A stretch of 64,000 nt of DNA, taken from positions 434,001 to 498,000 of the forward strand of contig NZ_CP043473.1 in the NCBI RefSeq assembly GCF_008275125.1, read 5' to 3'. This document shows positions 1-64,000 of this stretch, in pieces (position 1 is the stretch's first letter; each line of letters begins with the position of its first letter). Position numbers and translations under genes: made by a program. A model generated the notes under the pieces. That model ran no database searches, had not been told where the DNA came from, and saw nothing but the letters and a program-made list of their open reading frames with translations. Source of the stretch: Chromobacterium paludis (lineage in GTDB: Bacteria > Pseudomonadota > Gammaproteobacteria > Burkholderiales > Chromobacteriaceae).

Positions 1-1182
1 GTGGTGGGCGGCGGGCTGGCCGGCCTGTCGGCGGCGCTGAACCTGCGCGAGAAGGGCTTTTCGGTGATCCTGCTGGAAGGCTCGCAAGTGGGCTTCGGCG
101 CTTCCGGCCGCAACGGCGGCCAGGTGATCGCCGGCTTCGCCAGCGATATAGACGGCCTGCGCGCCCAGCTGGGCGACGAGGCCGCCAAGGCCCTATGGGA
201 CATGTCGGTGGAGGCGGTGGACATCATAGACGAGCGGGTGCGCAAGCATGACATCCGCTGCGACTGGCAGCGCGGCTACGTCAGCGTGGCGGTCAAGCCC
301 CGCCACCTGCAAGACCTGGAGGACTGGCAGCGCGAGGCCGAGCAGCGCTACGGCTACGGCGGCCAGCAGCTGTGGGGCCGCGCCGAGTTGCGCGAAAAAG
401 TGAATAGCGAGCGCTATGTCGGCGGCCTGTTCGACCCGCGCTCCGGCCATCTGCATCCCTTGAACTACACGCTGGGTTTGGCCCGGGCGGCGCTGGCGGC
501 CGGCGTGGACATTTACGAGCAGTCTCCGGCCACGCGGCTGGAGCAGGGCGCGGCGCCCAAGGTCCATACCGAGCAGGGCGTGGTGTCTTGCAGCCAAGTG
601 GTGCTGGCCTGCAATTCCTACATCGGCGCGCTGGTGCCGGCGCTGGAGCGGCGCATCATGCCGGCCGGCACCTATGTCATCGCCACCGAGCCCTTGGGCG
701 AGGCGCGCGCCCGCGCGCTGATCGCCGACAATATGGCGGTGTGCGACACCAATTTCGTGCTGGATTACTACCGCTTGTCGGCCGACCACCGGCTGCTGTT
801 CGGCGGCAAGGTCAGCTACTCCGGCCGCGAGCCGCGCGACCTGGCCGGCGCCATGCGCGCCGACATGCTGCGGGTGTTTCCGCAGCTGGCGGACGCGCGC
901 ATCGACTACGCCTGGGGCGGCTTCTGCGACATCACCGTCAACCGCGCGCCGGACTTTGGCCGCTTGTCCGGCAATGTCTATTACCTGCAGGGCTTCTCCG
1001 GCCACGGCGTCAACATCACCGGCCTGGCCGGCAAGGTGGTGGCCGAGGCGATCGCCGGCACCTCGTCGCGGCTGGATCTGTTCGCCAAGATCAAGCACCG
1101 CGACTTCCCCGGCGGCAAGCTCTTGCGCACCCCGGCGCTGGTGTTGGGGATGGCTTACTACCGGATGCGGGATTATCTGTAA
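1..1182 (+). CDS. puuB: FAD-dependent oxidoreductase, PuuB-like (5' end outside window)
   Basis: C-terminal 393 residues of a DAO-type flavoprotein resembling gamma-glutamylputrescine oxidoreductase, which oxidises gamma-glutamyl-putrescine with O2 in putrescine catabolism. The visible sequence opens inside the Rossmann dinucleotide motif (VGGGLAGLSAAL), followed by the family block GFGASGRNGGQ that contacts FAD. Further PuuB-like blocks are SGHLHPLNY, DYYRLSADHRLLFGG and LQGFSGHGVNITGLAGK, and the C-terminus ends in YYRMRDYL. The family is about 425-430 residues long, so roughly 30-40 N-terminal residues lie upstream of base 1; the GTG at position 1 is an internal codon. No other puu gene is in the window. 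A related glycine/D-amino-acid oxidase of the same fold is the main alternative. Confidence 0.8.
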   Translation: MVGGGLAGLSAALNLREKGFSVILLEGSQVGFGASGRNGGQVIAGFASDIDGLRAQLGDEAAKALWDMSVEAVDIIDERVRKHDIRCDWQRGYVSVAVKPRHLQDLEDWQREAEQRYGYGGQQLWGRAELREKVNSERYVGGLFDPRSGHLHPLNYTLGLARAALAAGVDIYEQSPATRLEQGAAPKVHTEQGVVSCSQVVLACNSYIGALVPALERRIMPAGTYVIATEPLGEARARALIADNMAVCDTNFVLDYYRLSADHRLLFGGKVSYSGREPRDLAGAMRADMLRVFPQLADARIDYAWGGFCDITVNRAPDFGRLSGNVYYLQGFSGHGVNITGLAGKVVAEAIAGTSSRLDLFAKIKHRDFPGGKLLRTPALVLGMAYYRMRDYL

Positions 1183-1464
1183 TGATTGGACAGTTTAGAG
1201 GGGGGCGTGTCAAGTTGACTGAAATTTGTCCGATATAGTTATCTAAAAGCTGATGATGTAAATCAATGAATGCATGGACTGTTGCGCATAGATGTCAAGT
1301 TGTTTGATGGATGTTTGCATTTTGCATGGTGGATTTTAAATGGTGAAAATGTTCATACTTTAACTGCCCTCCTACTTTTTGCGCGATACGGCCATATTTT
1401 TCTACTTATGGGCTGAAGTGGAAATACTCCCGCCTAGTAAAATCCTGTTGTGAGGTAATGTGCA
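1183..1464. other. AT-rich intergenic stretch before the radical SAM gene
   Basis: Base composition falls sharply just after the oxidoreductase stop and stays low through the next gene. I see no convincing ORF, RNA gene or T-tailed hairpin here. It probably holds the promoter of the downstream gene and marks the left edge of a small foreign insertion. Confidence 0.5.
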
Positions 1465-2859
1465 ATGAAAGTTTTGTTGATCACTCCATATTTGGATGCT
1501 CCCCAAGAACGTCGCACCGATTTTCTTCCTTCAGGAGCATTGTTATGCTTGGCGGCTGTGCTTAGAGAGGCTGGGCATGAACCTAAGCTTCTTGATTTAA
1601 ATAATAGGCGCGTGCATGAGCAAGAGGAACCACATCAATACTGTTTAGATCAAATCGCTAGCGCAATTTCACAATTTGACCCTGGTTTGGTTGCTATATC
1701 ATTTCTATTTTCCGGCTTCATGACTACGGCCTGGAGTTATGCGGCTGAGGTTAAAAAAGTTGCTCCCCATTTGCCTGTGGTAACTGGAGGCATTCATGCG
1801 ACTACTTATCCAAGGGAAATTCTTAGAAACTGCCCTGAGTTTGACTATATTGCGCTTGGCGAGGGTGAGCCTCAGATGGTTGAATTGGCTAATCGCATTG
1901 CAATGAATGACCTTGTGGATTTGTCAAAAATAAAATCATTCGCATATCGAGATGCTAATGGTGTGATAAGAGTAAATGAAGAAAGAGAGTGGATAGATTA
2001 CGAGAATCTTCCAATGCAGGCATGGGATTTGGTCGATTTTACAGACTTTGAGATGGATTTGACTGGGTATTCAAATTTCAAAGGGCATGTTTTGAAGAAC
2101 GTTGTTCCAGTAATTTCAGAGCGAGGCTGCCCGTTTAGATGCAATTTCTGCGATATGTATATGGTGCAGGGGAGGAAACTGCGGCGTCGCTCGCCAAAGC
2201 GGTTTGTGGATGAGTTGGAGTATTTGGTAAATGAAAAAGGTCAGAGATTCTTCACGTTTATGGATGATAATCTGACAATAGATAATAAGCATATTTTGGG
2301 GATTTGCCAAGAAATCATTCGCCGGGGTTTGGATATTCAATTTACTACGTCCGGTGGGCTTGGCATGAACAGTCTGCGAGGCGATGTTATCGATGCGATG
2401 GTTGAGGCTGGAATGACTTCTGCTCTATTGGCTCCTGAGCACGGATCAGATTATATCCGTAATGATGTAATAAAAAAAGGGTTGAAGCGCGATACTATTT
2501 ATCAAGTGGTTTCTGATTTGAAGAAGCATCGAGTAAGTTTGGCTGGTAACTGGATTATGGGATTTCCTGAAGATACAAATGAAACCTTGCAGGAAACTAT
2601 GGATATGATTGATGAGCTGCAACTGGATAGAAACTGGGTGGGGACCTTAATTCCCTTCCCAGGAACACCGGTTTTTGATCAGTGTCTACGTGATGATTTA
2701 TTTATTGGTGGAGTGGATGTGCAAAATCTGTGGAAAAAGCCAGTGCGGGCACATCAAGATGGCAGTGTAATAAAGCCATATAATATGTCTCTCGACGATT
2801 TAAGAGAGTGGAGAACACGCTTCATTGATGTGCGCTTCAAATATATGCGTGCCTTATGA
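1465..2859 (+). CDS. B12-binding-domain radical SAM protein
   Basis: 464-residue protein with the layout of cobalamin-dependent radical SAM enzymes. Residues about 1-140 form a B12-binding-like Rossmann domain (starts MKVLLITPY, later VTGGIHAT and ALGEGEPQ). The radical SAM domain follows, with the cluster motif C222-x3-C226-x2-C229 in SERGCPFRCNFC, then FMDDNLT and WIMGFPEDT. Such proteins bind [4Fe-4S], SAM and often cobalamin and carry out methylations or rearrangements; the substrate cannot be told. The gene is clearly richer in A/T than every neighbour and uses many codons rare elsewhere in the window (AAT, ATA, AGA). It stands alone without a recognisable biosynthetic partner, so recent transfer is likely. 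It ends 24 bp before the convergent mutL stop. Confidence 0.8.
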   Translation: MKVLLITPYLDAPQERRTDFLPSGALLCLAAVLREAGHEPKLLDLNNRRVHEQEEPHQYCLDQIASAISQFDPGLVAISFLFSGFMTTAWSYAAEVKKVAPHLPVVTGGIHATTYPREILRNCPEFDYIALGEGEPQMVELANRIAMNDLVDLSKIKSFAYRDANGVIRVNEEREWIDYENLPMQAWDLVDFTDFEMDLTGYSNFKGHVLKNVVPVISERGCPFRCNFCDMYMVQGRKLRRRSPKRFVDELEYLVNEKGQRFFTFMDDNLTIDNKHILGICQEIIRRGLDIQFTTSGGLGMNSLRGDVIDAMVEAGMTSALLAPEHGSDYIRNDVIKKGLKRDTIYQVVSDLKKHRVSLAGNWIMGFPEDTNETLQETMDMIDELQLDRNWVGTLIPFPGTPVFDQCLRDDLFIGGVDVQNLWKKPVRAHQDGSVIKPYNMSLDDLREWRTRFIDVRFKYMRAL

Positions 2860-2883
2860 TTTCCATCAACAGGCTTGCATGGC

Positions 2884-4815
2884 TCACTGCCCGCGCATGA
2901 ACAGCTTGTCCAGATCGCGCATGGTCAGCCGGGTCCAGGTGGGGCGGCCGTGGTTGCACTGGCCGGAGCGCTCTGTGGCTTCCATGTCGCGCAGCAGCGC
3001 GTTCATTTCCGGCAGGGTCAGCTGGCGGTTGGCGCGCACCGCGCCGTGGCAGGCCATGGTGGCCAATAGCTCGTTGCGGCGCTCGGTCAGCACCTGGGTC
3101 AGGCCGAATTCGCGCACGTCTTTCAGTACCGCGCGCGCCAGTTCCACCGGATCGCCGTCCTTCAGCCATACCGGCACGCCGCGCACGGCGATCTGGGTGG
3201 GTGACAGTGGAGCCAGCTCCACGCCCAGCTTTTTCATGTCCTCGCCGTGCTCGTGGGCGGTGGCCACTTCCATGCGGTCGGCGGCGAACGATACCGGCAG
3301 CAGCAAGGGCTGCAGCGGGATGGTGTCGGTCTCCAGCGCGGTTTTCAGCCGCTCGTAGACGATACGCTCATGGGCGGCATGCATGTCCACCAGGATCAAA
3401 CCTTCGGCGCATTGGCTGAGAATGTAGACGCCGTGCAGCTGGGCCAGCGCGAAGCCCAGCGGCGGGATGCCGTTTTCGTCGTGGGCCGGCATGGCCAGCA
3501 CGGCGGGGTGGGGCAGGGCGGGGGTGGTTGCCGGCGCTTGCGGCGAGCCTGCCTCTGGTTCGGCCTGCGCGCGCTCTTCCTCGCGCAGGCCGCCGAACAG
3601 CTTGTCGTAGACGCCCACCGCTTCGCGCGCCACGTTCAGCGGGATGGACTGCTGTTGGTAGCGGAAGGCTTGCGGCGCGGGCGAGTGGAACGATGCCGGA
3701 CGAGGCGCCGCGGCGGGCGCGGCGCTCGCGAACAGCGAGGCCGATTCGCCGCGGCTCAGCCCGATTGCCGTGTCTGGCGTTGTCGACTCGGCTGAGCCGC
3801 CCACTTGCACTGTCGGCGCGGCGCCGGCAGTGGTGCCGGCCAGCGCCTTGTGCACGCTGTGGAACAGGAACTGGTGCACAGCCTGGCTTTCCCTGAAGCG
3901 CACTTCGATCTTGGTCGGGTGCACATTGACGTCCACGCCGGACGGCTCCAGGGTGAAGAATAGCGCGTAAGCCGGATGGCGGTCGTGGTGCAGCACGTCG
4001 CGATAAGCCTGGCGCAGCGCGTGCTGGGCGGTCTTGTCGCGCACGAAGCGGCCGTTGACGTAGAAATACTGGGCGTCGCGGCTGGCCTTGGAGTAAGTGG
4101 GCGAGGCGACGAAGCCGCTCAGCGCCAGCGGGCCGGCCTGGCTGTCCAGCGCGATGGCGGCGGCGACGAAGTCCTTGCCCAACAGTGCGGCCACGCGGTC
4201 CGCCGCGCTTTGCGCCGGCAGCCGCCATGCCACTTTGCCGTTGTGGCGCAGCAGGAATTCCACCTCCGGATGCGCCAGCGCGATGCGCTCGAAGGTGGCC
4301 GCGCAGTGCGCGTATTCGGTGTTCTCGCTTTTCAGGAATTTGCGCCGCGCCGGGGTGTTGAAATACAGGTCCACCACTTCCACGCTGGTGCCGTGCGGGT
4401 GCGCGGCCGGCTCCACCGGGTGCAGCGTGCCGTCTATGGCGATGATCTGGTGGGCGTGCTCGGCGTCCTGCGGCCGGCTGGTCAAAGTCAGCCGGGAGAC
4501 TGACGCCACGCTGGCCAATCCTTCGCCGCGGAAGCCCAGCGTGGCCACCGACTCCAGATCGTCCAGCGAGGCGATCTTGCTGGTGGCGTGGCGGTCCAGC
4601 GCCAGAGGCAGGTCATCGGCCGCGATGCCGCCCCCGTTGTCCGTCACCCGGATCAGCTTGATGCCGCCCTGGGCCAGGTCCACGCTGACCCGCGTCGCGC
4701 CGGCGTCCAGGCTGTTTTCCAGCATTTCCTTCAGCGCGGAGGCGGGGCGTTCCACCACTTCGCCTGCGGCGATCTGATTGACGAGGTGGTCGGGGAGCTT
4801 CTGGATGCGTGTCAT
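2884..4815 (-). CDS. mutL: DNA mismatch repair protein MutL
   Basis: 643-residue MutL, the ATPase that couples MutS mismatch recognition to strand removal. The N-terminal GHKL ATPase is clear: NQIAAGEVVERPASALKEMLENSLDAG region with catalytic Glu30, then DNGGGI and GFRGEGLASV. The usual proline/alanine-rich linker covers about residues 340-440. The C-terminal dimerisation domain contains DMHAAHERIVYE (Asp477, Glu483, Glu488). This fits the DQHA(x)2E(x)4E endonuclease motif of MutL proteins from organisms lacking MutH, with Met in place of Gln. The start is the ATG giving MTRIQKLPDHLVNQI, as in the family. It is transcribed away from dedA, with a terminator between them. Confidence 0.97.
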   Translation of the reverse strand: MTRIQKLPDHLVNQIAAGEVVERPASALKEMLENSLDAGATRVSVDLAQGGIKLIRVTDNGGGIAADDLPLALDRHATSKIASLDDLESVATLGFRGEGLASVASVSRLTLTSRPQDAEHAHQIIAIDGTLHPVEPAAHPHGTSVEVVDLYFNTPARRKFLKSENTEYAHCAATFERIALAHPEVEFLLRHNGKVAWRLPAQSAADRVAALLGKDFVAAAIALDSQAGPLALSGFVASPTYSKASRDAQYFYVNGRFVRDKTAQHALRQAYRDVLHHDRHPAYALFFTLEPSGVDVNVHPTKIEVRFRESQAVHQFLFHSVHKALAGTTAGAAPTVQVGGSAESTTPDTAIGLSRGESASLFASAAPAAAPRPASFHSPAPQAFRYQQQSIPLNVAREAVGVYDKLFGGLREEERAQAEPEAGSPQAPATTPALPHPAVLAMPAHDENGIPPLGFALAQLHGVYILSQCAEGLILVDMHAAHERIVYERLKTALETDTIPLQPLLLPVSFAADRMEVATAHEHGEDMKKLGVELAPLSPTQIAVRGVPVWLKDGDPVELARAVLKDVREFGLTQVLTERRNELLATMACHGAVRANRQLTLPEMNALLRDMEATERSGQCNHGRPTWTRLTMRDLDKLFMRGQ

Positions 4816-4836
4816 GGGCGGCGTCGCGGTGGTATC

Positions 4837-4867
4837 AAAAAACGAAAGGCCGCGCGAGGGCGGCCTT
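4837..4867 (-). terminator. Rho-independent terminator downstream of dedA
   Basis: 8-bp GC-rich stem AAGGCCGC/GCGGCCTT with a 6-nt loop. Reading on the minus strand it is followed closely by six T residues (bases 4837-4842). It lies between the dedA stop and the mutL start. Confidence 0.8.
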
Positions 4868-4885
4868 GTCGATTCTACTACGGAT

Positions 4886-5533
4886 TTACTGCCGGGCGGC
4901 CGCGCCGCGCTTATGGCGCAGGAACTCGATGATGGCGGGCAGGAAGGAGACGATGATGATGCCCAGCACCAGCAGCTCCAGATTTTTGCGCACGAAGGGC
5001 AGGTTGCCGAAGAAGTAGCCGGCGTAGACGAAGCCCGCCACCCACAGCACCGCGCCGATCACGTTGTAGACGGTGAATTGGCGGTAGCCCATGGCGCCGA
5101 TGCCGGCGACGAAGGGCGCGAAGGTGCGCAGAATGGGCGCGAAGCGGGTGAAGATGATGGTCTTGCCGCCGTGGCGCTCGAAGAAAGCGTGGGTTTTGGC
5201 CAGGTATTCGGGCTTGATCAGGCGCGGGTAGCGCTGCAGCAGGGCCTTGCCCAGGTAGCGGCCTATGGTGTAGTTGGCGGTGTTGCCCAGGATGCCGGCC
5301 ACAATCAGCGTGCCGGTCAGCGTGTGCACGTCCATCTGCCCCATGGCGGCCAGCGCGCCGGCGACGAACAGCAGCGAGTCGCCGGGCAGGAAAGGCGTCA
5401 CCACCAGGCCGGTTTCGCAGAAGATGATCAGGAACAGGATGGCGTAGATCCACGGACCGTAGTTGGCCACCAGCTGCGCCAGATGGGTGTCGATGTGCAG
5501 AATGAAATCGATCAGGAATGTCAGGACTTCCAT
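4886..5533 (-). CDS. dedA: DedA-family membrane protein
   Basis: 215-residue inner-membrane protein of the DedA (SNARE-associated/VTT) family, implicated in lipid carrier or phospholipid flipping and in envelope homeostasis. Visible features are a hydrophobic N-terminal segment, the family block [17 protein letters not shown], a Gly-rich re-entrant part ([13 protein letters not shown]), the basic/aromatic motif [17 protein letters not shown] with the conserved arginines, and two C-terminal membrane helices. The length matches E. coli YqjA/YghB. It appears to be a single-gene unit, with hairpins on both sides. Confidence 0.92.
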
Positions 5534-5579
5534 GAGGGCTTCCGTGCGTAGTTGAACTGCGGGTTGAGCGAAGGGCGCG

Positions 5580-5607
5580 CAAAAAACTGGCCGGACAAGC
5601 CGGCCAG
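5580..5607 (-). terminator. Hairpin with T-tract upstream of dedA
   Basis: The inverted repeat CTGGCCGGCTTGTCCGGCCAG is read on the minus strand and runs into six Ts (bases 5581-5586), so it has the form of an intrinsic terminator for transcription from the secDF side. An identical 22-bp hairpin core recurs at 5773-5794. Confidence 0.7.
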
Positions 5608-5794
5608 GCTGCTGACAAAATGAATCGGTACGATTTTAGAGGACCCGGCATAGCCGGGCCTCGCCAAATAAGCGGCTCATTCAGCAGCCTTCCTATTTGG
5701 ATCCCAATCCCCCGCCCTTGCCCTGCAAGGGAGCCTCGCCTTCAAGAAGGCGAGGAGGGCTATCAACAGCCGACTGGCCGGACAAGCCGGCCAG
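5586..5794. repeat. Cluster of hairpins bounded by two copies of a 22-bp palindrome
   Basis: Between dedA and secF the same 22-bp core (ACTGGCCGGAC...GCCGGCCAG) stands at 5586-5607 and 5773-5794. Further perfect stems lie between them: CCCGGC/GCCGGG at 5644-5658, CCCTTG/CAAGGG at about 5714-5730, and CCTCGCCTTC/GAAGGCGAGG at 5734-5755. No ORF is convincing. It may be a stack of duplicated terminators for the secDF operon or a REP-like palindromic element. Confidence 0.6.
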
Positions 5795-5811
5795 TTTTCA
5801 TCGGGCGGGGG

Positions 5812-6747
5812 TCAGACCACCGCTTCCTCTTTCTGTTTCACCGGCTTGATCATGTGCTCGCGCTTCACACCCAGCCACAGGGCGATCGGGCTGGCCACCA
5901 GCACCGACGAGTAGATGCCGAACACGATGCCTATGGTCAGCGCCATGGCGAAGCCGTGCAGCGCCGGGCCGCCGAACACCAGCATGGACACCACCATCAT
6001 TTCGGTGGAGAAGTGGGTGATGATGGTGCGGCTCATGGTGGAGGTGATGGCGTTGTCTATCACCTGATTGACCGCCATGTGGCGGGTGCCCGGCTTGCGG
6101 AAGTTTTCGCGAATCCGGTCGAACACCACCACCGACTCGTTCACCGAGTAGCCCAGCACCGCCAGCACGCCGGCCAGCACGGTCAGCGAGAACTCCCAGC
6201 GGAAGAAGGCGAAGCAGCCCAGGATGATCACCACGTCGTGCATATTGGCGATGATGGCCGCCACGGCGAAGCGCCATTCGAAGCGGATGGCCAGGTAGAG
6301 CATGATGCCCAGGCAGACCAGGATCACCGCGGTCAGGCCGCTGGACACCAGTTCGGCGCCCACGCTGGGGCCGACGAAGTCCACCTTGCGCAGCTGCACG
6401 CCGGCGTCGGCGGCCTTCAGCTGCCCCATCACTTTTTCCGACAGCTGGGCCGAGCTGGTGCCCGGCTTGTTGGGCAGGCGGATCATCACGTCGCGGCTGC
6501 TGCCCAGGTTCTGCACGGTGGATTCGCCCAGCTTCAGGCCGTCCACCTGGTCGCGGATCTGGTCCAGATTGGCCGACTGCTGGTACTGCACTTCCAGCAC
6601 GGTGCCGCCGGTGAACTCCACGCTGAAGTTCAGGCCGCGGGTGGCCAGGAAGAATACGGCGAGGATGAAGGTCACCAGCGAGATCGCGGTGGTGAGCCTG
6701 CCGTAGCTCATGAACGGGATGTCCCGTTTAATGCGGAAAAGCTCCAT
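5812..6747 (-). CDS. secF: Protein translocase subunit SecF
   Basis: 311-residue SecF, which with SecD uses the proton motive force to help the SecYEG channel release exported proteins. Features are TM1 (about residues 18-38), a periplasmic domain starting with NFSVEFTGGTVLEVQY, and then five C-terminal helices. These include SVNESVVVFDRIRENFR, typical of the RND-like SecF core, and TSTMSRTIITHFSTE. It follows secD on the same strand with a 3-bp gap, so the two are co-transcribed from the tgt-yajC side. The gene is intact and of normal length. Confidence 0.97.
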   Translation of the reverse strand: MELFRIKRDIPFMSYGRLTTAISLVTFILAVFFLATRGLNFSVEFTGGTVLEVQYQQSANLDQIRDQVDGLKLGESTVQNLGSSRDVMIRLPNKPGTSSAQLSEKVMGQLKAADAGVQLRKVDFVGPSVGAELVSSGLTAVILVCLGIMLYLAIRFEWRFAVAAIIANMHDVVIILGCFAFFRWEFSLTVLAGVLAVLGYSVNESVVVFDRIRENFRKPGTRHMAVNQVIDNAITSTMSRTIITHFSTEMMVVSMLVFGGPALHGFAMALTIGIVFGIYSSVLVASPIALWLGVKREHMIKPVKQKEEAVV

Positions 6748-6750
6748 GGT

Positions 6751-8598
6751 TTAGCCCTTGTTTTCCGGTTTCCACACCTGGCCGATGGCCAGCGAGGTCA
6801 GTTTGCGGCGACGGCCGTACCACAGGTTCACCAGGCCGCGCGACACCAGCACCGCCGAGAACATCGAGGTCATGATGCCCAGGCAGTGCACGATGGCGAA
6901 GCCGCGCACCGGGCCGGTGCCGAAGATCATCAGCGCCAGGCCGGCGATCAGCGTGGTGACGTTGGAGTCCAGGATGGTGTGCCAGGCGTGGTTGTAGCCG
7001 GCCTGGATGGCCGAGTGAGGCGGCACGCCGTTGCGCAGCTCCTCGCGGATGCGCTCGTTGATCAGCACGTTGGCGTCGATGGCCATGCCCAGGGCCAGCG
7101 CGATGGCGGCGATGCCGGGCAGGGTCAGCGTGGCCTGCAGCATGGACAGGATAGCGATCAGGAAGAACACGTTCATCGCCAGCGACAGGCCGGAGAACAC
7201 GCCGAACATGCCGTAGTACAGCACCATGAAGGCGACGATGGCGGCGAAGCCCCATAAGGTGGCGTGGAAGCCCTTCTCGATGTTTTCCTTGCCCAGGCTA
7301 GGTCCGATGGTGCGTTCTTCGATGATGTTCATCGGCGCGGCCAGGGAGCCGGCGCGCAGCAGCAGGGCGGTGTCGTTGGCTTCGGCGCTGTTCATGCTGC
7401 CGGAGATTTCCACGCGGCCGCCGCCGATTTCGGTGCGGATCACCGGCGCGGTGACCACTTCCTTGTGGCCGCGGTCCACCAGCACCATGGCCATGCGTTT
7501 GCCGACGTTTTCAGCGGTCAGTTGGCGGAAGATCGAGGCGCCGGCGCTGTCCAGATTGATGCTGACGGCGGGCGCGCCGAACTGGTCGAAGCTCGGTTGG
7601 GCGTCGTTGATATTGTCGCCGGTCAGCTCCACATCGCTCTTCAGCAGAATCTTGCTCTGGCCGCGCGAGGTGGCTTCGTCCAGCAGCTCATAGCCTGCGG
7701 GCACGTTGCCGGCCATGGCTTCGGCCATCTTGCCCTGGTCGTCTTCGACCATGTGCACTTCCAGCGTGGCGGTGCGGCCGATGATGTCCTTGGCGCGAGC
7801 CGTGTCCTGGATGCCGGGCAGCTGCACCACGATGCGGTTCGGGCCGGCCTGCTGGATGATGGGCTCGGTGGTGCCCAGTTCGTTGACGCGGTTATGCAGG
7901 GTGGTGATGTTTTGCTTCACCGCGTCGTTTTCGATCTTGGTGATCTCTTCCGGCTTCAGCGTCAGGATTAGCTTGCTGCTGGCGTCGTCGGCGCGGATGG
8001 CCAGCGTCGGCACGGCGCGGTAGGCCACGTCCTGGGCGGACTTCAGCGTGTCGGCGTCGCGCAGCTGCACTTCCAGCGTATTGCCCACGCGCTTGATGTC
8101 GCCGTAGCGCACTTGCTTGTTCTTCAGCTCGCGCTTGATGTCGCCGGCGTAGCGCTGCATCGCCTTGTCTATGGCCGCCTTCATGTCCACTTCCAGCAGG
8201 AAGTGCACGCCGCCGCGCAAGTCCAGACCCAGGAACATCGGGTTGGCGCGCAGCGAGGTCAGCCAGGCCGGGGAGGCCGGCAGCAGATTCAGCGCGATGA
8301 TGTAGTTGTCGCCCAGCGCGTGCTGGATGGCGTCGCGCGCCTTCAGCTGGGTGTCGGTGTCCTTGAAGCGGACCTTCAGGGTGTTGGTGTCGAGGAACAC
8401 GCCGTCAGGGTTGATGTTCTGCGCCTTCAGCGCGTCTTCCACGCGCGCCATCAGGTCCGTGTCGACCGGGATGGACTGGCGCGTGCTGGAGACCTGCACC
8501 GCGGGCGTCTCGCCGTAGAAGTTGGGCAGCGTGTAGATCGTCGAGATGATCAGCGCCACCGCGATGACGAGGTATTTCCAGAGAGGGTAGCGGTTCAT
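6751..8598 (-). CDS. secD: Protein translocase subunit SecD
   Basis: 615-residue SecD. TM1 is at about residues 8-26. The large periplasmic region begins with LGLDLRGGVHFLLEVD and includes the P1 head and NRIVVQLPGIQD. The C-terminal RND-like bundle carries ALALGMAIDANVLINERIREELR. Together with SecF and YajC it forms the accessory translocase complex in the inner membrane. The start ATG gives MNRYPLWKYLVI, as is usual for the family. It is 67 bp downstream of yajC, and that gap contains a GC-rich hairpin without a T-tract. Confidence 0.97.
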   Translation of the reverse strand: MNRYPLWKYLVIAVALIISTIYTLPNFYGETPAVQVSSTRQSIPVDTDLMARVEDALKAQNINPDGVFLDTNTLKVRFKDTDTQLKARDAIQHALGDNYIIALNLLPASPAWLTSLRANPMFLGLDLRGGVHFLLEVDMKAAIDKAMQRYAGDIKRELKNKQVRYGDIKRVGNTLEVQLRDADTLKSAQDVAYRAVPTLAIRADDASSKLILTLKPEEITKIENDAVKQNITTLHNRVNELGTTEPIIQQAGPNRIVVQLPGIQDTARAKDIIGRTATLEVHMVEDDQGKMAEAMAGNVPAGYELLDEATSRGQSKILLKSDVELTGDNINDAQPSFDQFGAPAVSINLDSAGASIFRQLTAENVGKRMAMVLVDRGHKEVVTAPVIRTEIGGGRVEISGSMNSAEANDTALLLRAGSLAAPMNIIEERTIGPSLGKENIEKGFHATLWGFAAIVAFMVLYYGMFGVFSGLSLAMNVFFLIAILSMLQATLTLPGIAAIALALGMAIDANVLINERIREELRNGVPPHSAIQAGYNHAWHTILDSNVTTLIAGLALMIFGTGPVRGFAIVHCLGIMTSMFSAVLVSRGLVNLWYGRRRKLTSLAIGQVWKPENKG

Positions 8599-8665
8599 GT
8601 TCTAGTTCTGGAGTAGGAAATGAACAGGCCGCCTGCGGAAGATTCCGGGGGCGGCCGTGATGGGC

Positions 8666-8989
8666 TTACAGGGACTTCAGGGTGCCCTTTTCCAGCTTGG
8701 CGCTGACGGCGCCGCGCTGAACATTGATTTCCACCTTGTCGGCGATTTCCAGGGTCAGGTATTGCTCGCTGACCTTGGACACGCGGCCGATGATGCCGCC
8801 CTGGGTGACCACTTCGTCGCCCTTCTGGATTTCCGACAGCATCTTCTGGGTTTCCTTCATGCGCTTCTGCTGAGGACGGATCATCAGGAAGTAGAACAGC
8901 ACGAAGATCACGATCATGGGCAGGAAGCCCATCAGATCGAAACCGGCGGGCGTGGCGCCGCCGGCGGCGTAAGCGGGAGTGATGAACAT
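8666..8989 (-). CDS. yajC: Preprotein translocase accessory subunit YajC
   Basis: 107-residue YajC. One membrane helix (FLPMIVIFVLFYFLMIRPQQ) is followed by the conserved basic stretch RPQQKRMKE and a soluble domain with GDEVVTQGGIIGRV. The chosen start (MFITPAYAAGG) has TAGGAG upstream at good spacing; the open frame runs further upstream but only as an extension into the region before tgt. It belongs to the tgt-yajC-secD-secF cluster common to proteobacteria. Confidence 0.95.
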   Translation of the reverse strand: MFITPAYAAGGATPAGFDLMGFLPMIVIFVLFYFLMIRPQQKRMKETQKMLSEIQKGDEVVTQGGIIGRVSKVSEQYLTLEIADKVEINVQRGAVSAKLEKGTLKSL

Positions 8990-9174
8990 CAGGGAAACTC
9001 CTAGATTCGTTATGCTTGAATTCAAACAGGCCATTGTAGCCATGCTCCATGGCTTTTCCAACCATGGAGAACGGCAAGGGCATGGGACCGGCGGCGGGGC
9101 GTCGCGGTTCCCCGCGGCGGAGAGCGCGGCGAAAGTGAAACTAACGCCGCGCGCGCCGTTTTTGTTGACCGCGC

Positions 9175-10317
<1,143 letters not shown>

Positions 10318-10382
10318 TTAGCAAAATCAGTCCGCTAGTATACAGCAAGCGCGCGCGCCGCGCCGGAAATGCAAAAAAGTGC

Positions 10383-10411
10383 TTGCCAAGATGGGAAGGC
10401 TCTTATACTAT
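10383..10411 (+). promoter_or_regulatory. Probable promoter of tRNA-Val / thrS leader
   Basis: TTGCCA at 10383 and overlapping TATACT/TACTAT at 10404-10411 give spacings of 15 or 17 bp. They lie 16-20 bp before the tRNA 5' end. No clear second promoter is seen between the tRNA and the thrS leader, so both may start here. Confidence 0.5.
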
Positions 10412-10426
10412 GCACACCTCGACGAC

Positions 10427-10503
10427 AGGCACGTAGCTCAGTTGGTTAGAGCACCACCTTGACATGGTGGGGGTCGTTGGTTCGAATCCAATCGTGCCTA
10501 CCA
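10427..10503 (+). tRNA. tRNA-Val (GAC)
   Basis: Complete cloverleaf of 77 nt with encoded CCA. The acceptor stem pairs AGGCACG with CGTGCCT, the anticodon stem CCACC/GGTGG encloses loop TTGACAT (anticodon GAC), and the T arm contains GGTTCGAATCC. Confidence 0.97.
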
Positions 10504-10526
10504 AATTCAATGCATGGAGTGAACAA

Positions 10527-10574
10527 GTGAAAGCCTTGCGAACTACCACTACCCGACATACTCACGGAAGCTGA
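10527..10574 (+). CDS. Threonine-rich leader peptide of thrS
   Basis: 15-codon ORF starting with GTG and encoding M-K-A-L-R-T-T-T-T-R-H-T-H-G-S. It contains five Thr codons, four of them consecutive (ACT ACC ACT ACC). A good Shine-Dalgarno GGAG lies 7 nt upstream of the start. Its stop codon overlaps the CTGAGCC strand of an alternative RNA hairpin just before a terminator. This is the arrangement of amino-acid attenuators: stalling at Thr codons when charged tRNA-Thr is scarce would favour antitermination into thrS. Attenuation is well known for amino acid and pheST operons; the use here for thrS is inferred from sequence. Confidence 0.65.
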   Translation: MKALRTTTTRHTHGS

Positions 10575-10633
10575 GCCTTGCGGGTTATACCATGCGAAAA
10601 AAGAAGTGCGGCTCAGGCCGCACTTTTTTTTTG
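10571..10633 (+). promoter_or_regulatory. Attenuator: antiterminator/terminator pair before thrS
   Basis: The terminator stem is AAGTGCGGC/GCCGCACTT (10604-10625) with loop TCAG and a run of ten Ts. The upstream segment CTGAGCC (10571-10577) is exactly complementary to GGCTCAG (10610-10616), which contains the 5' arm end and loop of the terminator, so the two pairings exclude each other. A ribosome at the leader stop codon would cover CTGAGCC and allow termination. Weak pairing ACCCG/CGGGT across the leader may be the third, pause-type hairpin. Confidence 0.65.
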
Positions 10634-10686
10634 TCCTTTTGCTTTAGAATCGCTGATAAAAACCTCTCGCCCTCGTTGGAGTTGAT

Positions 10687-12588
10687 ATGCCAGACATTCG
10701 CTTGCCGGACGGCTCGGTCCGTTCATTCGACAAACCGGTAACGGTTCATGAAGTGGCCGCTTCCATCGGCACTGGTCTGGCGCGCGCCGCGCTGGCGGGC
10801 CGCGTGGATGGCCAGCTGGTGGATACCAGCTACCTGATAGACCGCGACGCGGATCTGGCCATCGTCACCGACAAGGACGCCGACGGCCTGTCCATCATCC
10901 GCCACTCCACCGCCCACTTGCTGGCCTATGCCGTCAAGGAGCTGTTCCCGGAGGCGCAGGTGACCATCGGGCCGGAGATTGAAAACGGCTTCTACTACGA
11001 CTTCGCCTACAAGCGCCCGTTCACGCCGGAAGATCTGGCGGCGATCGAGAAGAAGATGGCCGAGCTGGCGAAGAAGGATATCCCGGTCGAGCGCTACGAG
11101 CTGCCGCGTGATGAGGCCATCGCCTACTTCAAGAGCATAGGCGAGGCCTACAAGGCCGAGATCATCGAGTCGATTCCGCAGGGCGAGGTGCTGAGCCTGT
11201 ACCGCGAAGGCGAATTCACCGATTTGTGCCGCGGCCCGCACGTGCCGTCCACCGGCAAGCTGAAGGTGTTCAAGCTGATGAAGGTGGCCGGTGCCTACTG
11301 GCGCGGCGACAGCAAGAACGAAATGCTGCAGCGCGTCTACGGCACGGCCTGGGCCAAGAAGGAAGACCTGGAAGCCTATCTGTTCATGCTGGAAGAGGCG
11401 GAAAAGCGCGACCACCGCAAGCTGGGCGTGCAGCTGGACCTGTTCCACCTGCAGGACGAGGCGCCGGGCATGGTGTTCTGGCACCCCAAGGGCTGGCAGC
11501 TGTGGCAGAGCGTTGAACAATACATGCGCGCCAAGCTGAATGCCGAAGGCTACAAGGAAGTGCGCACGCCGATGATGATGGACGCCCACCTGTGGGAGCG
11601 TTCCGGCCACGCCGCCAACTATCGCGAAAACATGTTCATCACCGAGTCGGAGAAGCGCGACTACGCGGTGAAGCCGATGAACTGCCCGGGTCATGTGCAG
11701 ATCTTCAACAGCGGCCTGCGCTCCTATCGCGATCTGCCGCTGCGCTATGCCGAGTTCGGTTCCTGCCATAGAAACGAACCGTCCGGCGCGCTGCACGGCA
11801 TCATGCGCGTGCGCGGCTTCGTGCAGGATGATGGCCACATCTTCTGTACCGAAGATCAGATCAATCAGGAAGCCAAGGATTTCCATCGTCTGGTGATGGA
11901 AGTGTACGACCGCTTCGGCTTCGACAAGGTGGCGATCAAGCTGGCCTTGCGTCCGGAAAAGCGCATCGGCGAAGAGTCCACCTGGGACAAGGCCGAAGAA
12001 GGCATGCGCGAAGCGCTGCGCGCTTGCGGCGTGGAGTGGACGGAGCTGCCGGGCGAGGGCGCTTTCTACGGTCCGAAGATCGAATACCACATCAAGGACG
12101 CGCTGGGACGTTCCTGGCAGTGCGGCACGCTGCAGCTGGACTTCATGCTGCCGGAGCGCCTGGACGCCGAGTATGTGGCCGACGACAATAGCCGCAAGCG
12201 TCCGGTGATGCTGCACCGCGCGGCGCTGGGTTCGCTGGAGCGTTTCCTGGGGATTTTGATCGAAAACCACGCCGGCGCCTTCCCGCTGTGGTTGGCTCCG
12301 GTGCAGATGGTGGTGATGAATATCACCGAAGCGCAGGCGGATTATGCGTCCGGCATCGCCAAAGCGCTTGAGAAACAAGGCTTCCGCGTCGATCTTGACT
12401 TGAGAAACGAGAAGATCGGCTATAAAATCCGCGAACATAGTCTGCAAAAGTTGCCGTATCAGATCATCGTCGGCGACAAGGAAAAGGCAGACGGCTTGGT
12501 TGCCGTGCGCGCGCGCGGCGAGGACTTGGGCCAGCTCACGCTGGACGCGTTCATCGCCCGCCTCAAGGCTGAGATGCCCGAGGCCTGA
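10687..12588 (+). CDS. thrS: Threonine--tRNA ligase
   Basis: 633-residue ThrRS. The order of domains is the N-terminal TGS domain (about 1-62), the editing domain with [10 protein letters not shown], the class II catalytic core, and the anticodon-binding domain at the C-terminus. The core carries the zinc ligands in [10 protein letters not shown], motif 2 in [17 protein letters not shown] and motif 3 in [12 protein letters not shown]. It charges tRNA-Thr and hydrolyses Ser-tRNA-Thr. It opens the conserved cluster thrS-infC-rpmI-rplT-pheS-pheT-ihfA and is preceded by a threonine-codon attenuator. Confidence 0.98.
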
Positions 12589-12630
12589 TTCAGCGGCGGC
12601 ATGCATACATTTATTTAGGAGATTTCAGCT

Positions 12631-13149
12631 ATAGCTCAGGAACGCGAAGCACGGATCAACGGCGAGATAACCGCTCGCGAGATCCGTCTGGTTGGTAAGG
12701 AAGGTGAGCAGATTGGCATCGTCAGTCTGCGTGAAGCAATGGCTCTGGCCGAAGAGAACGACGTGGATCTGGTAGAGATCTCGCCGACTGCTCAACCGCC
12801 GGTGTGCAAGCTGATGGACTACGGTAAGTACAAGTACGAAATGTCCAAGAAGCGCCACGAAGCCAAGCAGAAGCAGAAGCAGGTTCAGATCAAGGAAATC
12901 AAATTCCGTCCGGGCACCGACGATGGCGACTACAACGTCAAGTTGCGCAACCTGGTCCGTTTCCTGTCTGAAGGCGACAAGGCCAAGGTCACCCTGCGCT
13001 TCCGCGGACGTGAGATGGCACACCAAGACATCGGTCTCGCGCTGCTCAAGCGCGTAGAGGCCGATCTGGCGGAAGTGGGCACGGTAGAACAGTTCCCGCG
13101 CCTGGAAGGCCGCCAGATGGTAATGATGATTGCGCCGAAGAAGAAATAA
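12631..13149 (+). CDS. infC: Translation initiation factor IF-3 with ATA start
   Basis: 172-residue IF-3, which binds the 30S subunit, prevents premature subunit joining and rejects non-canonical start codons. The N-domain begins with the family-typical [21 protein letters not shown], and the C-domain ends in [11 protein letters not shown]. The first ATG in frame is 36 codons in and would remove half of the N-domain. The frame at full length starts at ATA (12631), 9 nt after AGGAG (12617-12621). Rare starts (ATT in E. coli) are the known basis of IF-3 autoregulation, so this ATA is likely genuine. The gap after thrS is 42 bp. Confidence 0.93.
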
Positions 13150-13316
13150 TCGGTATAATCATCGTTCCGACACGGCAGAGTGCGCTCTGCCGTGTTGATT
13201 TTGTAGGTCGGCAACGATCTGCTTCAAAAGCGTGACGCAGTGGTTGCAAGCGCGGAACGGTTCACCGGACCGCCACCCTGTGTCTAATCTAAACAAAATT
13301 CAGCAGGAGCATTTCC

Positions 13317-13514
13317 ATGCCGAAAATGAAGACCAAGTCGAGCGCGAAAAAGCGTCTCAAAGTGCTGGGCAGCGGTGGTATCAAGCGTTCCTACGCCTTC
13401 AAGCGTCACATCCTGACCAAGAAGACCACCAAGAACAAGCGCCAACTGCGTGGCACCACCATGGTGGATGCAACGAACATGGCCTCTGTTCGCGCCATGA
13501 TGCCCTACGCTTAA
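13317..13514 (+). CDS. rpmI: 50S ribosomal protein L35
   Basis: 65-residue L35 with the basic family sequence [13 protein letters not shown] and, near the C-terminus, [16 protein letters not shown] lies upstream of the ATG. It is followed 12 bp later by rplT in the usual infC-rpmI-rplT order. Confidence 0.97.
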
Positions 13515-13526
13515 GGAGACTGAAAT

Positions 13527-13886
13527 ATGCCACGCGTAAAACGCGGTGTAACCGCACGTGCTCGTCACAAGAAAATCCTCGCCCTGGCGAAAGGCTATCG
13601 CGGCCGCCGGAAGAACGTCTATCGCATCGCCAAACAGGCGGTGATGAAGGCGGGTCAATACGCCTACCGCGACCGTCGTCAGAAAAAGCGTCAGTTCCGT
13701 CAACTGTGGATTGCTCGTATCAACGCAGCTGCCCGTGAAAACGGCCTGCCGTACAGCAAGTTCATGAACGGTCTGAAAAAAGCCGGCATCGAAATCGACC
13801 GCAAGGTCCTGGCCGATCTGGCCGTGTTCGAAAAGGCCGCTTTTGCTCAGATCGTCGAAAAGGCGAAAGCAAGCCTCGCTGCTTAA
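13527..13886 (+). CDS. rplT: 50S ribosomal protein L20
   Basis: 119-residue L20, an early-assembly 23S rRNA-binding protein and in many bacteria the repressor of its own operon. It starts [24 protein letters not shown] with [27 protein letters not shown], then the globular C-domain. A strong terminator follows. Confidence 0.98.
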
Positions 13887-13902
13887 TCGCCCGGACGAAC
13901 TT

Positions 13903-13930
13903 AAAGGGAGGCAATCGCCTCCCTTTTTTT
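13903..13930 (+). terminator. Terminator after rplT
   Basis: Stem AAAGGGAGGC/GCCTCCCTTT with loop AATC and a seven-T tail. It separates the infC-rpmI-rplT unit from pheST, which therefore needs its own promoter in the 13931-14019 gap or readthrough. Confidence 0.9.
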
Positions 13931-13986
13931 CTATTCGCGCCTCCTAGAATGTTGATCCAATCCTGCATGTTTGTTGCAAGATTTGA

Positions 13987-15006
<1,020 letters not shown>

Positions 15007-15025
15007 TCGCGCACGGAGCCGAACT

Positions 15026-17383
15026 ATGCAATTTTCCGAACAATGGCTGAGAAGCTGGGTCAATCCGGCGCTGAACACCGAACAACTGTCCGAGCTGCTG
15101 ACCATGGCAGGCCTGGAGGTGGAAGAAACCGTCGCTGCCGCGCCCGCATTCAGCGGCGTGGTCATCGCCGAGGTGAAGGAATGCGTCAAGCATGAGAACG
15201 CCGACCGCCTGCGCGTGACCAAGGTCGACGTGGGCACTGGCGAATGGATCCAGATCGTTTGCGGCGCGCCCAATGTCGCCGTCGGCGTGCGCGTGCCATG
15301 CGCCTTGCCTGGCGCCATCCTGCCGGGCGACTTCAAGATCAAGCCGACCAAGATGCGCGGCGTGGAATCGGGCGGCATGCTGTGCTCCGGCAAGGAGCTG
15401 GGCGTGCCGGAAGACGTGGACGGCCTGATGCTGCTGCCGGCCGACGCGCCGGTGGGCCAGAGCATCCGCGACTACCTGGGCCTGGACGACCAGCTGTTCA
15501 CGCTGAAGATCACGCCTAACCGCGCCGACAGCCTGTCCATCCGCGGCATCGCCCGCGAAGTGGCGGCGCTGACCGGCGCCGAACTGAAGCCGGTGGCCAT
15601 CGCCCCGGTGGCGCCCTCCATCGACGACGTGCGTCCGGTGAAGATCGAAGCGCGCCAGGCCTGCGGCCGCTACCTGGGCCGCGTGGTCAAGGGCGTCAAT
15701 GCCGCCGCCGCCACGCCGGACTGGATGCGTCGGCGCCTGGAGCGTTCCGGCCTGCGCTCGATTTCCGCCATCGTAGACATCACCAATTACATCCTGCTGG
15801 AGCAGGGACAGCCCATGCACGCTTTCGATCTGGCCAAGATCGAGGGCGGCATCACCGTGCGCCAAGCGCGCAAGGGCGAGAGCCTGCTGTGCCTGAACGA
15901 AAAGACCGTCGAGCTGCAGGACAAGCATCTGGTGATCGCCGACGACGCCAAGCCGCTGGCCATGGGCGGCATCATGGGCGGCGAGCACAGCGGCGTCACC
16001 ACCGCAAGCCGCGACATCTTCCTGGAATCCGCGTTCTTCGCGCCGGAAGCGATCGCGGGCAAGGCGCGGGAGCTGGGTTTCGGCTCCGATTCTTCCTACC
16101 GCTACGAGCGCGGCGTGGACTTCGCGCTGCAGCGCGACGCCATTGAGCGCGCCACCCGCCTGGTGCTGGACATCTGCGGCGGCGAAGCCGGCCCGGTGGT
16201 CGAGGAAGTGGCCGAGCTGCCTAAGCGTCAAGCCGTGCAGTTGCGCGTCGCCCGCGTGGCCAAGGTTTTGGGCGTGGCGCTGTCCGCCGAGCAAATCGGC
16301 GACATCCTGTCTCGCCTGGGCCTGGCCCACTCGCTGGAAAACGACATCTTCACCGTGCAGGCGCCGTCGTTCCGCTTCGACATCGAGATCGAGGAAGATC
16401 TGATCGAGGAAGTGGCGCGCGTCTACGGTTACAACCATATCCCCGCCGACGCGCCGCGCTCCGGCATGCGCATGCTGGCGCAGCCGGAAGAGAAGCGTCC
16501 GCTGGATCAGCTGCGCCATCTGCTGGCCAGCCGCGACTACCAGGAAGTGGTCAGCTACGCTTTTGTCGATGAGCGCTGGGAGCGCGACTTCGCCGGCAAC
16601 GACAACGCGATCCGCCTGCAGAACCCGATCGCCAGCCAGATGAGCGTGATGCGCTCGTCGCTGATCGGCGGCCTGGTGGACGTGCTGGCGGGCAATATCA
16701 ACCGCAAGCAGCCGCGCGTGCGCTTGTTCGAGGTCGCGCGCGTGTTCTTGCGCGGCGCGGACGGCTACGAGCAGCCGGAAAAAGCGGCCGGCCTGGCCTG
16801 GGGACCGCGTCTGGCCGAACAGTGGGGCGCCAAGTCCGAGCGCGTCGATTTCTTCGACGTCAAGGCCGATGTCGAGGCATTGTTGCATCCGGTCAAGGCC
16901 GACTACCGCAAGGCCAGTCATCCGGCCTTCCATCCCGGCCGCTGCGCCGAGGTGCTGGTGGCGGGCAAGGTTGTCGGCGTGATCGGCGAGCTGCATCCTC
17001 AGTGGGTGCAGGCTTACGATCTGCTCAATGCGCCGGTGTTGTTCGAACTGGATCTGAACGCGGTGACAGCCCGCAGCCGCATCAAGGCGCAGCCGGTCAG
17101 CAAGCTCCAACCGGTGCGCCGCGACCTGGCCTTGCTGGTGGACGAGTCCGTGAGCGTGGCGCAATTGTTGACGGCATTTGATGCCAAGCGGGCGGCTATC
17201 GTCAGTGAAATCGCTTTGTTCGACGTTTATCGTGGCAAAGGCGTGGCCGAAGGCAAGAAGAGTCTGGCCTTTAGCGTGCTGATGCAGGACAATAGCCGCA
17301 CTTTGACCGACGAGGATGTGGAGCCGGCGATGCAAGCGCTGCTGGATGCCGCGTCGGAGCTGGGCGCGCAGCTGCGCGTCTGA
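15026..17383 (+). CDS. pheT: Phenylalanine--tRNA ligase beta subunit
   Basis: 785-residue PheT, the tRNA-binding and editing subunit. It has an N-terminal OB-like tRNA-binding domain (about 40-150), B3/B4 editing domain, B5 domain and a C-terminal FDX anticodon-binding domain (about 690-785, [19 protein letters not shown]). It lies 19 bp after pheS and before ihfA, the common proteobacterial order. Confidence 0.97.
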
Positions 17384-17442
17384 TTGGGATGAAGGCGGGC
17401 GCGGGCGCCCGCCGATTGGTTCTGAAGTTTGAGGGGAATGTC

Positions 17443-17745
17443 ATGACTTTGACGAAGGCTGAACTGGCCGATTTGCTGTTTGACCAGGTAGGTCTGAACA
17501 AACGCGAAGCCAAGGACATGGTCGAGTCGTTTTTTGAAGAGATCCGGCTGGCGCTGGAGTCCGGGGATTCGGTGAAATTGTCTGGTTTCGGCAATTTCCA
17601 GCTGCGCGACAAGCCGCAGCGTCCTGGCCGTAATCCCAAGACCGGGGAAGAGATTCCCATTACCGCGCGCCGTGTGGTAACGTTCCACGCAAGCCAGAAA
17701 CTCAAGGGAATGGTTGAGCAATACCATGCTAACAAGCAAGGCTGA
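17443..17745 (+). CDS. ihfA: Integration host factor alpha subunit
   Basis: 100-residue HU/IHF-fold protein with the IHF-alpha signature [31 protein letters not shown], whose arm inserts into the minor groove and bends DNA sharply. The start at [12 protein letters not shown] has GAGGGG 6 nt upstream. It acts with IhfB in transcription, recombination and, in many CRISPR systems, spacer integration; a site one base away from the IHF consensus lies in the CRISPR leader of this window. The gene overlaps the next one by about 20 bp. Confidence 0.96.
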
Positions 17746-18079
17746 TCTACCTTCGATTCCATCCAAGCGCTACTTCACCATCAGCGAAGTGGGCGAGCTG
17801 ACCGGCGTGAAACCGCATGTGCTGCGTTATTGGGAGCAGGAATTCTGCCAATTGCGCCAGGTGAAGCGCCGTGGAAACCGTCGTTATTACCAGCATCACG
17901 AGGTGTTGCTGGTACGGAAAATCCGCGAGCTGCTATACGATGACGGCTTCACCATTCAAGGCGCTAGACAGCGCTTGGGAATGGGCGGGGACGGCGAGAG
18001 ACCGATTACGGCGCAGGAAGTGCGTTCCGAGCTGGAATCCATTCTGCAATGGCTGGATTCAGGTGTTGGCAAAAAATAA
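17726..18079 (+). CDS. MerR-family transcriptional regulator
   Basis: 117-residue protein with a MerR-type winged helix-turn-helix at about residues 12-80 ([26 protein letters not shown], then [21 protein letters not shown]). It has only a short C-terminal tail and no effector-binding domain with cysteines. This small regulator regularly follows ihfA in beta- and gammaproteobacteria. The start inside the end of ihfA suggests translational coupling. Its targets are unknown. Confidence 0.9.
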
Positions 18080-18109
18080 TAAATCGGTTAGAATACGTTT
18101 CTCTTGAGT

Positions 18110-18186
18110 CGGGGTGTAGCGCAGCCTGGTAGCGCATCTGCATGGGGTGCAGAGGGTCGGAAGTTCGAATCTTCTCACCCCGACCA
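18110..18186 (+). tRNA. tRNA-Pro (GGG)
   Basis: 77-nt cloverleaf with encoded CCA. The acceptor CGGGGTG pairs with CACCCCG, the anticodon stem TCTGC/GCAGA encloses ATGGGGT (anticodon GGG), and the T arm holds AAGTTCGAATCTT. Confidence 0.97.
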
Positions 18187-18212
18187 ACAAAACACTGCAG
18201 TATCCAATTCTT

Positions 18213-18238
18213 AAGCCATGCTGATGCATGGCTTTTTT
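18213..18238 (+). terminator. Terminator after tRNA-Pro
   Basis: Stem AAGCCATGC/GCATGGCTT, loop TGAT, followed by six Ts, 26 bp after the tRNA. Confidence 0.85.
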
Positions 18239-18524
18239 GTTTGGCTGAACCGTGCCGCCCGGTTTTGCGGTCGCCGCGTTTTAATCGCATCGCGCCGATT
18301 TCCTCAGGCGCATTCGCGCCCTCTGCTGCGGATTTAAGCCATCCGCGATTTTCCGCTGATTACCTGAATGCCGCCGCTTGCCGCAGCGGCTTTAGACGCG
18401 CGGTTTTTGGCGTGTATTCCATTGGTTCCGCATTTTCTTTCTCCTGATATACTCGACCACTGCAGTCTCGTTACTTTCGTGTCGGGGCTGCTTTTTATCG
18501 TTATTTTGGACTTGTCCTTTCCAT
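18239..18524. other. Gene-free stretch upstream of the DUF1289 gene
   Basis: No ORF with family features or a good ribosome binding site. A TATACT hexamer at 18448 could be the -10 box for the downstream gene, although I find no well-placed -35. Otherwise I see nothing. Confidence 0.4.
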
Positions 18525-18905
18525 ATGAACCATCCGCGTCCCGATTCGCCGTGCATTGCCCTGTGTTCTACCGCTCTTGGGGATAACGTCTGCCGCGGTT
18601 GCGTGCGCACTTTTGGCGAGATCAGTCAATGGTGCTTCATGGGGGAGGCCGAGCGCGAGGCGGTGTGGCGCAGGCTGCCGCAGCGGCAGCGCTTGCTGCG
18701 CGTGGCGGCTGCTTGCGGGGCCTTGCTGGAGCTGGAGTGCCGGGATGGTATGGAATGGGGGCGGTTGCCCAGCGGCGTGCGCTATCGGCTGGATGAGGAC
18801 GGCGCCTTGCACCGATTGACGACGGATGGCCGCACTGAGGCATTGCATCGGGTGGAACTGACCCCGCAGCATGCCGCCGAGTGGCTGTTGCGTCGTGGCG
18901 AATAG
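18525..18905 (+). CDS. DUF1289 domain protein
   Basis: 126-residue protein. The N-terminal about 45 residues carry the DUF1289 (YdhL-like) cysteine motif: SPCIALCSTALGDNVCRGC, followed by VRTFGEISQW. The cysteines are spaced for metal or Fe-S binding, but no biochemical role is established. The remainder (about 55-126) is a small alpha/beta extension without a recognised family. It ends 9 bp before the methyltransferase gene, so both are probably one operon. Confidence 0.8.
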   Translation: MNHPRPDSPCIALCSTALGDNVCRGCVRTFGEISQWCFMGEAEREAVWRRLPQRQRLLRVAAACGALLELECRDGMEWGRLPSGVRYRLDEDGALHRLTTDGRTEALHRVELTPQHAAEWLLRRGE

Positions 18906-18914
18906 GAAACAGGA

Positions 18915-19520
18915 ATGGCAGACAGTTCGCGCGTGGAGTTCTGGGAGCAGCGTTATCAGGAGGGCGTGACGCCCTGGGAGGGGGCTAGCCTGCCGGAGCC
19001 GGCCCGCCGTTTTTTCGGGGCCTTGCCCGCGGGGCGGATCCTGCTGCCCGGCTGCGGCAGCGCGGGAGATCTGCCTGGACTGGCGGCGTTGGGGCATGCG
19101 CTGCTGGGCATAGACTTCAGTGCGACGGCCATTGAAAAAGCCAGACAGCAATGGCCAGCGCTTGCCGATAAGCTGCAGCTGGCGGATTTTTTCCAATTGG
19201 ATGTGCCCGCTTTCGACGCCATGTTCGAGCGGGCTTTTTTGTGCGCGCTGCCCAGGGAAATGCGCGGCCGCTATGCGGAACAGGCGGCGCGGTTGATTGC
19301 GCGCGGCGGGGTGCTGGCCGGAGTGTTTTTTCTGAGCGAGGGCATGCGTGGGCCGCCTTTCCCCATCCAGGACGAGGAGCTGCGCGACTTGCTTCATCCC
19401 TGGTTTGAGCTGGAACAGGCTGAGCCTGTGCCGGAAGGGCTGCCGGTGTTCGCCGGGCGGGAGTGCTGGATGGTCTGGAGACGACGCTTGTTTGATCTGG
19501 ATCAAGTTTGCGGGACGTGA
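18915..19520 (+). CDS. TPMT-family SAM-dependent methyltransferase
   Basis: 201-residue class I methyltransferase with the thiopurine S-methyltransferase-like start VEFWEQRYQEGVTPWE. Then come motif I ILLPGCGSAGDLPGLAALGH, the acidic post-I strand LLGIDFSATAIEKA, and FERAFLCALP in the position of motif IV. The tail WMVWRRR is typical of the family. Bacterial homologues methylate thiols, tellurite or selenite in some species; the substrate here is unknown. Confidence 0.82.
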   Translation: MADSSRVEFWEQRYQEGVTPWEGASLPEPARRFFGALPAGRILLPGCGSAGDLPGLAALGHALLGIDFSATAIEKARQQWPALADKLQLADFFQLDVPAFDAMFERAFLCALPREMRGRYAEQAARLIARGGVLAGVFFLSEGMRGPPFPIQDEELRDLLHPWFELEQAEPVPEGLPVFAGRECWMVWRRRLFDLDQVCGT

Positions 19521-19600
19521 AGGCATAGCCGACGCGAACGGTTTCATCAAAAATAGCGGCCTATAAAAAGAGCGGCGCGCAAGCATCAGGAGGAGCGGAA

Positions 19601-21400
19601 ATGGAGTGGTTTTGGCGGCTGTACACGTTTTCGGAAAAAAGCTTCTGGAATAGCCTGACCAAGAAGTTGGGCAGTTTCTTCTTCATCAGCCTGTTTCAGC
19701 TGCTGATGGCCGGCTATTGCTATTACGCGCTGAGCGATATCCGGGCGACGGTGAGGCAATCGGGCGTATCGCCACAGGTGCTGGCACGCGTCGATGCCAC
19801 GGTGGACAGCGCCCTGTATTGGACGCTGGGCCTGTGGCTGTTGAGTTTTGTGTTCATCGCCTTCATGGTGTGGTATCTGCGCTACCTGATTGTGCGGCCG
19901 CTGCGCATGATCATCCAGATCTTCAACGAGATTGGCGCGGGCGCGGGCGACTTGTCGCGCGAGATTCCCACCATTACATATGACGAGATCCGCGAGCTGT
20001 CGCAGTCCTATAACCGATTCTTGCTGAAAATGCGGGAAATCATCAGCAATGTGCGACGGATGACGGTGCGCATCGCCATGGACTCCGCCGTGACGCGACG
20101 CAATGTGAGCGATTCCGTCGGCAGCGCGCGGCAGCAGGAGGGCTTGGCCAAGCAGGTGAGCCAGGCTAGCGATCAATGCACGCGCGGGGCCGAGCAGGTG
20201 GCGGGGCAGACCGCCGCGATTTCGTCGACGACGGCGGAAAACCTCAGCGTGGCGCGCGAATCCTACCAGGAGCTGCGCGCGGTGACGGAAAGCATCCATG
20301 ACATCAGCCGCAAGGTCGGCCACTTCAACCATACCGTGGAAGACCTGAGCCAGCGCTCGGCCAGCATCAAGGCGATTGTCGATCTGATCAAGGATGTCTC
20401 GGAGCAGACCAATCTGCTGGCCTTGAACGCGGCGATCGAGGCCGCGCGCGCGGGGGAGAGCGGGCGCGGCTTTGCCGTGGTGGCGGACGAGGTGCGCAAG
20501 CTGGCAGAGCGGGTCAAGACCGCCACGGACGAAATTTCCGGCAATATCGACGGCATGCTGGGCCTGGTGGCGAATACGCGACAGGAAACCGAGGCGATCA
20601 CCGCCGACACCAATCAGGCGCGTGATGTGATTTCGCGTTCTTCCGAGCATTTCAGCAAGATGATGGGCGATTTTGAGGAGACGGCCAGCAGCTTGAATCA
20701 GATCGCCGCCACCATGCATGAATTCATGGATGCCAATCAGCAGGTTAACCAGCATGTGGTGGCGATCAACCAGCTGGGACAGGTGGTGAGCCAGCGGTTG
20801 GGGGAAACCGAGCGCGCTGCCTGCGAATTGACCGAGGCGGCGGAGCAGGTGCAGGGACTGGTGTCGAAATTCGTGATCGGCGAGGGGGCCTTCGACCAGG
20901 CTTTGAACAGCGCGCGCGCGGCGCGCGATCAGGTGCTGCAGGTATTGCTGGCGGAGTCGCAACGCGGTGTCGATCTGTTCGATCAACGCTATCAGCCTAT
21001 CGCCGGCACTCAGCCGGTGAAGTACCGGACCAGTTATGACGGCAAGCTGGAGAAGGCGCTGCAGGCCTTGACGGACAGAGTGGTCGGCATGATCCCCGGG
21101 GGCAAATTTTGCGTCGCGGTGGACAGCAATGGCTATGCGCCCACGCATAACAGCTGGTATAGCCGGCCCTTGAGCGGGGATGCGCAGAAGGACCTGCTGG
21201 AAAGCCGCGACAAGCGCATCTTCAATGACCCGGCCGGACTGCGCGCGGCGCGCAACACCCAGCCCTTCCTGTTGCAGACCTATAGCCGCGATACCGGCGA
21301 GGTGCTGTCCGAGGTGGTGATGCCGCTGGATCTGAACGGCCGCCATTGGGGGGCGCTGCGAGTGGGTTTCGATCCCAACACCTTGTTGGCGCAGGGCTGA
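19601..21400 (+). CDS. Methyl-accepting chemotaxis protein with C-terminal sensor-like domain
   Basis: 599 residues with AGGAGGAG upstream of the ATG. Two membrane helices lie at about 25-45 and 72-95 with only a very short periplasmic loop. A HAMP segment follows, then the signalling hairpin whose tip is [37 protein letters not shown]. After the MCP domain a further 150 residues (about 445-599) remain. They contain [29 protein letters not shown] and [15 protein letters not shown], a Cache/PAS-like ligand-binding pattern normally seen before, not after, the signalling domain. The receptor may therefore sense a cytoplasmic signal. Ligand unknown. Confidence 0.85.
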
Positions 21401-21410
21401 GCGAATGCTT

Positions 21411-21440
21411 AAAGAGAAGGGGGTTGCGGCCCCCTTCTTT
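21411..21440. terminator. Shared hairpin between convergent MCP and mneA genes
   Basis: Stem GAAGGGGG/CCCCCTTC with short A/T runs on both sides (AAAGA... and ...TTCTTT). It lies between two convergent stops and may terminate in both directions; the T-tracts are short. Confidence 0.55.
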
Positions 21441-21449
21441 ATGGATGGC

Positions 21450-22019
21450 TTACAGCGACAGCGGCGTCAGCAGGGTGGCGATGCCCAGGCCCACAAACAA
21501 GACGGCGGCAATCGCGTGCATCAGCTTCTGCGGGACTTTTTTGGCCGCGACTTCGCCCAGCAAAACGGCCGGCACGTTGGCCAGCATCATCCCCAGCGTG
21601 GTGCCGGCCACCACCATGAACAGCTCCTCCGGAAAGCGCGCGGACAAGGCCATGGTGGCGATTTGGGTTTTGTCGCCCATCTCGGCCAGGAAGAAGGCGA
21701 TGACGGTGGTGCCGAACACGCCGAAACGCTCGCGCAGCGCATCGCCGCTGTCCAGCTTGTCCGGAATCAGCATCCAGGCGGCCATAGCGATGAAGGATAG
21801 GCCCAGGCCCCAGCGCATGATGTCTGGCCCCACCTTGAGCATCAGCCAGTGGCCGACGGCGGCGGCGGCGAAGTGATTGACCAGGGTGGCGACGAAAATG
21901 CCCAGGATGATGGGCACGGGTTTCTTGAAGCGGGTAGCCAGCAACAGGGCCAGAAGCTGGGTCTTGTCGCCGATCTCGGCCAAGGCCACCACGCCGGTGG
22001 AAATCAGGAAGGCTTGCAT
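21450..22019 (-). CDS. mneA: GDT1/TMEM165-family manganese exporter
   Basis: 189-residue membrane protein made of two homologous three-helix halves. Each half carries the family motif E-x-G-D-K-T-Q (LAEIGDKTQ near the N-terminus, LAEMGDKTQ in the middle), which binds the cation. The UPF0016/GDT1 family exports Mn2+ (MneA in Vibrio) or exchanges Ca2+/Mn2+. The start MQAFLISTG is preferred over an upstream in-frame ATG because the extension overlaps the riboswitch. A yybP-ykoY element directly upstream supports Mn2+ as the substrate and regulator. Confidence 0.9.
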   Translation of the reverse strand: MQAFLISTGVVALAEIGDKTQLLALLLATRFKKPVPIILGIFVATLVNHFAAAAVGHWLMLKVGPDIMRWGLGLSFIAMAAWMLIPDKLDSGDALRERFGVFGTTVIAFFLAEMGDKTQIATMALSARFPEELFMVVAGTTLGMMLANVPAVLLGEVAAKKVPQKLMHAIAAVLFVGLGIATLLTPLSL

Positions 22020-22084
22020 GAAAACTCCAGGGGCCGCGCATACGCCATGACAGACCTGCGCGGCGGCCCCGCTGCGCGCAAGCA

Positions 22085-22192
22085 TGTCATGGGTCTTGCC
22101 AAACGTAAGCTCGTCGCAACGGCCATGGCAGACGCCAAGTGTGTTGACCGTTGCCGGCGCTGTCGCGCGCCGAGGCTACTCCCCCAGAACGA
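22085..22192 (-). promoter_or_regulatory. yybP-ykoY manganese riboswitch
   Basis: Read on the minus strand, the leader of the exporter gene contains the conserved pieces of this class in order: GGGGGAGTAGCC near the 5' end, a GC-rich stem, CGGTCAACACACTTGGC, a second stem, and GACGAGC. These form the two loops that bind Mn2+ in known yybP-ykoY RNAs. The class is typically found before Mn exporters and switches them on at high Mn2+. Boundaries are approximate. Confidence 0.85.
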
Positions 22193-22231
22193 GGCGGATT
22201 GTAGGGGAATCGCTTGCGGCAGGCAAGCGCG

Positions 22232-22696
22232 TCAGTCCAGTTGAGAGGTGCAGCACGGACAGCGCGTGGCCTTTTCCGGGATGGCCGACAGGCAGTAGCG
22301 GCATTCCTTGGTGGCTGGCGCGGCAGGAGCCTCCGCTGCGGGCGCTTCGCGCTTCAGCTTGTTGATGGCCTTGACCAGCATGAAGATGGCGAAGGCGACG
22401 ATGATGAAGCTGACCAAGGCGTTGATGAATAGCCCCAGGTTCAAGGTCACGGCGCCGGCTTGTTTGGCGGCGGCGACGGAAACATAGGGGCCGGCTTGCT
22501 TGGCGCCGTCCTTGAGCACGAAAAACAGGTTGGAAAAGTCCACATTGCCTATCAGCAGGCCGATAGGCGGCATGATGACATCGTCCACCAGAGATTTGAC
22601 GATGGAACCGAAGGCGCCGCCTATCACCACGCCGACGGCGAGATCAATCACATTGCCTTTGACGGCGAATTCCTTGAATTCTTTCAATACAGACAT
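22232..22696 (-). CDS. mscL: Large-conductance mechanosensitive channel MscL with zinc-ribbon tail
   Basis: 154-residue MscL. The N-terminal amphipathic helix and TM1 are [41 protein letters not shown]2 is at about residues 80-105, and a cytoplasmic helix follows. It opens as a homopentameric pore under membrane tension to release solutes during hypo-osmotic shock. It is somewhat longer than E. coli MscL (136 aa). The extra C-terminus contains CRYC...CPCC, a four-cysteine zinc-ribbon pattern, after an Ala/Pro-rich linker. Confidence 0.95.
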
Positions 22697-22755
22697 GGCT
22701 TTTCCTTTTATTTGATATTGAAAATTTTAACTGTTGTTGAATGCGCTTGGCAAAG

Positions 22756-23613
22756 TTAATGGGCTTGCGTTTGGACCCGTGGCCGCCGCTGCAACGTGCC
22801 AAGCAGCGCGCCATCCAGAATCAGCAAGATGGCGACGCCGGTCAGAGGATTGAGTTGGCCTTGGCCGCTGGCGGTTAGCAGCAGCGTGGACAGCAGCGGG
22901 GTGGCGTAGGACAGGGAGCCGATCTGCCGCGGATCGCCCAGGCGTAGGGCGCGTTCCCACAGGAAGAAGGCGCCGCCCATCGGCCCAAGGCCCAGCAGCA
23001 GCAGCGTCGCCCATTGCGCGGCGCTGGGGGCGGCTGCGGGTTCGAACAAGGCGTGGCACAGCAGCGACAGCAGGCCTGAGATCAGGCAGAAGCCGCCCAT
23101 GGCGCTGCTGGGAAAAGCGCGTAGCCGGCTCAGCAGCAGGCTGAAGGTGGACCAGATCACCGCGGCGGCCATGGCCAGCAAGTAGCCGGGCAGGTATTGC
23201 TGCGACAGCGCCAACTTGCCGCCGGTCACAATCAGCCCGGCGCCGATGAAGCCCATCGCGCCGCCGATGAGGTGGCGGCGGTTCAGCTTGGCGCCTGGGC
23301 GGAACAGCGGCGTCAGCAGCACGATGAGCAAGGGCCACAGGTAATTGAGCAGATTGGCTTCCAGCGCCGGAGCCAGCCGAAAGGCGAAGAACAGCAGGAA
23401 GTGATAGCCGAATAGGCCATAAATTCCGATCAGCAGGGTGGGGATAGGCACTTTCCAGTCGCGCATGCGCCCGATGGACAGCAGGCTGCCGACGCACAGG
23501 CTGACGCCTACAACGAGGAAGGGCGGCAGGCCGCGGGTCAGCGCGCCCAGGGTGGCGAGCGAAGCCCATAGCAGGATGGCGCCGGCGGCGAGGGGAAGGG
23601 GTTGGTTCGGCAT
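22756..23613 (-). CDS. EamA-family (DMT superfamily) exporter, YddG-like
   Basis: 285-residue protein with about ten hydrophobic helices in two EamA repeats. Recognisable pieces are GAILLWASLATLGALTRGLPPF at the start, NLLNYLWPLLIVLLTP in repeat 1, and GPMGGAFFLWERALRLGDPRQIGSLSYATPLLSTLLL in repeat 2. The pattern resembles YddG, an aromatic amino acid exporter, but substrate cannot be fixed from sequence. It is separated from mscL by a short gap on the same strand. Confidence 0.82.
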   Translation of the reverse strand: MPNQPLPLAAGAILLWASLATLGALTRGLPPFLVVGVSLCVGSLLSIGRMRDWKVPIPTLLIGIYGLFGYHFLLFFAFRLAPALEANLLNYLWPLLIVLLTPLFRPGAKLNRRHLIGGAMGFIGAGLIVTGGKLALSQQYLPGYLLAMAAAVIWSTFSLLLSRLRAFPSSAMGGFCLISGLLSLLCHALFEPAAAPSAAQWATLLLLGLGPMGGAFFLWERALRLGDPRQIGSLSYATPLLSTLLLTASGQGQLNPLTGVAILLILDGALLGTLQRRPRVQTQAH

Positions 23614-23660
23614 CGCTTCTCCATGGTTGAGAAGCGATTGTAAAAGGGAATCGACAAACG

Positions 23661-23687
23661 AAAAAGCCGCAGCGTGGGCTGCGGCTT
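23661..23687 (-). terminator. Terminator of the tRNA-Asn cluster
   Basis: Read on the minus strand: stem AAGCCGCAG/CTGCGGCTT with a 6-nt loop and five Ts, 10 bp past the last tRNA-Asn gene. Confidence 0.85.
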
Positions 23688-23697
23688 CGTCGTATTC

Positions 23698-23773
23698 TGG
23701 CTCCCCGAGCAGGGCTCGAACCTGCGACCTGCGGATTAACAGTCCGTCGCTCTACCAACTGAGCTATCAGGGA
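23698..23773 (-). tRNA. tRNA-Asn (GTT), copy 3 in transcription order
   Basis: 76-nt cloverleaf with encoded CCA. The acceptor starts TCCCTGA and the anticodon loop is CTGTTAA (GTT). It is identical to the two neighbouring copies. Confidence 0.97.
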
Positions 23774-23806
23774 ACAAAACTTTGAATTGGGCGCTGAAAG
23801 GCGATG

Positions 23807-23882
23807 TGGCTCCCCGAGCAGGGCTCGAACCTGCGACCTGCGGATTAACAGTCCGTCGCTCTACCAACTGAGCTATCAGGGA
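23807..23882 (-). tRNA. tRNA-Asn (GTT), copy 2
   Basis: Same 76-nt sequence as its neighbours, 33 bp from copy 3. Probably processed from one tri-cistronic transcript. Confidence 0.97.
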
Positions 23883-23914
23883 ACACATGACACTCAAAAA
23901 CCGCCAGGATTAAC

Positions 23915-23990
23915 TGGCTCCCCGAGCAGGGCTCGAACCTGCGACCTGCGGATTAACAGTCCGTCGCTCTACCAACTGAGCTATCAGGGA
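23915..23990 (-). tRNA. tRNA-Asn (GTT), copy 1
   Basis: Promoter-proximal copy of the array, 32 bp before copy 2. The GUN anticodon makes it a substrate of the queuosine enzyme encoded by tgt in this window. Confidence 0.97.
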
Positions 23991-24195
23991 ATTGAGTGAG
24001 GGCGAACTATATACGGTGCCGGTCTGGCGTGTCAATGCTTCAAGACATAAATTTTTCAAAAATCCGTCAGCCGGGATCAGGCGCCTGGCTAGGGGATTGT
24101 TGGCAAAGGTTTTTTTGCCGAGGCTCGCAGGCGGCTGGCCGCAGGCGGTGCTTGGCGTTAAGATCGCGCATCGATATCTATCGTGGAGTGATGCC

Positions 24196-25233
24196 ATGTA
24201 TGCGTTTTGGGAACAGTGGCTGCGTCAAAAGGGCGTCAGCGTGAATGAGGGCGGCGCGCCATCCGGCGAGGAACATTTGCAGCAGATTGATGCCGTGGAG
24301 CGCGAGACGGTATTGGCGCCGCTGGACCGTTTTTCTTTGATACGGGTGGAAGGGGAGGAGGCGGCTCCGTTTTTGCAAGGACAGTTGTCAAATGATATCC
24401 GCCTGCTGGACGACGCCAAGTTTGCGCAATACAGCACTTATTCAACGGCAAAAGGACGCATGCTGGCTAACTTCCTGATCTGGAAGCAGGAGGGCGGCTA
24501 TTGGCTGATGGTGTCGGCGGATATCGCCGCAGCCATTGCCAAGCGATTGACCATGTTTGTCATGCGTTCCAAGGTCAAAGTCGCCCTGAATGAAGATTGG
24601 TTCGTTCTCGGCGTATCCGGTCCACAGTCGGCGAATATATTGCGCGCATATTTTGACGATGCGGAAGCATTGGAGAAAATGCAGGTATCGCTGCGCGAGG
24701 ACGGCGCCTTGATTCGCTTGCCTCATGATGGTTTCTTTCTTGCCTCGCGCCGCGGCAGCGGCCTGGAGGGCAAGCTGGCCGATCAGGTCGCGTGGCGGCC
24801 GGTTTTGCAGGATGCATGGGCGCTTCATGATATTCGGGCTGGCATCGCCTGGGTGACGATGGCGATTCAGGAGCAGTTCGTTCCCCAGATGGCCAATATG
24901 GAGTTGATAGGCGCGGTGAACTTCAAGAAGGGGTGCTACCCTGGCCAGGAAATTGTGGCGCGTAGCCAGTACTTGGGGAAAATGAAGCGCAGAATGTTTC
25001 TTGTCGAGTTCGATCAGGCGTTGAGCGTGGGTGAAAAATTATATAGTCCCCAATTGCCGGAACAGTCGGTTGGCATGATGGCCGCGGTCTGTCAGATTGC
25101 CCCATCTCGGTATCAGGGACTTGCCGTCGTGCAATCTCAAACTTGGGAGTCAGGCGTATTTGCGGATGAAGCGCAGAAGATTTCCTTGCGTTGCTTGGAA
25201 TTGCCATATTCGCTTGATCCTGCATCTGAATGA
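24196..25233 (+). CDS. ygfZ: Folate-binding protein YgfZ
   Basis: 345-residue member of the YgfZ/GcvT-like family, which binds tetrahydrofolate and supports repair or assembly of Fe-S clusters (e.g. in MiaB). The diagnostic motif K-G-C-Y-x-G-Q-E is present in NFKKGCYPGQEIVARSQYLGK. The N-terminal domain has APFLQGQLSNDI and STAKGRMLANF. The start MYAFWEQWLRQKG is chosen because GGAG lies 7 nt upstream; the open frame extends back into the tRNA-Asn region, which is not plausible coding sequence. Confidence 0.92.
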   Translation: MYAFWEQWLRQKGVSVNEGGAPSGEEHLQQIDAVERETVLAPLDRFSLIRVEGEEAAPFLQGQLSNDIRLLDDAKFAQYSTYSTAKGRMLANFLIWKQEGGYWLMVSADIAAAIAKRLTMFVMRSKVKVALNEDWFVLGVSGPQSANILRAYFDDAEALEKMQVSLREDGALIRLPHDGFFLASRRGSGLEGKLADQVAWRPVLQDAWALHDIRAGIAWVTMAIQEQFVPQMANMELIGAVNFKKGCYPGQEIVARSQYLGKMKRRMFLVEFDQALSVGEKLYSPQLPEQSVGMMAAVCQIAPSRYQGLAVVQSQTWESGVFADEAQKISLRCLELPYSLDPASE

Positions 25234-25329
25234 TGGTTAATGTTTTCTTTTGATTCTTGACTTGCGCCAATCTAATTGGCTACATTACAGCCTGTAATTC
25301 GCAAATCAATAATCAACAAGGAACATCTC

Positions 25330-25635
25330 ATGGATCTGTCGAAGTATGATTTTACCGAGCTGGTTGCGCTTAAGGCCGATGTCGAGAACGAAATCAAGCG
25401 TCGCGAAGTGGAAGAAAAATCCAAGGCGAAGAAGCAGATTCTCGAACTGGCCCGCGCTTATGGCCTGAGCGTGGAAGAAGTGCTGAGCAAGGCGGTAGCC
25501 GTGCGCAAGCCGGTTGAAGCCAAGTATCGCGACCCGAAGAACCCGGAGCAGACTTGGACTGGCCGTGGCCGCAAGCCGGCTTGGGTGCAAGCTTGGGTCG
25601 ACAGCGGCAAGTCGCTGGAAGATCTGATGATCTGA
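25330..25635 (+). CDS. H-NS-like nucleoid-associated protein
   Basis: 101-residue H-NS histone family protein. It has an N-terminal oligomerisation coiled coil (DLSKYDFTELVALKADVENEIKRREVEEKSK), a linker, and a C-terminal DNA-binding domain YRDPKNPEQTWTGRGRKPAWV. The TWTGRGRKP hook reads the minor groove of AT-rich DNA. Proteins of this kind silence horizontally acquired AT-rich genes, such as the radical SAM gene at the left end of this window. Single gene with its own terminator. Confidence 0.93.
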   Translation: MDLSKYDFTELVALKADVENEIKRREVEEKSKAKKQILELARAYGLSVEEVLSKAVAVRKPVEAKYRDPKNPEQTWTGRGRKPAWVQAWVDSGKSLEDLMI

Positions 25636-25652
25636 GGTTTTGAAGATCATTG

Positions 25653-25680
25653 AAAAAAGCGCCTTTGCGGCGCTTTTTTT
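25653..25680 (+). terminator. Terminator after the H-NS-like gene
   Basis: Stem AAGCGCC/GGCGCTT flanked by runs of A and seven or more Ts, loop TTTGC. May act in both directions. Confidence 0.88.
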
Positions 25681-25830
25681 GTTTCCGCCGCACAGAAAGA
25701 GGCCGATGGGCCCCGGATTGGCTTGCGCGGTGAAAGCGCTTGGCCATCAGTACTCGCCTGACTTGCTATAAATCTAGTAGCATGGAGCCGTCGGCTTTTT
25801 CATTTTTGCTTGTTGGAACTGGACGAAAGC

Positions 25831-27552
25831 ATGCTGGATTTTTTTTCAAGGGGAGCCAAGGGTAAGCCAGATCCCTTGGCGAATGCCGAGTCGGCCAAGG
25901 CGCATGTCGATGCCTTGAAGCAGGAATTTGGCGCGGCGGCGCACGATAAGGTGGCCGAGCTGCTGGATAGCCTGCATACGCCGTCTTTGGAGCTGTCCGC
26001 GGATACGCTGGAAGCCGTGCTGATGCTGAACCAGGAAACGCAAGCCCTGCATGATGCCCTGTGTGTGCAATACCTGATGAACGCGCGCATGCCCAAGGTG
26101 CTGGAAAGCCAGCTGAGAAACCAGATCCTGGCTTATGGCAAGCATTTCACCGAGTTCTATCAATATGCCTTGCCGGCAGTTGCCGATAGCCCAAATGGAA
26201 TAAAGATTGTCAATCAATTGCCGCTGGTGTTGGCGCGCATCCTGTTTTATTTGACCGAGTATGCGAGATGGCAGTTTTTCCGTAACTTTCAGCCGGATGA
26301 GGTATTTTGGCTGAATGTAAATCAGCTTTACCAGTTGGCGGAGCAGCGCGGGTTCGACTCCCAGCCGGTTTTCCTGTTTGGCGAGCATTCCCATGCCACG
26401 ACCGTTCAGGACCTGTATTTGACGCTGCAGATGATGTCGCTGCTTAGCAATGGCAATCTGACGGCCAGGCAGCTCAATTTCTCCTACCAGCTGCTGTGTC
26501 TGCTCAGCAATCGGATGACGCTGAGCCGGGTTTTTTTCGCGGAGGCCAGTTTTGGCGTTCAGCTGAATGACGCCAAGCCGGCGGCGCGCGTCGGCATGGT
26601 GGCGCCTAGCGAATCCTCCCGTTACTGGAACACGGCCGAACTGGTGGAAATCCTGCATAACTGGGCAATCATGCTGGAAGCCGGGCGGGTGCCCGGGGAG
26701 CTGAGACGGCTGATTGAACCGGGCGCGGATGCGTCCTTGTTGCGGATGCTGACGCGGGAGTGGGCGGTGCGGCCGGTATTGTTCGCCCGGGCGGAAAGGC
26801 AGGCCGTCAAGAACCGGCAAGTGGAGGTGGCGCATAGGCTGACCCTGCTGCACAAGCTGGTGCGGCGGCCAGACGAGGAAACATCTGGCAATCCGCGCGG
26901 CGACAAGGACAGCTATGAGGACGCGGCCAATATCCGGATTTACGGCTTTGTCACCAGCCGCAAGCGTGAAAAATCGGTGACGCCGTTGCCGGCGGCGAGC
27001 GGCCTTTCGCTGGCTGGGGAGACGGCAGAGCCGGCGCCGGAGCGAGAGTTTCCCAAATGGGCGCTGGAAAACATCAGCCAGACCGGTTTGGGCGTGTCCT
27101 TGGACGTGCTGGGCAATGAATGGGTGGGCCTGGGCGGGCTGATCGGCTATCGCGAGTCCGGCACGGAAAACTGGTGCCTGGGCATTGTGCGGCGCATCCG
27201 GCGTACCAGCCGGGAGCGCATCTATCTTGGCATCGAGACCCTGACCACGCGCCCTTTGGCGGCATCGCTGCGGCCAACCGACGCCAGGTTGATTGATCCG
27301 ACGCTGCCGCCGGACCAGGTATGGCTAGCCGGGCACATCAGCTTGTTCCTGCCCTACCGGCGCGGGGACAAGTTGATCAACGCGCTGATCCTGCCTGTGT
27401 CCTTGTATACGCTGGGCAAGCAGTACTACATGACGGCGCGCGGAAAGCATTTCCAGATCGCGCTGGGCAAGGTGTTGGAAAAGGGCAGCGACTGGTGCAT
27501 GGCCGAAGTAGAGCTGGTGCAGGCCCTGGAGAAGCTGCCGGTGGTGTTGTAG
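25831..27552 (+). CDS. Uncharacterised protein with possible C-terminal PilZ-like domain
   Basis: About 573 residues, mostly helical and soluble, with no membrane helix or signal peptide. I do not recognise the N-terminal 380 residues, which are rich in Leu/Gln/Glu helices (e.g. VLARILFYLTEYARWQFF). Near residue 410 the sequence ENISQTGLGVSLD resembles the D/N-x-S-x-x-G motif of PilZ c-di-GMP-binding domains. An upstream RxxxR partner is not obvious, although RKREK precedes it. The start could also be TTG 21 bp upstream; neither has a strong Shine-Dalgarno. It is convergent with the carboxypeptidase gene. Confidence 0.55.
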   Translation: MLDFFSRGAKGKPDPLANAESAKAHVDALKQEFGAAAHDKVAELLDSLHTPSLELSADTLEAVLMLNQETQALHDALCVQYLMNARMPKVLESQLRNQILAYGKHFTEFYQYALPAVADSPNGIKIVNQLPLVLARILFYLTEYARWQFFRNFQPDEVFWLNVNQLYQLAEQRGFDSQPVFLFGEHSHATTVQDLYLTLQMMSLLSNGNLTARQLNFSYQLLCLLSNRMTLSRVFFAEASFGVQLNDAKPAARVGMVAPSESSRYWNTAELVEILHNWAIMLEAGRVPGELRRLIEPGADASLLRMLTREWAVRPVLFARAERQAVKNRQVEVAHRLTLLHKLVRRPDEETSGNPRGDKDSYEDAANIRIYGFVTSRKREKSVTPLPAASGLSLAGETAEPAPEREFPKWALENISQTGLGVSLDVLGNEWVGLGGLIGYRESGTENWCLGIVRRIRRTSRERIYLGIETLTTRPLAASLRPTDARLIDPTLPPDQVWLAGHISLFLPYRRGDKLINALILPVSLYTLGKQYYMTARGKHFQIALGKVLEKGSDWCMAEVELVQALEKLPVVL

Positions 27553-27569
27553 CCCGGCAGGCAAGCATG

Positions 27570-27596
27570 AAAAAGCCGGCTAGAGCCGGCTTTTTC
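27570..27596. terminator. Bidirectional terminator
   Basis: Perfect stem AAAAAGCCGGC/GCCGGCTTTTT with loop TAGA, between two convergent genes. It has T-tracts in both directions. Confidence 0.9.
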
Positions 27597-27615
27597 ATGT
27601 CCGTCCAGGCGGCGC

Positions 27616-28746
27616 TTAGCGCGCCAGTTCCTTGAGGATGGCGTAGATCGGCGACAGCGCGGACTCGCCCAGGCGCAGGCTGCGCTGGCCGTTCCAGCCG
27701 AAGTCGTCGTCCGGCAGGTTATGGTTGTCCTTGAACGGCATTTCCAACGTGAAGGCGAGGCAGCCGAACTGTTCGCACACCCAGTTGGTGGCGAGGCCCA
27801 TATTGGCTTTGCCCGCTTCGTTGCGCGGATAGCCGTGCTCGGTCTGGAAGTCCGGGCTGGCCAGCAGGAAGTGGTGGCGGAAGCTGTCTGCCTGCTGCTG
27901 CAGTTTTTCGTTCCACGAAGGCACGCCCTCGGTGCCGGCCAGGAAGACGTAGGGAATGTTCTCGTCGCCGTGGATGTCCAGGAACAGGTCCACGCCGGTC
28001 TCCAGCATCTTTTCGCGCACCACCAGCACTTCCGGGCTGGTTTCGGCGCTGGGATTGGACCATTCGCGGTTCAGGTTGGCGCCGGCGGCATTGGTGCGCA
28101 GATTGCCCAGCACCGAACCGTCCGGGTTCATATTCGGCACCACGTAAAAGGTGGCGCGGTCCAGCAGCGCGCGGCTGGTGGGGTCTTGCGGATCCAGCAG
28201 GCGGTTCAGCAGGCCTTCGACAAACCATTCGGCCATGGTCTCGCCCGGGTGCTGGCGCGCGGTGATCCATATCTTCAGATCCGACTCCACCTCGTGGCCT
28301 ATGGTCAGCAGGTTCATGTCGCGGCCCTGCACGGTGGAGCCGAGGTCGGACACCTGGCACAGGCCGGAGCCTTGCGCCTGGCCGATCAGATTCAAGTGCT
28401 GCTCGTAGGAGTAGGGCTCGAAATAGGCGTAATAGATGCTGCCCGACAGCGGCACATGCTCAATGGTCATCACGCCGTCTTCGTAATGCGTCGGCACGCG
28501 GAACCAGTTGACGCGGTCGTAGGAGGCCATGGCCTGGTAGTCGATCCAGCCTTGCGGATAGGCGCAGTCGGCGGCATTGAGGAAGCGGAAGGTGCAGTGT
28601 TGATAGGCAGCGCCTTGCACGCGGAAGTAGAACCACTGCGCGAACTCGGCCGCGTTGTCGCGGCGGATGCGCAGTTGGATGTCGTCAAGGTTGTCGGCGG
28701 AGACGATCTCGATGCTGCCGGCGTCGAAGTTGCTGCTTATCTTCAT
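27616..28746 (-). CDS. M14-family metallocarboxypeptidase (cytosolic carboxypeptidase-like)
   Basis: 376-residue protein. An N-terminal beta-rich domain (about 1-125) of the kind seen in cytosolic carboxypeptidases is followed by the M14 catalytic domain. Zinc ligands are in ARQHPGETMAEW (H-x-x-E) and in FLDIHGDENIPYVFLAG (third His). Substrate-binding residues are in PNMNPDGSVLGNLRTNAAGANLNREW, and the catalytic Glu is in FTLEMPFKDN. Eukaryotic relatives trim glutamate tails from tubulin; the bacterial substrate is unknown. It starts at MKISSNFDAG. Confidence 0.88.
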   Translation of the reverse strand: MKISSNFDAGSIEIVSADNLDDIQLRIRRDNAAEFAQWFYFRVQGAAYQHCTFRFLNAADCAYPQGWIDYQAMASYDRVNWFRVPTHYEDGVMTIEHVPLSGSIYYAYFEPYSYEQHLNLIGQAQGSGLCQVSDLGSTVQGRDMNLLTIGHEVESDLKIWITARQHPGETMAEWFVEGLLNRLLDPQDPTSRALLDRATFYVVPNMNPDGSVLGNLRTNAAGANLNREWSNPSAETSPEVLVVREKMLETGVDLFLDIHGDENIPYVFLAGTEGVPSWNEKLQQQADSFRHHFLLASPDFQTEHGYPRNEAGKANMGLATNWVCEQFGCLAFTLEMPFKDNHNLPDDDFGWNGQRSLRLGESALSPIYAILKELAR

Positions 28747-28826
28747 GAGGGAAACCCGTGGTGCTTGCACAATCTCTATAAAGCGCGATTGTACCCCCGT
28801 AGCAGGGCGACGCGCATCCAAATAAA

Positions 28827-28853
28827 CAAAAACCCCGCCTGGCTGGGCGGGGT
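28827..28853 (-). terminator. Terminator of phaP
   Basis: Minus strand: stem AACCCCGCC/GGCGGGGTT, 6-nt loop, followed by TTTTTG. It lies 24 bp past the phaP stop. Confidence 0.88.
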
Positions 28854-28876
28854 TGCGTTTCGCGTCAGGCCATGCC

Positions 28877-29431
28877 TTAGACGGTGGCGCCGCGCTTGGC
28901 GGAGTTCTTCACCGCGTCGACGGTGGCGCTGGTGGCGGCCTTGACGCTGCTGTCGGTGAACTCGGCCACTTGCTGGGCGGCCTTGCTGAAAGTGTTGACG
29001 GCGGCGGCGGCGGCGGCCATGGAGGTCTTCACCGCGTTCAGCGTGGCGTCGGAGCCGGCCGGCGCGTTCTTGGCGAAGGATTCGATGGAGCTGATCAGCG
29101 ATTTATTGAACAGGCCGACGCTTTCTTCGGCCAGCTTGCTCAATTCGCTTTGCGCGCCCGATACGACTTCGTACAGATTGCGGGAGTGGCTAACGGCCTT
29201 GTCGATGTTCTGAGTGGCCAGCTTGTTCAGATGGTTGACAGCCTCCTGCGTGTCCTTGAGTTCGGACAGTTGCTTGGCGGCCTTGGTGTGGTCTTCCAGG
29301 GCCTGCTTGGAGACGTCCAGCTGCAGCTTGACCAGGCGTTCGGCGCTGTCCAGAGCGATCTGGGCGAAGCGCAGGGTGGATTCGATGCCGGTCATCGACA
29401 GTTTGCTCAGCTGTTCATTGCTTAAGGACAT
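28877..29431 (-). CDS. phaP: Phasin, PHA granule-associated protein
   Basis: 184-residue amphipathic all-helical phasin_2-type protein (MSLSNEQLSKLSMTGIESTLRFAQ..., with an Ala/Ser/Val-rich C-terminus). Phasins coat polyhydroxyalkanoate granules and control their size. The start is supported by GGAGG 9 nt upstream. It is divergent from phaR, whose product normally represses phaP until granules bind it. A 15-bp palindrome in the shared upstream region fits such an operator. Confidence 0.93.
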   Translation of the reverse strand: MSLSNEQLSKLSMTGIESTLRFAQIALDSAERLVKLQLDVSKQALEDHTKAAKQLSELKDTQEAVNHLNKLATQNIDKAVSHSRNLYEVVSGAQSELSKLAEESVGLFNKSLISSIESFAKNAPAGSDATLNAVKTSMAAAAAAVNTFSKAAQQVAEFTDSSVKAATSATVDAVKNSAKRGATV

Positions 29432-29488
29432 GGTGTAAAACCTCCATTGCGTGGAAAATGGGGTCAAACGAGTGCCGGATAGGGCGGA

Positions 29489-29503
29489 TTGTGCAATGCA
29501 CAA
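29489..29503. promoter_or_regulatory. Probable PhaR operator in the phaP-phaR intergenic region
   Basis: Perfect 7-bp arms around one central base: TTGTGCA-A-TGCACAA. The core TGC-N3-GCA resembles PhaR sites described in other proteobacteria. It lies 58 bp upstream of the phaP start, between the two divergent genes. Confidence 0.6.
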
Positions 29504-29618
29504 TGACGTGGAAATGTAGCACACGGTCCGGTGGCGTGGTAGTAGATTTGCTCTATTCTGTTGTATTTATGTTAGATTGCCAGCGCACAACACCACGACA
29601 ATAAACCAGGAGCGTTAA

Positions 29619-30179
29619 ATGAGTGTTGAGAAACGGGTCATCAAGAAGTACCCGAACCGTAGACTGTACGATACCGCCACCAGTTCCTACATTACTTTGG
29701 GCGACGTCAAACAGCTGGTTCTGGACAACGTGGACATTCAAGTGCTGGATGCCAAGACACAGGAAGACATCACGCGCAGCGTGTTGCTGCAGATCATTCT
29801 GGAAGAAGAAAACGGCGGCATGCCGATGTTCAGCTACGAGGTGCTGACCCAGTTCATCCGTTATTACGGCCAAGCCATGCAAGGCATGATGGGTCCGTTT
29901 CTGGAAAAGAACCTGCAATTGTTTTCGCAGCTGCAGCAGAAGATGCAGGAGCAAACCCGCGCCATGTACGGCGACAACGCCATGCTGAACAGCTCCTTGT
30001 GGGGCGAGTTCATGAAGCTGCAAGGGCCGGCCATCCAGAACATGATGGCCAACTACATGGAGCAGAGCACCGGCATGTTCCTGGAAATGCAGAACCGCAT
30101 GCAGGAGCAGACCAAGCAGCTGTTCGGCGGTTTCGGTTTCCCCGGCTATCCGGGGAGCGAAGACAAGAACAAGCCCTGA
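29619..30179 (+). CDS. phaR: Polyhydroxyalkanoate synthesis repressor PhaR
   Basis: 186 residues. The N-terminal PHB_acc_N DNA-binding domain (RVIKKYPNRRLYDTATSSYITLGDVKQLV) is followed by the accumulation-regulator domain and a Gln/Met-rich helical C-terminus (MQEQTRAMYGD, MQEQTKQLFGGFGFPG). It binds PHA granules and represses phasin genes when no polymer is present. It is divergent from phaP. Confidence 0.95.
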   Translation: MSVEKRVIKKYPNRRLYDTATSSYITLGDVKQLVLDNVDIQVLDAKTQEDITRSVLLQIILEEENGGMPMFSYEVLTQFIRYYGQAMQGMMGPFLEKNLQLFSQLQQKMQEQTRAMYGDNAMLNSSLWGEFMKLQGPAIQNMMANYMEQSTGMFLEMQNRMQEQTKQLFGGFGFPGYPGSEDKNKP

Positions 30180-30254
30180 GGCGGCCCGGCCGCGTCACCC
30201 GCAAGCCGAAGGCGGCCACGCCTTCGGCTTTGTCACGCATGGAGTCCGCAAGTC

Positions 30255-31619
30255 ATGGCGATGACCAATGAGCAGGCTTTGCAGCGGGCGCAGCGCCTGC
30301 ATCTGGACGGCCGGATGGCTGAGGCGGAAGCCGCCTATCGCGACTTGCTGGGAGAGGACGCGCAGGGGCATGCCGCGCGGCACTGGCTGGGTTTTCTGCT
30401 GCTGCAGCAGGAACGGCTGGACGAGGCCAGAGAGGCTTTGCAGGCCGCCGTCGCCGGCGACGGCGGCCATGCCGAGTGGCACTTCAACCTGGGCCTGGCG
30501 TGCGCCCGCCTGGGCCGCGTCAGTGAGTCCATCGCCGCCTGGCGCGCCGCCGCCGCGCTGGATCCCGCCTGTTATGTGTACTGGACGCATCTGGGCGCGC
30601 AGCTGGCGCGGGACGGCCACGACGCAGAGGCCGAACGGACGCTGCGCCACGCCATCGCGCTCGATCCGTCTTGTCCCGAGGCCTTCTACCTGCTGACGGA
30701 TTTGCTGTTGCGGCAGCAGCGTTTCGACGAGGCGCGGCGCAGCAATGCGCAGGGCGTCCTGGCCGAGCCGCCCGGCAAGATGGAACCCATCGCCGTGGCC
30801 CAGGCTTTGTGCGCCCTGCAACGGTTGGACGAGGCCAGGGCGCTGGCGCAAGATTGGTTGAGTCGACACCCTAGCGACCCCGTCGCCGCGCACCTGCTTG
30901 CGGCATTCGGCGGCGGAGACGCGCCTGAGGCTTGCGCGGCGGGCTACGTCAGCCACGCTTTCGACGCGGCCGCGGCGGGTTTCGATCAGGCCTTGGCGCG
31001 GCTGGAATACCGCGGGCCGCAATGGGTTGCGGACTGTCTGGCCGGGCAGGGCCTGGCCGAGCGCGCCTTGCGCGCGCTGGACCTAGGTTGCGGCACCGGC
31101 CTGGTGGGCGAGGTTTTGCGGCCCTACGCGCTGCGCCTGGAAGGCGTGGATCTCAGCGGCGGCATGCTGGCGCGCGCGCGCGGCAAGCAGCTGTACGACG
31201 CCTTGCGCCAGGCTGATATCCTGGCCGATCTGCGCGGCGGGCGGGACGATTGGCAGCTTATCGCCTGCATGGACACGCTGCCCTATTTCGGCCGGCTGGA
31301 TGCCTTGTTCGAGGCCTTGGGCCGCGCCTTGCAGGCCGGCGGCCTGCTGCTGTTCTGCACGGAGCGTCTGGAGGACGAGACCGCCGATTACCGCCTGCAT
31401 CACAGCGGACGTTACCGGCATGCCCCGGCCTATCTAGATGTTTTGCTGTCTCAAGGCTGGCGCGTGTTGGCGCGCGACCGGCTGCCGGTGCGCGATGAGG
31501 CGGGTTGTCCGGTGGCGGGAGAGTTTGTCTGCGCGGAGCGTCGGCCCGGCAGCCAAGCCCAGGCCTCAGGAAAATTTCTGCCACAGCAGCAGGAACAAGC
31601 AGGCGAGTCCGGCGTGTAG
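30255..31619 (+). CDS. TPR-repeat protein fused to a SAM-dependent methyltransferase
   Basis: 454 residues. Residues about 1-215 are tetratricopeptide repeats (e.g. HWLGFLLLQQERLDEAREALQAAV, WHFNLGLACARLGRVSESIAAWR). About 225-440 form a class I methyltransferase with motif I LDLGCGTGLVGE, the acidic LEGVDLSGGMLARAR and QLIACMDTLPYFG. Such fusions probably methylate a protein or small molecule docked on the TPR surface; target unknown. The last 54 bp overlap the convergent GIDE gene, so the extreme C-terminus (after EFVCAERR) may be poorly conserved. Confidence 0.85.
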   Translation: MAMTNEQALQRAQRLHLDGRMAEAEAAYRDLLGEDAQGHAARHWLGFLLLQQERLDEAREALQAAVAGDGGHAEWHFNLGLACARLGRVSESIAAWRAAAALDPACYVYWTHLGAQLARDGHDAEAERTLRHAIALDPSCPEAFYLLTDLLLRQQRFDEARRSNAQGVLAEPPGKMEPIAVAQALCALQRLDEARALAQDWLSRHPSDPVAAHLLAAFGGGDAPEACAAGYVSHAFDAAAAGFDQALARLEYRGPQWVADCLAGQGLAERALRALDLGCGTGLVGEVLRPYALRLEGVDLSGGMLARARGKQLYDALRQADILADLRGGRDDWQLIACMDTLPYFGRLDALFEALGRALQAGGLLLFCTERLEDETADYRLHHSGRYRHAPAYLDVLLSQGWRVLARDRLPVRDEAGCPVAGEFVCAERRPGSQAQASGKFLPQQQEQAGESGV

Positions 31620-32468
31620 CCAGGCGCGCAGGCGGTAGCCGCGCGCGCACTGGGCTGCGCTCAGCGTGGAAATCAGCATGGGCAGGCCATCTTGCGCGCG
31701 CTGCAGGATGAGGCTGGGCCCGGCCGGCATCGTTTCGCTGTCGCGCACCTCGCGTTTCGCGGCCTGAACCACCGCGTCCCACTCCTCGGTCGAGAACGGG
31801 CCATCGCCTGGCAACTGAAACCTGCGCCGCAAGGCTTGCGGGTCTTGCTTCCACTGCGCCAGCTTGGCGCCCACATCCTGGATGAAGGCCGCGCCGCCGG
31901 CGGGACCGCCCAGTGCGCTCAGCTGGCCGGAGATGTAGAGCGTTTCGCCTTCTTCTATCCAGGATTCGCGGAACTCGTAGCCATCCTCCACCCACCTCCG
32001 GCTATGGCTGGCCTGCACTTCGGCGGCCTCCGGCAGCACCAGCGCTTCCGCCTTGTCGTCGCGCAACACGAAGCTGTCGTCGCAGGTTTGATGCTCCCAT
32101 TCGATTTCCTTGTCAAACGACCATCGCCAATGCAGGCTGGCCGCGCGGTCGCGCTGACGCTGGCTGCACTGGTACCAGACGCAGCGGCGGCCGGAGAGCG
32201 GGCTGAAGTTGGGCGCGTTGGGATGGCAATAGGCGCGGCCGGACAGCTCCGCCCTGCCCAGCGCGGCGGAGGCGATGCGGGAGGTGGGGGTGTCGGCCAC
32301 CAGGCGGTAGCGCCGATAGTTGAGCCACCAGGCGAGCAGGCCGAACAAGGCCAGCAGCGGCAGGCCATGCCGCCAAACGCCCACCCACCGCAGTTCCGTC
32401 CCCACCGCGATGACCAGCAGATAGGGCAGGAAGAGCGCCAGGCCCGGACGGGTGAACAGTTGAGACAT
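31566..32468 (-). CDS. GIDE-domain membrane protein
   Basis: 300 residues with two membrane helices near the N-terminus (about 10-28, 33-50) and one at the C-terminus (AWLHAGLACLFLLLW). The middle matches the GIDE domain shared with the mitochondrial E3 ligase MUL1: ASAALGRAELSGRAY, FSPLSGRRCVWYQ, and VLPEAAEVQASHSRRW. There is no RING finger. Bacterial GIDE proteins are regularly coupled to LemA, as here (11-bp gap, same strand). The function in bacteria is not established. Confidence 0.78.
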   Translation of the reverse strand: MSQLFTRPGLALFLPYLLVIAVGTELRWVGVWRHGLPLLALFGLLAWWLNYRRYRLVADTPTSRIASAALGRAELSGRAYCHPNAPNFSPLSGRRCVWYQCSQRQRDRAASLHWRWSFDKEIEWEHQTCDDSFVLRDDKAEALVLPEAAEVQASHSRRWVEDGYEFRESWIEEGETLYISGQLSALGGPAGGAAFIQDVGAKLAQWKQDPQALRRRFQLPGDGPFSTEEWDAVVQAAKREVRDSETMPAGPSLILQRAQDGLPMLISTLSAAQCARGYRLRAWLHAGLACLFLLLWQKFS

Positions 32469-32479
32469 CGCGCGGCGGG

Positions 32480-33052
32480 CTAGCTCTTGCGAAACAGCGC
32501 GGCGAGATCGACATCCTGCGTCTCCTGCGCTTCGAAGCGCAGCGGGCTGGCGCTGGCAAACTTGAACAGGCGGGCGATCAGGACATCGGGGAATTGTTCG
32601 ATGCGCATATTGTTGAGATTGACGGCCTCGTTATACAGCTCGCGCCGGTCGGCGATGCTCTCTTCCAGCGCGCTGATGCGGCGCGACAGCTGGCCGAACT
32701 GCTCATCGGCCTTTAATTCCGGGTAGGCCTCCGCCACGGCGATCAACTGGGCGATGCCGCGGCGCAACAGGCCTTCCGCAGCGCCCAGGCGGGCGGCGTC
32801 ATGGGCGGCGGCGCTGCTGGCGACGGCGTTGCGCGCCTCCATCACCTTGAGCAGCGTCTGCTGCTCGAACTGGGCGTATTGCTTGCAGACTTCGACCAGC
32901 TTGGGAATCTCGTCATGTCGCTGCTTGAGCAGCACGTCGATATTGGCCCAGGCCTTGCTTACCGAGTGCTTCAGGCCGACCAGGCCGTTGTAGAGGACAA
33001 TGCCGTACAGCGCGAGCGCCAGCGCGGCGCCGATCAGCAGGGGCGAGTGCAT
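32480..33052 (-). CDS. lemA: LemA-family protein
   Basis: 190 residues. One N-terminal membrane helix (LIGAALALALYGIVLYNGLVGL) is followed by the long LemA helical bundle with WANIDVLLKQRHDEIPKLVEVCKQY, ELKADEQFGQLSRRISALEESIADRRELYNEAVNLNNMRIEQFPDVLIA. The typical N-terminal N-x-L-V-x-L and the FP-x-x-L-x-A block are present. Upstream member of the LemA-GIDE pair. Confidence 0.92.
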   Translation of the reverse strand: MHSPLLIGAALALALYGIVLYNGLVGLKHSVSKAWANIDVLLKQRHDEIPKLVEVCKQYAQFEQQTLLKVMEARNAVASSAAAHDAARLGAAEGLLRRGIAQLIAVAEAYPELKADEQFGQLSRRISALEESIADRRELYNEAVNLNNMRIEQFPDVLIARLFKFASASPLRFEAQETQDVDLAALFRKS

Positions 33053-33218
33053 AGTTCAGCCTTCCAAACATTCGGTTAGCGCACAGTATATCGGCAGGGC
33101 GGATGGCGAATCCATTTTGTCGCGCGGCGGGATGGCAAGACCGCGCGCAGGAATGCGTGCGGCGAGGCAAACCGTTGTATAATCGCGCGATTTTGTCTTC
33201 ACGCCTAAGATTTTGAAC

Positions 33219-34535
33219 ATGAACAAGACTCCCCGCGTCGGTTTCGTCTCGCTGGGCTGCCCCAAGGCCGCCAGCGATTCCGAGCAGATCCTGACCCGCC
33301 TTCGCGCCGAAGGCTATGAAATCTCCCCGTCCTACGATGGCGCGGACCTGGTGGTGGTGAACACCTGCGGCTTCATCGATTCCGCCGTCGAGGAGTCGCT
33401 GGACGCCATCGGCGAAGCCTTGAACGAAAACGGCAAAGTGATCGTCACCGGCTGTCTGGGGGCCAAGGGCGATGTGGTGCGCGATGTGCATCCCTCGGTC
33501 TTGGCCGTGACCGGTCCGCACGCCACGGAAGAGGTGATGACGGCGGTGCATACCCACCTGCCCAAGCCGCATGACCCCTTCGTCGACTTGGTGCCGGACA
33601 TCGGCGTGCGTCTGACGCCCAAGCACTACGCTTATCTGAAGATTTCCGAGGGCTGCAATCACCGCTGTACTTTCTGCATCATCCCGTCCATGCGCGGCGA
33701 TCTGGAAAGCCGGCCCATCCACGACGTGCTGCGCGAGGCCGAGAGCCTGGCCAAGGCCGGCGTCAAAGAAATCCTGGTGATCTCGCAGGACACTTCGGCC
33801 TATGGCGTGGACACCAAGTACAAAATGGGCTTCCACAACGGCCGCCCGGTCAAGACCCGCATGACCGAGCTGTGCGAAGAGCTGGGCCGCCACGGCATCT
33901 GGGTGCGCCTGCACTACGTTTACCCGTACCCGCACGTGGATGAAGTGATTCCGCTGATGCGCGACGGCAAGATCCTGCCCTACCTGGACATCCCGTTCCA
34001 GCACGCCAGCCAGAAGGTGCTGAAGCTGATGAAGCGCCCGGCCAATAGCGACAACGTGCTGGCGCGCATCAAGAAGTGGCGCGAAATCTGCCCGGAACTG
34101 GTGATCCGCTCCACCTTTATCGTCGGCTTCCCCGGCGAGACCGAGGAAGACTTCGAAGAGCTGCTGGCCTTCATCCGCGAGGCCGAGCTGGACCGCGTCG
34201 GCTGCTTTACTTACTCCCCGGTGGAAGGCGCCACGGCCAACGAGCTGCCCGATCCGGTGCCGGAAGACGTGAAGGAAGCGCGCAAGGAGCGCTTCATGGC
34301 CGTGCAGGCCGAGATCAGCGCGCGCCGCCTGGAGCGCCGCGTCGGCCAGACCCTGCAGGTGCTGGTGGACGAGATCGACGACGAAGGCACGGCGGTGTGC
34401 CGCAGCTACGCCGACGCGCCGGAGATCGACGGCCTGGTGTTCGTCGAAGACGCCGCCGGCATGCAGCCGGGCGAGTTCTACCAAGTGGAAATCGTCGACT
34501 GCAGCGAGCACGACCTGTGGGGCGTGCGCAAGTAA
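33219..34535 (+). CDS. rimO: Ribosomal protein S12 methylthiotransferase RimO
   Basis: 438-residue radical SAM methylthiotransferase that modifies Asp88 of ribosomal protein S12. It has an N-terminal MTTase domain with three cysteines (SLGCPKA, NTCGFID, TGCLGA) for the auxiliary cluster, a radical SAM motif [17 protein letters not shown], and a C-terminal TRAM domain (about 370-438). The start ATG giving [17 protein letters not shown] is preferred to a TTG two codons upstream. Confidence 0.97.
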
Positions 34536-34553
34536 GCGCGCTTCGCCAAACTG

Positions 34554-34587
34554 AAATGGCGCCGGATATTCTCCGGCGCCATTTTTT
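34554..34587 (+). terminator. Terminator after rimO
   Basis: 13-bp perfect stem AAATGGCGCCGGA/TCCGGCGCCATTT with a 5-nt loop and six Ts. Confidence 0.92.
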
Positions 34588-34643
34588 CTGTCCGACAGTT
34601 TTTTGCCTCCGCTGCCCCTTATTACAGCAGGGTTAACTGTATA

Positions 34644-37199
34644 ATGGCTGCCATGAATTATGACGCAGCCATCGCCATGTCCTTGTCTTTGCCGAGTCAA
34701 ACCCTAGCCGAAATCGCCTCTAGCGATCTGCTCAGTTGTTCGCCGTCGCTGCCGCTGCGCGAGGCGGCCAGTCGCATGATGGCGGCCGGCTGCAGCTCCA
34801 TCGTGGTGCGGGACGAGGCTAGCGCTGAAATCCTGGGCATCTGGACCGAGGCCGACGCGCTGGACGCTTCGCTGGGGCGCGGCGATCCCTTGCTTCCTGT
34901 CGGGCAGGCCGTCAGCGCCGGCGTGGTGGAGCTGCCGCACGACATGCCGCTGGACCAGGCGGTGCGCGCCTTTCGCGACCGTCAGCTGCGCCACGCGCTG
35001 GTGATGAAGCAGGGCGCCCCCGTCGGCATGGTCACCCTGACCGACATCGTGCGCAATCAGGGCCTGGAGTCTTTTCTGATCGTCAAGCGGGTGCGCGACC
35101 TGCCCGGCCAAGCGGCGTTGCGGCTGCCGGCCTCCGCTTCCCCGCTGCAGGCGATGCGCGAGATGCGCGAGCACGCGCAGTCCGCGCTGGCGGTGTGTTT
35201 CGACGATGGCGGCTACGGCATCGTCACTCAGCGCGACGTGCTGCGCTGGCTGGCGGCGGACGCCATGCCGGCCACGCTGGGCGAGGGCAGCCGCCGGCCC
35301 CTGATAGGCGTGCCGGATGCTGCCAGCCTGCTGCAGGCGCGGCGGCTGATCCAGCAGCACAATATCCGCCATCTGGCGGTGTTCGGCGAGGACAGCCGGT
35401 TGCAGCGCCTGCTCGGTTTCGACGACATCGTGCAGGGCATCGAGCATGAATACCTGCATGAACTGAACGAGGCGCTGCGCCAGCGCGATCATGCGCTGGC
35501 GCAGTCGCGGCATAGCCTGCTGTTGGCGGACAAGGTATTCGAGTCCACCATGGAAGGCATCATCATCACCGCCCCCAACGGCGTGATCCAGTCGGTCAAT
35601 CCGGCCTTCGCCCGCATCACCGGCTACAGCCGCGAAGAGGCGCTGGGCAAGACGCCGGCCATGCTGAAGTCCGGCCGTCAGCCGCCCGAGTTCTACGCCC
35701 ATATGTGGCAGATGCTGCAGCGCGACGGCTGTTGGCAGGGCGAGGTGGTGAACCGGCGCAAGGGCGGCCTGCTCTACACCGAGCATCTGAGCATCACCGC
35801 GATACGCGACGCCGACGGCGAATGCCTGCATTACGTGGCGGTGTTTTCCGACATCACCCAGCGCAAGCAGGCCGAGGAGCGGCTGCACTTCCTGGCCAAC
35901 CACGACGCGCTGACCAGCCTGCCCAACCGCACCCTGTTCATGGAGCGGCTGCAGGCGGCGGTGGACAGGGCGGAGGCCGGCGGCCACGGCCTGGCCCTGC
36001 TGTTCATCGACCTGGACCGCTTCAAGCTGGTCAACGACACCCTGGGCCACTACGCCGGCGACCAGTTGCTGATCCACATCGCGCGCCAGCTGCAGGCGCA
36101 GTTGCAGCCGGGCGAGACGGCCGCGCGGCTATCCGGCGACGAGTTCACCATGCTGCTGGAGGGGGCGCTGGGCGAATCCCAGGTGGCGGCGCGCGCGCAG
36201 ACCATCCTGGACGCGATCACCGCCCTGTCCGGCGCGGAGGGGCAGCAGATGTTCATCTCCGCCAGCATAGGCATCAGCATGTTTCCGGACGACGGCCGCG
36301 ACGCCGATACGCTGCTGGTGCATGCGGACACAGCCATGTACCGCGCCAAACAGGGCGGCAAGAACGGCTTCGAGTTCTATACCGGCGACATGAACGCGCG
36401 CGCGCTGGAGCGGCTGAAGCTGGAGTACAGCCTGCACCGCGCGCTGGCGCAGCGCGAACTGGAGCTGTGGTACCAGCCCAAGGTGGCGCTGGACTCAGGC
36501 CGCATCGTCGGCGCCGAGGCCTTGCTGCGCTGGCGCCATCCCGAGCTGGGGCTGGTGTCGCCGGACCGCTTCATTCCCATCGCCGAGGAAAGCGCGCTGA
36601 TCGCGCAAATAGGCAGCTGGGTGCTGGACACCGCCTGCGGCGACATTCGCCGTTGGCGTGATGCCCGCATCCTGCCGGGACGCGTGGCGGTCAATGTGTC
36701 TGGCCGCCAGCTCAAATATGGCGATTTTACCCAGCAACTGGCCGAAACCCTGAGCCGTCATGGATTGGAGAGCCGTGAATTGGAGTTGGAAATTACGGAA
36801 AGCGTGGCCATGGATGAGGCGGGCGGCATGGTGGACATGCTGCGCCGGCTGCAGGGCTTGGGCATCTACCTGTCCATCGACGACTTCGGCACCGGCTATT
36901 CCTCCTTGTCCTACCTGAAGCGGCTGCCGGTGCGCGGCCTGAAGATAGACCGCTCCTTCATCGCGGACTCCACCCGAGACAACGACGACGCGGCCATCAC
37001 CCGCGCCATCGTCTCCATCGCGCGCAGCCTGGGGCTGGACGTGGTGGCCGAGGGGGTGGAGGACGAGGAGCAGCGTGTCTTCTTGTTGGGCTTGGGCTGC
37101 CAGTGCGCCCAGGGGTATTTGTTCAGTCGGCCCATTCCGGCCAGCCAGTTCGAGGTGTTGCTGGCGATACAGGCCAGCCAGCCGGCGTTGACTCACTGA
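34644..37199 (+). CDS. CBS-PAS-GGDEF-EAL signalling protein
   Basis: 851-residue soluble c-di-GMP protein. Two pairs of CBS motifs cover about 20-270 (e.g. GMVTLTDIVRNQG, GIVTQRDVLRWLA, LLGFDDIVQGIEHEY) and may bind nucleotides. A PAS domain covers about 295-410 (GIIITAPNGVIQSVNPAFARITGYSREEALGKTP). A GGDEF domain follows (HDALTSLPNRTLF, active-site loop SGDEF at about 497, first Gly replaced by Ser), then an EAL domain (EALLRW near 625, DDFGTGYSSLSYL) with residues expected for phosphodiesterase activity. The start could lie further in, at the third Met codon. Confidence 0.92.
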   Translation: MAAMNYDAAIAMSLSLPSQTLAEIASSDLLSCSPSLPLREAASRMMAAGCSSIVVRDEASAEILGIWTEADALDASLGRGDPLLPVGQAVSAGVVELPHDMPLDQAVRAFRDRQLRHALVMKQGAPVGMVTLTDIVRNQGLESFLIVKRVRDLPGQAALRLPASASPLQAMREMREHAQSALAVCFDDGGYGIVTQRDVLRWLAADAMPATLGEGSRRPLIGVPDAASLLQARRLIQQHNIRHLAVFGEDSRLQRLLGFDDIVQGIEHEYLHELNEALRQRDHALAQSRHSLLLADKVFESTMEGIIITAPNGVIQSVNPAFARITGYSREEALGKTPAMLKSGRQPPEFYAHMWQMLQRDGCWQGEVVNRRKGGLLYTEHLSITAIRDADGECLHYVAVFSDITQRKQAEERLHFLANHDALTSLPNRTLFMERLQAAVDRAEAGGHGLALLFIDLDRFKLVNDTLGHYAGDQLLIHIARQLQAQLQPGETAARLSGDEFTMLLEGALGESQVAARAQTILDAITALSGAEGQQMFISASIGISMFPDDGRDADTLLVHADTAMYRAKQGGKNGFEFYTGDMNARALERLKLEYSLHRALAQRELELWYQPKVALDSGRIVGAEALLRWRHPELGLVSPDRFIPIAEESALIAQIGSWVLDTACGDIRRWRDARILPGRVAVNVSGRQLKYGDFTQQLAETLSRHGLESRELELEITESVAMDEAGGMVDMLRRLQGLGIYLSIDDFGTGYSSLSYLKRLPVRGLKIDRSFIADSTRDNDDAAITRAIVSIARSLGLDVVAEGVEDEEQRVFLLGLGCQCAQGYLFSRPIPASQFEVLLAIQASQPALTH

Positions 37200-37224
37200 A
37201 GATCGTCCTTGGCCTGCGGTGGAT

Positions 37225-37259
37225 AAAAAAAGACCGGCTTAGCGAAGCCGGTCTTTTTT
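37225..37259. terminator. Bidirectional terminator between the EAL gene and serS
   Basis: Stem AAAAGACCGGCTT/AAGCCGGTCTTTT with loop AGCG and T-tracts on both strands, between convergent genes. Confidence 0.9.
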
Positions 37260-37276
37260 CATGGATGGCGCAACGC

Positions 37277-39894
<2,618 letters not shown>

Positions 39895-40010
39895 GGCGGG
39901 TTTCAGGCGGGATGGGCGGAGGGATAGTATATCAGCAGGCAGGGGGCAATAGCCGGAGGCTGGGCGGACGAAGGGCATCCGCCTGATTCAAGAGGGGGAG
40001 GGGCAAGGCA

Positions 40011-40039
40011 AAACAAAAGCGCCCATTTCCGGGCGCTTT
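40011..40039 (-). terminator. Terminator of efp
   Basis: Minus strand: stem AAAGCGCCC/GGGCGCTTT with loop GGAAAT, then TGTTTTG. Confidence 0.82.
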
Positions 40040-40064
40040 CGCGGGCACAACGAGCAAGAGAGGC

Positions 40065-40628
40065 TTAGGCGCGCTTCTTGAATTCGTTGGTGCGGGTGTC
40101 GATTTCGATCTTTTCGCCGGTGTTGACGAAGGCCGGAACCTGAACTTCGAAGGTGGTGCCAACCAGGCGGGCCGGCTTCAGAACCTTGCCCGAGGTGTCG
40201 CCGCGCACGGCCGGCTCGGTGTATTCCACTTCGCGGATCACGGTGGTCGGCAGTTCTACGGAGATGGCCTTGCCGTCGTAGAAGGTTACCTGGCAAACGT
40301 CTTCCATGCCGTCAACGATGTAGTTGATGGTGTCGCCCAGGTTGTCGGCTTCCACTTCGTACTGGTTGAAGTCGGAATCCATGAACACGTACATCGGGTC
40401 GGCGAAGTAGGAGTAGGTGCAGTCCTTGCGGTCCAGCACGACTACATCGAACTTGTCGTCGGCGCGGTATACGGTTTCGGTGCCGGCGCCGGTCAGCAGG
40501 TTCTTCATCTTCATCTTGACGACGGAGGCGTTGCGGCCGGACTTGCTGAATTCAGCCTTCTGAACAACCATCGGCTCGGAGCCGACCATGAATACATTAC
40601 CAGCGCGCAGTTCTTGTGCGGTTTTCAT
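40065..40628 (-). CDS. efp: Elongation factor P (Arg32 type)
   Basis: 187-residue EF-P, which relieves ribosome stalling at polyproline stretches. Three beta domains are visible. The tip loop reads KSGRNAS with Arg32 where E. coli has Lys34, the form that is rhamnosylated by EarP. The earP gene lies 71 bp upstream on the same strand. The start [13 protein letters not shown] is normal. Confidence 0.97.
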
Positions 40629-40699
40629 TGCGTATGAGTCCCAAACTCTTGAATTAACAGCGGAAAACCGGAAGGGCTTTCCGACAAAAACGTGGCATT

Positions 40700-41854
40700 T
40701 TATCTGATTTCGGCAACTTCGGCGACAAATTGCAGCAGTCTTTGCGCCAGATCGCCGCCTTGCAGCAATTGCTGTTGCCAGTTTGCCGCATGTCTGCGCC
40801 AGGCCGGCAGCCAGCGGGCGGCGGCGCGCCAGGCGGCGGCGATGTCGCCGTCGCGGTTCCAGGCGAGATGAAGCTCGCGGATGGCGGCCGCCGCTTCGTC
40901 AGGCAAGCCCTGGCAGTATTGATCGAGAAAAGCCAGCAGCTTGGCCAAATGGGCCTCGTCGTCCTGCGGGTAGATGTGCCACAGCATGGGCCGCGCCGCC
41001 CATTGCGAGCGCGCCAGGCTGTCCTCGCCGCGCACGCAGTTGAAGTCGCAGCTCCACAGTAGGCGGTCGTAGTCGTCCTGGTCGCTCATGGGCAACACGT
41101 CCACCGTCAGGCGGCCCAGCTGGGCATGCTCGCCCACTTGCAGGGGGTGGTCGAACAGGCTGGACACGGCGGCCTGCGCCTTGCCTTCCGGCACCAGGCA
41201 GCGCACCGGCTGCGGGCCGTCGGCCCAGGCCTGCAGCAGCTTGGCGGCGGCCGGGTTGTCATAGCAGAACAGGCTGACCTTCCACTCGTTTTCCGATAGC
41301 GCCGGCACATTGCGGCGGCGCCAGTAGTCGCGCTGGGCCTCTTCGTCCGCCTGCCAGGCTTCGCGCGCGGCGATCAGGCCGTCTTCGCAGATCAGGCCGC
41401 CGCTTGCCGCGTCGAATCCCGGAAAGAAGAAATGCTTGGCCAGCGGCAGGCGCGGGTGCGGCGACGGCAGCTTGTGGCAGCCACGCGTCCAATCCTCCGC
41501 CGACAGGTATTCCAGATTGATCCAGACGGGCTTGGCCGGTTTGGCCGCCATCGCCTGTTCGAAGCTGTCCGGCAGCCGGCAGCCAAAGGCTTCCACCACC
41601 ACGTCGGCCGGGACGATGTCCGCCGGAAAGTCGGATGGCGGCCAGCGGCGGATGTCGATGCCGGCCAGCGCTTGCTGCGGCAGGGCCGGGTCCAGGCCGG
41701 GCGTGATGCGGGCGAAGCTGGCCAGATCATCCACCCACAGCCGCACATCCAGGCTGTAGCCATGCGCCAGCCGGCGCGCCAGGCGCCAGGTGACGCCGAT
41801 GTCGCCATAGTTGTCGATGACGGTGCAGAAAATGTCCCAGTGTTGGCGTGTCAT
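40700..41854 (-). CDS. earP: EF-P arginine rhamnosyltransferase EarP
   Basis: 384-residue GT-B glycosyltransferase (formerly DUF2331) that adds rhamnose from dTDP-rhamnose to Arg32 of EF-P. The N-terminal catalytic motif [16 protein letters not shown] contains the two key Asp residues (Asp14, Asp18). The C-terminal nucleotide-sugar site includes [29 protein letters not shown]. It is upstream of its substrate gene efp. Confidence 0.96.
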
Positions 41855-41978
41855 GGTGCGGTCATTTTGTAAAACCGGGCGAGCTTACCACGCGTTGACT
41901 GGCAATATCACCATTTTCGAATTTTCAGCCGGCGCGCCGGTCGATCATGCAATCGAGAAACATATAAAAGGAATGGCT

Positions 41979-44222
41979 GTGCGCTTTCAATATGGCTGGA
42001 GCTTGCTGATGGTTTTGCCTCTGTCCTCGTGGGCTGGGGTGATGCTGCAAAATGAACAGTGGAAGGTGGAGCTGGAGCCGGCCACCCTGGCCGTCCGCGC
42101 GGAGCCGGCCGGCGGGCCGGCCATCGTCGTGTCAAAAGGCGTCGCGCCGCATGCGGTGTCGGGGCTGGAGAGCGAGGCGCAAGCGGCCGGCTGGCAATGG
42201 GACGATGGCCGCTACCGCTGGCAGGCCAGCCTGGACGGCGCGGACCTCAAGCTGACGCTGCGCGCCGCCGCGCCTGGCCGGGTAGAGCTGCTGCGGCAAC
42301 CGGCGGCGGCCATGGGGCGCGGCCTGCTGCTGCCATTGGCCGAGGGCAGTTATATCCCGGCTGGGAGCAAACTGTGGCGGGACTTTTTGCCAGGCTTCGC
42401 CGGCGACGGTCTGGACACTTCGGAAAACCTCAGCCTGCCGCTATGGGGCATGGACTACGGGCGTCATAGCCTGCACTGGCTGCTGCTGAACCCGTTCAAC
42501 AATCGACTGGCCTTCTCCGCACAAGGGCAGGGCCTGGCCTTGGCCCTGAGCCATGACTTCAACGAGTTGAACCAAGACCAGCCGGCGACGCTGCTGCTGC
42601 ATCTGGCTGGCGACAATCTCTTGGCCGGTGCGCAGCGCTATCGGCAATGGCTGGCGTCTTCCGGCCGCTATCAGACCCTGGCCGACAAAATCCAGGCGCA
42701 GCCGGAAACCGCCAAGCTGATAGGGGCCAGCCATGTTTACCTGTGGGGCAACAATCTGCTGGACGAGGCCGACGTGCGCGACTGGCCGGCCTTGGTCAAG
42801 CGGTTGCGCGGCGACGCGCCGCTGGCCGCGCGCCTGCGCGGGCGTTTCGACGCCGAGACCAAACGGGCATTGCAGCAAGCGGGCAAGCGGCCGGACCGCT
42901 ATCAGCGCAAAGTCTTGCTGGACGGCGTCAATTCGGCGCTGACGGCCGAGGCCCGCGCCGGCTGGCTGGGCGCGCAGCCAGCCTGGGTCGACATGGCCGC
43001 GCCTTACCGCAAGCTGCGCGCCGAGACCGAACAAACCTTCGGCCCAGCCTTGCAACCGGACGCCGCGCGCTGGGGCGGCGGCCTGTCGCGCAAGACCATA
43101 GACGCCTTGCGTCATGCTGGCTTGACGCGGCTATGGCTGGGCGTGGACAACTGGGAAGGCGGCCTGTGGCAGCCGCAGGCGGTGAAGGCCGGCGTGGCCG
43201 CCGGCTACCTGATGGGCAGCTACGACTCCTACGAAACCGCCTTGCCGCCCGGCAAGCAAGAAGACTGGCTTACCGCGCAGCAAGGCGAGGCGGTGTACCG
43301 CCAATGCGGCGTCACGCTGCAAAACGGCAAGAAGAAGGCCGGTTTCCAGCAAGCCGGCTATTACACCAACCCGGCTTGCGTGCGGGGCACGCTGCAGCAG
43401 CGCACGCGCGCGCTGCTGTCCGCCGTCGGCTTCAATAGCTGGTTCCTGGATGCTTACGCCACAGGCATGGTGTTTGACGACTACACGCCGGGCCGCCATA
43501 CCGGTGAGGCCGAGATGGCTAAGGAATATGAGCAGTCCATGCAATGGGTGGCGGACGCCTATCAAGTGCCGGTGGGCTCCGAAATGGGCAATGCGGCGAC
43601 CAGCCGCGGCATCGCCTACGCCCACGGCATGCAGGTGCCGGTGCTGGGCTGGGGCGATCCCGATTTGCAGAAGAACACGCAGTCGCCCTACTACCTGGGC
43701 CGCTGGTACCCGGCGGACCAGCCGGAAACTTTCTTTAAACAAGTACCGCTGAAGCAACCCTACCGCGACCTCTACTACGCGCCGCAATACCGTCTGCCGC
43801 TATACCAGGCCGTTTTCCATGGCTCCATCGTCACCACCAACCATTGGCTGTACGACAACCTGAAGTTCCGCAACGCCTACGCCGACAATCTGCTGGCGCA
43901 GTGGCTGTACAACGTGCCGCCGCTGTTCCACCTGTCCGCCGCCAGCCTCAAAACCAGGCTGCCGCAGCTCCAATGCGCCGACCACGCCTTCCGCCCGCTG
44001 CATCAACAACTGGCCACCCAGGCCATGACCGGCTTCGCCTGGTTGAACGCGGAGCATACGCTGCAGCAAACCCGTTTTGCCGACGGCAGCCGCCTCACCG
44101 CCAATTTCGCGGAGACGCCGGTTTTCCATGGAGGGCAAACGCTGCCGCCGCAAAGCCTGTTGGCCGAGCTAAACGGCCAGCCGCCGCGGATGCTGAAGGC
44201 GTTGGATTGCGCCGGCGGCTAA
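41979..44222 (+). CDS. Secreted glycoside hydrolase-like protein
   Basis: About 747 residues with an N-terminal signal peptide (RFQYGWSLLMVLPLSSWAGV). An N-terminal beta-sandwich-like region (about 20-230) is followed by a region that looks like a TIM barrel. Blocks such as LWLGVDNWEGG, GYLMGSYDSYETALPPG, WFLDAYATGMVFDDYTPG and VPVGSEMGN are rich in Asp/Glu/Trp at strand ends. The style recalls GH101/DUF5696-type glycosidases, but I cannot assign a family firmly. The start chosen is GTG, with AAGGA 6 nt upstream; the ATG two codons earlier is too close to that site. It is divergent from earP. Confidence 0.55.
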   Translation: MRFQYGWSLLMVLPLSSWAGVMLQNEQWKVELEPATLAVRAEPAGGPAIVVSKGVAPHAVSGLESEAQAAGWQWDDGRYRWQASLDGADLKLTLRAAAPGRVELLRQPAAAMGRGLLLPLAEGSYIPAGSKLWRDFLPGFAGDGLDTSENLSLPLWGMDYGRHSLHWLLLNPFNNRLAFSAQGQGLALALSHDFNELNQDQPATLLLHLAGDNLLAGAQRYRQWLASSGRYQTLADKIQAQPETAKLIGASHVYLWGNNLLDEADVRDWPALVKRLRGDAPLAARLRGRFDAETKRALQQAGKRPDRYQRKVLLDGVNSALTAEARAGWLGAQPAWVDMAAPYRKLRAETEQTFGPALQPDAARWGGGLSRKTIDALRHAGLTRLWLGVDNWEGGLWQPQAVKAGVAAGYLMGSYDSYETALPPGKQEDWLTAQQGEAVYRQCGVTLQNGKKKAGFQQAGYYTNPACVRGTLQQRTRALLSAVGFNSWFLDAYATGMVFDDYTPGRHTGEAEMAKEYEQSMQWVADAYQVPVGSEMGNAATSRGIAYAHGMQVPVLGWGDPDLQKNTQSPYYLGRWYPADQPETFFKQVPLKQPYRDLYYAPQYRLPLYQAVFHGSIVTTNHWLYDNLKFRNAYADNLLAQWLYNVPPLFHLSAASLKTRLPQLQCADHAFRPLHQQLATQAMTGFAWLNAEHTLQQTRFADGSRLTANFAETPVFHGGQTLPPQSLLAELNGQPPRMLKALDCAGG

Positions 44223-44396
44223 GGCGGGATGATAATGCCGGTGTCGTTTTTGTGGTGGTGTTTTTGGGCTTTGTTGCATAACTAAATTTCATTCGAAAGT
44301 TCTGCGAAAAAGCCTCGAAATTTCCGATGTGGATGTGAAGCTTTTAACCAAGAACTAGTCATGTTTTGGCATGATTTTTAGTTTTTAAGCAAAGTA

Positions 44397-45380
44397 ATGG
44401 TGATGGAAAGTCAATTTAATCCAACTGATTTAAAAAGCATCATGCACTCCAAGCGTGCAAATTTATATTATCTAGAACACTGTCGAGTCTTGGTGAATGG
44501 AGGGCGAGTAGAGTACGTTACAGACGCTGGTAAGAAGTCTTTGTACTGGAATATTCCCATAGCCAATACCACCACCTTGCTGCTGGGCACCGGCACATCA
44601 GTGACACAAGCAGCCATGCGTGAATTGGCCAAAGCCGGCGTGATGGTGGGATTCTGTGGTGGCGGCGGCACTCCGCTATTCAGCGCCAATGAAATGGACT
44701 TCGAAGTGGCGTGGTTCTCGCCGCAAAGCGAATACCGCCCCACCGAGTATCTTCAGCGCTGGGTGGGCTTCTGGTTTGACGAAGACAAACGGCTTGACGC
44801 AGCCAAAGCCCTGCAACAAGCTCGGCTGCTGCGCATTCGCCAGCACTGGCTGGATAGCCGCCACCTGCGGGATGCCGGTTTCCGTATCGATGCAGCCCAC
44901 CTTGAGACTGTGCTTGATGCATCAAACCATGCTATTGCGCACGCGCCAGACCACACCTGCTTGCTAACCGAAGAAGCACGCCTGACCAAGCAGTTGTTTC
45001 GGCTGGCGGCGCAGGCGGTGAAGTACGGCGAGTTCACCCGGGCCAAACGCGGCAGCGGCGCAGACCTGGCCAATCGTTTTCTCGATCACGGCAACTATTT
45101 GGCTTATGGGCTAGGTGCGACGGCCACCTGGGTGCTGGGGCTGCCCCATGGTCTAGCCATCCTGCATGGCAAAACGCGCCGCGGTGGTTTGGTGTTTGAC
45201 GCGGCCGATTTGGTCAAAGACGCCATCGTCCTGCCGCAAGCCTTCCTCAGCGCCATGAGCGGTGATGACGAGCAAACTTTTCGCCAAGGCTGCATCGAAC
45301 AGCTCACCCGTAGCGAAGCACTGGATTTCATGATTGAGCAGCTCAAGTCCATTGCTGAATCCATCGGGAAAAGCCCATGA
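44397..45380 (+). CDS. cas1: CRISPR-associated endonuclease Cas1, type I-F
   Basis: 327-residue Cas1, the integrase that with Cas2 inserts spacers at the leader end. The I-F family start (TDLKSIMHSKRANLYYLEHCRVLV) and FCGGGGTPLFSANEM are present. The metal-binding residues expected from P. aeruginosa Cas1 are Glu193 (LLTEEARL), His257 (AILHGKTRRGG) and Asp271 (FDAADLVKD). In-frame ATGs at 44397 and 44403 are both possible starts. The stop overlaps the next start (ATGA), so cas1 and cas2-3 are coupled. Confidence 0.97.
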   Translation: MVMESQFNPTDLKSIMHSKRANLYYLEHCRVLVNGGRVEYVTDAGKKSLYWNIPIANTTTLLLGTGTSVTQAAMRELAKAGVMVGFCGGGGTPLFSANEMDFEVAWFSPQSEYRPTEYLQRWVGFWFDEDKRLDAAKALQQARLLRIRQHWLDSRHLRDAGFRIDAAHLETVLDASNHAIAHAPDHTCLLTEEARLTKQLFRLAAQAVKYGEFTRAKRGSGADLANRFLDHGNYLAYGLGATATWVLGLPHGLAILHGKTRRGGLVFDAADLVKDAIVLPQAFLSAMSGDDEQTFRQGCIEQLTRSEALDFMIEQLKSIAESIGKSP

Positions 45381-48300
45381 ACATCCTGCTGATTTCGCAA
45401 TGCGACAAGCGCGCCCTTACCGAAACTCGCCGTATCCTCGATCAATTTGCCGAACGTCGTGGAGACCGCGTTTGGCAAACGCCCATCACTCAGGCCGGAC
45501 TGGAAACCTTGCGCCGCCTGCTGCGTAAAAGCGCCCGTAAAAATACCGCTGTCGCCTGTCACTGGCTGCGCGGGCGGGACCACAGTGAACTGCTGTGGAT
45601 CGTCGGCGATGCCAGTCGCTTCAACGCCCAGGGCGCAGTCCCCACTAACAGCGCTCAGCGCGACGTGCTGCGCAGCGACGACGAAAACGACTGGCTGCAT
45701 GGTGAAGACATTCACCTTATCACCGCGCTGGCCGCGTTGTTTCACGACTTGGGCAAGGCCTGCGCCGCCTTTCAGACGCGCTTGCGCAGCAAAGAAAAGT
45801 TAGCTGCCAATTTGTACCGCCACGAATGGGTATCGCTGCGTCTGCTGCAAGCGTTTATCGGCGATGACGACGACGCTACTTGGCTGGCTAGGCTGCAAGA
45901 CCCGAATGAAATGGATGGCGAGCGGTGGCAGAAAAAGCTGGAAGCAGCCAAATTGCGCGATGGTTACGACGCTGCGGCAGCTGACAACAAACCTTTTACG
46001 GACCAGATGCTGCCGCCACTGGCAGCCGCCATCGCCTGGCTTATCTTCACCCATCATCGCCTGCCAGTGCCGCCGCGTGGGGAAACCATCAGCGCAGACC
46101 TGCTGCAAAAAGGGCTGCAAGGGGTAGATAGCCAGTGGAACCAAACCCTCACTGCCGCCAGCAAGGCCGAAGCCAAGCCGTACTGGACCTTCCCGCACAG
46201 CCTGCCGGTGGACGACAAAATCTGGCGCGAACAGGTGGCAAGGTTGGCCGCAGCACTGGCCAAGCGCCAAGCTACCGCATCCGGTAACTGGCTGGAAAAC
46301 CCGTATGTGATGCACATCTCGCGCCTGCTGTTGATGCTGGCCGACCATCACTTTTCCAGCCAGATCGTCAAGCAGAGCTGGAAAAAGTCAGCAGAAGCCG
46401 GCATCGCCTTTGCCAATACGCTAAAAGACGATCCCGAACGCCATTTCAACCAGACGCTTAACGAACACCTGCTGGGCGTGGCACGCCACAGCCAGCAAGC
46501 CAGCCGCGCTCTGCCTGGCTTGGAGCGCCATTTGCCGCGTCTGGCAAACCATCGCATCCTGCGGCAGCGCAGCCAGAGTGAACGCTTCCGCTGGCAGGAC
46601 AAGGCCTATGAACTGGCCTGCGGCCTGCGCGACAAAGCTCGCCAGCATGGCGCTTTCATCGTCAACATGGCTTCCACCGGCTGCGGTAAAACATTAGGCA
46701 ATGCGCGGGTGATGTACGGCTTGGCGGACCCAGCTGTCGGCATGCGCTGCGCCTTTGCGCTGGGCCTGCGCACGCTCACTCTGCAAACCGGCCAGGCCTT
46801 CCGCGACAAGCTGAAACTGGACGACAGCGACCTGGCCATCCGCGTGGGCGGCGCTGCCAGCCGCGAGCTGTTTGAGCACTATCAGGCTCAGGCCGAAGAA
46901 ACCGGCTCTGAATCAAAGCAAACTCTGCTGGACGAAACCAGCCACGTGCGCTTTGACGGCAATCCCGACCACCCGCTGCTGGCGCGTCTGACAAAGGACA
47001 ACGCGGTACAGGCCATGCTGGCCGCGCCGGTGCTGGTCTGCACCATCGACCATCTTATTCCGGCCACGGAAAGCGAACGGGGAGGGCGGCAAATCGCGCC
47101 CATGCTACGGCTTATGTCCAGTGACTTAGCATTAGACGAACCCGACGACTTCTCGATTGAAGATTTGCCCGCCCTCACCCGCTTGGTGTACTGGGCCGGA
47201 CTGCTGGGCAGCCGCGTGCTGCTTTCCTCCGCCACGCTGCCGCCCGCGCTGGTGGGCGGGTTGTTTGATGCCTATCTGGCGGGGCGTAAGCATTACCAGA
47301 ACAGTCGCGGCCAACCTGGCCTGCCGCTGAACATCAGCTGCGCCTGGCTGGACGAACGCGACACCCACACCGCCGATTGCGCTAATAGTGGCGCGTTTGC
47401 CCACGCGCATCAGCAATTCGCCAGCCGCCGCTACGCCTGGCTCGCCAGCCAGCCGGTACGCCGCACCGCCGAGCTGCTGCCGCTCAGCGGCATCCCGCGC
47501 AACGAGCGCGACATGTACGATCCGCTGGCTATCCACCTGCGCGACGCGGCTCTGCGCCTGCACCATGACAACGCGGAAACCGACCCCGCCAGCGGCAAAC
47601 GGGTCAGCTTTGGCCTGATCCGGCTGGCCAATATCGGCCCGCTATACCAGCTAGCCCAAGCCCTGTACCGGCAAGGCGCGCCGGACGGCGTGCGCATTCA
47701 CCTGTGCGTTTACCACTCGCAATACCCGCTGCTGCTGCGCTCCGCCATAGAGCGGAGGCTGGACGCGGCGCTGGACCGCACCACGTCGGAAGCCGTCTTC
47801 AAGTTGCCCGACATCCGCCAGCGGCTGGATGCCCACTCGGAGCCGGAGCAAATCTTCATCGTGCTCGGCAGCCCCGTCACCGAAGTGGGGCGCGACCACG
47901 ATTACTCCTGGACCATCGCCGAGCCATCGTCCATGCGCTCGCTGATCCAGCTGGCCGGACGCGTGCGCCGCCATCGGCCACAGGCATGGGACAAAGTGAA
48001 TGTGCTGATTCTGGAAAAAAACATTCACAGCCTCACTCAGCCGGGCAAACCGGCCTATCTGCGCCCCGGTTTTGAAGACGAGCACGACAACAATTTCTGT
48101 CTGACTGAACACAATCTGCACCAAATCCTGCAGCCCGAAGAATACCGCCACCTGGACGCCCGCCCGCGCCTGCTGGCACGCGAAAAGCTGAATCAAAAAA
48201 CCAGTCTGGTCGATCTGGAACACGCACGGCTGCGCATGTGGATGTCCGGCGACAACGGCCAGCCGCGCACAAAGACCCGCGCCGGCAAAGCGCCGCCAGC

Positions 48301-48718
48301 ACCGCCAATCCATGCCAGCAGCTGCTGGAAACAGCCCGCAGCCATGCTCGGCGCCTTGCTGCAACGCAAGCACCCGTTCCGGCTGGATTTGAGCGAAGAC
48401 GTGGATCTGCTGTTACTGCCCAATGAAGACGAGGATGACTTTGCATTGATCAAGCTGGTGGACGGCGAGCGCCGCTTTGAAAAGAAAGAGCTGGTGGTAG
48501 ATAGCAGCCTGCATCACCGCATTGCCGATAGCGACTTGCACAGCCAGGGCATCACCGCCTGGACGGAAACCGACTATCTCGCCGCCCTGCAAACCCTGGC
48601 CGTGGAGCTGGACTTGCCGCTGGCGCAATGCGCCCGCCGCTTCGGTACGGTGACGCTGCCCGCCAGCGCTCAAGGCTGGTGGTTTCATCCGGCATTGGGG
48701 TTCAACAAGAAAAAATGA
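45377..48718 (+). CDS. cas3: Cas2-Cas3 fusion nuclease-helicase, type I-F
   Basis: 1,113 residues. The Cas2-like domain is residues about 1-95 (MNILLISQCDKRALTETRRILDQFAERRGDRVW). The HD nuclease contains ALAALFHDLGKA (His123-Asp124). The SF2 helicase has Walker A STGCGKT (Lys438), Walker B DEPD (587-590), motif III SSATLPP and motif VI QLAGRVRRHR. A C-terminal domain follows. Cas2-3 is the hallmark of type I-F; it joins Cas1 for adaptation and is recruited by the Csy complex to degrade targets. No truncation is seen. The last bases overlap the tail of a minus-strand terminator. Confidence 0.97.
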   Translation: MNILLISQCDKRALTETRRILDQFAERRGDRVWQTPITQAGLETLRRLLRKSARKNTAVACHWLRGRDHSELLWIVGDASRFNAQGAVPTNSAQRDVLRSDDENDWLHGEDIHLITALAALFHDLGKACAAFQTRLRSKEKLAANLYRHEWVSLRLLQAFIGDDDDATWLARLQDPNEMDGERWQKKLEAAKLRDGYDAAAADNKPFTDQMLPPLAAAIAWLIFTHHRLPVPPRGETISADLLQKGLQGVDSQWNQTLTAASKAEAKPYWTFPHSLPVDDKIWREQVARLAAALAKRQATASGNWLENPYVMHISRLLLMLADHHFSSQIVKQSWKKSAEAGIAFANTLKDDPERHFNQTLNEHLLGVARHSQQASRALPGLERHLPRLANHRILRQRSQSERFRWQDKAYELACGLRDKARQHGAFIVNMASTGCGKTLGNARVMYGLADPAVGMRCAFALGLRTLTLQTGQAFRDKLKLDDSDLAIRVGGAASRELFEHYQAQAEETGSESKQTLLDETSHVRFDGNPDHPLLARLTKDNAVQAMLAAPVLVCTIDHLIPATESERGGRQIAPMLRLMSSDLALDEPDDFSIEDLPALTRLVYWAGLLGSRVLLSSATLPPALVGGLFDAYLAGRKHYQNSRGQPGLPLNISCAWLDERDTHTADCANSGAFAHAHQQFASRRYAWLASQPVRRTAELLPLSGIPRNERDMYDPLAIHLRDAALRLHHDNAETDPASGKRVSFGLIRLANIGPLYQLAQALYRQGAPDGVRIHLCVYHSQYPLLLRSAIERRLDAALDRTTSEAVFKLPDIRQRLDAHSEPEQIFIVLGSPVTEVGRDHDYSWTIAEPSSMRSLIQLAGRVRRHRPQAWDKVNVLILEKNIHSLTQPGKPAYLRPGFEDEHDNNFCLTEHNLHQILQPEEYRHLDARPRLLAREKLNQKTSLVDLEHARLRMWMSGDNGQPRTKTRAGKAPPAPPIHASSCWKQPAAMLGALLQRKHPFRLDLSEDVDLLLLPNEDEDDFALIKLVDGERRFEKKELVVDSSLHHRIADSDLHSQGITAWTETDYLAALQTLAVELDLPLAQCARRFGTVTLPASAQGWWFHPALGFNKKK

Positions 48719-48746
48719 ATGCGGCCAACCTTGCAAGGTTGGCCGC
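48710..48746 (-). terminator. Terminator of the minus-strand mini-CRISPR
   Basis: A perfect 26-bp palindrome (GCGGCCAACCTTG/CAAGGTTGGCCGC) at 48721-48746 is followed, reading on the minus strand, by ATTCA and six Ts inside the end of cas3. On the plus strand no T-tract follows, so the orientation fits termination of the small RNA encoded between cas3 and csy1. Confidence 0.75.
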
Positions 48747-48830
48747 GCTGCCTGTCCGGCAGTGAAGTGTGTGCGGAAAATATCAACTTCGAGCCGCTAA
48801 TTTTCTGAGCTACCTGTACCGGTAGTTATT
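48740..48830 (-). CRISPR. Degenerate two-repeat mini-CRISPR (creA/creR-like crRNA gene)
   Basis: Transcribed leftward. The first pseudo-repeat (48830-48802) keeps the 8-nt crRNA handle CTCAGAAA exactly. Its stem is altered from CTGCC/GGCAG to CTACC/GGTAG, a compensatory change, with one extra loop base. A 34-nt spacer (48801-48768) follows. The second pseudo-repeat (48767-48740) is identical to the array repeat at positions 2-21, which includes the Csy4 cleavage site, and then diverges in the part that processing would discard. A terminator follows. A TATACA box at 48878-48873 may be its -10. The first 17 spacer nt match the nearby promoter region except at positions 6 and 12. The structure matches CRISPR-regulating RNAs of the CreA/CreR kind. 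Confidence 0.85.
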
Positions 48831-48866
48831 CAATTGTAGCAGCTTGGAGGTGCGAGTCGAAACACG

Positions 48867-48929
48867 AAAGACTGTATAAAAAACTTTGAGCCTCTAATGG
48901 TTGACAATAAATCTAGGCAGGGCTATGCT
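48867..48929 (+). promoter_or_regulatory. Promoter toward csy1 with an adjoining Csy-complex target site
   Basis: TTGACA at 48901-48906 and TATGCT at 48924-48929 with a 17-bp spacer form a near-consensus sigma-70 promoter. Immediately upstream lies a protospacer on the minus strand (48898 down to 48867) for the mini-CRISPR spacer. Its PAM reads CC on that strand (GG at 48899-48900), directly abutting the -35 box. Csy1 bound at the PAM would cover the -35 element. Matching is 15 of the first 17 nt and poor beyond, which would favour binding without full R-loop formation and cleavage. Confidence 0.8.
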
Positions 48930-49051
48930 GACATCAAGTTAGCCATGAAGGTGTTCCAGCACCCTCATGGCCACATTGAAAGCTACACGTCTCGATTGCT
49001 CCTCGGGACAGCCCATTTGCAGGGCTTGATGCAAAAACAGAAAGGGAGGAC

Positions 49052-49087
49052 ATGATGGCTAGCAGCCATTTGATCAGAAGAGTCTGA
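49052..49087 (+). CDS. Candidate CreT-like mini-ORF with tandem AGA codons
   Basis: 11 codons, M-M-A-S-S-H-L-I-R-R-V, with a very strong Shine-Dalgarno GGGAGGA just upstream (49044-49050; spacing 5 nt to the second ATG). The two Arg codons (49076-49081) are AGA AGA, rare in this GC-rich genome. In described CreTA modules the toxin CreT is a small RNA with a strong ribosome site and a tiny ORF that ties up a rare tRNA; the archaeal example uses AGA codons. Here the ORF lies 123 bp downstream of the promoter whose -35 is flanked by the mini-CRISPR target. The toxin role is inferred. It could instead be part of a long csy1 leader. Confidence 0.5.
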   Translation: MMASSHLIRRV

Positions 49088-49197
49088 ATCCAAACAGCGC
49101 AAGCGATCAGCGCACTCAGTTCTTGCTTATGCAGGTTGCGAGTGTAGCTGATCCCTTGTTTTGATGCCACGCGATCAAAACTGAGAAAAGGCAAATC

Positions 49198-50607
49198 ATG
49201 AGTTCCCTTTCGCCGAGGGCTTTACGAATACGCTCTGAAATTGCAAGCTTCATCCTTCAGCGACGGGATGACAAGCTCGACAAACTGGCCGACGACGACG
49301 CCAAGCGCGACGATCTGAAAGCCCAGTACCAACCAGCCACCTGGCTGCTTGACGCCGCCCGTCGGGTGGGTCAGCTACAAATGGTCACCCACACGCTCAA
49401 GGCCATCCATCCGGATGCCAAGGGCAGCAGCCTGTTTGCCCCCGCAAGCAGCTTGTCAAACCGGGATGTTGTGGGCAGCCACTGCCTGTCGCCCTCCTCC
49501 GCCAGTGATGTCGTCGGCAATGCCGCCGCGCTGGATGTCTACAAATTCCTCAAGCTGGAACACGACGGCCAAACCTTGCTCAGTCTCCTGCAAGCAGGCG
49601 ATACCGATGCCTTGGCCGCATTGAGTGATGACGTGGAACAAGCGCAAACGCTGTGCGATGCCTTTGTCAGCATCACCGAACCCAACGGCGGCCCCGGCAG
49701 CCACACCCGCGCCAAACAGGTGTACTGGCTGGTCAGCCCCAGCCCAGACGACTTGCCCAATCCTTGTGACGACAGCCATTACCACCTGCTGTCCCCGCTG
49801 TATGCCAGCGCCTTCTCTCACCACATTTACCAGACCATCCAGCAACACCGCTTTAGTGAAGAGGCCAAGGCGGCACGGCAGGCGAAACGTGACGGCGCGG
49901 ATCACCCGCATGGTTACAGCGACTACCCGCACTTGGTCGAAGAGAAAAAAGGCGGCACCAAGCCCCAGAATATTTCCCAATTGAACTCCGAGCGCAAAGG
50001 CAGCAACTACCTGCTGGCTTCCCTGCCTCCAGTATGGGAAAGCAGCGAGCTGACCCCGCTGTACCACGCCGATAGCGCCTTCAACCGCTTTGGCCGTCGT
50101 CGTGAAGTGCAGCGCCTGTTGCGTGAACTGCGCACCTGGCTGCAAAAGCATTACAAAGCGCCCAAAGAGGGAGAAGAAGACAACTCTCCAAACAACGTCT
50201 CCATTCGCGATCACCGCAAAAAACTGCAAGACCAGATTTTCGACGAACTGGTCTTGTATTCCGCCGAAATCATCAACAACCTGCCGCCAGGCTGGAGCGC
50301 GCATGCCGACTGCAAGCTGCCGATTGAAGAGCAATGCTGGCTTGACCCGTGGCGCGCCGCCGGGGATGAAGACTTCAACAAGACATGGCAGTGGCAAGAC
50401 TGGCCCTTGCAAGTGGCGGAACGCTTCGCCCGCTGGCTCAACAGCAAGCTGGACAAGACACTGCCTGTCAATGATGCGGAATTTCGCTACTGGGCACGCG
50501 AGCTGGCCGGTGATCGCGAGTGGCAGATTCTGCAAGATGAACAACAGCGCACGCTGACTGCGCTTAATCAAGTTCAGGGGCTGAAAGGGGATAACGATGC
50601 TGACTAA
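49198..50607 (+). CDS. csy1: Csy1 (Cas8f), type I-F Cascade large subunit
   Basis: 469 residues. Csy1 sits with Csy2 at the crRNA 5' handle and reads the CC/GG PAM. Family features include LSNRDVVGSHCLSPSSASDVVGNAAALDVYKFL in the N-terminal third and QNISQLNSERKGSNYLLASLPPVW in the middle. It is the first gene of csy1-2-3-4 and overlaps csy2 by 11 bp. It is preceded by a perfect inverted repeat GTTTTGAT/ATCAAAAC just before the start, and about 260 nt from the upstream promoter. Confidence 0.95.
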   Translation: MSSLSPRALRIRSEIASFILQRRDDKLDKLADDDAKRDDLKAQYQPATWLLDAARRVGQLQMVTHTLKAIHPDAKGSSLFAPASSLSNRDVVGSHCLSPSSASDVVGNAAALDVYKFLKLEHDGQTLLSLLQAGDTDALAALSDDVEQAQTLCDAFVSITEPNGGPGSHTRAKQVYWLVSPSPDDLPNPCDDSHYHLLSPLYASAFSHHIYQTIQQHRFSEEAKAARQAKRDGADHPHGYSDYPHLVEEKKGGTKPQNISQLNSERKGSNYLLASLPPVWESSELTPLYHADSAFNRFGRRREVQRLLRELRTWLQKHYKAPKEGEEDNSPNNVSIRDHRKKLQDQIFDELVLYSAEIINNLPPGWSAHADCKLPIEEQCWLDPWRAAGDEDFNKTWQWQDWPLQVAERFARWLNSKLDKTLPVNDAEFRYWARELAGDREWQILQDEQQRTLTALNQVQGLKGDNDAD

Positions 50608-51562
50608 CATCACCGGCCTGCTAACCCTGCCGCACCTGCGCGTGCAAAACGCCAATGCTATTTCCAGCCAGCACACTTGGGGCGCGCCCTCCATCACCGC
50701 GTTTAGCGGGCTGATGACGGCGCTGGAGCGCAAGCTGGCAGGCTCTGTCGAGCTGGAATTTTACGGCGTGGGCGTGATCTGCCACGGCTACCAGGCGCAA
50801 ACCAACGGCGATTACGTGCACCGTTTCAATCTGACGCGCAACCCGATAGACAAAGACGGCAGCACCGCAGCCATTGTCGAAGAAGGCCGCATTCACCTCG
50901 ACATCACCCTTGTCTTTGGCGTGGCGGGGGATGCGCTGACGGAAAACGAAGCGAAACGCGACGAGATTGCGGCCAACATTGCCGACGTCGTCGCCACCTT
51001 GCGCATCGCCGGCGGCAGCGTGATACCGCAAACCAACCAGTCCGCCCGCCGCACCAAGCCGACACTGCAGGCGCTGGAAGAGGGCGAAAAGCGGGCAAAG
51101 CAATTCCGCCAGCTTCGCCGCCAGTGGTTGCCGGGCTTTGCCCTGCTCTCGCGTGACGACCTGCTGCACAGCCATCACGCCAGGCTGGTCAAGCACAACC
51201 CCGATGCCACCTTGCTGGATGCCTGGCTGGACAAATCGCGCCTCAATCACGTCCCCGTCACTGACGACAAGGGCGATACCGTCTGGCAGCACTCGCGCCA
51301 GCAGGGCGAGGGCTGGATTGTGCCGATTCCGGTGGGCTATGGAGCATTGTCCGAGCTACACCCGGCAGGCAGCGTGGCCAATGCCCGCGACGACAGCACG
51401 CCGTTCCGCTTTGTGGAAAGCGTGTATTCGTTGGGCGAATGGCGCAGCCCGCACCGCCTGCACGATGTTTTTGATCTGTTGTGGCACCCCGATTTTGACG
51501 AAGCCAGCGGCGTGTATCGCTGCCGCAATCACTATACCGCCCCGCAAGAAACGGTCATCTGA
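50597..51562 (+). CDS. csy2: Csy2 (Cas5f), type I-F
   Basis: 321 residues. It caps the crRNA handle as a heterodimer with Csy1. It begins [42 protein letters not shown], typical of the family, and has the C-terminal [23 protein letters not shown] lies 6 nt before the ATG, which is inside the end of csy1. Confidence 0.95.
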
Positions 51563-51579
51563 CTTTTTGGAGATTGAAC

Positions 51580-52614
51580 ATGACAACCAACCTGAAAACC
51601 GCCACCGTCCTCGCCTTTGAACGCAAACTGGACCCGTCCGATGCGCTGTTTTTTGCCGGCAACTGGGCAGAGCAAGGCAATAGCCAGCACTGGCCTGCCG
51701 TCACCATCCAGGAAAAATCCGTACGCGGCACCATCTCCAACCGCCTGAAAACCAAAGACCAGGACCCGGCCAAGCTGGATGCGGCGATTGAAAACCCCAA
51801 CCTGCAAACTGTAGACGTTGCCGCGCTGCCGCACGATGCCGACACCCTGAAAGTGCGCTTCACCCTGCGCGTGCTGGGCGGCACCGGCGCGCCGTCTGCC
51901 TGCAACAGCAGCGAATACCGCCAAAAGCTGCTGGACACCGTAGCCAGCTATCGCGAAGCCAACGGCTTTGCCGAGCTGGCGCGCCGCTACGCGCACAATC
52001 TGGCCAATGGCCGCTTTTTGTGGCGCAACCGCGTGGGCGCGGAGCAAGTCAATGTCCACATCGCCCGCCTGAGCGATGGCAAAGAAGCCGAAAGCTGGAC
52101 ATTCGACGCGCTGGCGCTATCGCTGCGCGACTTTGCCGCGGGCAGCGCCGAAAGCCAGCTGGCCGGGCTGACCCGCGCCATCACCAGCGGCCTGTCCGGC
52201 GAAGAACATGTCTTGCTGCAAATCACCGCCTTTGTGAGCGTGGGTGCCGGGCAGGAAGTGTTCCCGAGCCAGGAGCTGATTCTGGACCGTGGCCGTGGCG
52301 ACAAGAGCAAGACCTTGTATTTTGTGACGCAGAAAGACCGCAAAATCGCCGCCATCCACTCGCAAAAAATCGGCAACGCCATCCGCACCATAGACAACTG
52401 GTATCCGGAAGCCGACAGCAACGGCCCCATCGCCATAGAGCCCTACGGCTCCGTCACCACCCAGGGCCGCGCCTACCGCCAGCCCAAGCAGAAAACCGAC
52501 TTCTACACCCTGCTGGACAACTGGGTGCTGAACGACAAAGTGCCCGATCTGGCGCAACAGCACTTCGTCATCGCCACCCTGATTCGCGGCGGCGTATTCG
52601 GTGAGGCGGGCTAA
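51580..52614 (+). CDS. csy3: Csy3 (Cas7f), type I-F backbone subunit
   Basis: 344 residues. Csy3 forms the six-copy backbone along the spacer and flips out every sixth nucleotide. It starts [29 protein letters not shown] and includes [25 protein letters not shown] and [28 protein letters not shown] 7 nt before this ATG decides it over an in-frame TTG two codons upstream. It is 17 bp after csy2. Confidence 0.96.
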
Positions 52615-52617
52615 GTC

Positions 52618-53208
52618 ATGGAACACTATCTGGACATCCGCATCCTGCCGGATCCGGAATTTGCCCCGCCACTGCTGCTGAACGCCCTGTTCGCCAAACT
52701 GCACCGCGCACTGGCAACAACGCAGCACAGCGACATCGGCGCAAGCTTCCCCGGCTACGACCTGACGCCAAAGGGAGAAGGCGACAGCACTTTGCGGCCA
52801 ACCCTGGGCCAGGTGCTGCGCCTGCACGGCAGCGCCGCCGCGCTGGACAGCTTCATGGCCCGCAACTGGCTTACCGGCATGCGCGACCACGTTACGCTGG
52901 GCAATATTCAGCCGGTTCCTGCCAATGCCAGCCCCATCCGCGTACAGCGCAAACAGGCCAAGAGCAACCCGGCCAAAGAGCGCGAACGGCTGATGCGGCG
53001 CAAAGGCATGAGCGAGGCCGAAGCGCTGCGGCTGATTCCCGACGACAAGGCCAAGCTGCTGAACCTGCCCTTCATCACCCTGAGCAGTCAAAGCACCGGC
53101 CAGCATCAATTCCGCCTGTTCATCGCCCAGACGGCAGCCACGGCAGAGGTTAAAGGCGATTTCAACGCCTACGGCCTGAGCCGCCACGCCACCCTGCCAG
53201 GGTTTTAA
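52618..53208 (+). CDS. csy4: Csy4 (Cas6f) crRNA-processing endoribonuclease
   Basis: 196 residues. It starts MEHYLDIRILPDPEF, has the catalytic His29 in KLHRAL, and carries the arginine-rich helix RVQRKQAKSNPAKERERLMRRKG that binds the repeat hairpin. The C-terminal block LPFITLSSQSTGQHQFRLFI is typical. It cuts after the 5-bp stem of the repeat and stays bound to the 3' hairpin. The gene starts 3 bp after csy3 and ends the operon, followed by a terminator. Confidence 0.97.
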   Translation: MEHYLDIRILPDPEFAPPLLLNALFAKLHRALATTQHSDIGASFPGYDLTPKGEGDSTLRPTLGQVLRLHGSAAALDSFMARNWLTGMRDHVTLGNIQPVPANASPIRVQRKQAKSNPAKERERLMRRKGMSEAEALRLIPDDKAKLLNLPFITLSSQSTGQHQFRLFIAQTAATAEVKGDFNAYGLSRHATLPGF

Positions 53209-53213
53209 AGCGT

Positions 53214-53259
53214 AAAGGGTTGCAACCAAGCGCATTGAATTGGCGGCAACCCTTTTTTT
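53214..53259 (+). terminator. Terminator of the csy operon
   Basis: Stem AAAGGGTTGC/GCAACCCTTT with a 22-nt loop that can itself pair (CCAA/TTGG), and seven Ts. It separates the csy operon from the CRISPR leader. Confidence 0.85.
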
Positions 53260-53378
53260 GACAGAAAAAAAGAATCTTTTAAAATCAGCGATTTACGAAA
53301 TTGGTCGAGAAAAGGGTTTTTTCATGAAAGATCCCCACCTCCCTTGCTTGGCTTGGTTGGGAAGGGAAGTAGGCTCTA
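53260..53378 (+). promoter_or_regulatory. CRISPR leader
   Basis: 119-bp A-rich region directly before the first perfect repeat, at the end opposite the degenerate terminal repeat, so transcription runs left to right. AATCAGCGATTTA (53283-53295) differs by one base from the IHF consensus and could be the integration-host-factor site used for polarised spacer insertion in I-F systems. I cannot fix a promoter with confidence. Confidence 0.75.
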
Positions 53379-55630
53379 GTTCACTGCCGGACAGGCAGCT
53401 CAGAAAGTTACGAGCGGCTGGCGGGGTCCGACGAACACGTTCACTGCCGGACAGGCAGCTCAGAAAGCATATTCAATCAGACGGCCAACGCACTGAACGT
53501 TCACTGCCGGACAGGCAGCTCAGAAAATGCTGCCTCCTAGTTCGATTGAATAGCGATAGTTCACTGCCGGACAGGCAGCTCAGAAATCAAATCCGTTCGC
53601 CGTAAATCCGATGGCCAAGTTCACTGCCGGACAGGCAGCTCAGAAATGATGGCGACGCCGACGCAGGTTCGCATAATCGTTCACTGCCGGACAGGCAGCT
53701 CAGAAATGTCTATTTCGGCCTACACAAACGGTCAGCAAGTTCACTGCCGGACAGGCAGCTCAGAAAATGTAGAACGTGCTACCGGCCCCGGTACCGCCGT
53801 TCACTGCCGGACAGGCAGCTCAGAAATGCTGAAACGCGATAAACGCAGTCACGAGCGCGTTCACTGCCGGACAGGCAGCTCAGAAATACCGGCTATGATC
53901 TGGATGCACTTGGAAAGGGTTCACTGCCGGACAGGCAGCTCAGAAAACATGAATAAACAGGTTTCCGGTATGTACGAGGTTCACTGCCGGACAGGCAGCT
54001 CAGAAAGCTCCAACACCGACAACGTGGGCGATTGCAAAGTTCACTGCCGGACAGGCAGCTCAGAAATTCATCCTCGTTCACTTTGGCGGCCACCCAAGGT
54101 TCACTGCCGGACAGGCAGCTCAGAAAAGAGAAGCCAGCGTTTGGCGCGGAGCTGATTAAGTTCACTGCCGGACAGGCAGCTCAGAAATGATTGTGCGCCG
54201 TCCTGTCTCTCTGCATTGATGTTCACTGCCGGACAGGCAGCTCAGAAAGTGATTCTGGCTTGCGCTACCTTGGAGATATCGTTCACTGCCGGACAGGCAG
54301 CTCAGAAAGCCGAAAAGCGCGGCGAATATGTCTATACCATGTTCACTGCCGGACAGGCAGCTCAGAAAACATCGCGGGTTGCTAATGCGACTGGTGTTTC
54401 GTTCACTGCCGGACAGGCAGCTCAGAAAAACAGGCAAACACTCCATGAAACGCTGCAAACGTTCACTGCCGGACAGGCAGCTCAGAAACTGGACAGCATG
54501 CTGTTCACGCCCAACCTGCGCGTTCACTGCCGGACAGGCAGCTCAGAAATCGATCCGGGCCCGCATGCTGCGCCCTGCTACGTTCACTGCCGGACAGGCA
54601 GCTCAGAAATTGATCGACAGCGGCCCGGAGCGCTCGAACATGTTCACTGCCGGACAGGCAGCTCAGAAAGCGAACAGTGTTCCAACGGCCCCGTTTGAAC
54701 AGTTCACTGCCGGACAGGCAGCTCAGAAAATAACGGCAATCTGTTTAGCCCGTTTTATACCGTTCACTGCCGGACAGGCAGCTCAGAAAGTTACATAACC
54801 GTTTTTCGCAGCAGCAACGCAGTTCACTGCCGGACAGGCAGCTCAGAAAAGTCGCCATGCGCATGATGACCAACCAGTTCCGTTCACTGCCGGACAGGCA
54901 GCTCAGAAATGCACCAATGGCACCTTGTGCAGCGGTGAAATGTTCACTGCCGGACAGGCAGCTCAGAAAAAACAAACGCCAGGCGGCGATACAGGCGATG
55001 CGTTCACTGCCGGACAGGCAGCTCAGAAATTTTTGCGCTATCGGCCTGACCGCAGGGAAGTGTTCACTGCCGGACAGGCAGCTCAGAAAATAGACATCGT
55101 CATTGCCGGCGCGGCGAAGGCGTTCACTGCCGGACAGGCAGCTCAGAAACATATGCCAGGCATCCGGCGGCCGTAGGTTTCAGTTCACTGCCGGACAGGC
55201 AGCTCAGAAAATGTGCGAAACATGGGGGCTACGCTTGCGCGCGTTCACTGCCGGACAGGCAGCTCAGAAATCGTCAGTTGCATCAATGTCAGCCAAGTCA
55301 ACGTTCACTGCCGGACAGGCAGCTCAGAAATATGGCTGGGATGCCATTACAGCGATTACCATGTTCACTGCCGGACAGGCAGCTCAGAAAACTTCCCGGC
55401 CACGGATTTCAGCAAGGAAGGCGTTCACTGCCGGACAGGCAGCTCAGAAAGACGTGCCAACCCAGCCGACCGCGGTTCGCCCGTTCACTGCCGGACAGGC
55501 AGCTCAGAAAACCATCTCGGTGTAGAGACGCAACCAAGGCAAGTTCACTGCTGGACAGGCAGCTCAGAAATGCCGGCTGGAATAGAGACCCATCAACCGG
55601 TAGTTCACTGCCGGACAGGCAGCTCAGAAA
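53379..55630 (+). CRISPR. Type I-F CRISPR array, leader-proximal part (38 repeats)
   Basis: 38 repeats of 28 nt (GTTCACTGCC...CTCAGAAA, stem CTGCC/GGCAG with loop GGACA) separated by 37 spacers of 32 nt, four of them 33 nt. All repeats are identical except the one at 55543, which has a C-to-T change in the stem that still allows a G-U pair. Repeat sequence and orientation are those of type I-F and match the adjacent csy genes. The last spacer continues into an inserted IS element. Confidence 0.99.
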
Positions 55631-55656
55631 ATGACAAAAGTGGACACGAGTTCGCC

Positions 55657-56854
55657 CAGGGCAATCGCACCTTCTTGTCATAAGCAAACAGACTTGCCAA
55701 CCCACCCAGACTTGAGGTGAACTCCCAGGTTTTACCGGTGCGGGATGGGAACGTTGATGGAACATTTGGCCGAGGTGCCCGAGCCGAGGACCGGGCGCTA
55801 CATCGCCCATCCGCTGGACGAAATTCTGGTGATTGCCGTGTGCGCCATCTTCGCGGGGGCGGAGAGCTTTGTGGAGGCGGTCGAGTGGGCTGAGGTTAAG
55901 GAAGCTTGGCTGCGGCGCTTCCTGCCGTTGAAGAATGGCATTCCTTCTCACGATACCGTCAACCGCGTGTTCCGACTGCTGGATCCCAAGCAGTTCGAGA
56001 ACGCCTTCCGCAGCTGGACGCAAGGACTGCTGGGCTCGTTCCAGCAGATCGCCATCGATGGCAAATGCCTGCGCGGCACCGCTCGCGGCGCGCACAGCCC
56101 GGTGCACATGGTCAGCGCCTTCGCCACCGAACTGGGCTTGGCGCTGGGGCAGGAGAAAGTCGCCGACAAAAGCAATGAAATCACTGCGATTCCGGCGTTG
56201 CTGGCCGCACTGGATGTGGAGGGCTGTCTGGTCAGCCTGGATGCGATGGGCTGCCAGAAAGAGGTTGCCAAGACCATCGTGGCGCGTAAAGCGGACTATT
56301 TGCTGGCGGTGAAGGAGAACCAGCCCAAGCTACGTCAGGCCGTAGCGTGCGCGCTGCATGACCATCCCACCGAGCGAGTGGCCAGCGCGCAAAAAGGGCA
56401 TGGCCGCACGGTGTTGCAACATGTGGTGACAGCCCGGGCGGACGGCATTGTCGACGCTCAGGCCTGGCCCGGCTGCCAAACAGTGGGTCGCGTGGATTCG
56501 GTGCGGCTGGATGGTCGCGGACAATCGGCGCTGGAGCAGCGCTATTATTTGTCGTCGCGCGCGTTGAGCGCGGAAGAGCTGGCGCAGGCGGTGCGCCGTC
56601 ATTGGGCGATCGAAAACGGCCTGCATTGGTGTCTGGATGTGATTTTTCGGGAAGATAACTGCCCATTGCGCGAAGATCATGGACCGCAGAATTTTGCGCT
56701 GCTGCTGAAATTCGCGCTCAACCTGCTGCGTAGTTCGCCGTATCAGGCCAAGAAAAGCATGCGGGTGCGACGCAAGCGTGCCGGCTGGGATGATGAGGCC
56801 TTGGCTGAGTTGCTGGGCATGTCGCCTTTATGACGTGAAGGTGCGATTGCCCTG
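55657..56854 (+). mobile_element. ISAs1-family insertion sequence inside a CRISPR spacer
   Basis: 1,198 bp. Terminal inverted repeats of 27 bp match at 25 positions (both start CAGGGCAATCGCACCTTC; 55657-55683 and 56828-56854). The 10-bp target duplication CGAGTTCGCC flanks it at 55647-55656 and 56855-56864. The 26 nt before the element plus the six bases CACACT after the second duplicate make exactly one 32-nt spacer, so the insertion went into a spacer and nothing else was lost. The element encodes one intact transposase. Confidence 0.97.
55745..56833 (+). CDS. ISAs1-family DDE transposase
   Basis: 362 residues (358 if started at the second ATG, which has GGGA 6 nt upstream). The family blocks are complete: the N-terminal DUF4338-like domain (HPLDEILVIAVCAIFAGAESF), GIPSHDTVNRVF, QIAIDGKCLRGTA with the first catalytic Asp, VSLDAMGCQKEVAKTIV with the second Asp, KADYLLAVKENQP, and RHWAIENGLHWCLDVIFREDNCPLRE with the catalytic Glu. 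The stop codon lies inside the right inverted repeat. It reads in the same direction as array transcription. Confidence 0.96.
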   Translation: MGTLMEHLAEVPEPRTGRYIAHPLDEILVIAVCAIFAGAESFVEAVEWAEVKEAWLRRFLPLKNGIPSHDTVNRVFRLLDPKQFENAFRSWTQGLLGSFQQIAIDGKCLRGTARGAHSPVHMVSAFATELGLALGQEKVADKSNEITAIPALLAALDVEGCLVSLDAMGCQKEVAKTIVARKADYLLAVKENQPKLRQAVACALHDHPTERVASAQKGHGRTVLQHVVTARADGIVDAQAWPGCQTVGRVDSVRLDGRGQSALEQRYYLSSRALSAEELAQAVRRHWAIENGLHWCLDVIFREDNCPLREDHGPQNFALLLKFALNLLRSSPYQAKKSMRVRRKRAGWDDEALAELLGMSPL

Positions 56855-56870
56855 CGAGTTCGCCCACACT

Positions 56871-59800
56871 GTTCACTGCCGGACAGGCAGCTCAGAAAAC
56901 ATGGAGCAAAGCTTTGCGCGGTACATGGCCGTTCACTGCCGGACAGGCAGCTCAGAAAATGAAGATGAACCAGGGGAAGACGTTTTCCCGGTTCACTGCC
57001 GGACAGGCAGCTCAGAAAATGATCCACGACGGCAATGGCTGCCGACGACTGTTCACTGCCGGACAGGCAGCTCAGAAAATCCGCAAGTGCTCCAGCCAGA
57101 ACTGGGACGTGTTCACTGCCGGACAGGCAGCTCAGAAAACACTATAGGGCTATAGACCCGTTACTGTACTGTTCACTGCCGGACAGGCAGCTCAGAAAGC
57201 ACCGCCGCACCTGTAAACACGCACTGCGTCGTTCACTGCCGGACAGGCAGCTCAGAAAGCGCCGGTATCAAACGCCTGAGGCCATGCCAGGTTCACTGCC
57301 GGACAGGCAGCTCAGAAACCGTGCATGGTGGATGCAACGAGTGATGCTCCAGTTCACTGCCGGACAGGCAGCTCAGAAATGCAGGCTGGAATAGAGACCC
57401 ATCAACAGGTAGTTCACTGCCGGACAGGCAGCTCAGAAAAGCTCAGGCGGCGGCGTTTTAGCAACCGGCGCGTTCACTGCCGGACAGGCAGCTCAGAAAC
57501 GCTCTGTCCGCTGTGTCCGCATTCGCCGATGGTTCACTGCCGGACAGGCAGCTCAGAAAATGAGCAGTTCATTGCCGTTAAACGCGCCCAGGTTCACTGC
57601 CGGACAGGCAGCTCAGAAAGTCTGCGCCTGGTCGGCTCCCAGCAGCGCGATGTTCACTGCCGGACAGGCAGCTCAGAAATGTCAGCCGGTCGATCAGCGA
57701 CGAGTAGTCGCGTTCACTGCCGGACAGGCAGCTCAGAAAACGCCGAACCAGTACCGCGAAAAGCGGGGACTGTTCACTGCCGGACAGGCAGCTCAGAAAT
57801 CCGGGTCATGGCGGACGCCGTGCAGGTCACCGTTCACTGCCGGACAGGCAGCTCAGAAATTCAAGCACTGGGCACACCGCCCAGCCGCTCTAGTTCACTG
57901 CCGGACAGGCAGCTCAGAAATGCGGAATACACCCATGCGACGACGTCGAATTGTTCACTGCCGGACAGGCAGCTCAGAAATGTAATACTCCCTCGTTCCG
58001 TCCTCGTATTGTGTTCACTGCCGGACAGGCAGCTCAGAAAATCTGCGCGCCCATGGCGCCCACTTGCTGTTTGTTCACTGCCGGACAGGCAGCTCAGAAA
58101 CAGCTGTGATGCGGAACAGTGAGCGTCAGCATGTTCACTGCCGGACAGGCAGCTCAGAAAAGCAACACGAAAACCGGTCGCGGCGACCGCTCGTTCACTG
58201 CCGGACAGGCAGCTCAGAAAACCTTGGACTTGGCCAGGCCAGCGGACAGCAGGTTCACTGCCGGACAGGCAGCTCAGAAAAAACATTCATCCTTAGAACG
58301 CCGTGAATTCGGGTTCACTGCCGGACAGGCAGCTCAGAAATTGACGAATGCGCTGTATTCCTCAATTCCCGTGTTCACTGCCGGACAGGCAGCTCAGAAA
58401 ACCAACTCCGCCGCGGAGGCTTCTACGAACCGGTTCACTGCCGGACAGGCAGCTCAGAAAAGCGGACGGATAAACGAGTCAATCAATCGCGGGTTCACTG
58501 CCGGACAGGCAGCTCAGAAATTATTCGGTGCCGGCTACTGCTGATAACCATCGTTCACTGCCGGACAGGCAGCTCAGAAAATGCCATCGTTTGTTATTGA
58601 TGCTATGGCTGTGTTCACTGCCGGACAGGCAGCTCAGAAATATTGCCGTTGTTACGCCTACTACCAATGGTTGTTCACTGCCGGACAGGCAGCTCAGAAA
58701 ACGATTGAGCGCTGCAATCGCCTCCTGGCTGAGTTCACTGCCGGACAGGCAGCTCAGAAAACTGCCAAACCAATAAGCCAAATCTTTTTCGGGTTCACTG
58801 CCGGACAGGCAGCTCAGAAACTCGCGGCAGCCGGCCACGTCCACCATGGCGTTGTTCACTGCCGGACAGGCAGCTCAGAAAGATGTTCGGCCTGCAAGAC
58901 GCGCTGGCAGCCGGTTCACTGCCGGACAGGCAGCTCAGAAATCGAAGGCGTGGCCGCCGCCGACCAGCTTGGCGTTCACTGCCGGACAGGCAGCTCAGAA
59001 AGCTCGGCGCCATATTGCGTTGCAGCGTTCCCGCGTTCACTGCCGGACAGGCAGCTCAGAAATCACACTCCCGATCGCGAGCCTCAAGCTGTCGGTTCAC
59101 TGCCGGACAGGCAGCTCAGAAATTGACCGTGTCGGGCTTCTTTACCGTGCTGATGTTCACTGCCGGACAGGCAGCTCAGAAAACCTCCCGCCACAATGGC
59201 GCGTACCTCGACATGTTCACTGCCGGACAGGCAGCTCAGAAAAATTGAAATCTTGAAAAATCCGGCCGTAGCATGTTCACTGCCGGACAGGCAGCTCAGA
59301 AAGACAACGCGCCAGGTTGAAAGATGGCAGACCGGTTCACTGCCGGACAGGCAGCTCAGAAAGTTCGCTGTTCCGCTCGTTCGGCATGCGTGACGTTCAC
59401 TGCCGGACAGGCAGCTCAGAAATGCCTCGTGCCAGCGAATACCAACATTTCCATGTTCACTGCCGGACAGGCAGCTCAGAAAAGCCACTCCGTTTTCAAT
59501 CCTGGCCGGAACCCGTTCACTGCCGGACAGGCAGCTCAGAAATCTCTTGCATCAATGCCTAGTATGTCTGCAATGTTCACTGCCGGACAGGCAGCTCAGA
59601 AATCTCTAGTATGTCTGCAATGTTCACTGCCGGACAGGCAGCTCAGAAAAATAACTCACCAAAAATCTTAACCGCAATATCGTTCACTGCCGGACAGGCA
59701 GCTCAGAAAGACGTAAACGCGACAGCCATCCGTGTCACAATGTTCACTGCCGGACAGGCAGCTCAGAAATCCATCAGCGCCGCCTTGCCCCGTTTCTGTG

Positions 59801-60129
59801 AGTTCACTGCCGGACAGGCAGCTCAGAAAATGACCGCGGCCAACAAGATTCTGCATTACGTGTTCACTGCCGGACAGGCAGCTCAGAAATGCAAAACGTT
59901 CACCGTCAACGCCTCCACCGGGTTCGCTGCCGGACCGGCAGCTCAGAAATGCATTTTCCGCCGCCAATACCGCTGCGTCAGGTTCACTGCCGGACAGGCA
60001 GCTCAGAAAATCCGGCAGTTTCAAGATGTCCCCCAGGGCCAGTTCACTGCCGGACAGGCAGCTCAGAAATCGGCGTCCAGATGTTCCAGAAGGATCGCCA
60101 CATTTACCGCCGGACAGGCAAGTTCCCCG
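56871..60129 (+). CRISPR. Type I-F CRISPR array, leader-distal part (55 repeats)
   Basis: Continues the same array after the IS: 55 repeats and 54 spacers, making 93 repeats and 92 spacers overall when the IS-split spacer is counted once. Spacers are 32 nt (four of 33 nt), with one of only 19 nt at 59603-59621. The repeat at 59922 has two changes outside the stem pairs. The last unit (60102-60129) is clearly degenerate, with changes in the first half and a lost 3' handle, marking the old trailer end. Confidence 0.98.
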
Positions 60130-60198
60130 CATGCGCAGGGGGATTTGCACGGAATGACGGTGGCGATGGAGCAGTGCTTATGTGTCCTGTGGGCCAGC

Positions 60199-61110
60199 TT
60201 AGTGGCTGCGCGGTTCCTTTCGTCGGTGGAGGTCGGCTTCGCGGGTCAGGTGGTCTAGCAGCCGTAGTGTTAGGCTTTCTCGCGCGGCGTTGGCGGGCCA
60301 GACGGCGTAGACCCCCAGCGTTTCCACTTGCCATTCCGGCAGTACGTTTGCCAGCCGTCCGGCGGCGATATCGTCTTCCACCAGAAAGGCCGGCGGGGTG
60401 GCCAGGCCGCAGCCGGCGATGGCCAGCCGGCAGGCGGCGTCTATGTTGTTGACGGTCAGGCGCGGCTGGAAGGCGAAGGTTTGGGTTTCGCCGGCACTCA
60501 GGCTCAGCGTCTTGCGGTTGGGCCGCATGCGTATGCCCAGCCAGGGCCAGTCCGCCAGCGCTGCCGGCGTTTGCGGCGCCGCGCGTTCCGCCAGCAGCGA
60601 GGGCGCGGCCACGGTGATGCGCGGCATGTCTAGCAGGCGGCGCGATTTCAGCGCGCTGTCCGGCAGTTCGCCAATGCGGATGGCCAGGTCTATGCCGTCG
60701 CGTATCAAATCGCGCTTTTCGTCGCTGAAGTCCAGCGTCAATTCCACCTTGGGGTGGCGCTGGGCGAAATCGGCCAGCCTCTCCACCAGCGGGTGGCGGG
60801 CGAAGAAGGCGGGCAGCGTCACGCTGAGCGAGCCGGCCGGTTCCGCCGCGCGGCCGGCCAGCGCGTTGAGCCCGCTTTCCGCCGCCTGCAGCATGGCTTG
60901 CGCGTGCTGGTACAGCGCCTGGCCATCCGGCGTCAGCGACAGCTTGCGGGTGGAGCGGTACAGCAGCGCCGCGCCCAGCTTGCCTTCCAGCTGCGATACA
61001 TGATGGCTGACCACGGAGGGCGACAAGCGCAGCGCGCGCGCGGCGGCGCGGAACGATCCGGTTTCCACGGTTTTGGCGAAGACGGCCAGGGCGCGCAGTT
61101 CGTCTATCAT
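60199..61110 (-). CDS. LysR-family transcriptional regulator
   Basis: 303 residues. The N-terminal winged HTH (VFAKTVETGSFRAAARALRLSPSVVSHHVSQLEGKLGAALLYRSTRKLSLT) is followed by a periplasmic-binding-protein-like effector domain. It is divergent from the DUF2000-LysE genes with a gap of 98 bp, so it probably controls the exporter; the inducer is unknown. The start at MIDELRALAVF is typical. Confidence 0.93.
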   Translation of the reverse strand: MIDELRALAVFAKTVETGSFRAAARALRLSPSVVSHHVSQLEGKLGAALLYRSTRKLSLTPDGQALYQHAQAMLQAAESGLNALAGRAAEPAGSLSVTLPAFFARHPLVERLADFAQRHPKVELTLDFSDEKRDLIRDGIDLAIRIGELPDSALKSRRLLDMPRITVAAPSLLAERAAPQTPAALADWPWLGIRMRPNRKTLSLSAGETQTFAFQPRLTVNNIDAACRLAIAGCGLATPPAFLVEDDIAAGRLANVLPEWQVETLGVYAVWPANAARESLTLRLLDHLTREADLHRRKEPRSH

Positions 61111-61208
61111 TGTTCGATTTTTTCGATCAGACAGTTTTAATTGATCTGGATTGTAGCGTATTTGATGCCGGCGCATAGTGCATGCATTCCCATTCACCGG
61201 AGCGTGCC

Positions 61209-61622
61209 ATGCAGGATATGCGTTGCGCCATCATCGTCGATCCCGAGCTGCCGGCTGGGGTGATCGCCAATACCGCGGCCGTGTTGTCGCTGACCCTGGG
61301 CCGCCGCCATCCTGAGCTGATAGGCGAGGATTTATTGGACGCGCGGGGCGAGGCCAGGAGCGGCATCACCACCTTGCCCATTCCCATTTTGAAGTGCGGC
61401 GCGGAACAGCTGCGCGCCTTGCGCGCGGCGGCCAGCGCGCATGGCGGCGAACTGACCCTGGTGGAGCTGATCAGCGCCACGCGCAGCACCCGCAGTTATC
61501 AGGAGTACGCGGCGGCGCTGGCCGCCACGGCAGAGGATGAGCTGCAGTACCAGGGCCTGGCCTTGTGCGGTCCGGCCAAGCGGGTGCGCCAGCTGACCGG
61601 CAGCCTGGGCCTGTTGCGCTAG
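61209..61622 (+). CDS. DUF2000 family protein
   Basis: 137-residue cytosolic protein of the DUF2000 family (RCAIIVDPELPAGVIANTAAVLSLTLGRRHPELIG at the N-terminus). The function is not known; the fold resembles peptidyl-tRNA hydrolase 2. The start has GGAG 6 nt upstream. It lies 10 bp before the LysE gene. Confidence 0.8.
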   Translation: MQDMRCAIIVDPELPAGVIANTAAVLSLTLGRRHPELIGEDLLDARGEARSGITTLPIPILKCGAEQLRALRAAASAHGGELTLVELISATRSTRSYQEYAAALAATAEDELQYQGLALCGPAKRVRQLTGSLGLLR

Positions 61623-61632
61623 GGGGGATGCC

Positions 61633-62244
61633 ATGATCTGGAGCTTCATCATCGCCACCGCCCTGGTCACGCTGCTGCCGGGACCGTCCATGCTGGTGAT
61701 CGTGGCCGCGGCCCTGCGCGAGGGCTGGCGGGCCGGCGCGGCGGCGTCGCTGGGCGTGGTGGCGGCGGACGCCATGCTGTTGCTGGCGGCCTTGAGCGGC
61801 CTGGGCGCGCTGGCGCAGGCCTCGCCCGCCTTGTTGCTGGCGCTGAAGTGGCTGGGAGCGGCTTATTTGCTGTGGCTGGGCATCGGGCTGCTGCGCGCTG
61901 CGCCGGCCGCCGGCTCATCTATCTCGCCTCTGGCCGGCGGCGCGTTCCGCCGCGGGCTGATGGTTACGCTGCCCAATCCCAAGATCATCGGGTTTCTGAT
62001 CGTGTATTTTCCGCAGTTCATCCGGCCGGAGCAGGATGCGGCGCGGCAGATGCTGCTGCTGGGGCCGCTGTTCCTGCTGACCGTGCTGGCGGTGTTCCTG
62101 CTGTGCGTGGCGGCGGTGTTCCTGCTGTGCGTGGCGGCGGCGCGCCTGCTGGGCGAAGCCGTGGCCGGCGAGGGCCGCTGCTGGCCCGCCCGTTTGTGCG
62201 GCTGCAGTCTGATCGCCTGCGGCCTGTATTCCGCCTTGGGCTGA
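61633..62244 (+). CDS. LysE/RhtB-family amino acid exporter
   Basis: 203 residues with about six membrane helices. The N-terminal family motif LVTLLPGPSMLVIVAAALREGWRAG and the middle NPKIIGFLIVYFPQF are present. A perfect 24-bp tandem duplication (62089-62112 and 62113-62136) repeats AVFLLCVA inside a membrane helix. Substrate unknown; regulation by the divergent LysR gene is likely. Confidence 0.88.
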   Translation: MIWSFIIATALVTLLPGPSMLVIVAAALREGWRAGAAASLGVVAADAMLLLAALSGLGALAQASPALLLALKWLGAAYLLWLGIGLLRAAPAAGSSISPLAGGAFRRGLMVTLPNPKIIGFLIVYFPQFIRPEQDAARQMLLLGPLFLLTVLAVFLLCVAAVFLLCVAAARLLGEAVAGEGRCWPARLCGCSLIACGLYSALG

Positions 62245-62247
62245 GGC

Positions 62248-62913
62248 TTAGCCTAGCGCGCGTTCCAGCCAGCGCCACAGCTCGGGCGCGGTAAAGTCCG
62301 CGATGACGGCGGCGGCGCCCGCGTCTAGCAGCGTTTGCGGCGGCAGCGCGCCGGCGATGCCGTAGCTGTGGATGCCGGCGGCGTGGGCGGCGCGCATGCC
62401 GGACGGGGAGTCCTCGAAGGCGCAGGCGCGCTCGGCGCGGCCGCCCAGCCGGGCCAAGCCTGTCTGGTAGGGCAGGGGGTGCGGCTTGCCGTGCGCCAGC
62501 TCGTCGCCTATCACCAACGCGTCTATCCGGTCCGTCAGGCCCAGCCCGGCCAGCATCAGCTCGGCGTTGGCGCGCGGCGCGTTGGTGACCACGGCGATGC
62601 CCACGCCATGGCGCTCGGCCCAGTCGAACAGCTCCGGCGCGCCCGGCGTCGGCGTCAGCCGGGTGACGGAGTCGCGAAACAGCCGCTCCTTGCATTCGGC
62701 CAGCTCCAGGTGCCGCTCCGGCAGGTCCGGGAACAGCCGGCCCATGATGGCCTCGTTGGTGGCGCCGACGATGTGGTGCAAGAACGTGTCGTGATCCAGC
62801 GCGCGGCCATGCTCGGCCATCAGGGCGCGGAAGGCGTCGAAGTGCAGATCGTCGGTATGGGTCAGGGTGCCGTCCAGATCGAACAGCAGACAGAAATCGG
62901 CTTTGGCGTTCAC
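62248..62913 (-). CDS. HAD-superfamily hydrolase, beta-phosphoglucomutase-like
   Basis: 221 residues with HAD motif I FDLDGTL (Asp12, Asp14), an alpha-helical cap of the CbbY/PGMB type (about 18-80), motif II VVTNAPR, motif III Lys in HGKPHPLPY and motif IV FEDSPSGMRAA. Family members dephosphorylate sugar phosphates such as phosphoglycolate. The substrate cannot be told. Confidence 0.88.
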   Translation of the reverse strand: MNAKADFCLLFDLDGTLTHTDDLHFDAFRALMAEHGRALDHDTFLHHIVGATNEAIMGRLFPDLPERHLELAECKERLFRDSVTRLTPTPGAPELFDWAERHGVGIAVVTNAPRANAELMLAGLGLTDRIDALVIGDELAHGKPHPLPYQTGLARLGGRAERACAFEDSPSGMRAAHAAGIHSYGIAGALPPQTLLDAGAAAVIADFTAPELWRWLERALG

Positions 62914-63006
62914 GGATAGGCCTTTGTTATCAGTCGCATGGACAGTTTTCTAAACTGTACTGGTGCGTATGGTTTTGCTGAGCGCCCATCATGGCATCTG
63001 CCCAGC

Positions 63007-63033
63007 AAAAACGCCACCGCTAGGGTGGCGTTT
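63007..63033 (-). terminator. Terminator of sdaA
   Basis: Minus strand: stem AAACGCCACC/GGTGGCGTTT with loop CTAGC, followed by a short T-tract (TTTTT). Confidence 0.82.
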
Positions 63034-63050
63034 GATGGCTCAGGCTAAGG

Positions 63051-64000
63051 TCAGGCGCAGGCCGCGTCGTCCACCCAGCGTATGGCTTGGCTGGGCGCGA
63101 CCTTGCTTTCCGCCTTGATCTGCAGGGCGAGGCCGCCGCAGGAGGTTTCGCGGTACTTGGCGTCCATGTCCTTGCCGGTTTCGTACATGGCGGCGATGAC
63201 CTTGTCCAGCGATACCTTGGGGCTGCTGACGCGGTGCATGGCCATGCGGGCGGCGTTGATGGCCTTGACCGCGGCGATGGCGTTGCGCTCGATGCACGGA
63301 ATCTGCACCTGGCCGCCCACCGGGTCGCAGGTCAGGCCCAGGTTGTGCTCCATGGCGATTTCCGCCGCCATGCACACCTGGGACGGGCTGCCGCCCATCA
63401 ACTCGGTCAGGCCGGCCGCGGCCATGGAACAGGCCACGCCCACTTCGCCCTGGCAGCCCACTTCCGCGCCGGAGATGGAGGCGTTGAGCTTGAACAGGCA
63501 GCCGATGGCGCCGGAGGACAGGAAGAAGCGCAGGCAGCTGTCGTCGTCCAGCGGCTGGATGAAGTGGTTGTAATAGGCCAGCACGGCCGGGACGATGCCG
63601 CAGGCGCCGTTGGTGGGCGCGGTCACTACGCGGCCGCCGGCCGCGTTTTCCTCAGACATGGCCATGGCGTACATATTGACCCAGTCCATCACGCTCATCG
63701 GGTCCTTGGCCACGGTCAGCGAGCTGGTCAGCATCCGGTGCAGGGCCGGGGCGCGGCGCGGGATGCGCATCGGGCCGGGCAGGTTGCCCTCGGTGCGCAT
63801 GCCGCGCTCTATGCTGCCCTTCATGACTTCCCATACGCGGCGGAAGTGGGCCTGGGTGTCCTTGACGTCGTGGAAGGCCTTCTCGTTTTCCAGCACCAGG
63901 GCGGCGATGGACAGGCCGGTTTCCTCGCACATGTCGATCAGTTGCTGGGCGGTGACGAAGTGATACGGCACCGGGGTGTCGCTGCAGCTGGATTGGTCGA
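63051..64000 (-). CDS. sdaA: L-serine ammonia-lyase (5' end outside window)
   Basis: C-terminal about 316 residues of a single-chain Fe-S L-serine dehydratase, which converts L-serine to pyruvate and ammonia. Blocks visible are [59 protein letters not shown] and [11 protein letters not shown], which carry the cysteines that hold the [4Fe-4S] cluster. The family is about 455 residues long, so roughly 140 residues lie beyond base 64000. Confidence 0.95.

Follow-up and report, generated by a model that had tools for sequence, protein, structure and literature searches.

The closest described relatives of the locus reported here are the type I-F CreTA modules published in 2023 from the cas3-csy1 gap of three Acinetobacter strains, WCHA45, LoGeW2-3 and ANC3789 (PMC10097628; this and the other papers are cited from excerpts). 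In WCHA45, CreA pairs with its target except at positions 6, 11 and 18, and repression needs the Csy complex, not Cas1 or Cas3. All codons of the WCHA45 creT other than start and stop were changed synonymously, and toxicity was reportedly lost for codons 2, 3 and 5. The start-codon hairpin was named as the key element of toxicity and rRNA as its likely target, not rare codons. Further I-F modules are mentioned in the supplement of the same paper, and the lineage studied here may be among them. In haloarchaea, CreT traps a tRNA by means of tandem codons, AGA AGA in H. hispanica and AUA AUA in H. hubeiense (PMC8501985). The type I-E CreTA of Citrobacter rodentium has a toxic small ORF that was demonstrated experimentally (PMC12055562). 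CreR regulators, which have no toxin, are described for subtypes I-B, I-E and V-A in one review (PMC13131331), for type I and V-A in another (PMC12737573), and without a subtype in a further paper (PMC12948488), as far as the cited passages go. Titles and the opening lines of abstracts in the open-licence literature revealed no paper on the present lineage or on a CreT bearing TTA codons.

The window (the whole 64-kb stretch of DNA analysed) contains the cas1, cas3 and csy1-4 genes of a type I-F locus, and the encoded proteins matched their family models over nearly the full length (Table 1). The main array of the locus has 90 exact repeats and is interrupted by a DDE transposase gene at window positions 55745-56833. 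The gap between cas3 and csy1 holds a mini-CRISPR, creA, consisting of two degenerate repeats that keep the Csy4 stem, with one spacer between them. In the predicted fold of RNA 48830-48720, both Csy4-type stems and the terminator were present (z -5.3). A search of Rfam returned nothing but the CRISPR-DR4 repeat match under the gathering score at psiR2. The preliminary description had placed a minus-strand mini-CRISPR with two pseudo-repeats, one spacer and a terminator here, and each of these elements was recovered at that place.

Table 1. Features of the type I-F locus and of the module between cas3 and csy1 (positions in the window).
Feature	Position	Strand	Basis
cas1f	44397..45380	+	NCBIfam TIGR03637 above cut-off
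cas3f	45377..48718	+	TIGR02562 above cut-off
Intrinsic terminator of creA	48746-48710	-	11-bp stem and T tract
psiR2, stem intact, 3' handle lost	48767-48747	-	Sequence, fold, sub-gathering Rfam CRISPR-DR4 match
psiS, CreA spacer of 34 nt; nt 1-17 = ATTAGCGGCTCGAAGTT	48801-48768	-	Sequence
psiR1, degenerate repeat; Csy4-type stem CTACC/GGTAG, 6-nt loop, handle CTCAGAAA	48830-48802	-	Sequence, fold
Predicted creA promoter, TCGACT-N16-TACAAT, TG before -10	48860-48833	-	Consensus scan 9/12
CreA target (48898-48882) with CC PAM (48900-48899)	48900-48882	-	15/15 at non-6n positions
PcreT, TTGACA-N17-TATGCT, PAM touches -35	48901-48929	+	Consensus scan 10/12
5' leader hairpin of CreT RNA	48942..48971	+	Fold of 48936-49200, z -3.5
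Shine-Dalgarno GGGAGG	49044..49049	+	Sequence
Putative creT mini-ORF, 33 nt, MASSHLIRRV	49055..49087	+	Likeness to LoGeW2-3 creT
Long 3' hairpin with core 49105-49153 and TTGTTTT behind it; may terminate or attenuate ahead of csy1	49095..49163	+	Fold, z -5.1
csy1	49198..50607	+	TIGR02564 above cut-off
csy2	50597..51562	+	TIGR02565 above cut-off
csy3	51574..52614	+	TIGR02566 above cut-off
csy4 (cas6f), expected CreA processor	52618..53208	+	TIGR02563 above cut-off

The spacer matched a PAM-flanked target 97 nt away at 15 of the first 17 positions. The mismatches fell at positions 6 and 12, leaving paired segments at 1-5, 7-11 and 13-17. Beyond nt 17, positions 18, 19, 21 and 22 were mismatched, and 20 and 23 matched. 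This pairing, with the next mismatch at 18, and the CC PAM touching the -35 box had both been proposed from the letters alone, and both held. So did the claim that the match is unlikely by chance: when positions 6 and 12 were masked, exactly two sites in the genome (4,279,774 bases) carried the 17-mer, the spacer and the target, and the reversed pattern, used as a control, was found once. None of 200 shuffled spacers attained the observed score. The 85 spacers extracted from the main array reached at best 10/15 against the 118 CC sites of the same kilobase, compared with 15 for the mini-CRISPR spacer. A chance match was therefore rejected, since shuffled spacers, cross-spacers and array spacers all scored lower. 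The promoter beside the target, PcreT, was the sole plus-strand consensus promoter match in a scan of 48600-49300.

Downstream of PcreT, a Shine-Dalgarno sequence beginning 115 nt past the -10 box precedes a mini-ORF that the preliminary description had missed, although its core idea, a crRNA-like repressor as in CreA and CreR, gained support from comparison. The codons of the mini-ORF, ATG GCT AGC AGC CAT TTG ATC AGA AGA GTC TGA, resemble those of the LoGeW2-3 creT at the corresponding place, ATG TTT AGC ACA CAT TTA GTT AGA AGG GTC TAG (MFSTHLVRRV; locus L092), sharing 23 of the 33 nt and, in translation, 7 of 10 residues. No shuffle out of 2000 reached 23 against the LoGeW2-3 creT, and only 2 of 471 plus-strand tiles of the window did so, both of which include the creT site itself. 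The runner-up on both strands of the window scored 22 and lay on the reverse strand of csy3. Because nucleotide identity to LoGeW2-3 alone is modest, the case for a creT rests jointly on position, Shine-Dalgarno sequence, length and frame. Codons 8 and 9 (49076-49081) form a tandem AGA AGA. AGA ranks third rarest of the 61 codons in the genome and makes up 1.8% of Arg codons, as counted in ORFs of at least 300 aa in all frames of 400 kb.

The start codon lies inside a predicted 7-bp hairpin, which by itself gave z -1.1, with 29 of 200 shuffles equally stable. In WCHA45 the corresponding hairpin has been demonstrated. Among minimum-energy folds of twelve mini-ORF stretches, the start-codon hairpin was absent in some, LoGeW2-3 included. 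For the whole RNA from 48936 to 49200, 1 of 200 shuffles folded as well. The 3' hairpin escaped the terminator scan; the T tract behind it is weak, and 110 nt separate creT from csy1.

The module is like the Acinetobacter I-F CreTA, as described in the cited excerpts, in its position in the cas3-csy1 gap, in two degenerate repeats opposite creT, in the CC PAM and in the unpaired position 6. A 33-bp mini-ORF with a Shine-Dalgarno sequence, downstream of the target and divergent from creA, is also common to both. The module is less new than the preliminary description implied, since Acinetobacter I-F loci with this layout between cas3 and csy1 were already published (PMC10097628). Among the differences, the target abuts the -35 box here and lies downstream of PcreT in WCHA45, and the spacer has 34 nt here compared with 20 nt in WCHA45. 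With the haloarchaeal CreTA (PMC8501985) the module shares a strong translation start, tandem rare codons, a stem-loop after the mini-ORF and, by prediction, Cascade-guided repression. That system, however, is archaeal, belongs to another CRISPR subtype and carries its rare pair near the start of an ORF of 4-6 codons. The C. rodentium CreTA (PMC12055562) is similar in occupying the cas3-casA gap, with CreA on the opposite strand and a PAM-flanked promoter target (the UP element), but it is of type I-E and has a 96-bp ORF without rare codons. With CreR, the locus shares a mini-CRISPR that matches a cas-locus promoter to a limited extent; unlike in CreR, a creT-like mini-ORF lies between.

We surveyed csy1 loci for similar units. 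Matches to csy1 were found in 17 of 61 genomes of the family, 21 of 399 of the order and 32 of 369 of the class, and in 4 of 6, 4 of 11, 16 of 85 and 68 of 301 genomes in searches around other centres. Loci were taken from the best 30 matches of the 68 genomes in the latter search, and from 30 of the 32 genomes in the class search. Ten loci in named genome contigs and 17 plasmid records, three of which were fetched, were further sources. Before counting, 17 locus names were dropped (repeat entries, the second parts of split genes, and L052, L137 and L138), and L177 was skipped because its upstream sequence was missing; 113 distinct csy1 loci were counted. A locus was counted if it had a psiR1-spacer-psiR2 unit together with a CC-flanked target matching at least 11/15 overall and at least 8/10 in the seed, with positions 6, 12 and 18 left out of the score.

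A spacer-target pair was found in 37 of the 113 loci, including the window and the published LoGeW2-3, which served as a positive control and in which the same detector recovered unit and target at 14/15. Shuffled spacers passed the same cut in 33 of 3700 cases. The 37 are a lower bound, as units in L025 and L032 (spacer TAGTCC...) near csy1 escape the hairpin rule. All 37 units lay on the strand opposite to csy1, and 36 of the targets on the strand of the unit. The exception, L045, in AT-rich DNA, is doubtful and was retained. From position 1 to 18, the numbers of matching loci were 37, 37, 37, 37, 37, 10, 35, 35, 33, 34, 35, 8, 36, 28, 32, 30, 27 and 14, the high values elsewhere in 1-17 being partly a selection effect. 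Positions 6 and 12 paired at chance level (10/37 and 8/37). As these two positions were unscored, the drop there is an unbiased sign that a type I effector reads the pairing. The weakest pairs were those of L020 and L036, where the match was limited to the first 11-13 nt and was reached by 2 and 1 of 200 shuffles, respectively. Of the 17 loci in the family, three (L019, L020 and L028) had a unit by the rule, two further units were recognized by eye (L025 and L032), and 11 of the 17 had gaps of about 150-200 nt with no unit.

If spacer and target function together, as the preliminary description proposed, they should change together in related genomes; a drifting apart had been named as evidence against it. 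The comparison gave the opposite of drift. Between L148 and L149, of one genus, the spacer differences at positions 11, 15, 16 and 20 (within nt 1-23) were all mirrored in the targets with the same letters (4/4), and the own score of 13 fell to 10 in the cross comparison. Mismatches at 6, 10, 12 and 14 persisted, which speaks against the copying of spacer or target one from the other. In L069 and L142, also of one genus, the mini-ORF was retained as far as codon 7, but both spacer and target were replaced; the own scores were 12 and 14, and the cross scores 4 and 5. L028, from the genus of the window, has a creT related in sequence to that of the window and an unrelated spacer and target (own 15 and 15, cross 4). 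The picture was weaker for the second type of unit, present in G011, G014 and G022 (own 14, 13 and 11; cross 7-13), the G014 spacer scoring 13 on the target of G011, equal to the score on its own target.

The distance from target to csy1 separated the loci into classes, although csy1 starts were extrapolated from tblastn and distances may err by about 30 nt. In 13 of the 37 loci (L020, L039, L046, L081, L082, L162, L168, L171, L172, L174, L178, L179 and L185), the target lay 27-114 nt from csy1 and no Shine-Dalgarno-led mini-ORF was present, there being little room for one below about 60 nt. These 13 are candidates for cas autorepression of a type I-F CreR. Four loci with the target at 159-215 nt also had no such mini-ORF; they include the doubtful L045, and L074, where another ORF was seen by eye. 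In L183 (G1175), a CreA-like unit had its target 904 nt before csy1, ahead of an ORF that looked HAD-like by eye.

The remaining 19 loci had targets 246-671 nt from csy1, and 14 of them had a Shine-Dalgarno-led mini-ORF with a tandem rare pair, defined as two adjacent codons from AGA, AGG, TTA and ATA. Nine carried AGA AGA, two AGA AGG (LoGeW2-3 among them), two TTA TTA and one TTA ATA. In a control of 20 stretches of 20 kb from the window genome (400 kb, both strands), such a pair occurred in 1 of 76 Shine-Dalgarno-led mini-ORFs. These counts are not independent trials, since the codon set was picked with the first cases already in view and some of the loci are closely related. A claim that the pairs use no Arg codon other than AGA and AGG was dropped as circular, the pairs having been picked as rare codons. 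The other five of the 19 were L063 (TCA ATA), L068 (a stop before AGA AGA), L154 (one ATA), L070 (TTA TTA, no stop within 20 codons) and L156 (no pair found).

Alignment of L158 with L070 placed AGA AGA opposite TTA TTA, with the flanking codons largely kept. The conserved tandem rare codons and this exchange suggest that the mini-ORFs act by tRNA trapping. In codon tables drawn from longest or all-frame ORFs, some of them false, and from small samples except for the window genome, AGA was the rarest codon in G073, G686 and G723, and fifth in G014, where AGG was second. TTA was second rarest in G581 (AGA seventh) and sixth in G260 and G282, which use TTA TTA though AGA is rarer there (fourth and first). 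In G647, TCA ranked 15th and ATA 14th. The pairs are thus mostly, not always, among the rarest codons. The creT copies of L068 and L070 looked altered with csy1 intact, and intact relatives exist; a strict toxin addiction is therefore not favoured. A broken csy1 beside these altered copies was considered and rejected, as the stops at codons 428/435 and 413/431 were natural ends and none was present in G581.

Several other arrangements were observed in this slot. About 1 kb before csy1, L028 (G014) has two tandem mini-CRISPRs, the first aimed at the creT promoter and the second (spacer TAGTCCAGTTAGG) at the promoter beside csy1; G011 and G022 carry homologues of this second unit in which spacer and target have changed. 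The csy1 leaders of L025, L027, L028 and L032 contain AGGAGG followed by ATG CAA TGA (three) or ATG TAA TGA (one), with a strong hairpin, and these might possibly be a minimal creT. In L058 (G022), a Fic/Doc-family ORF at 10221-10589 lies about 1 kb before csy1, near the creTA place of G014, and may be a protein toxin occupying the same slot. Plasmid pVF1 of Vitreoscilla filiformis (L093) carries an I-F locus with a creTA-like unit (AGA AGA), and VapC-family and XRE genes also stand between its cas3 and csy1.

Taken together, the module in the window is probably a type I-F CreTA, with CreA directing the Csy complex to shut off a CRISPR-guarding toxin. Sequence and comparison establish the pseudo-repeats, spacer, target, PAM, promoter match, Shine-Dalgarno sequence, mini-ORF, creT likeness and covariation, from which the following course may be drawn. 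Csy4 would process CreA to about 62 nt (8 + 34 + 20). The CreA-Csy complex would then bind the target through about 17 nt of pairing without cleavage, as suggested by the end of continuous pairing at nt 17, and would occlude the -35 box of PcreT, keeping the presumably toxic small RNA of creT silent. If Csy were lost, CreT would be made and the cell killed or arrested, so that loss of CRISPR is likely to poison the cell. CreT would most likely trap the rare AGA-reading tRNA through its tandem AGA AGA, and the start-codon hairpin may set creT initiation. The tRNA step may not hold, given the synonymous-codon result in WCHA45 and the part of the start-codon hairpin there as key element, although AGA AGG stands in the LoGeW2-3 creT too.

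It is possible, though we lean against it, that CreTA extends here to a single promoter for creT and csy1-4, at which CreA would silence the toxin and autorepress the effector together. As no second consensus promoter was found before csy1, repression at PcreT may also lower csy1-4 by read-through, partly in the manner of CreR. The lone plus-strand promoter match, the short creT-csy1 distance and the weak T tract agree with this reading, as do the toxin-type, regulator-type and tandem arrangements within the same genus (L019, L020 and L028). On the other hand, a strong hairpin lies between creT and csy1, and read-through from cas1-cas3 could supply csy1; in L028, the strong hairpin behind creT and the additional mini-CRISPR ahead of csy1 suggest separate units.

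That the mini-CRISPR is a cas autorepressor alone, with the promoter serving the csy operon and the mini-ORF an incidental leader peptide, seems unlikely. This CreR interpretation would explain the want of a further consensus promoter ahead of csy1, and it has parallels in CreR of other subtypes and in the 13 close-target loci, among them L020 (G028) of the same genus, where CC touches a TTGATA -35 box 114 nt from csy1 and no mini-ORF is present. However, the mini-ORF is similar to a published creT and turns up again, with rare codons, in loci of other orders, and a strong 3' hairpin stands between it and csy1. A CreR has a cas-promoter target with no toxin between, and here a creT-like, presumably toxic mini-ORF intervenes. 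Since this mini-ORF comes first after the promoter, the module is in the first place a toxin-antitoxin pair; that it also represses cas is only a possibility. A decayed array whose spacer serves ordinary phage defence is highly improbable: the psiR2 handle is lost, and the best phage match covers 20 bases (Streptococcus phage, E 0.2), but the phage matches were only weak, the PAM-flanked target is unique, the same arrangement recurs with other spacers in 36 other loci, LoGeW2-3 included, and the covariation of spacer and target speaks against decay.

As a CreTA module, the locus indicates that CRISPR-guarding toxin modules in type I-F reach well beyond Acinetobacter. The 37 comparable examples, one of them already published, display a clean 6-nt pairing pattern and mirrored changes of spacer and target, and offer material for a direct test of whether a bacterial I-F toxin traps rare tRNAs. 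The close-target loci provide a candidate I-F form of cas autorepression, a subtype unnamed for CreR in the cited review passages (PMC13131331, PMC12737573). We also put forward, as a tentative and rather doubtful extension, that creT sits in the csy1-4 leader, so that Csy, through CreA, throttles at a single promoter both the operon that encodes it and a toxin that traps tRNA; that the I-F slot switches among CreTA, a CreR of type I-F and a tandem of the two; and that the trapped tRNA is exchanged, AGA giving way to TTA, while the rest of the mini-ORF is conserved. If true, one leader would couple immunity to suicide.
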